In this document: one piece after another, positions 1 to 20,071 of the stretch
Numbering within the stretch: the first letter of the stretch is position 1
Layout: every line of letters starts with the position of its first letter
Virus record (IMG/VR): IMGVR_UViG_3300025118_000210
Location: 1-20,071 of that record
Strand: one strand, 5' to 3'
DNA from: a virus
DNA: 20,071 nucleotides
The notes under the pieces: model-generated
Seen by the model: only the letters and a program-made list of their open reading frames with translations
Told to the model about the DNA's origin: nothing
Databases searched by the model: none
Program-made: the position numbers and the translations under genes

Positions 1-2508
1 TATCGTTAATGTATTACCGTTTGTTATTGTTTGTGAAGAGCCTGATGTACCAGCAACGGTAAAGCTGGTCATTGCTCCGTCTGTTCCAGAAAAACTAAAG
101 TGTACTCCTACTCCATCGCCATCTGAAAATGAACCTGAGCTGACAACATGAGTAACTGGAACTTTTGTATATCCACTTGCATCGGTAACTGAACCAGAAA
201 CTTTAAAGATAGCATAAGTTGATGCTGTGCCTTCTTTAGTTATGGTTACAATTCCTTTTGCTGTAGTATTAGTTATATCATCCCAAGATTGAACATAACC
301 AGAAATGTCAGCAGATGCGTCATCAGCATCATCGACATATAAAACTGTTGCACTTGCTATCGTTGCGTGGTTCCACGCTATTTTTCCAGCTCCATTATCT
401 GCATCCGATGTGGAGTTATCCCAAGTCATTGAAAGTTGAGAGTTAGTTCCACTTGCTCCTGTAGAGCCTGTTGATCCAGTAGATCCTGTACTTCCAGTTG
501 AACCAGTATCACCTTTTAATCCATAAGGTGAAAAATGAACCGATAAACTATCGGCTGCCGAAAAAGTATTATTAGAACTTAAATGAGTAACAGCTAATTT
601 ATTATATCCACTAGCATCAGTTGTTGCTCCTGTAATTGAAAATCTTGCAAAAGTTGTTGCATCGTCAGTATCAACAATATGTAAATATCCTTTAATGGTA
701 GAGGTTGAATCATCCCATGTCAACACATCTGCTGAAACATCAACTCCATTTGCTTCCGCATCATCAATATAAATTGCTGTTGCACTTGCATAAGTACCAT
801 TATTAAATCGTATATCGCCAGAACCAGGATCAGCATCGGTTGTTGAAGTATCAAAATTATAATTATAACTTGGTATTGCTCCTTTTGTTCCTTTATCGCC
901 TTGCCTTGTAAAGTGAACGGATAAACTATCAGCCGCAGAAAAAGTATTATTCGATGCTATGTGTGTTACAACGAGTGTATTAAATCCAGAGCCATCGGTT
1001 GATGATCCTGTTATTGAAAATCTTGCGTATGTTGAACTATCATTAATATCTGTAATATGAAGATAGCCTTTTATTGTTGATGTTGAATCATCCCAAGTTA
1101 AAACATCTGTTACAGTATTGACTGAATTTTGGTCTACATCATCTATATAAATAGCTGTTGCCGAAGCGTAAGTACCATTATTAAATGCTATCTCTCCAGC
1201 ACCTGGATCAACTGCACTCGTTCCTGTGTCAAATTTATAAAAATAACCTGGTGAAGCACCAGCATCTCCATTTCTAGTAAAGGTAATTGATAATTCATCT
1301 GCTGCTGAAAAGGTATTGTTTGATGCTAAATGAACAACTGTAATTTTATTATAACCAGAGGCATCTACGACAGCAGCAGTAATTTTAAATCTTGCATAAG
1401 TCGTACTATCATTAATGTCAACGATGTGTAAATATCCTTTTATAGTTTCTGTTGAATCTCCCCATGTTTCGGTATCTGCTTGAGTGGTTACTCCATTTGC
1501 ATCAGCGTCATCAATATAGATTACTGTAGCCGATGCGTAAGTTCCATTGTTAAAAGAAACTTCTCCAGCTCCCGGATCTGCATCTGAAGTACCAGTATCA
1601 AATTTGTAATAGTAACCAGGAATTGCTCCATCTTCACCACTTGCTGAAAAAGATAAAAATACTTTATCTTCATCCGCTAAAGCTCCAGCACCATCAATAT
1701 AAGTTAAAGCTAATTTTGTATAACCAGAAGCATCTGTTACAGCACCTGATATTTTCCAAACGTGCCATACATCTAAAGCATTAGATTTTGTAACTCTTAT
1801 TCTTCCTCTGTTAGTATCATTGCCAGTTACATCATCAAAACTTTGAACCCATGCAGAAACATCAGTTGCATTTGCCTCTAAATCATCCACATAAGCAATA
1901 GTAGCTGATGCAAGTGTTGTGTTGTTAAATCTTATAATTCCTGATCCTGGATCAGAATCTGTCGTTGTTGTTGAATAAGTAAATTGTGCGCTGTCTCCTC
2001 CAGCTGGAAGGAAATCAGCAACAGTTGTTAAGTTTCCAGAACTATCAAATCCTAAAGTTTTAGATGCTCTAGTCGTAGCATCATCTGTAAATTCTGGTGT
2101 TGTAATAGTATTAGTTCTTGAAACTTTAAATGATCTATCTAATTCTTCTTGCAATTCCTGTGCTTGCATTAATGCTTTATCCAAAGCGTCTTCGTGAGTT
2201 TCAGCCGGGAAAGGATCGTTTGCTACATAATCAGTTTCTTGGGTTAAAGCTGTATTTCTTAAAATAACTAAAGTTGTTCCAGTAGCTGGTGCAGTAACCA
2301 TAGTTACAGTTCCACCAGCAGCTCCATTATCCGCTATACCATAATTAGTAGAACCAGTACCTTCAGTTTTTACTGTCTCTGTACCGGTAGCAGATCTTTC
2401 AATTACTGTTATTTCAGATGTAGAATTTATCGGAAATGTGTACGCAAACGCTGTAGTAGATGAATTTCCACTATAGGAGTTACGTAAAGTTGTAGTAGAT
2501 ATTGTCAT
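1..2508 (-). CDS. Tail fibre protein, T7 gp17-like N-terminus with repeat shaft (C-terminus beyond window)
   Basis: This is the host-recognition fibre attached to the short tail. I translated 836 codons with no stop; the frame is still open at base 1, so the receptor-binding tip is missing from the window. The start is ATG at 2506-2508. Residues about 13-150 look like the conserved T7-type fibre attachment domain: a beta-rich start (FAYTFPINSTSEITVIE), then VILRNTALTQETDY and DPFPAETHEDALDKALMQAQ leading into a helix. Residues about 176-808 are five diverged copies of a ~120-residue module, and a Gly-X-Y collagen-like linker lies at residues 663-687. No Shine-Dalgarno sequence precedes the ATG, unlike most neighbours; the 98-nt leader instead carries a phage-type promoter candidate and hairpins. 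The place after the core proteins matches T7 gene 17. The attachment role is inferred from the family; receptor specificity cannot be told. Confidence 0.9.
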   Translation of the reverse strand, partial: MTISTTTLRNSYSGNSSTTAFAYTFPINSTSEITVIERSATGTETVKTEGTGSTNYGIADNGAAGGTVTMVTAPATGTTLVILRNTALTQETDYVANDPFPAETHEDALDKALMQAQELQEELDRSFKVSRTNTITTPEFTDDATTRASKTLGFDSSGNLTTVADFLPAGGDSAQFTYSTTTTDSDPGSGIIRFNNTTLASATIAYVDDLEANATDVSAWVQSFDDVTGNDTNRGRIRVTKSNALDVWHVWKISGAVTDASGYTKLALTYIDGAGALADEDKVFLSFSASGEDGAIPGYYYKFDTGTSDADPGAGEVSFNNGTYASATVIYIDDADANGVTTQADTETWGDSTETIKGYLHIVDINDSTTYARFKITAAVVDASGYNKITVVHLASNNTFSAADELSITFTRNGDAGASPGYFYKFDTGTSAVDPGAGEIAFNNGTYASATAIYIDDVDQNSVNTVTDVLTWDDSTSTIKGYLHITDINDSSTYARFSITGSSTDGSGFNTLVVTHIASNNTFSAADSLSVHFTRQGDKGTKGAIPSYNYNFDTSTTDADPGSGDIRFNNGTYASATAIYIDDAEANGVDVSADVLTWDDSTSTIKGYLHIVDTDDATTFARFSITGATTDASGYNKLAVTHLSSNNTFSAADSLSVHFSPYGLKGDTGSTGSTGSTGSTGSTGASGTNSQLSMTWDNSTSDADNGAGKIAWNHATIASATVLYVDDADDASADISGYVQSWDDITNTTAKGIVTITKEGTASTYAIFKVSGSVTDASGYTKVPVTHVVSSGSFSDGDGVGVHFSFSGTDGAMTSFTVAGTSGSSQTITNGNTLTI
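85..1983 (-). repeat. Five tandem ~120-residue modules in the tail fibre
   Basis: The fibre shaft holds five copies at about 1621-1983, 1246-1614, 868-1245, 523-867 and 85-438 in transcription order. Each copy runs through the same landmarks: an aromatic-rich start, D-x-G-x-G then a phenylalanine/tryptophan-Asn pair, ASAT-x-x-Y-[IV]-DD, a W/F-D-D-[SV]-T stretch, a G-x-[LIV]-x-I strand, DASGY-x-K (with variants) and F-S-x-x-D near the end. Copies 2, 3 and 4 are closest to each other; copies 1 and 5 are more diverged. Marine phage fibres often carry modules of this look, probably beta-structured and trimeric. The fold is inferred. Confidence 0.85.
448..522 (-). other. Collagen-like Gly-X-Y linker within the tail fibre
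   Basis: Seven consecutive Gly-X-Y triplets (G-L-K, G-D-T, four G-S-T, G-A-S) followed by Gly separate repeat 4 from repeat 5. Gly-X-Y runs in phage fibres are known to form collagen-like triple helices, which suits a trimeric fibre. Shorter Gly-rich joints (G-D-K-G-T-K-G between copies 3 and 4, G-D-A-G between 2 and 3) lie at the other module boundaries, so this linker may be an expanded version of the same joint. Confidence 0.8.
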
Positions 2509-2540
2509 AATTTTTATATTTAGGTTGTGAGAAAGTGATT

Positions 2541-2561
2541 TGTAGGCATTAAAATCCTACA
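2541..2561 (-). promoter_or_regulatory. Hairpin in the tail-fibre leader
   Basis: A perfect 6-bp stem (TGTAGG / CCTACA) encloses a 9-nt loop, about 33 bases upstream of the fibre ATG. No U-run follows on the minus strand, so it does not read as an intrinsic terminator. It lies downstream of the putative phage promoter and would be part of the 5' untranslated region. A role in mRNA stability or processing is a guess. Confidence 0.4.
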
Positions 2562-2584
2562 CTATGTTTCTCTTTATTAAAATT

Positions 2585-2606
2585 TATCCATAGTGTCTAT
2601 ACTTTT
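2585..2606 (-). promoter_or_regulatory. Candidate phage RNA polymerase promoter for the tail fibre (SP6/T7 class)
   Basis: The minus strand reads AGTATAGACACTATGGATA. The core GACACTAT equals that of the SP6 promoter (GTGACACTATAGAAG) and resembles the T7 CTCACTATAG core. It falls between the gp16-like gene and the fibre gene, exactly where T7 has phi17. A related sequence precedes the capsid gene, and 12 bases (TATCCATAGTGT on the plus strand) recur exactly at 19644-19655. Because the phage polymerase gene is outside the window, the call rests on motif and position only. Confidence 0.55.
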
Positions 2607-5060
2607 TTATGGGGTTAAAAAATATTTTGACCCTTGGTTTTTATAGGCTTTTCGTCTCATTCTTCTAAAGTATCCTGGGTCTAAAAATTCTTTTATATGG
2701 TAGCCAATTAAGTAATCATAAGCTGCCTTGGTATAAAATAAATTTAAAAATGGTGTATTACCTTCAAGGATTGAATAATTGGATTTACCAAATTTCTTCA
2801 TATCTCCATTAATTAAATGTGTAAATGATGCTATAAATTTAGATAGATCAGCAAATGCTGGACCCATAGCTGTCTCTTGCAAAGAGCCACCATAACCATT
2901 TTTTAATTCTGAATATAAAAAATCTCCATAAATACCCATTCCACCACCTTGAACAAAAGCAGCACCCCAATTTTCTAACTTACTCATATCTCTTGGAGAT
3001 TTACCTTTTAATAAATCTTTGACTGTCATTGCAAGATAACCCATCATAGTTCCAAAAATAACCATAGATGCTAAACCAGTTGCTCTATTTCTGCCTACAC
3101 TTTCATTAGCCGGGTTATAACCTCTTAATTCTCTACCAATAACTTTTTGATAAATAGCAACTGGAAAAGATTTAAACTGTGTAAAAAATCTCATTAATTC
3201 CCCCTCAACAGTTCCTCTTTTCCATCCTCTATTTAAGTCTGCTCTTACTGCTGCATCTGGTTCTGGTGTACCGTGCATAGCTCTATCTAATAAAAGGTTT
3301 CTGTAAGAAATATGTAAATCTTGTCTAAAATTATCAGCTTCTCTTTTTGATACTTTTCTACCTAAATAACTATCAATACTTTCAATAGATATTTCATCTA
3401 TTTTTTCAGCTGTAATATATGTTTTACCATCTGCCTCTAATGCAGAAATAGATCTTAACATATTCCACTTACCATTATCAATACCATACATAGTTAAAAT
3501 GTTTTGCTCTCTAGCTGAAAGTTTGTCAAATGTTAATGATCTTTTCATTCCATATAATCTAGCAACACCAACTGTCATTGCTGATTTTAAATTTGAAACC
3601 CACCAGTTCAAAGCATTTAATTGATAAAATTTATTTGACAGAGATGCAAACTTACCCGTCATATCTCCTCTACCAGAAAATTTTTGGTTCATAACTCCAA
3701 TAGTAGTATTACTCATTACTCCCAAAACATCTAAAGCAACTTTATTTCTACCTAAACCAGTAAGTTGACCTAAAGCCTCTGCTAAACCAGTAAATAAACC
3801 TCTACCTTGGAACCTACTTTCTGTCATATAAGTAGCAAGATCGGCAAATGATGAAATGGTTGCAAATCCTAGTTTACCAGTACCTTGAAAAAAACGAAGA
3901 GCCATACCAATTTTAGCACCCATAGCATTATCAACTTGGTAAACTGAACCATCCACTTCCATAAATTCATTTTTAAATTTTTCAAATTTAAACTTTCCAT
4001 CTAATTTAGGATTTATCTTTGCAAAATGAACTTCTAAAATTTTTAACATTCTTTCAAAGTTTGCTTTAGGTTTAGTACCAAAACTATTCATTATACCAAT
4101 ATTTCTTGCTGATAATTGTAAACCGTGTACTACACTTTCTCTTAATCTTGGATTGCCAAATTTTTGATCGTACTTAAATCTGGCATCGGCATTTTTAAAA
4201 TGTAATACTCTGCCTTCACTTAATTTCTTTACAATACTTTGAGAACCATAAACTGCATCTAAACCATCATTTTTAAAAAAAACACCTGATCTTAATTTAA
4301 GCCACATATCATCTAAAATTTCATCAATGTTTTTTGCGCCACCAAAGGTTCTTTCTAAATCTAATAATGGTTTTATAATTTCTCTCCAAGCTGATTGATG
4401 TTGTTTCCAATCGGTTATAGATCTTCCAGCTGCTCCAATTAATTTATCTGGGTCATGGTATTGTCTTGTAATCCAATCATCTAGTTTACCAATGTTAGCA
4501 CCTAAATTATTTAAAATTGTTCTAACATGTTCATTATGTTTTTTAACAATTTCTGCGATAACTTTTGCATCTTTAACTCCAGTATTTTCTCCGGCTAACT
4601 CTCGATAAACTTCAATATCTAATTTACCATTTTGAAAAGCATCTAAAGCATTACCACCAGCTTTTTTTAAATCAGTAAACAAGTTAGTCATAAACTCTTC
4701 TTCTAAAGCAGCTTGATCGTTACCTATAGATCTTCTGGAACCTTTACCAAAATCTTGAATACCTACTAATATAGCTCTTATTCCTTTAATTGGATCTTTA
4801 GACCAACTATCTATTATATGATTTGATCTTTCTAAAACTTTAATAGTATCGTTTGCTAAATTTCTTTTATTAATTGCTTGTTCTATTTCTATTTCATCAA
4901 TAACTTTTTGTGCAAGTTTACTCTCTTCAATGTTAGCCTTTTTTAATGCTTGTTCAGCTGCTAAATTAGATTTAACTCTAGTTAAAACTGTATTAACTTC
5001 ATCATCTGTTAATAAATCTTTTATAACTCTTTTAACTTCAATTAAGCATTTATCTGCCAT
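2607..5060 (-). CDS. Internal virion (core/ejection) protein, T7 gp16 C-terminal-half-like
   Basis: A large (817 aa) putative internal-core protein that would be carried in the head and ejected to help move DNA through the cell envelope. Residues about 1-70 are charged and helical. The middle is mostly alpha-helical and contains an RQYHDPDKL stretch near residue 200. A hydrophobic segment lies at about 660-680. The C-terminus has NTPFLNLFYTKAAYDY and DPGYFRRMRRK (about residue 795), which I recognise from the C-termini of gp16-type core proteins of marine podoviruses. The start ATG overlaps the previous gene's stop (TAATG) and has AGGAG 6 nt upstream, so translation is probably coupled. With the 456-aa partner the total is 1273 residues, close to T7 gp16 (about 1,318). 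The gp16 relation is inferred from position, size and motifs; the exact role is uncertain. Confidence 0.7.
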   Translation of the reverse strand: MADKCLIEVKRVIKDLLTDDEVNTVLTRVKSNLAAEQALKKANIEESKLAQKVIDEIEIEQAINKRNLANDTIKVLERSNHIIDSWSKDPIKGIRAILVGIQDFGKGSRRSIGNDQAALEEEFMTNLFTDLKKAGGNALDAFQNGKLDIEVYRELAGENTGVKDAKVIAEIVKKHNEHVRTILNNLGANIGKLDDWITRQYHDPDKLIGAAGRSITDWKQHQSAWREIIKPLLDLERTFGGAKNIDEILDDMWLKLRSGVFFKNDGLDAVYGSQSIVKKLSEGRVLHFKNADARFKYDQKFGNPRLRESVVHGLQLSARNIGIMNSFGTKPKANFERMLKILEVHFAKINPKLDGKFKFEKFKNEFMEVDGSVYQVDNAMGAKIGMALRFFQGTGKLGFATISSFADLATYMTESRFQGRGLFTGLAEALGQLTGLGRNKVALDVLGVMSNTTIGVMNQKFSGRGDMTGKFASLSNKFYQLNALNWWVSNLKSAMTVGVARLYGMKRSLTFDKLSAREQNILTMYGIDNGKWNMLRSISALEADGKTYITAEKIDEISIESIDSYLGRKVSKREADNFRQDLHISYRNLLLDRAMHGTPEPDAAVRADLNRGWKRGTVEGELMRFFTQFKSFPVAIYQKVIGRELRGYNPANESVGRNRATGLASMVIFGTMMGYLAMTVKDLLKGKSPRDMSKLENWGAAFVQGGGMGIYGDFLYSELKNGYGGSLQETAMGPAFADLSKFIASFTHLINGDMKKFGKSNYSILEGNTPFLNLFYTKAAYDYLIGYHIKEFLDPGYFRRMRRKAYKNQGSKYFLTP

Positions 5061-6430
5061 TAAGATCTCCTAATTATACAGTTGACAGCAGCTTTAATTC
5101 CGTCTCTTATTTTAGCTTTGTTTTTAATTTTATTATCAATACTTTCCATGGCTTTAGTATTAGCTGCAACTTCAGCACTAGCAGCTTCATTGTTTAATTG
5201 TTTCTCCATATCTTTAGCTCTTAAAGATAAATTTTCTGCATCTAGTTCTTCTGCTTGAACTGTTTTATTTTCAATAATAGGCTCTGTTTTATTTGGATTT
5301 ACTCCAACATCATCTCTACTTAATTCTGTACTCTTAACTTTACTCGCAACTTTATTTTCGTTTACAATCTTTTCAACAACTGCTTTTTCTTTTGCTTCTA
5401 AATCTTTTAATTTTTTTTTAAGCTCAGTTATTTTTTTTAATGTACCAATATATTTTAATTTTCTTTTAGGATCTAATTTTTCTAAAGCAGCTATCTTTTG
5501 TTTAATATCTTTAATTTTTCCAAATAATTTTACACCTTCCTCGTTTAATTCTTTTCTTGAATTAACTAATGATTTTTTAAGTTCAGCTTTTGTATTATCT
5601 ATTTCAATTAAAGTGTCATTATTTAATCTTGAATTTTGAACTACCTCGCCAACATTAACAGCTTCATCATTTGCTGCTTTGGTTACTGCGTGTCTAAATA
5701 AATCATCTTTTAAGTGAGGATGTGATTTGGCAAGTCTTTGGTAGATATTATCTTTTCCTCTAACACTTGCTATAGCATCTCCTATTTTACCAAAACCAAG
5801 GTGCATACCAGAACCAAGAAGAGTTCCGGCAGTTAAGTTTAAAATAGTATCTTGATAGGTATAATCTGCTTGTTCTCTCTGTGCAACACCATAAACAATA
5901 GGTTCAACTAAAGTATTACCAACAAAACCTTCAATAGCACCTTTTGCTAATCTTGCTCTTGTTGCGCCAAGTCTTGCAACTAAACTGGCAAATCTTGCCT
6001 CCCTAACAACCGGTATAAAGGATGCTGCAATATTTATTGGATCTGTAAACGATGTAACTAAACCAGCTCCTAAATAAACAGCTTTTGATGCTAAATTTTG
6101 TGGAGCTTTAGCAAGTTTAGCAGATCTTGCTTGTTCAATTTTTTTTCTTTGAACTATATAATCTACTACACCTTTTCTAGTATCCTTTTCAAAGAATAAA
6201 CCCATATCAGCATATTGTTTATTTAATTCTTCTTTAGGAAGAACCTCATCACTAAAATTGTAAGCCTCTTGATATTCAAATGTACGAAACAAAGATGATG
6301 TTGGGTTAAAGTTCCAGGCTTGGTAAGCAGACGTTTTAGTTGCCTCCCATAGACCTACGTTAGCTGTTTGTGCAGCAGTATTAATAACATGATCCGGTAA
6401 CTTAAATGTATTAAATTTTAAATTTAACAT
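5060..6430 (-). CDS. Internal virion (core) protein, T7 gp16 N-terminal/middle-like
   Basis: A 456-residue putative core protein. Residues about 110-215 are small-residue-rich and hydrophobic, including TDPINIAASFIPV (129-141) and a Gly/Ala-rich stretch ending LLGSGMHLGFG (204-214). This pattern is typical of the membrane-active middle part of gp16-type ejection proteins. Residues about 280-360 are a highly charged, Lys/Glu-rich predicted coiled coil, and the last 90 residues are Ala/Asn/Lys-rich. I see no lytic transglycosylase motif (no Glu-Ser-x-x-Asn-type catalytic start), which T7 gp16 carries at its N-terminus. The start follows the gp15-like stop by 13 bases with only a weak ribosome site. 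The end overlaps the next gene by one base, and its last codons encode that gene's ribosome site. The family call is by context and architecture. Confidence 0.6.
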   Translation of the reverse strand: MLNLKFNTFKLPDHVINTAAQTANVGLWEATKTSAYQAWNFNPTSSLFRTFEYQEAYNFSDEVLPKEELNKQYADMGLFFEKDTRKGVVDYIVQRKKIEQARSAKLAKAPQNLASKAVYLGAGLVTSFTDPINIAASFIPVVREARFASLVARLGATRARLAKGAIEGFVGNTLVEPIVYGVAQREQADYTYQDTILNLTAGTLLGSGMHLGFGKIGDAIASVRGKDNIYQRLAKSHPHLKDDLFRHAVTKAANDEAVNVGEVVQNSRLNNDTLIEIDNTKAELKKSLVNSRKELNEEGVKLFGKIKDIKQKIAALEKLDPKRKLKYIGTLKKITELKKKLKDLEAKEKAVVEKIVNENKVASKVKSTELSRDDVGVNPNKTEPIIENKTVQAEELDAENLSLRAKDMEKQLNNEAASAEVAANTKAMESIDNKIKNKAKIRDGIKAAVNCIIRRS

Positions 6431-6443
6431 TGTTTATTATTTC

Positions 6444-8693
6444 TTATTTCCAAAAACTTGCCCCTAATCCTTTACTTTTATCTTCGTCTCTGCTTTCTAA
6501 TAGTTTGTTGTCTGGTATTTCTACACCAGTAATAGGCATTAAATTATATGTATCTGTAAATTTAATTTCTATTCTAGCTCCATTAGCATCAGATATTGGG
6601 ATCATCATACCGTTTTCTCTTGGTACATATAATAACAAACCATCTCCCTTTTCGTTAAGATACCAATTACCATTATTTTTAATATCAGAAACCATTAACT
6701 CTTGTATTTGCTGTTTTGATAAATTTTCAAATTTACTATCTAATTGTCCAACAACAAATTTTCTATCTTCATTTAATATTTCTTGGTCGATTGATCCATA
6801 ATGAGATAAATCTATTTTATTAAGATAATCTGTTAATTTGATTTCTTCTAAAATATAATCTGCTTTTTGTTCAATAAGACTTTGATTAATAGCTGTACCA
6901 TTAACATCTTTTGGTATCCAAAAAGTTTCATGGTATTTATAATCGCTTGAATGAGCCTCAATAATTTTACTTACAGCTTTATCTATTGTTAAATTTTCAT
7001 TAAACATTTTATAAAGAACTCCTTGATATAAAGCATCTGTAACCATGTTAATATGATTTACTTGATCTAATTCTCCAGCGGGTTGATTATTAACAACTGT
7101 TGCATAACCATTATCGTTTAATTGTTCAGCTATCCCTTTTTTAATATCGTTTAAATCAGCTTTCTTTAACATAGTTGAATTTTGTATATTTTTTTCTAAA
7201 CTCTTAACATCAAAACCATTAGCAATAGAAAGTTGAAGATCTCTATTATTGGTACTTAAAATTAAAGTTGCACCACCCGGTAAGTTGGCATCTTGTAATT
7301 GATTATAAATATCTGGCATCTTATTGCCATACTTGTCGCTTAAACCAAATAAGTAACCAATTTTTTTATTGACATCTATTTCATTATTAAAAGCTGCAAC
7401 AATATTATTAGCCTCTGCCTCGCTAATATATTTTCTTAAAGCAATAGGTACATTTTTTTCTTCGTAAATTTCATCTAATAAACTTGATCTTTCAGAAATA
7501 AGAGTTTGCGCTCTTTCGAAATTATCTGTGCTTTCAGCTAAATTAATTTCTTTTTCAAGAACTTTTAAATCTTCATTACTTGCTATATAATATCCAGCCG
7601 CATCTTTTTGAATTAAAGCCATTTTCTCATAAGCTATTTGTTCTAAATGTTTTTTAGCCTTTTCTTTAAATGCTAATTGATCTCCGGTAACTTCTATATT
7701 CTGTATAAGATTTAATTCTTGACCGTATTCTGAATCTTTAATGACTAAACTATTATCTCTAACTATGTCGCTAATAGTTAAAAATTCAAACATTTCAGTA
7801 TACTCTTTACTGTCTTTCCAAGGTTTAAGTAATTTTTCTTTTGTATAATTAGATGCCTCGCCAATCTTTGCGCTTGCATAATATTTTTTCATTTCTCGGC
7901 TTGACATAGCTTGTGCAGCATTTTTAGCTGAATTAACTAACTGCATTCTTTTATCTGCTGATAAATTTTTATAGTTAGTAAAACTATCTTTATCTTTTGC
8001 TAATATTTTGTCGTAAGTGTCTATTGCATCGTTTTCTAAATCATTACTAAATTTTAATATATCTACACCTTCCCAAGTTTGAAATTCAACTTGTTTGGCT
8101 TTAGCTCCAAATAACTCTTTAAATTCTGGGGATGCAAATTTATTTATTAAATTATCTGTTGCTATTTTATGTTCAACAGATCCTTCTTGTGATGTAGCTG
8201 CTTTAAATATATCTGGTTCCATTGATTTTAATTCAACGGTTCTAGTTTCTGTAATAAAATTAAGATAAGAATTTTTCTTAACAGTATTCATATCTGATAT
8301 TTTTGCTAATGCTAATTTTTCATTAAAAAATCTTTTACCAAAAATACCATCAACATTATTTTCTAAATAACCTTTTATTTTATCATATTCAGCTTGATAG
8401 TATGCAGTTGCTTTATCTGGGTCTGTCATTAAACCAGCTTTGACTTTAGCTTGATTTAATCCTTCAAAATTTTCATTACCATTAACTGCAACATCGTATG
8501 CTTTTAAAGCTGAGTTTTTTGATTTTCTTTCTTCATACTTAACATAAAGTCTTTCTCCGCTTGCAAACATATTACCCATTGCTCTACCTGGAGCGGCAGC
8601 GGTGTTTAAATCTATTTGCATTGCTCTTGTAGATTTTCTTTCACCAACTTCAGTTGTTGGTGCTATTTGTGTATTATAAATTTTAATTGCCAT
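6444..8693 (-). CDS. Internal virion protein, T7 gp15-like
   Basis: A 749-residue protein, almost the same length as T7 gp15 (747), in the gp15 position between the gp14-like and gp16-like genes. It is expected to be a middle layer of the internal core and part of the DNA-ejection tube. The sequence is mostly charged and helical, without a signal peptide or transmembrane span. Near the C-terminus a GNWYLNEKGDGLLLY stretch followed by a short beta-rich segment matches the usual ending of gp15-type proteins in marine podoviruses. The start ATG has AAAGGA a few bases upstream and begins 2 bases after the previous stop. The call rests on synteny and length more than on diagnostic residues. Confidence 0.72.
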   Translation of the reverse strand: MAIKIYNTQIAPTTEVGERKSTRAMQIDLNTAAAPGRAMGNMFASGERLYVKYEERKSKNSALKAYDVAVNGNENFEGLNQAKVKAGLMTDPDKATAYYQAEYDKIKGYLENNVDGIFGKRFFNEKLALAKISDMNTVKKNSYLNFITETRTVELKSMEPDIFKAATSQEGSVEHKIATDNLINKFASPEFKELFGAKAKQVEFQTWEGVDILKFSNDLENDAIDTYDKILAKDKDSFTNYKNLSADKRMQLVNSAKNAAQAMSSREMKKYYASAKIGEASNYTKEKLLKPWKDSKEYTEMFEFLTISDIVRDNSLVIKDSEYGQELNLIQNIEVTGDQLAFKEKAKKHLEQIAYEKMALIQKDAAGYYIASNEDLKVLEKEINLAESTDNFERAQTLISERSSLLDEIYEEKNVPIALRKYISEAEANNIVAAFNNEIDVNKKIGYLFGLSDKYGNKMPDIYNQLQDANLPGGATLILSTNNRDLQLSIANGFDVKSLEKNIQNSTMLKKADLNDIKKGIAEQLNDNGYATVVNNQPAGELDQVNHINMVTDALYQGVLYKMFNENLTIDKAVSKIIEAHSSDYKYHETFWIPKDVNGTAINQSLIEQKADYILEEIKLTDYLNKIDLSHYGSIDQEILNEDRKFVVGQLDSKFENLSKQQIQELMVSDIKNNGNWYLNEKGDGLLLYVPRENGMMIPISDANGARIEIKFTDTYNLMPITGVEIPDNKLLESRDEDKSKGLGASFWK

Positions 8694-8695
8694 TA

Positions 8696-9139
8696 TTATC
8701 CTTTAAACATCATTGCTGTATTTAATAAACTTGAACCAGCATTAAAGTAACCAACTTTTTTAGCAACCTTTCCTCTGTATCTTGCTATTCTTCCTTCAGC
8801 TCTTAAATTAATTGCTTCGTTTTCTTTTTGTTGTTTTGCTATTGTTGCATTGTATTCCATCATGTCTCTATCTGTTTCAAGTTGGTATTCATTTTCAAAT
8901 AAAACATCTAAAACAGTTCCAGATCTTTCAACACCAGACGTTGCATAATTAGTTACTATTTCGCCAATTAATTTGTCTGCGTTGTCGTTAAATCTTGGTA
9001 AATCATATTTGGTATAAACAGCATAACCAGCTTTAGCCTCTTGCTCTGCAATTAAAGCATCTCTATTAAGTAAACCTTGATTAAATTGGCTAGCTTTGTC
9101 AGCTGCCTTACCACCTATTACATCTCCAAAAAAACTCAT
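8696..9139 (-). CDS. Internal virion protein, T7 gp14-like
   Basis: A 147-residue, helix-rich, Ala/Glu-rich protein. It starts with a small-residue segment, has ATSGVERSGTVLDVL around residues 66-80, then a long charged helix (about 85-130), and ends with a short hydrophobic tail (NAGSSLLNTAMMF). That layout is typical of gp14-type core proteins, which form an outer-membrane-spanning part of the ejection channel in T7. It is shorter than T7 gp14 (196 aa). The ATG overlaps the stop of the preceding gene (ATGA), with GAGG 8 nt upstream, so the two are probably translationally coupled. The function is inferred from position and layout. Confidence 0.7.
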   Translation of the reverse strand: MSFFGDVIGGKAADKASQFNQGLLNRDALIAEQEAKAGYAVYTKYDLPRFNDNADKLIGEIVTNYATSGVERSGTVLDVLFENEYQLETDRDMMEYNATIAKQQKENEAINLRAEGRIARYRGKVAKKVGYFNAGSSLLNTAMMFKG

Positions 9140-9588
9140 TTTATAATCCTCGCAAATCTATAAAAGTCTGATCCATCTGGACCATAACCTTTCATTAAAC
9201 CTTCTTCTTTCAATCCTAAAAATTTTGCAAACTTTAACGCAACTAAACAATCGGCTTTAACAGATGTTTGTAATCTTCTAATAAAATTATTTTTTAACAT
9301 CATGTCAGTTCTTTGTTTAATAACCTTTGCAAATGTTATTGGATAGTTATTTATTTCTTTTGTAGCCAAGACCCACCCCTCGGCACAGCCATCCCAGAGG
9401 GGAAAGATCCCTCCAGCCGCTATAGGTTTGTTATTCAATAACCCTGTAAACGACATTCCAACTTCTTTTAGATAGTAAGCATATCTTCTATGCTCTGGTT
9501 TCATTTCTAGTAGTTCACTATTTAAACCTTGATCTAAAATATAATGTGCGTGTTCGTTTTCAAAAGGTACAAATTTAATATTAGACAC
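9136..9588 (-). CDS. T7 gp13-like internal virion protein with GNAT-like fold
   Basis: A 150-residue protein lying directly after tail tubular protein B, as T7 gene 13 does. The sequence follows the T7 gp13/GNAT-like pattern: a charged N-terminal helix region, a beta-strand with GLLNNKPIAAGGIFPLW (about residues 50-66), a W-V-L-A-T strand, a helix with QRTDMML, and a C-terminal part with FAKFLGLKEEG, the usual final elements of N-acetyltransferase-like folds. Whether it acetylates anything is unknown; T7 gp13 is treated as a morphogenesis or core protein. The start is GTG, not ATG (9586-9588), with GGAG 8 nt upstream, and it overlaps the end of the tubular B gene by 8 bases. A short GC-rich patch lies inside this gene. 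Confidence 0.7.
   Translation of the reverse strand: MSNIKFVPFENEHAHYILDQGLNSELLEMKPEHRRYAYYLKEVGMSFTGLLNNKPIAAGGIFPLWDGCAEGWVLATKEINNYPITFAKVIKQRTDMMLKNNFIRRLQTSVKADCLVALKFAKFLGLKEEGLMKGYGPDGSDFYRFARIIK
9376..9402. repeat. GC-rich inverted repeat inside the gp13-like gene
   Basis: CCCCTC at 9376-9381 and GAGGGG at 9397-9402 form a perfect 6-bp G/C stem around a 15-nt loop. It lies in the only markedly GC-rich stretch of this gene (about 9365-9420), where the protein reads FPLWDGCAEGW. In such AT-rich DNA the hairpin stands out, but it may simply reflect codons for a conserved Trp/Gly-rich segment. Confidence 0.4.
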
Positions 9589-12346
9589 TCTCTGTCTCCA
9601 GTCTTGGATAAATACCCAGGATAGTCATTGGTAGAGCTTGTGGTTGTTGAATATAAACTAAGCCTTCTGTGCCATAGCCTGTATCAAATTCAATTTGTTT
9701 ATCTCCAGTAAATAAGGGAATAGGCAAATCCATTGGAGATCCACTAGCTCTAAAATCTATTGCTGTTAAGTTTGCTGCATCTGGTCCAACTTTAGCTCCT
9801 ACTGTATCTTGAAACCTAACAGATAAATCATAAATTCTTTTTGTTTTAGTTTGTGTTGTTTCTGTATAACCTTCGTCTAATCTCATTGTCTGTAAATCAG
9901 ATGTATATAATAAACCAACTTTAGCTTGCTCGGTTGCGGTATCAATACTGATAACTCCCGCAGAAACCGTCTTTGAGGTTTGTGTAGCGCCTTCACCAAT
10001 AATATCTACAACTTCTCCTTCTAAATGATCCAATCCAGTAAGAGAGGATGTTTCATCGCCAACATAACTTAATCCACTATCTAAATAATGAAATGCAGTA
10101 ACATCTCTATTAAAATCAAATGGAGTAAAATATTCTACATATCTTCTTACAGCTCCATTAATCCATCTTTGAACTATAACCCAAACTTGATCCTCGTCTG
10201 CATCGCCATCAATTACAGCAACACTTTCTACTTTAGCATGGGTTAAAATGTTATCAGTTTGCTCGCTTGTATGAGCTGAAGTTAAATTAACAACAGTACC
10301 TAAAGTTTTATCTGAATAAAGTTTAAATTGGTTGTTATCAATTTTTTCAATATAATATTTTGTATTTTCAGATAAACCACCAATAGATGTTCCTGTATTA
10401 TCATAATAAAAAATATCTCCAGTAACAAAACCATGAGATACAGAATAAATAAAATTAGATGAAATATTAATACCTTGATAAATGTATTGAGTTGTGTCCG
10501 AGCCTGGAGCAGATGTAAAAGACACAGCTGTTCCAGCAGTAGCATTAGATGCAGTTGTGGCTAGTTTAATGGTATTACTATCAGATGCGATGGCATAATA
10601 TAATGTTGAATTATTTAATCCACCAATAATGTTGCTCGCTGCATAGTAATAAATTGGATCAGCAGTTGATAAACCGTGTGATGAAATTGTGATTGTATTA
10701 TTTGTGGTACTTACGTTTGAAGAATTGGATGTGAAAGAAATTGATTGTTGAATAATATTTTTTGTTGTATCTGATTTGCCTCCGATAATATGTCTATGCC
10801 AGGCTACAACATTCTCTAACCTATTATAAGTTAAACCAGTTAAAATCCCATCTGTTCTTGTACCCCAAACAACCGAATATGGCTCTTGTTGATAATCCAT
10901 TTGGGTAATACCACTATCGGTTATATGTTCAGAAAGAATAGTTAAATCTGGAGCAACATAACCATCTGTATCAAAGTTATAAGCAAGCTCCCTCATTTTT
11001 CTTTTTGCTCTTTGTAAAAAGATAGTTGCGTTACCAATAGATAAAGCATCCACTCCGGCTGAACCATAGTTGGATTGTTTAATAATTGAAATATTTGTAG
11101 GTGTGATTGCAGATGCGGTTCCAGCAGAGACGGCATATTCTCCACCAGTTGTCATTACAATTAAAGTTCTTGTTGCCTTCATGGCTTTAATTGCATTAAC
11201 CTGGTTTGATGCAATAGTATAAATCATAGCATCGTCAGCATCAGTTCCAGCTGTCATATTTTCATAATCTCCAGACTTTGAGAAAAACATAGTTTGTGGT
11301 TGATCTGAAGTTCCAGCAAATACTAATCTTTGTTGAAAGAAAGTAACTACCGAAGGATGACCCGTGGTGTCTGAAAAAGAACCCAGATTAAATGCTACTG
11401 TAGCATCGGTATTAGTAAATGCTTTAGTTATAGTACAAACAACAACTGTAGTATTAGTTCTTCCTGTAATTACAGCCTCGCCACTATTAAATTTTAAAAT
11501 TCTTCCAACGTCTGTTGTTTGAAAACCATCTCCACCATTTATTCCTGTGGTTGAGCTAGCAGTTATATTAACACCCGTTCCAGTTCCAGAGGATGCTGGA
11601 GTTAAAGTTGTCGCTGTGGTGTTGGTATCCATGTAGGGTCCAGTTTCAGCAAAGTCTACTTCTGAAAGTGTCCAAGAAGTATGTCCAGTTCTGGATAATT
11701 TTGATGCCTCGTGGCTGGGATGGCAGATATACATAACGTCAGCAGACTGTGCAAATTTTAAATCAAATAATTGTGCTGTCGTATAACTGGTTGTGATTTG
11801 ATAAATTTTATTAGCAGTACCCGCTGAAGAATAAGTTGTGTAAGCAGATGAATTTATATCGTTACCATCAACATCTTGTAATTCAAAAGTATTGGTAGTT
11901 TTATTAGAAACTTTAAAAGTTTTATTATTAACTTCTGTCATTCCAACAACACTAGAAATAGTTACAAAATCTCCATCGGAATAACCATGTGAGCTAGATG
12001 TAACTACAGCTGGATCAGCAGCAGTAATTCCTGTAATAGTTTTATCACCTTCTACAATTTGACCATCATCTTTAAAGAAACGAATATATTGATTGCCAAA
12101 TTCTAAAATGTAAGTTTGAGTAGTTGAAAATGTAAATGGAATTAATCTGGTTGAAGTAGAAGAAGTTTTAATTTCAGAAACAAAATATGTACCTGGTCTT
12201 CTCATTACTGGTCCATGTGGCATAACCACAAAGTTTTCAATGGTAGTTGCACCGTTAAAGTATTTTGCAAAATCTGTTCTTCCCTCCATAGAAGAGGAAA
12301 GCTCCCCAGCGGTAAAGCTAGGGATGCTTAAAAGTTGTTTTCCCAT
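9581..12346 (-). CDS. Tail tubular protein B, T7 gp12-like, with inserted domains
   Basis: The tail nozzle protein of short-tailed phages, below the gp11-like ring. The N-terminus is diagnostic: SIPSFTAGELSSSM followed by NFVVMPHGPVMRRPGTYFV (residues 38-56). Residues about 101-185 are an inserted beta module (VVTSSSHGYSDGDFVTI) often found in this family. The conserved core then continues: FAQSADVMYICHP (198-210), FFQQRLVFAGT (336-346) and QRAKRKMREL (445-454). A second insertion, residues about 530-702, holds two tandem SHG modules. The core resumes with DEDQVWVIVQRWINGAVRRYVEYF (717-740) and ends in beta-rich sequence. At 921 residues it is longer than T7 gp12 (794), which the insertions explain. 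It starts 2 bases after the gp11-like stop with a weak ribosome site, and its end overlaps the gp13-like gene. Confidence 0.92.
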   Translation of the reverse strand: MGKQLLSIPSFTAGELSSSMEGRTDFAKYFNGATTIENFVVMPHGPVMRRPGTYFVSEIKTSSTSTRLIPFTFSTTQTYILEFGNQYIRFFKDDGQIVEGDKTITGITAADPAVVTSSSHGYSDGDFVTISSVVGMTEVNNKTFKVSNKTTNTFELQDVDGNDINSSAYTTYSSAGTANKIYQITTSYTTAQLFDLKFAQSADVMYICHPSHEASKLSRTGHTSWTLSEVDFAETGPYMDTNTTATTLTPASSGTGTGVNITASSTTGINGGDGFQTTDVGRILKFNSGEAVITGRTNTTVVVCTITKAFTNTDATVAFNLGSFSDTTGHPSVVTFFQQRLVFAGTSDQPQTMFFSKSGDYENMTAGTDADDAMIYTIASNQVNAIKAMKATRTLIVMTTGGEYAVSAGTASAITPTNISIIKQSNYGSAGVDALSIGNATIFLQRAKRKMRELAYNFDTDGYVAPDLTILSEHITDSGITQMDYQQEPYSVVWGTRTDGILTGLTYNRLENVVAWHRHIIGGKSDTTKNIIQQSISFTSNSSNVSTTNNTITISSHGLSTADPIYYYAASNIIGGLNNSTLYYAIASDSNTIKLATTASNATAGTAVSFTSAPGSDTTQYIYQGINISSNFIYSVSHGFVTGDIFYYDNTGTSIGGLSENTKYYIEKIDNNQFKLYSDKTLGTVVNLTSAHTSEQTDNILTHAKVESVAVIDGDADEDQVWVIVQRWINGAVRRYVEYFTPFDFNRDVTAFHYLDSGLSYVGDETSSLTGLDHLEGEVVDIIGEGATQTSKTVSAGVISIDTATEQAKVGLLYTSDLQTMRLDEGYTETTQTKTKRIYDLSVRFQDTVGAKVGPDAANLTAIDFRASGSPMDLPIPLFTGDKQIEFDTGYGTEGLVYIQQPQALPMTILGIYPRLETESV
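10240..10760 (-). repeat. Tandem SHG-module insertion in tail tubular protein B
   Basis: Residues about 530-702 hold two consecutive copies of a roughly 75-85-residue module. Copy 1 has TISSHGLSTADPIYYY, then IGGLNNSTLYYA and NTIKLATTAS. Copy 2 has YSVSHGFVTGDIFYYD, then IGGLSENTKYYI and NQFKLYSDKT. The matching order SHG - acidic turn - YY - IGGL - YY - KL shows duplication. The pair interrupts the tubular B core between VAWHRHIIGG and VESVAVIDGD. Confidence 0.75.
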
Positions 12347-12348
12347 AT

Positions 12349-12930
12349 TTAGTATCTACTATTTAAAAAGTCTTCAGTTATGATTTGATCTGTTGGAGCT
12401 AACTCTGGATTTGTATTATAACCTTCAGAGCTATCTGCGTGTCTCGCCTCTGATAATTTAGCTTGATATTTTTCTGCCATTAATTTTGAAACTTGTAGAT
12501 TGGCAGTTATAGCATAAGCAATATCTTGCGCTAAATATGCAGAGATAGTTTCTCTTAATAAAATATCTAATTCGTTGACATCTGTTATTTGTGCTAAATA
12601 AATTAAATAAACAGAACTTTCATCAATTAATAATTTTCTACCTTCTATTTTATAATCAGAATTATAATCTTTAATTCCTAAAATTCTTAAACAATCTGCG
12701 GGTAATGTATATTGATATGTAAAACCCCAGGCTGGAGTAGCTGTGTCTTGTGCTAATTGTATTCTTTTAATTAAACAGTTCCAGGGATGCGCTCTAAATA
12801 CTGCATCTCTAATTGTTGTATATCTTTCATTACATAGTCTAGCATTTTTACTATCGTCTGTAAGAGCTGTAATTGAACTTGCTCCTAATTGATTTAATGC
12901 TGAATTACAAATTTGAACTACACTAGCCAT
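12349..12930 (-). CDS. Tail tubular protein A, T7 gp11-like
   Basis: The adaptor ring between portal and tail nozzle. At 193 residues it matches T7 gp11 (196). Diagnostic features: an N-terminal helix with CNSALNQLGASSITAL, a NERYTTIRDAVFRAHPWNC stretch (about 34-52) typical of the family, a beta segment with YQYTLPADCLRIL (73-85), and a helical C-terminal half ending in a charged tail. The start ATG has AGGAG 5 nt upstream. It is the first gene after the head genes and follows a 78-base gap with a GC-rich hairpin, so its expression may be set apart from that of the capsid block. Confidence 0.9.
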   Translation of the reverse strand: MASVVQICNSALNQLGASSITALTDDSKNARLCNERYTTIRDAVFRAHPWNCLIKRIQLAQDTATPAWGFTYQYTLPADCLRILGIKDYNSDYKIEGRKLLIDESSVYLIYLAQITDVNELDILLRETISAYLAQDIAYAITANLQVSKLMAEKYQAKLSEARHADSSEGYNTNPELAPTDQIITEDFLNSRY

Positions 12931-12964
12931 CTAGTCTCCTAAAAATTAATTTTTTTTTGCATCC

Positions 12965-12996
12965 TAGGCGGGTTCCACTCTCGCTTTCCCCGCCTA
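12965..12996. terminator. GC-rich hairpin after the head genes, near the place of T7 Tphi; terminator role unproven
   Basis: TAGGCGGG at 12965-12972 and CCCGCCTA at 12989-12996 form a perfect 8-bp stem with six G/C pairs and a 16-nt loop, in otherwise very AT-rich DNA. It sits right after the capsid and accessory genes and before tail tubular A, where T7 has its late terminator Tphi. On the minus strand it is followed by GGATGC and an A-run, not a U-run, so it is not a standard intrinsic terminator. It could also be an mRNA stability or processing element. Confidence 0.4.
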
Positions 12997-13008
12997 AAAT
13001 TCTATTTG

Positions 13009-13500
13009 TTAGTCTACGATGTAAGTTATTACACCAGATAGATCGTCTCCATCTGCTAAAGCAGCTGTTGCTAAAGCATTGATGACAACTCCGTCTCTAC
13101 TTTCAAACGTATGGTTACCACCAAGCAACTTAGTTGCAGCAGTATTACCTTCCATTGAAAAGTATCCAACAGCGTCAACGTCTAAACCATCTACCATTCC
13201 ATCGACATCCGCAGCAACTGTGTCTCCGTCAAGATCAGTATAAGCCTCCCATCCAATATCCATTGTTTGTGAGCTAGTTACCCAGTTACAATAAAATCTA
13301 GATAGTCCGCCTATGATTTTAACTTTACCCGCTGGCAATTTGCCAAGAGTTACAGTTGAGTTTGCATCTCCAGCGCCATCCTGATCGTGAGTGAAGGCTA
13401 AAGTTCTTAATTTACCTTTATCTCCAGTTGTATCAGCTTTGACGATAGGAGTTGCTGTTGCGTTAGTGTACTCTGTACTTTTTTGTGTTGTTACAGCCAT
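13009..13500 (-). CDS. Hypothetical virion protein, probable head accessory/decoration protein
   Basis: I do not recognise a named family. The 163-residue protein is acidic, rich in Ala, Gly, Asp and Thr and predicted beta-rich (for example LGKLPAGKVKIIGGLSRFY at about 52-70 and an Asp-rich VDGMVDGLDVDAVGYF). It has one or two hydrophobic strands but no membrane span or signal. It lies 21 bases after the capsid gene and carries the less AT-rich codons of that highly expressed gene. Its place, size and composition suit a capsid decoration or stabilising protein. An AGGAGG lies 14 nt before the ATG, which is rather far. A fibre-like or neck role is also possible. Confidence 0.6.
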   Translation of the reverse strand: MAVTTQKSTEYTNATATPIVKADTTGDKGKLRTLAFTHDQDGAGDANSTVTLGKLPAGKVKIIGGLSRFYCNWVTSSQTMDIGWEAYTDLDGDTVAADVDGMVDGLDVDAVGYFSMEGNTAATKLLGGNHTFESRDGVVINALATAALADGDDLSGVITYIVD

Positions 13501-13521
13501 AATATTTCTATTATCCTCCTA

Positions 13522-14397
13522 TTATGCTTCATGACATGGAATTTGAACAACTTTTTTCTCTTCCATTCTTACTGCACCAAGAGACATTGCGTAGTACACT
13601 TGTGTTGAGTAAGACTTGTCAGCTCTTTCAGAGATTTTTGCTGCTATATCACTTCCGATACCTAATTTAATAGCATCTTCAGTATAAGCAAAAATTAATC
13701 TGTCGTCTGTGTTAGTTGCATCCATGTTCAGTCTTGTTGACATTATAAACTCAAATCCTAAGTAGGAATTGATACTACCTTCAGCAAGAGCTTTAACTGT
13801 ATTATAGTCAGAGCTAGTTACTTGAGTAGTTCCTAATAGATCCGAGATCTGTTGTGGTCCGCAAACGACAAAACGCTTCAATGAAGCATCTACATCGTTG
13901 TTATCTAAGATTTTCTTCGCAGCTAAAAGTTTAGCAATTGTCAAACCATCTGATTGGTCTGAAGTTGCAGTCTTTTGACTTGAAGGTAAAGCTGTAGATG
14001 AACCACCCGCAACACCAGTTGATGCTGAAGCATTCATAGCCGTAATAATTACGTCATCCATGCTTCTATTCATCGCTGCTGCCGCTGCCTTAGCGTATGA
14101 ACTTGTTGGATCCACAAGCATTCTAACTTTGTCAACATCGTCAACTAAGTCAGCCCACTCGTAATCAGCCAAGCTCAATCTTCTTCTGCTGTGTGGCGTA
14201 TCAATTTGAGGTGTATCGCCATGTCTGCTCGTTCTTATTTGGGCAGCAGTAACTCCGACTTGATCGAAGAAAGCGTTTTTACCTCTTACAGTTTCCACAT
14301 CAACAGAACCTCTTAATTTACTTCCTAATTGTTGAGAAAGCATAGCAACATTCGAGCTATACTGCTCCACAAAAGAAGTAGTAATTTGAATAGACAT
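13522..14397 (-). CDS. Major capsid protein
   Basis: The shell protein of the head. The 291-residue sequence begins with TSFVEQYSSNVAMLSQQLGS, then has IDTPHSRRRLSLADYEWAD (about 65-83), VDKVRMLVDPTSSYA and a conserved DDVIITAMNASASTG. It ends with a beta-rich segment and a short basic/acidic tail. I recognise this pattern from capsid proteins of marine and other podoviruses; an HK97-type fold is expected. No long N-terminal delta domain is seen, in keeping with a separate scaffold gene just upstream. Ribosome site AAGGAGAA lies 4 nt before the ATG, one of the best in the window, and a phage-type promoter candidate sits about 90 bases upstream. Both suit very high late expression. Confidence 0.93.
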   Translation of the reverse strand: MSIQITTSFVEQYSSNVAMLSQQLGSKLRGSVDVETVRGKNAFFDQVGVTAAQIRTSRHGDTPQIDTPHSRRRLSLADYEWADLVDDVDKVRMLVDPTSSYAKAAAAAMNRSMDDVIITAMNASASTGVAGGSSTALPSSQKTATSDQSDGLTIAKLLAAKKILDNNDVDASLKRFVVCGPQQISDLLGTTQVTSSDYNTVKALAEGSINSYLGFEFIMSTRLNMDATNTDDRLIFAYTEDAIKLGIGSDIAAKISERADKSYSTQVYYAMSLGAVRMEEKKVVQIPCHEA

Positions 14398-14486
14398 TCT
14401 ATTCTCCTTGGTTGGTTATTGTTAATGTTAGCGGCTGATTATCCTTACGGGTCGAAACCTCGATTTGAGTTCTCCTGGAACCTATA

Positions 14487-14507
14487 CTTTCATAGTGTCA
14501 ACTAGGG
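14487..14507 (-). promoter_or_regulatory. Candidate phage RNA polymerase promoter for the capsid gene (SP6/T7 class)
   Basis: The minus strand reads CCCTAGTTGACACTATGAAAG. Against SP6 (ATTTAGGTGACACTATAGAAG) the stretch TGACACTAT is identical and the following GAAAG is close to AGAAG. It lies in the 137-base gap between scaffold and capsid, the same place as T7 phi10, the strongest late promoter. A good ribosome site follows before the capsid ATG. The call depends on motif and position; the cognate polymerase is not in the window. Confidence 0.6.
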
Positions 14508-14534
14508 TCTGTCGATTATCCTAATATATTTCAG

Positions 14535-15377
14535 CTATACAGAATTTTTTTGTTCTCGTAAAGCCAAAACTTCTTTAACAGCAAGATCGTGATTAGGATG
14601 TCTTTTATCCCAATACGAAGATCCTTCTTTTGTTAATTCTCCTATTTCTTTCTCTATTTGAGCTGGAGTTTGATAAGCTGGTCCAGATGCTTGAGTTATA
14701 GTATCTTCTCCCATCTTATCAGCTAATGTAGCAAACGCTTTAATAAAACTTGGATGGTCGCCAATTTTAGTTCCGTCTGCTAAATTTTTATTTAAAAAAT
14801 CTTCATCAAAAACTTGTAAAGCAACATCAGCAGATTTTTTAGTTTGTTGTTTGTATGCTTGACCCCACTCTTTTTTAAGAGATGTTTCACTTTCTTGTCT
14901 GGCGTTTTCAGCTGTTGTATCTAAATCCTGTTGCTGTTGAGCTGCCATATCATTATAAAATTTAACAATGCCGTTAGCTTGTGTTGGAAGTAATCCCAAC
15001 TTATGAGCCTGGTCTGAAAAACTTTTTAATGCGTCTTGATTAATATTAGCATCTTCTCCTAGTTCATATTTATATCCAGTTGCATCCTTTGGTCTACCTA
15101 GTTTTTCATAAACTGCATTCCAATCATCTTCGGTTGCATATTTATTTGGAACTGGAATTTTATCTGATCCAACTAATTTTTGTGCATGAACATAAGACTT
15201 TGCTAAACCTTCTATATCTTTAATGTTTTCTAAAGATTTATCAGATTTTATTTCATCGGAAAGATTTGCTTTCCAATCTATGTTTGTTTCTGGAGTTTCT
15301 GTTTTAGGATCTCCAGATAACACCGGAGCATCAGTTGATACTTCTGGCGTTACTACCTCTTGATTTTCGCTTGACAT
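14535..15377 (-). CDS. Capsid assembly scaffolding protein
   Basis: An internal scaffold that guides shell assembly and is then lost. The 280-residue protein is strongly charged, Gln/Lys/Glu-rich and mostly helical, as T7 gp9-type scaffolds are. It begins with an acidic, probably disordered 40 residues, has a GLAKSYVHAQKLVG helix (57-70) and a PNKYATEDDWNAVYEKLGRP stretch (77-96) common in scaffolds of this class, then a Gln-rich coiled region (about 145-165) and a basic C-terminal helix likely to touch the capsid. It lies directly before the capsid gene. Ribosome site AAGGAGAA precedes the ATG by 6-7 nt. Confidence 0.85.
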   Translation of the reverse strand: MSSENQEVVTPEVSTDAPVLSGDPKTETPETNIDWKANLSDEIKSDKSLENIKDIEGLAKSYVHAQKLVGSDKIPVPNKYATEDDWNAVYEKLGRPKDATGYKYELGEDANINQDALKSFSDQAHKLGLLPTQANGIVKFYNDMAAQQQQDLDTTAENARQESETSLKKEWGQAYKQQTKKSADVALQVFDEDFLNKNLADGTKIGDHPSFIKAFATLADKMGEDTITQASGPAYQTPAQIEKEIGELTKEGSSYWDKRHPNHDLAVKEVLALREQKNSV

Positions 15378-15379
15378 AT

Positions 15380-15592
15380 TTATTCTCCTTTTTTGTTAAG
15401 CATATTTTTAATAAACAAGACTACTGATCTTGTTCCTTCTAAAAATGCGCTTTCGTGGCTATCTCCTTTAACATGAGTAGTTACATGAAAACTGCATCTC
15501 TTTTCCAAATCAGAAAGCACTCGTTCTCCAGCTTCCGATTTAAAAACCATTTTATAATCAATATTTAATTGTTTAAGTTCTTTGTGATCCAT
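15380..15592 (-). CDS. Small Bbp19-like virion-region protein
   Basis: A 70-residue protein between portal and scaffold. The pattern YKMVFKSEAGERVLSDLEKRC followed by an EGTRSVVLFIKNML helix resembles the small Bbp19 family first seen in Bordetella phage BPP-1, which lies in the same neighbourhood of many podovirus genomes. Its function is not established; a role in head or portal assembly is only suggested by position. The ATG overlaps the portal stop by one base (TAATG), so its translation probably depends on the portal. The next gene starts 2 bases after its end. Confidence 0.6.
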   Translation of the reverse strand: MDHKELKQLNIDYKMVFKSEAGERVLSDLEKRCSFHVTTHVKGDSHESAFLEGTRSVVLFIKNMLNKKGE

Positions 15593-17187
15593 TACTCAAC
15601 CGCCTTTAGAGCTGGTGCTATTTTACCCGCACTCTCAGCTACTGCTTGAGCTTGTTGTAATTGTTGCATCTGCATCTCGGCTTGTTGTTTTTGTTGTTGG
15701 ATTTGTTGAACCTCTGCTTTTGATCTCATAATTTTAGCTGGTAAACCTAAAACATTTTTAATGTGATCTACTAAACCATCTATATCTATGTAATCAAATA
15801 CTGGTGCAATATTCTGCATTGAACCAAATATTTCTATTCCTCTCATAACAGATGATAGCTCTTGTGTTTTTTGAGCTTTGGCTAATGGAGATACATATTC
15901 TATCTCAACATCCTGGTCGCCAATTTCTTCTGGTATTGGAGGTAATTTATTATTTTTTAATAATAAATTAAAAGCTCTAGTAATTAAAGGTTGTAATAAT
16001 TCAGATTGTAATCTTCCTAATACTGGACCCAACAATCTCATCTTCTCTTCAGTTCTTTGCATAACCTCTGTTGCGGTCATGTTTTGACCCTGGACCATCA
16101 TTAATTGATCGACAAAGAAATTTTCTCTAATTGCTTTTCTTCTTTGCTCTTCCATTTGAATACCAACTGGAGCATTAGATCCAACTTGTAATGGTTCAAT
16201 TCTATCTCTGGTTCCAGATCTATAGAAATTTAATCCACCCGGTACAGTTCTAATTGGTAAAATAAAACCATCATCAGGAACCATTAATGGTGGGTCAATT
16301 TGTTTTTGAGCTGCTTTAATAGATGTCTTAGACATTGTGTTTAACATCTTGGTATCTGGTAAAGCATTCATAGCTGGAGATCTTCCAAAAATTTCATTGG
16401 ATGAAGATTTTAAATATCTAGGTACAACGTATGGAAATTCTCTAAATCCACTTTCTCTTAAAATAGCTCCTGTCTCTTGATGAATATGGCATGAAACATA
16501 ATCCATATTATCTTTATTATCATAACCCATTGGAGTATCAGATTTGTGTACTGAGTGAAGTATGATACTATCTTCAAAAGGTTTATTTTTTACTACCTCT
16601 TGCAATGATCTTGGTAATTCTACATCCGGATACATTAAAGGAATATTTTTATTTTTAAGATGAAATCTTCTAAGTAAGCTATCGACAAAACCTTTTTCAT
16701 TTTCAGTAATAAATATTTCTGAAATATGAATTGTTTTAAATCTTAGATCATCTTTAACATCATCTGTAATAAACATAGCAGACGTACCAAAGGCTAATAG
16801 TTCATGGTAAAGTTCAAAAATTTCTTGTTGAAAATTTGAACGAGCAAATACTTGCTGCATAATTTTAGCGCAGCTCTCTAACCATTCTACTGCTGTATCA
16901 TCTTGGTTAGTTGCCTCAGTTCTAAATTTTAAAACGAACCACGGAGAAATCGTATTGGTTAGCATACCATTTAAGCTAGCTGATAATAATTCTAATGCGT
17001 GAGTAGCTGTACCATCATATATCTGGTCGTGTCGTTTATCGCCTTTAGTTCTTTTAATAGTTATATTAGATTTTCTTGGTAAAAAATAATCTGCAATTTC
17101 TTGCCAATGCTCTTCCCAAGTAACTCTTTGATTTTTTAAAGTATTATATTTGTCAATAATTTCTTTTGCTTTTTTTTCTACCGCCAT
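15592..17187 (-). CDS. Portal protein (head-to-tail connector)
   Basis: The dodecameric portal through which DNA enters and leaves the head. At 531 residues it matches the T7 gp8 class (536). Landmarks: WEEHWQEIADYFLPR (24-38), the YDGTATHALELLSASLNGML stretch (57-76) with SPWFVLKF after it, LLAFGTSAMFI near 129, FREFPYVVPRY (about 252-262), and NMTATEVMQRTEEKMRLLGP (about 369-388), all typical of the head-tail connector family. The last 40 residues are a Gln-rich coiled coil (QQIQQQKQQAEMQMQQLQQA), the usual C-terminal crown region. AGGA precedes the ATG. It starts 3 bases after the 215-aa gene and sits two genes after terminase, its packaging partner. Confidence 0.93.
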   Translation of the reverse strand: MAVEKKAKEIIDKYNTLKNQRVTWEEHWQEIADYFLPRKSNITIKRTKGDKRHDQIYDGTATHALELLSASLNGMLTNTISPWFVLKFRTEATNQDDTAVEWLESCAKIMQQVFARSNFQQEIFELYHELLAFGTSAMFITDDVKDDLRFKTIHISEIFITENEKGFVDSLLRRFHLKNKNIPLMYPDVELPRSLQEVVKNKPFEDSIILHSVHKSDTPMGYDNKDNMDYVSCHIHQETGAILRESGFREFPYVVPRYLKSSSNEIFGRSPAMNALPDTKMLNTMSKTSIKAAQKQIDPPLMVPDDGFILPIRTVPGGLNFYRSGTRDRIEPLQVGSNAPVGIQMEEQRRKAIRENFFVDQLMMVQGQNMTATEVMQRTEEKMRLLGPVLGRLQSELLQPLITRAFNLLLKNNKLPPIPEEIGDQDVEIEYVSPLAKAQKTQELSSVMRGIEIFGSMQNIAPVFDYIDIDGLVDHIKNVLGLPAKIMRSKAEVQQIQQQKQQAEMQMQQLQQAQAVAESAGKIAPALKAVE

Positions 17188-17190
17188 TTT

Positions 17191-17838
17191 TTATCCTAAT
17201 TTTTTTCTTTTAATTGTTAAATTACTATCTCCCAAACCTTGTGCAGCGGTTAAAATAGTATCTTTTCTTCCTTTTTTTTTAGTTGCAAGTAAAGTTGCAT
17301 CAGCAGACATTGTGGTAGCTGATGCTTGATCTACTTCTGCTCCTGTTGGAGATGTTTTAACCGCAGATGCACCCACTCCTTCAACATAAGTAGTTTTTGG
17401 TTGGTTGTTATCTCCACCTCCAGGATTAATATTTCCATAAGCATCTGTTGCTCCACTTTGTCTACTCATTCTATAGTCTTTATAAACTTCTTCTTGTTTA
17501 GTTCTGTTTAATCTGGAAAATTCATCTTTAGTATAACCAAGATTTTTCATTCCTCGTTCTGAAGTTAAAACTTTATCTGTAAAAAATTCTCTTGTTTTTT
17601 TAGCTCCAGCATCTAAACCACCTTCTATAAATTTTAAGCCTAGTGGTCCCTTTTGATCTTTTGTATAAGGATCATTATGGAATAAATCTAGTTTAGCAGC
17701 GCTATCGTCTTTTTCTGTATTAGAAATTACTTTTTTTTTTTTTTTTTTTTTTTCTGAATAAGTTTTACCACCAGTTGCTACTGCTTCTGCTCCTGATACG
17801 TCAGTATCGTTTCCGCCACTACTACTTGCTCCTCCCAT
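17191..17838 (-). CDS. Hypothetical virion-region protein with poly-Lys tract and shared C-terminal motif
   Basis: A 215-residue protein of unknown function between the terminase and portal genes. The N-terminus is Gly/Ser-rich and disordered. Residues 30-36 are seven lysines encoded by part of a 23-base A-run, so the frame past residue 29 depends on that exact run length. Residues about 60-130 are a charged helical section, followed by a Gly/Asn/Pro-rich stretch. The C-terminus (187-215, GRKDTILTAAQGLGD then a basic tail ending KKLG) matches the end of the preceding 74-aa protein. The ATG directly abuts that gene's TAA, with GGAGG in its last codons. A minor virion or packaging-associated protein is plausible from place alone. 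Confidence 0.65.
   Translation of the reverse strand: MGGASSSGGNDTDVSGAEAVATGGKTYSEKKKKKKKVISNTEKDDSAAKLDLFHNDPYTKDQKGPLGLKFIEGGLDAGAKKTREFFTDKVLTSERGMKNLGYTKDEFSRLNRTKQEEVYKDYRMSRQSGATDAYGNINPGGGDNNQPKTTYVEGVGASAVKTSPTGAEVDQASATTMSADATLLATKKKGRKDTILTAAQGLGDSNLTIKRKKLG
17731..17753 (-). repeat. 23-nt homopolymer (A-run on the coding strand)
   Basis: An uninterrupted run of 23 T on the plus strand is A23 in the sense of the 215-aa gene, encoding seven lysines. Gain of one A leads to a TAA four codons on, and loss of one gives TAA immediately after the lysines. The tract therefore works as an on/off switch if it slips during replication or transcription. It is also a place where sequencing or assembly length errors are likely. 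Confidence 0.95.
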
Positions 17839-18063
17839 TTATCCTCCTAACTTTTTCTTTTTAACTAATAAGCTATCGTCATCTTCTAAACCGTCAGCTC
17901 CAGTTAATATTGTTTGTTTTCTACCTTTTCTATTTCTTCTTACTTGCGCTCTTTTTTCTTCAATTTCTTTTTTCCTTGCCTCATCATCATAACTTGGTGG
18001 TTCCGGTAAAGGAGCCGGTGGTGGTGGAGGTGGTGGCATTGAAGGTGATTTAAAAATTCCCAT
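17839..18063 (-). CDS. Small proline-rich protein with TILTG-type C-terminal motif
   Basis: A 74-residue protein directly after terminase. The N-terminus MGIFKSPSMPPPPPPP is proline-rich (residues 7-23), followed by a highly charged helix (about 24-45) and the C-terminal GRKQTILTGADGL with a basic tail ending KKKKLGG. I recall small proteins of this layout near terminase or portal genes in other podoviruses; no function is established to my knowledge. The same C-terminal motif ends the next gene, suggesting a shared partner or a duplication. GGAGAA precedes the ATG by a few bases, and the gene begins 2 bases after the terminase stop. Confidence 0.65.
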   Translation of the reverse strand: MGIFKSPSMPPPPPPPAPLPEPPSYDDEARKKEIEEKRAQVRRNRKGRKQTILTGADGLEDDDSLLVKKKKLGG

Positions 18064-18065
18064 AA

Positions 18066-19343
18066 TTATTCTCCGTGTATTCTATAATCATTAACAGCTA
18101 AACTTTGTGCTGTTGCTTTTTGTCTAGGTAAATCAGTAATCGACAGAGCCATATATCTTGCGGCATCTGCTGCATGACTACTCCAATCTTTTACTGGTTT
18201 ATTACTAAACATTTTCATCTTCTCGTTATATTTTCGATGATGATGTCTTAAAGCATCTATTAATGGTTTTGTGTTATCTCCGTCAAACCAACACTTAGGT
18301 AAAACCATCTTTAAGCTGTGGATACCATCTTCTAAATTTATTTTAGGTAAAATCTTAAACCTTATTCCTAATTGGTAAGCTACCTCTCTTCTGGTCTTAC
18401 CAGTTGAAAATTCTGTTACTTCTATGTCATGTGGCGCAAAGTGTTCCCCATAAACATAATCTTTATCTTTTACGACTTGAACATAATGCGGCAACCCTTC
18501 TCGGTTGTTTTCATAATAATCAATTATTAAAATCTGGTTACCCAGTAATTGATAGAAAACTATTGCTGTACTATCGTCAACTCCAAGATCCCAGGCAGTA
18601 TGAACCATTAATGCTGGGTCGTATGCAATTCTAGTTATTTGTTTTTTTTCTTCTAAAGATTTTATAATTGATCCATATACGGATCCTTCAATATTTGCAA
18701 TCCAATCGCACTCAAATTCTTGCTTATATTTTGCATCTCCCATTTGAGTTTTAGCAGCATCCAACTCTTCCTGGTCGATAATTCCTGTATCGCTGGCTTT
18801 TGCAGTATAAGCTAACCAGGTTGGGTCAGATTGTGCGTGCTGGTATAAATCATAAAATATATTACTCATTCCAGCTGGTGTTGAAATAAAGTAACAAAAA
18901 CCTTTTCTATCTGATAGAGCGGGTCTAATTATCTCATTCCATAATATCGGGTTCATCTGTGAACATTCATCCACACAAACCCCGTCTGCATATATTCCTC
19001 TAATTTTATCTGGATCCTCACTAGATAATAATTGTATTCTAGCTCCTGTTGCAAAATCGCACCTTAATTCAGTTTCGTTAAAAGTAGTTCCTGGAATACA
19101 GCTTGCGTACTGTTTTAAATAATCCCAGCATACCCTTTTAATAGATACAAAGGTTGGTCCAATAAGATAATACCTTGGGTTCTTTTTATCATTTGTAAGA
19201 GCTTTCTTCATCAAATGTAAAATTATCAGTATAGTCTTGCCAAACCTCCTGTGGCAGTTAAGCACCGCAAATCTATGATTGTCTAAATCTTTATGCAGTT
19301 TTGCCTGTAGGGGTCTTGGAACATAAGGTATTTCTATGTGCAT
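18066..19343 (-). CDS. terL: Terminase large subunit
   Basis: The ATP-driven DNA packaging motor and nuclease. The ATPase domain shows a Walker A variant CHRRFGKT (30-37), Walker B VCVDE (122-126) with the catalytic Glu126, and the coupling motif ISTPAG (153-158). The RNase H-like nuclease domain shows its three acidic positions in AWDLGVDDST (Asp252), HFAPHD (Asp306) and SSHAADAARY (Asp393). At 425 residues it is complete but compact (T7 gp19 is 586). No strong ribosome site precedes the ATG; it starts 4 bases after a tiny membrane-peptide gene and may be coupled to it. No small terminase gene is recognisable nearby. In T7 the large terminase follows the tail fibre; here it heads the structural module. 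Confidence 0.95.
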   Translation of the reverse strand: MHIEIPYVPRPLQAKLHKDLDNHRFAVLNCHRRFGKTILIILHLMKKALTNDKKNPRYYLIGPTFVSIKRVCWDYLKQYASCIPGTTFNETELRCDFATGARIQLLSSEDPDKIRGIYADGVCVDECSQMNPILWNEIIRPALSDRKGFCYFISTPAGMSNIFYDLYQHAQSDPTWLAYTAKASDTGIIDQEELDAAKTQMGDAKYKQEFECDWIANIEGSVYGSIIKSLEEKKQITRIAYDPALMVHTAWDLGVDDSTAIVFYQLLGNQILIIDYYENNREGLPHYVQVVKDKDYVYGEHFAPHDIEVTEFSTGKTRREVAYQLGIRFKILPKINLEDGIHSLKMVLPKCWFDGDNTKPLIDALRHHHRKYNEKMKMFSNKPVKDWSSHAADAARYMALSITDLPRQKATAQSLAVNDYRIHGE

Positions 19344-19347
19344 AACT

Positions 19348-19455
19348 TTATAAAATCGCTAATATAATAATCAAAGCTGCAACACTAAGTACGACTTTTT
19401 TATGTTCGCTCCAGTAGTGTTTCACTTCTTGAATAAATAAATTTATATTCATCAT
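19348..19455 (-). CDS. Tiny single-span membrane peptide, possible holin-like protein
   Basis: A 35-codon frame (34 if the second ATG is used). It begins MMNINLFIQEVKHYW, has a basic SEHKK turn and ends in a hydrophobic stretch VVLSVAALIIILAIL at the very C-terminus, a clear single transmembrane span. AAGGAGGG lies immediately upstream: 1 nt before the first ATG and 4 nt before the second, so the second (19450-19452) is the more likely start. The strong ribosome site and snug fit between the 62-aa gene and terminase support it as real. T7 places its small lysis proteins (17.5 and 18.5) just before terminase, so a holin or spanin-related role is possible but unproven. Confidence 0.6.
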   Translation of the reverse strand: MMNINLFIQEVKHYWSEHKKVVLSVAALIIILAIL

Positions 19456-19461
19456 CCCTCC

Positions 19462-19650
19462 TTAGTGAACTGTTGGTAAATTAAATAATTCTTTAATTGA
19501 TTGATATTCAATGCCGCTGTTTTTCATTAATTTTTTTAAAAATTTGTTAGCATGGATTTGATTTTCAAAGCCGTTTAAGTGAATAATTAATCCGTTAGTA
19601 TCTTCGGCACTAAATACCATTGCTGTTATTAATTTGTTTTTTATATCCAT
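19462..19650 (-). CDS. Small hypothetical protein
   Basis: I do not recognise the 62-residue product. It has a likely beta-beta-alpha layout: a strand KLITAMVFS (6-14), a turn AEDTNG, a strand LIIHLNGF (21-28) and a basic helix ANKFLKKLMKN (34-44). It has no membrane span. It is too short and unlike the usual small terminase for that role to be claimed. No ribosome site precedes the ATG at 19648-19650, and that ATG lies inside a promoter-like sequence whose transcript would begin at about the G of the ATG. The in-frame ATG at 19618-19620 (52 residues) is therefore an alternative start, though it would lose part of the first strand. Confidence 0.5.
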   Translation of the reverse strand: MDIKNKLITAMVFSAEDTNGLIIHLNGFENQIHANKFLKKLMKNSGIEYQSIKELFNLPTVH

Positions 19651-19664
19651 AGTGTGTCTGTCTG
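19644..19664 (-). promoter_or_regulatory. Possible third phage-type promoter at the head of the structural module
   Basis: The minus strand reads ACAGACACACTATGGATA. Twelve bases are identical to the candidate promoter before the tail fibre (2585-2596), and only the G before the ACACTAT core differs. It would drive the small genes, terminase and portal. It overlaps the annotated ATG of the 62-aa gene, which would not be translated from a transcript starting here. Support is weaker than for the other two sites. Confidence 0.35.
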
Positions 19665-19704
19665 TGCCTGTGTGTCGAAGTCCCGATTTATATATTTATA
19701 ATTT

Positions 19705-19743
19705 ATGCGCCTTGTTTTCGGGGTATACCCGCCTCACGCGCAT
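19705..19743. repeat. Nested palindrome (operator-like)
   Basis: A perfect 10-bp palindrome GGGTATACCC (19721-19730) is bracketed by an inverted pair ATGCGC (19705-19710) and GCGCAT (19738-19743). The site is GC-rich in AT-rich surroundings and lies about 55-90 bases upstream of the first gene of the module. A protein-binding site or a cruciform is possible; no U-run follows on either strand, so it is not an intrinsic terminator. Confidence 0.45.
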
Positions 19744-19784
19744 TGAAATTCTTTCATTTTTCTAGAGTTTTTTTAGTCTTTGGT

Positions 19785-19810
19785 TATCTCAACCGTAAAC
19801 TATTGAGATA
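19785..19810. promoter_or_regulatory. Operator-like inverted repeat
   Basis: TATCTCAA (19785-19792) and TTGAGATA (19803-19810) form a perfect 8-bp inverted repeat with a 10-bp spacer, a half-site spacing that suits a dimeric DNA-binding protein. It lies just downstream of the candidate host-type promoter at 19824-19853, where a repressor would block initiation or early elongation. It could also fold as an 8-bp hairpin. Confidence 0.4.
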
Positions 19811-19823
19811 TTGCTTTACTTAT

Positions 19824-19853
19824 TTAATATTTTAAGTGTGTTGTAAGTGTCAT
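19824..19853 (-). promoter_or_regulatory. Weak sigma-70-type promoter candidate
   Basis: On the minus strand ATGACA (-35-like, five of six matches to TTGACA) is followed after 18 bp by TATTAA (-10-like, four of six). It lies between the terminator and the structural genes and reads toward them. AT-rich DNA yields many such matches by chance, so the call is tentative. Confidence 0.25.
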
Positions 19854-19945
19854 TGGTCCCGGAGCTGTGTTATATATGCTGGATCGTACTCCATAATGCG
19901 TAAGATTTCACTCTGGCGCGCTCATACGGATACGGAGATTTATAA

Positions 19946-19972
19946 CCAGTCAACCCAGTCAACCCAGTCAAC
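19946..19972. repeat. Three perfect 9-bp tandem repeats
   Basis: CCAGTCAAC occurs three times head to tail at 19946-19954, 19955-19963 and 19964-19972. On the minus strand each unit gives TTGACTGG, so three -35-like TTGACT boxes are spaced 9 bp apart and followed by TTATAAAT. The spacings to that AT box do not fit a 17-bp promoter. Iteron-like protein binding or a slippage product are the other readings. Confidence 0.7.
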
Positions 19973-19979
19973 CAGGCAC

Positions 19980-20012
19980 AAAAAAACCCAGGAGAGATTA
20001 CTCTCTCCCAGG
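19980..20012 (-). terminator. Intrinsic terminator of the upstream gene
   Basis: The minus-strand RNA folds as an 11-bp stem (CCTGGGAGAGA / TCTCTCCTGGG, two G-U pairs) with a GUAA tetraloop of the GNRA type, directly followed by seven U. It begins 14 bases after the stop of the partial gene at the window edge. It separates that transcription unit from the structural module. Confidence 0.85.
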
Positions 20013-20026
20013 TTCAATATATTTAA

Positions 20027-20071
20027 TTAATTATATTTTAATTTAACTTTTCTTCTCCATTCACTTGCAAA
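20027..20071 (-). CDS. 3' end of an upstream gene (partial)
   Basis: Only the last 14 codons are in the window, reading FASEWRRKVKLKYN and then TAA (20027-20029). The basic ending and the intrinsic terminator 14 bases later support a true gene end. One other minus-strand frame is also open for its last ten codons, so the frame choice rests on composition and distance to the terminator. The product cannot be identified. Confidence 0.45.
   Translation of the reverse strand, partial: FASEWRRKVKLKYN

Follow-up and report, generated by a model that had tools for sequence, protein, structure and literature searches.

The stretch of DNA analyzed here (the window) is a virus record of 20,071 bases, in which podovirus packaging and tail genes are encoded on the minus strand. 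These include the genes for the terminase large subunit (18066..19343; phrog_2, E 4.6e-37; PF03237, E 1.2e-7), the portal, or head-tail connector (15592..17187; PF12236, E 5.1e-133; nearest solved structure the 8ck0 portal, E 1.2e-77), a Bbp19-like protein (15380-15592; PF25181, E 9.5e-17), a protein matching phrog_3742 and a protease family (14535-15377), the major capsid protein (13522-14397), a tail protein (12349-12930), and the tail nozzle, or tail tubular protein B (9581..12346; phrog_376 tail protein, E 1e-197; 8ck1 "Tail Nozzle", E 1.9e-90); internal virion proteins are also encoded in the window. The portal and P215, one of the two small proteins described below, have Pelagibacter phages as their top matches in the phage collection, with six of the eight records retrieved by tblastn with P215 being Pelagibacter phages. 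Judged from its sequence, the source is a marine podovirus of the pelagiphage type, related to the phages of SAR11 bacteria. SAR11 phages rank with the most abundant phages of the ocean.

Between the terminase and portal genes lie two adjacent open reading frames, both on the minus strand. The first copy, P74 (17839..18063), adjoins the terminase gene and has a Pro-rich, gp6.7-like N-terminus; the second copy, P215 (17191..17838), adjoins the portal gene and is a long form with a Gly/Ser-rich N-terminus and a helical middle. Both carry the C-terminal pattern GRK-x-TILT-x-A-x-GL...KKLG, which reads GRKQTILTGADGLEDDDSLLVKKKKLGG in P74 (17842..17925, minus strand, starting at 17925) and GRKDTILTAAQGLGDSNLTIKRKKLG in P215 (17194..17271, minus strand, starting at 17271), and a six-frame pattern search for G[RK]xxTILT gave only these two matches in the window. 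The local BLOSUM62 alignment of P74 with P215 scores 86, a value reached by none of 2000 shuffles of P215 (best shuffle, 54). The initial annotation's description of two adjacent small proteins with a common C-terminal GRK-x-TILT motif is thus confirmed, and the N-termini do look unrelated, as it had also stated. Two of its details apply unevenly: P215 ends in KKLG but P74 in KKLGG, and the acidic step attributed to both is clear in P74 (EDDDS) but slight in P215 (GDS). The two copies differ in their codons, and a recent DNA copy therefore does not look likely.

A single profile of PHROGs v4, phrog_831, is common to P74 (residues 5-73, E 8.3e-11) and P215 (residues 163-212, E 0.003, and 5.2e-6 in a one-genome search), with about 160 residues preceding the matched part in P215; both proteins were recovered in the phrog_831 search of the window record, and the phrog_831 entry carries no function. 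P74 also matches phrog_13568 (E 9.2e-4), the family of P-SSP7_023, a T7-like cyanophage protein that itself matches that profile at E 2.2e-34. All 41 members of alignment A1 match phrog_831 at E 0.1, and G47, T51, and L53 are invariant across them. Among 12 aligned long-form proteins, G190, R191, I195, T197, G201, L214, and G215 of P215 are invariant, and all invariant residues fall within the last 69 residues of P215. The AlphaFold model of P215 (12 sequences) has a mean pLDDT of 50.5, with means of 71-80 per block of ten for residues 81-140 only, and shows the motif as a low-confidence strand (194-198) paired with residues 209-213. Foldseek comparison of this model with the PDB gave nothing at E 0.001, and PDB searches with P74, Carin-1 gp47, and the family profile gave no significant relative, a gp6.7 relative (9vvp_S) appearing with the profile only at E 5.3. 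In Pfam, P215 matches no family, P74 matches only three unrelated families below the cut-off, and the 41 relatives match only scattered unrelated families (best E 0.005). No match to P74 was found by tblastn in the phage collection, low-complexity filtering being the probable cause.

A run of 23 T lies within P215 at window positions 17731-17753 and forms a poly-lysine stretch. In two near-identical contigs (L001 and L002), Ile codons occur within this run, which may therefore reflect either a tract that varies or a mistake in assembly.

The initial annotation had proposed a search for the motif over phage proteins, together with an inspection of gene neighbors. A context-blind scan of viral contigs with a DNA pattern for G-R-x-x-T-I-L-T-G-x-x-G gave at least 130 matches in at least 119 loci. 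Among the matches listed, 129 of 130 are in frame and lie 25-36 residues ahead of the stop, the remaining one (L056) being in no open frame of at least 30 codons. A PF12236-type portal gene is located downstream on the same strand in 125 of the 129 in-frame matches listed, at a gap of -112 to 3069 bases (median 195; within 1100 in 120 of the 125), and a terminase gene is located upstream in 114 (gap, -94 to 1754; median 36); both neighbors were observed in 111 and the reverse order in none. The four listed matches without a portal (L053, both copies of L064, and L117) have 785, 597, 156, and 1694 bases left downstream, respectively. Thus, given its C-terminal, in-frame position and its location ahead of the portal gene, the motif is not randomly placed in viral contigs, an outcome that favors the initial annotation.

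The same address was found when whole records were searched with phrog_831 at E 1. Eleven of 20 phage records were positive, at 14 places (weakest E 0.007), all of them ahead of the portal gene, and three pelagiphages had two each. The nine phage records without a match at E 1 are those of VP2, Vibrio phage 22O28-1, and seven T7-like phages; the two Vibrio phages have a related portal, yet lack a phrog_831 match. Hits were also obtained in 4 of 14 control genomes at this threshold. In a control scan of bacterial genomes with at least 120 matches in at least 120 loci, 104 matches lie in an open frame, and among those listed, 62 are no more than 60 residues from the stop, most with tails unlike that of the family. 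A portal or terminase model match on the same strand accompanies 8 of the 120 listed loci and none of the other 112; seven of these eight end in LLG or ALG plus one residue, which is the family tail, and no other bacterial tail printed in full ends in this manner. The bacterial matches are thus mostly due to chance, the DNA pattern alone being unspecific in that much larger collection.

Two strict copies are present in 11 of the 118 listed scan loci that have an in-frame match. A rapidly built tree of 96 C-terminal segments (66 columns; branch support from SH-aLRT alone; 55 of 92 inner branches open) contains two groups, supported at 95 and 96. When copies are designated first or second from their gene order, one group holds 17 of 18 first copies and the other 16 of 18 second copies, and P74 and P215 are placed one in each. 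Only the two Baldr copies and the second copy of HTVC028P, which has a long branch, depart from this pattern; the groups additionally hold 11 and 9 proteins, respectively, from loci with one strict copy. A single old duplication, after which the order terminase - copy 1 - copy 2 - portal was retained, would fit this grouping. Second copies occur in a short form of 70-81 residues and a long form of 172-235 residues, to which P215 belongs and in which the N-terminal and central part is variable. P74-like and P215-like proteins are related over the last ~75 residues (profile-profile E 2.6e-23), that is, over nearly the full length of the short forms.

Proteins at a comparable gene position have been described in phage T7. 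According to excerpts of the structural report on the T7 virion, gp6.7 and gp7.3 are small proteins at the portal and tail channel that are ejected at infection (PMC11784390). Twelve gp6.7 molecules surround the portal barrel through loop I (residues 2-15), and six gp7.3 molecules are located at the nozzle-adaptor junction, with residues 84-98 anchored between two gp12 subunits and with K84 and K85 in contact with the end of the DNA; after ejection, the channel in the opened T7 nozzle consists of 12 gp6.7 and 6 gp14, and one gp6.7 conformer binds through a helix where two gp12 meet (PMC11784390). Residues 84-98 of T7 gp7.3 read KKSLSVARSSGGGIN and line up with GRK-x-TILT-x-x-x-GL by eye and position, the C-terminal profile alone not being significant.

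The genes for T7 gp6.7 (phrog_1391; 9jyy, 9jyz, 9jz0) and Gp17 of 9vvp lie ahead of the portal gene, as does that for P74. The Pro-containing start MC(F/W)SPK, with which gp6.7 begins in the T7-like phages examined, resembles the starts of P74 and ICP3 orf34 (MCIFKAPS). Unlike P74, T7 gp6.7 has an acidic middle and a basic C-terminal third following GRKGLKV (GGKKSLKV in several relatives), without the TILT-G..G..LLG tail. The gene for T7 gp7.3 (phrog_1320; 9jyz) lies between gp6.7 and the portal gene, and the last third of the protein, ...(R/K)K.R.GGKKSLSVARSSGGGINI, can be aligned with the second-copy set as far as the motif start; gp7.3 of the T7-like phages examined has GKKSLS[VI] in 31 of 31 cases. 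Unlike the family, T7 gp7.3 has a very basic N-terminus (MGKKVKKA) and SLSV in place of TILT, and P215 is in turn unlike gp7.3 in its Gly/Ser start and helical middle. Gp27 of Pelagibacter phage HTVC019P and P-SSP7_023, both from T7-like marine phages, have a gp6.7-like start (MC..RPK or MCIFRAPK) and are encoded by one copy upstream of the portal gene. HTVC019P gp27 combines this gp6.7-like start with a gp7.3-like end, its C-terminus (SALNTSSGLNI) looking nearer to gp7.3 than to TILT. Carin-1 gp47, phiV10 p06, Ab31 ORF03, and AF004 occupy the same gene position and have C-termini such as GTKSTILSGSQG...KTLLGQ, but are present in one copy only, as opposed to two in the window. The C-terminus of AF004 and Ab31 ORF03 is phrog_831, and both share phrog_4893 with phiKMV gp29, which is annotated as a virion structural protein. 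In the HTVC010P record, within the stretch examined, the label "structural protein" is carried by gp09 and is absent from gp03 and gp04.

Gene order provides further comparisons. Both the window and T7 have two small genes shortly before the portal gene. In pelagiphage Baldr, the order is copy 1 - acyltransferase (phrog_4470, E 4e-22) - copy 2 - small gene - portal, which parallels the orders 6.7 - 7 - 7.3 - 7.7 - 8 (portal) in T7 and orf34 - 35 - 36 - portal in ICP3 and so supports the reading of the two copies as gp6.7 and gp7.3 counterparts. Gene 7 is phrog_2746 in T7 and ICP3; the Baldr acyltransferase is like T7 gene 7 in position, with no kinship implied. ICP3 (L273, NC_015159) orf34 (3131-3382; phrog_1391, E 1.2e-18) and orf36 (3825-4115; phrog_1320, E 5.5e-12) look like the gp6.7 and gp7.3 counterparts of this phage. 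An excerpt of a 2026 preprint on phage Peru-2 describes such counterparts as not readily identifiable in ICP3, another isolate having been used (PMC13320782).

Comparison of the family profile with 483 six-frame open reading frames from 11 T7-like loci placed only gp6.7, gp7.3, or HTVC019P gp27 among the six best: HTVC019P gp27 (5e-4), two gp7.3 (0.019 and 0.035), ICP3 orf34 (0.046), T7 gp7.3 (0.15), and T7 gp6.7 (0.18), with no T7 protein below E 0.1 and a chance frame in seventh place. Five of 14 presumed counterparts (gp6.7 of two T7-like phages, ICP3 orf36, P-SSP7_023, and phiKMV gp29) fall outside the best 14 rows. Each of these matches is weak, and it is their ranking that is suggestive. 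A profile of the C-terminus only (last 45 residues) did not single out the T7 proteins among the 483 frames (all E >5). The N-terminal profile placed HTVC019P gp27 first (2.8e-5), ICP3 orf34 second (2.2e-4), and T7 gp6.7 fourth (0.0077), matches that may be inflated by Pro-rich composition.

For profile-profile comparisons, the family was split by the signature E[VI][SDE][QM] before the motif rather than by gene position, a division that could lean towards gp7.3. The set with the second-copy signature scored 26.2 against gp7.3 (best of 80 column shuffles, 15.5; probability 53%) and 12.9 against gp6.7, the latter value being reached by 3 of 80 shuffles. The P74-like set scored 20.3 against gp6.7 via the N-terminus (best of 80 shuffles, 15.5; probability 10%), which is below its score of 22.5 against gp7.3, and scored 32.5 against the HTVC019P set (probability 86). 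The undivided family exceeded its best shuffle narrowly (20.2 versus 18.4 with gp7.3; 18.4 versus 17.5 with gp6.7), and for the HTVC019P set compared with gp7.3, 1 of 150 shuffles equaled the observed score. The scores thus distinguish the two T7 proteins for the second-copy set but not for the P74-like set. In direct searches, P74 and P215 matched neither phrog_1391 (gp6.7) nor phrog_1320 (gp7.3) at E 1, each of these profiles was matched by 1 of 41 A1 members (E 0.03 and 0.037, respectively), and T7 gp6.7 and gp7.3 gave no phrog_831 match in PHROGs. The gp7.3 of a Klebsiella phage matches the gp6.7 family over its C-terminal part (E 0.008). Alongside family membership, gene position, and the two copy groups, which are direct observations, the T7 link is made up of several weak signals in agreement.

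From these comparisons, the phrog_831 family is probably a distant counterpart of T7 gp6.7 and gp7.3. We favor, at a probability of roughly 0.58, the reading that P74 and P215 are two related members of a widespread portal-adjacent podovirus family and are gp6.7/gp7.3 counterparts acting at the portal-tail axis. Since gp7.3 residues 84-98 stand at the place of the motif, we interpret the motif as a tail-channel docking element and the N-termini as the partner-specific part. Both proteins would be located in the virion at the portal-tail axis, with the portal (15592..17187) as the proposed partner of the N-terminus and the nozzle (9581..12346) as that of the C-terminal motif. The Pro-rich N-terminus of P74 would bind the portal barrel, like gp6.7 loop I (MCFSPKIKTP), and the common C-terminal peptide would dock in the tail channel at the nozzle, with the basic KGRK portion next to the end of the DNA and TILT-x-x-x-GL between nozzle subunits, as for gp7.3 84-98. 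The two proteins would hold the DNA end and the core until ejection and then leave with the core. The docking tag suggested in the initial annotation is partly supported: it is consistent with the anchoring of gp7.3 84-98 between nozzle subunits in excerpts of the T7 report (PMC11784390), but terminase, one of the partners it named, is unsupported; portal and nozzle appear the likelier partners. Its statement that no function has been described would go too far should the gp6.7/gp7.3 link hold. A wider scheme, which we put forward only tentatively, would derive gp6.7, gp7.3, and phrog_831 from one ancestor having an N-terminal portal-binding and a C-terminal nozzle-binding peptide, with the copies, once duplicated, having split into a portal/core role and a channel plug; both would use nozzle seams, one before and one after ejection, and podoviruses with a single copy would use one protein for both roles.

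The resemblance of P74 to P215 might be due to chance or low complexity, as Lys- and Pro-rich stretches are present; this is nearly inconceivable given the shuffling result (0 of 2000), the retention of the motif in both copy groups over wide divergence, and the constant gene context. A more serious alternative, which we nonetheless consider unlikely, is that the C-terminal peptide is a procapsid sorting tag, acting via portal or scaffold, rather than a channel-docking element, and that the varied N-terminal parts are its cargo. The second copies, in which a constant C-terminus follows N-terminal and central parts that vary (lengths of 70-235 residues), would suit such a tag, as would the location of the motif genes ahead of the portal and capsid genes. 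However, a general tag would be expected on other virion proteins, and the 14 places in 11 records are all ahead of the portal gene; moreover, the docked C-terminus is resolved in the T7 counterpart, according to the excerpted report (PMC11784390).

Quite improbable, in our estimate, is a role outside the virion in which P74 and P215 bind the DNA end or regulate packaging with terminase. Basic residues surround the motif (KGRK and the KKK tail), the genes adjoin that of terminase, and the excerpts from T7 place the gp7.3 lysines in contact with the DNA end, but the same excerpts describe the T7 counterparts as virion proteins ejected at infection (PMC11784390), and the stretches of T7, ICP3, and SP6 examined have an annotated portal and no terminase near the counterpart genes. 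The resolution of gp7.3 and gp6.7 in mature T7, reported in those excerpts (PMC11784390), and the annotation of phiKMV gp29 as a structural protein of the virion likewise leave little probability for P74 and P215 being small assembly chaperones of the portal or nozzle that are absent from mature particles. If gp6.7/gp7.3 counterparts acting at the portal-tail axis are indeed encoded here, an unannotated portal-adjacent family of many podoviruses would gain a concrete role in genome holding and release, T7 gp6.7 and gp7.3 would be united with many "hypothetical" proteins, and the C-terminal signature would provide a simple marker for the pair where similarity searches fail, SAR11 phages included. 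No description of the phrog_831 family or of gp6.7-gp7.3 kinship was found in the open-access literature examined.

Several further observations concern neighboring genes. Xanthomonas phage CP2 (L035, AB720064.1) encodes an unannotated phrog_831 protein, MCSSAPKVKP...GGRQSTILAGN...KTALGV (9161-9364, plus strand), over which its annotated connector, ORF13, starts in another frame. A small basic protein with the pattern MSLY.N.N.RKK.GTSR...GFP (L025:2669-2830, L029:4337-4483, L159:5798-5929) is encoded between the second copy and the portal in HTVC028P and Baldr, but in HTVC019P its gene follows that for the scaffold; the window gave no match to the pattern. Two adjacent frames of the window (2607-5060 and 5060-6430) correspond to separate portions of phrog_342, the large internal virion protein (E 7.4e-6 and 6.5e-17), as if a T7 gp16-like protein were split into two genes. 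The frame at 9136-9588, between the nozzle gene and that for the phrog_418 internal virion protein, matches phrog_4177 and phrog_308 "internal virion protein"; in Pseudomonas phage AF, a phrog_4177 relative annotated as an acetyltransferase lies between the terminase gene and the phrog_831 gene.
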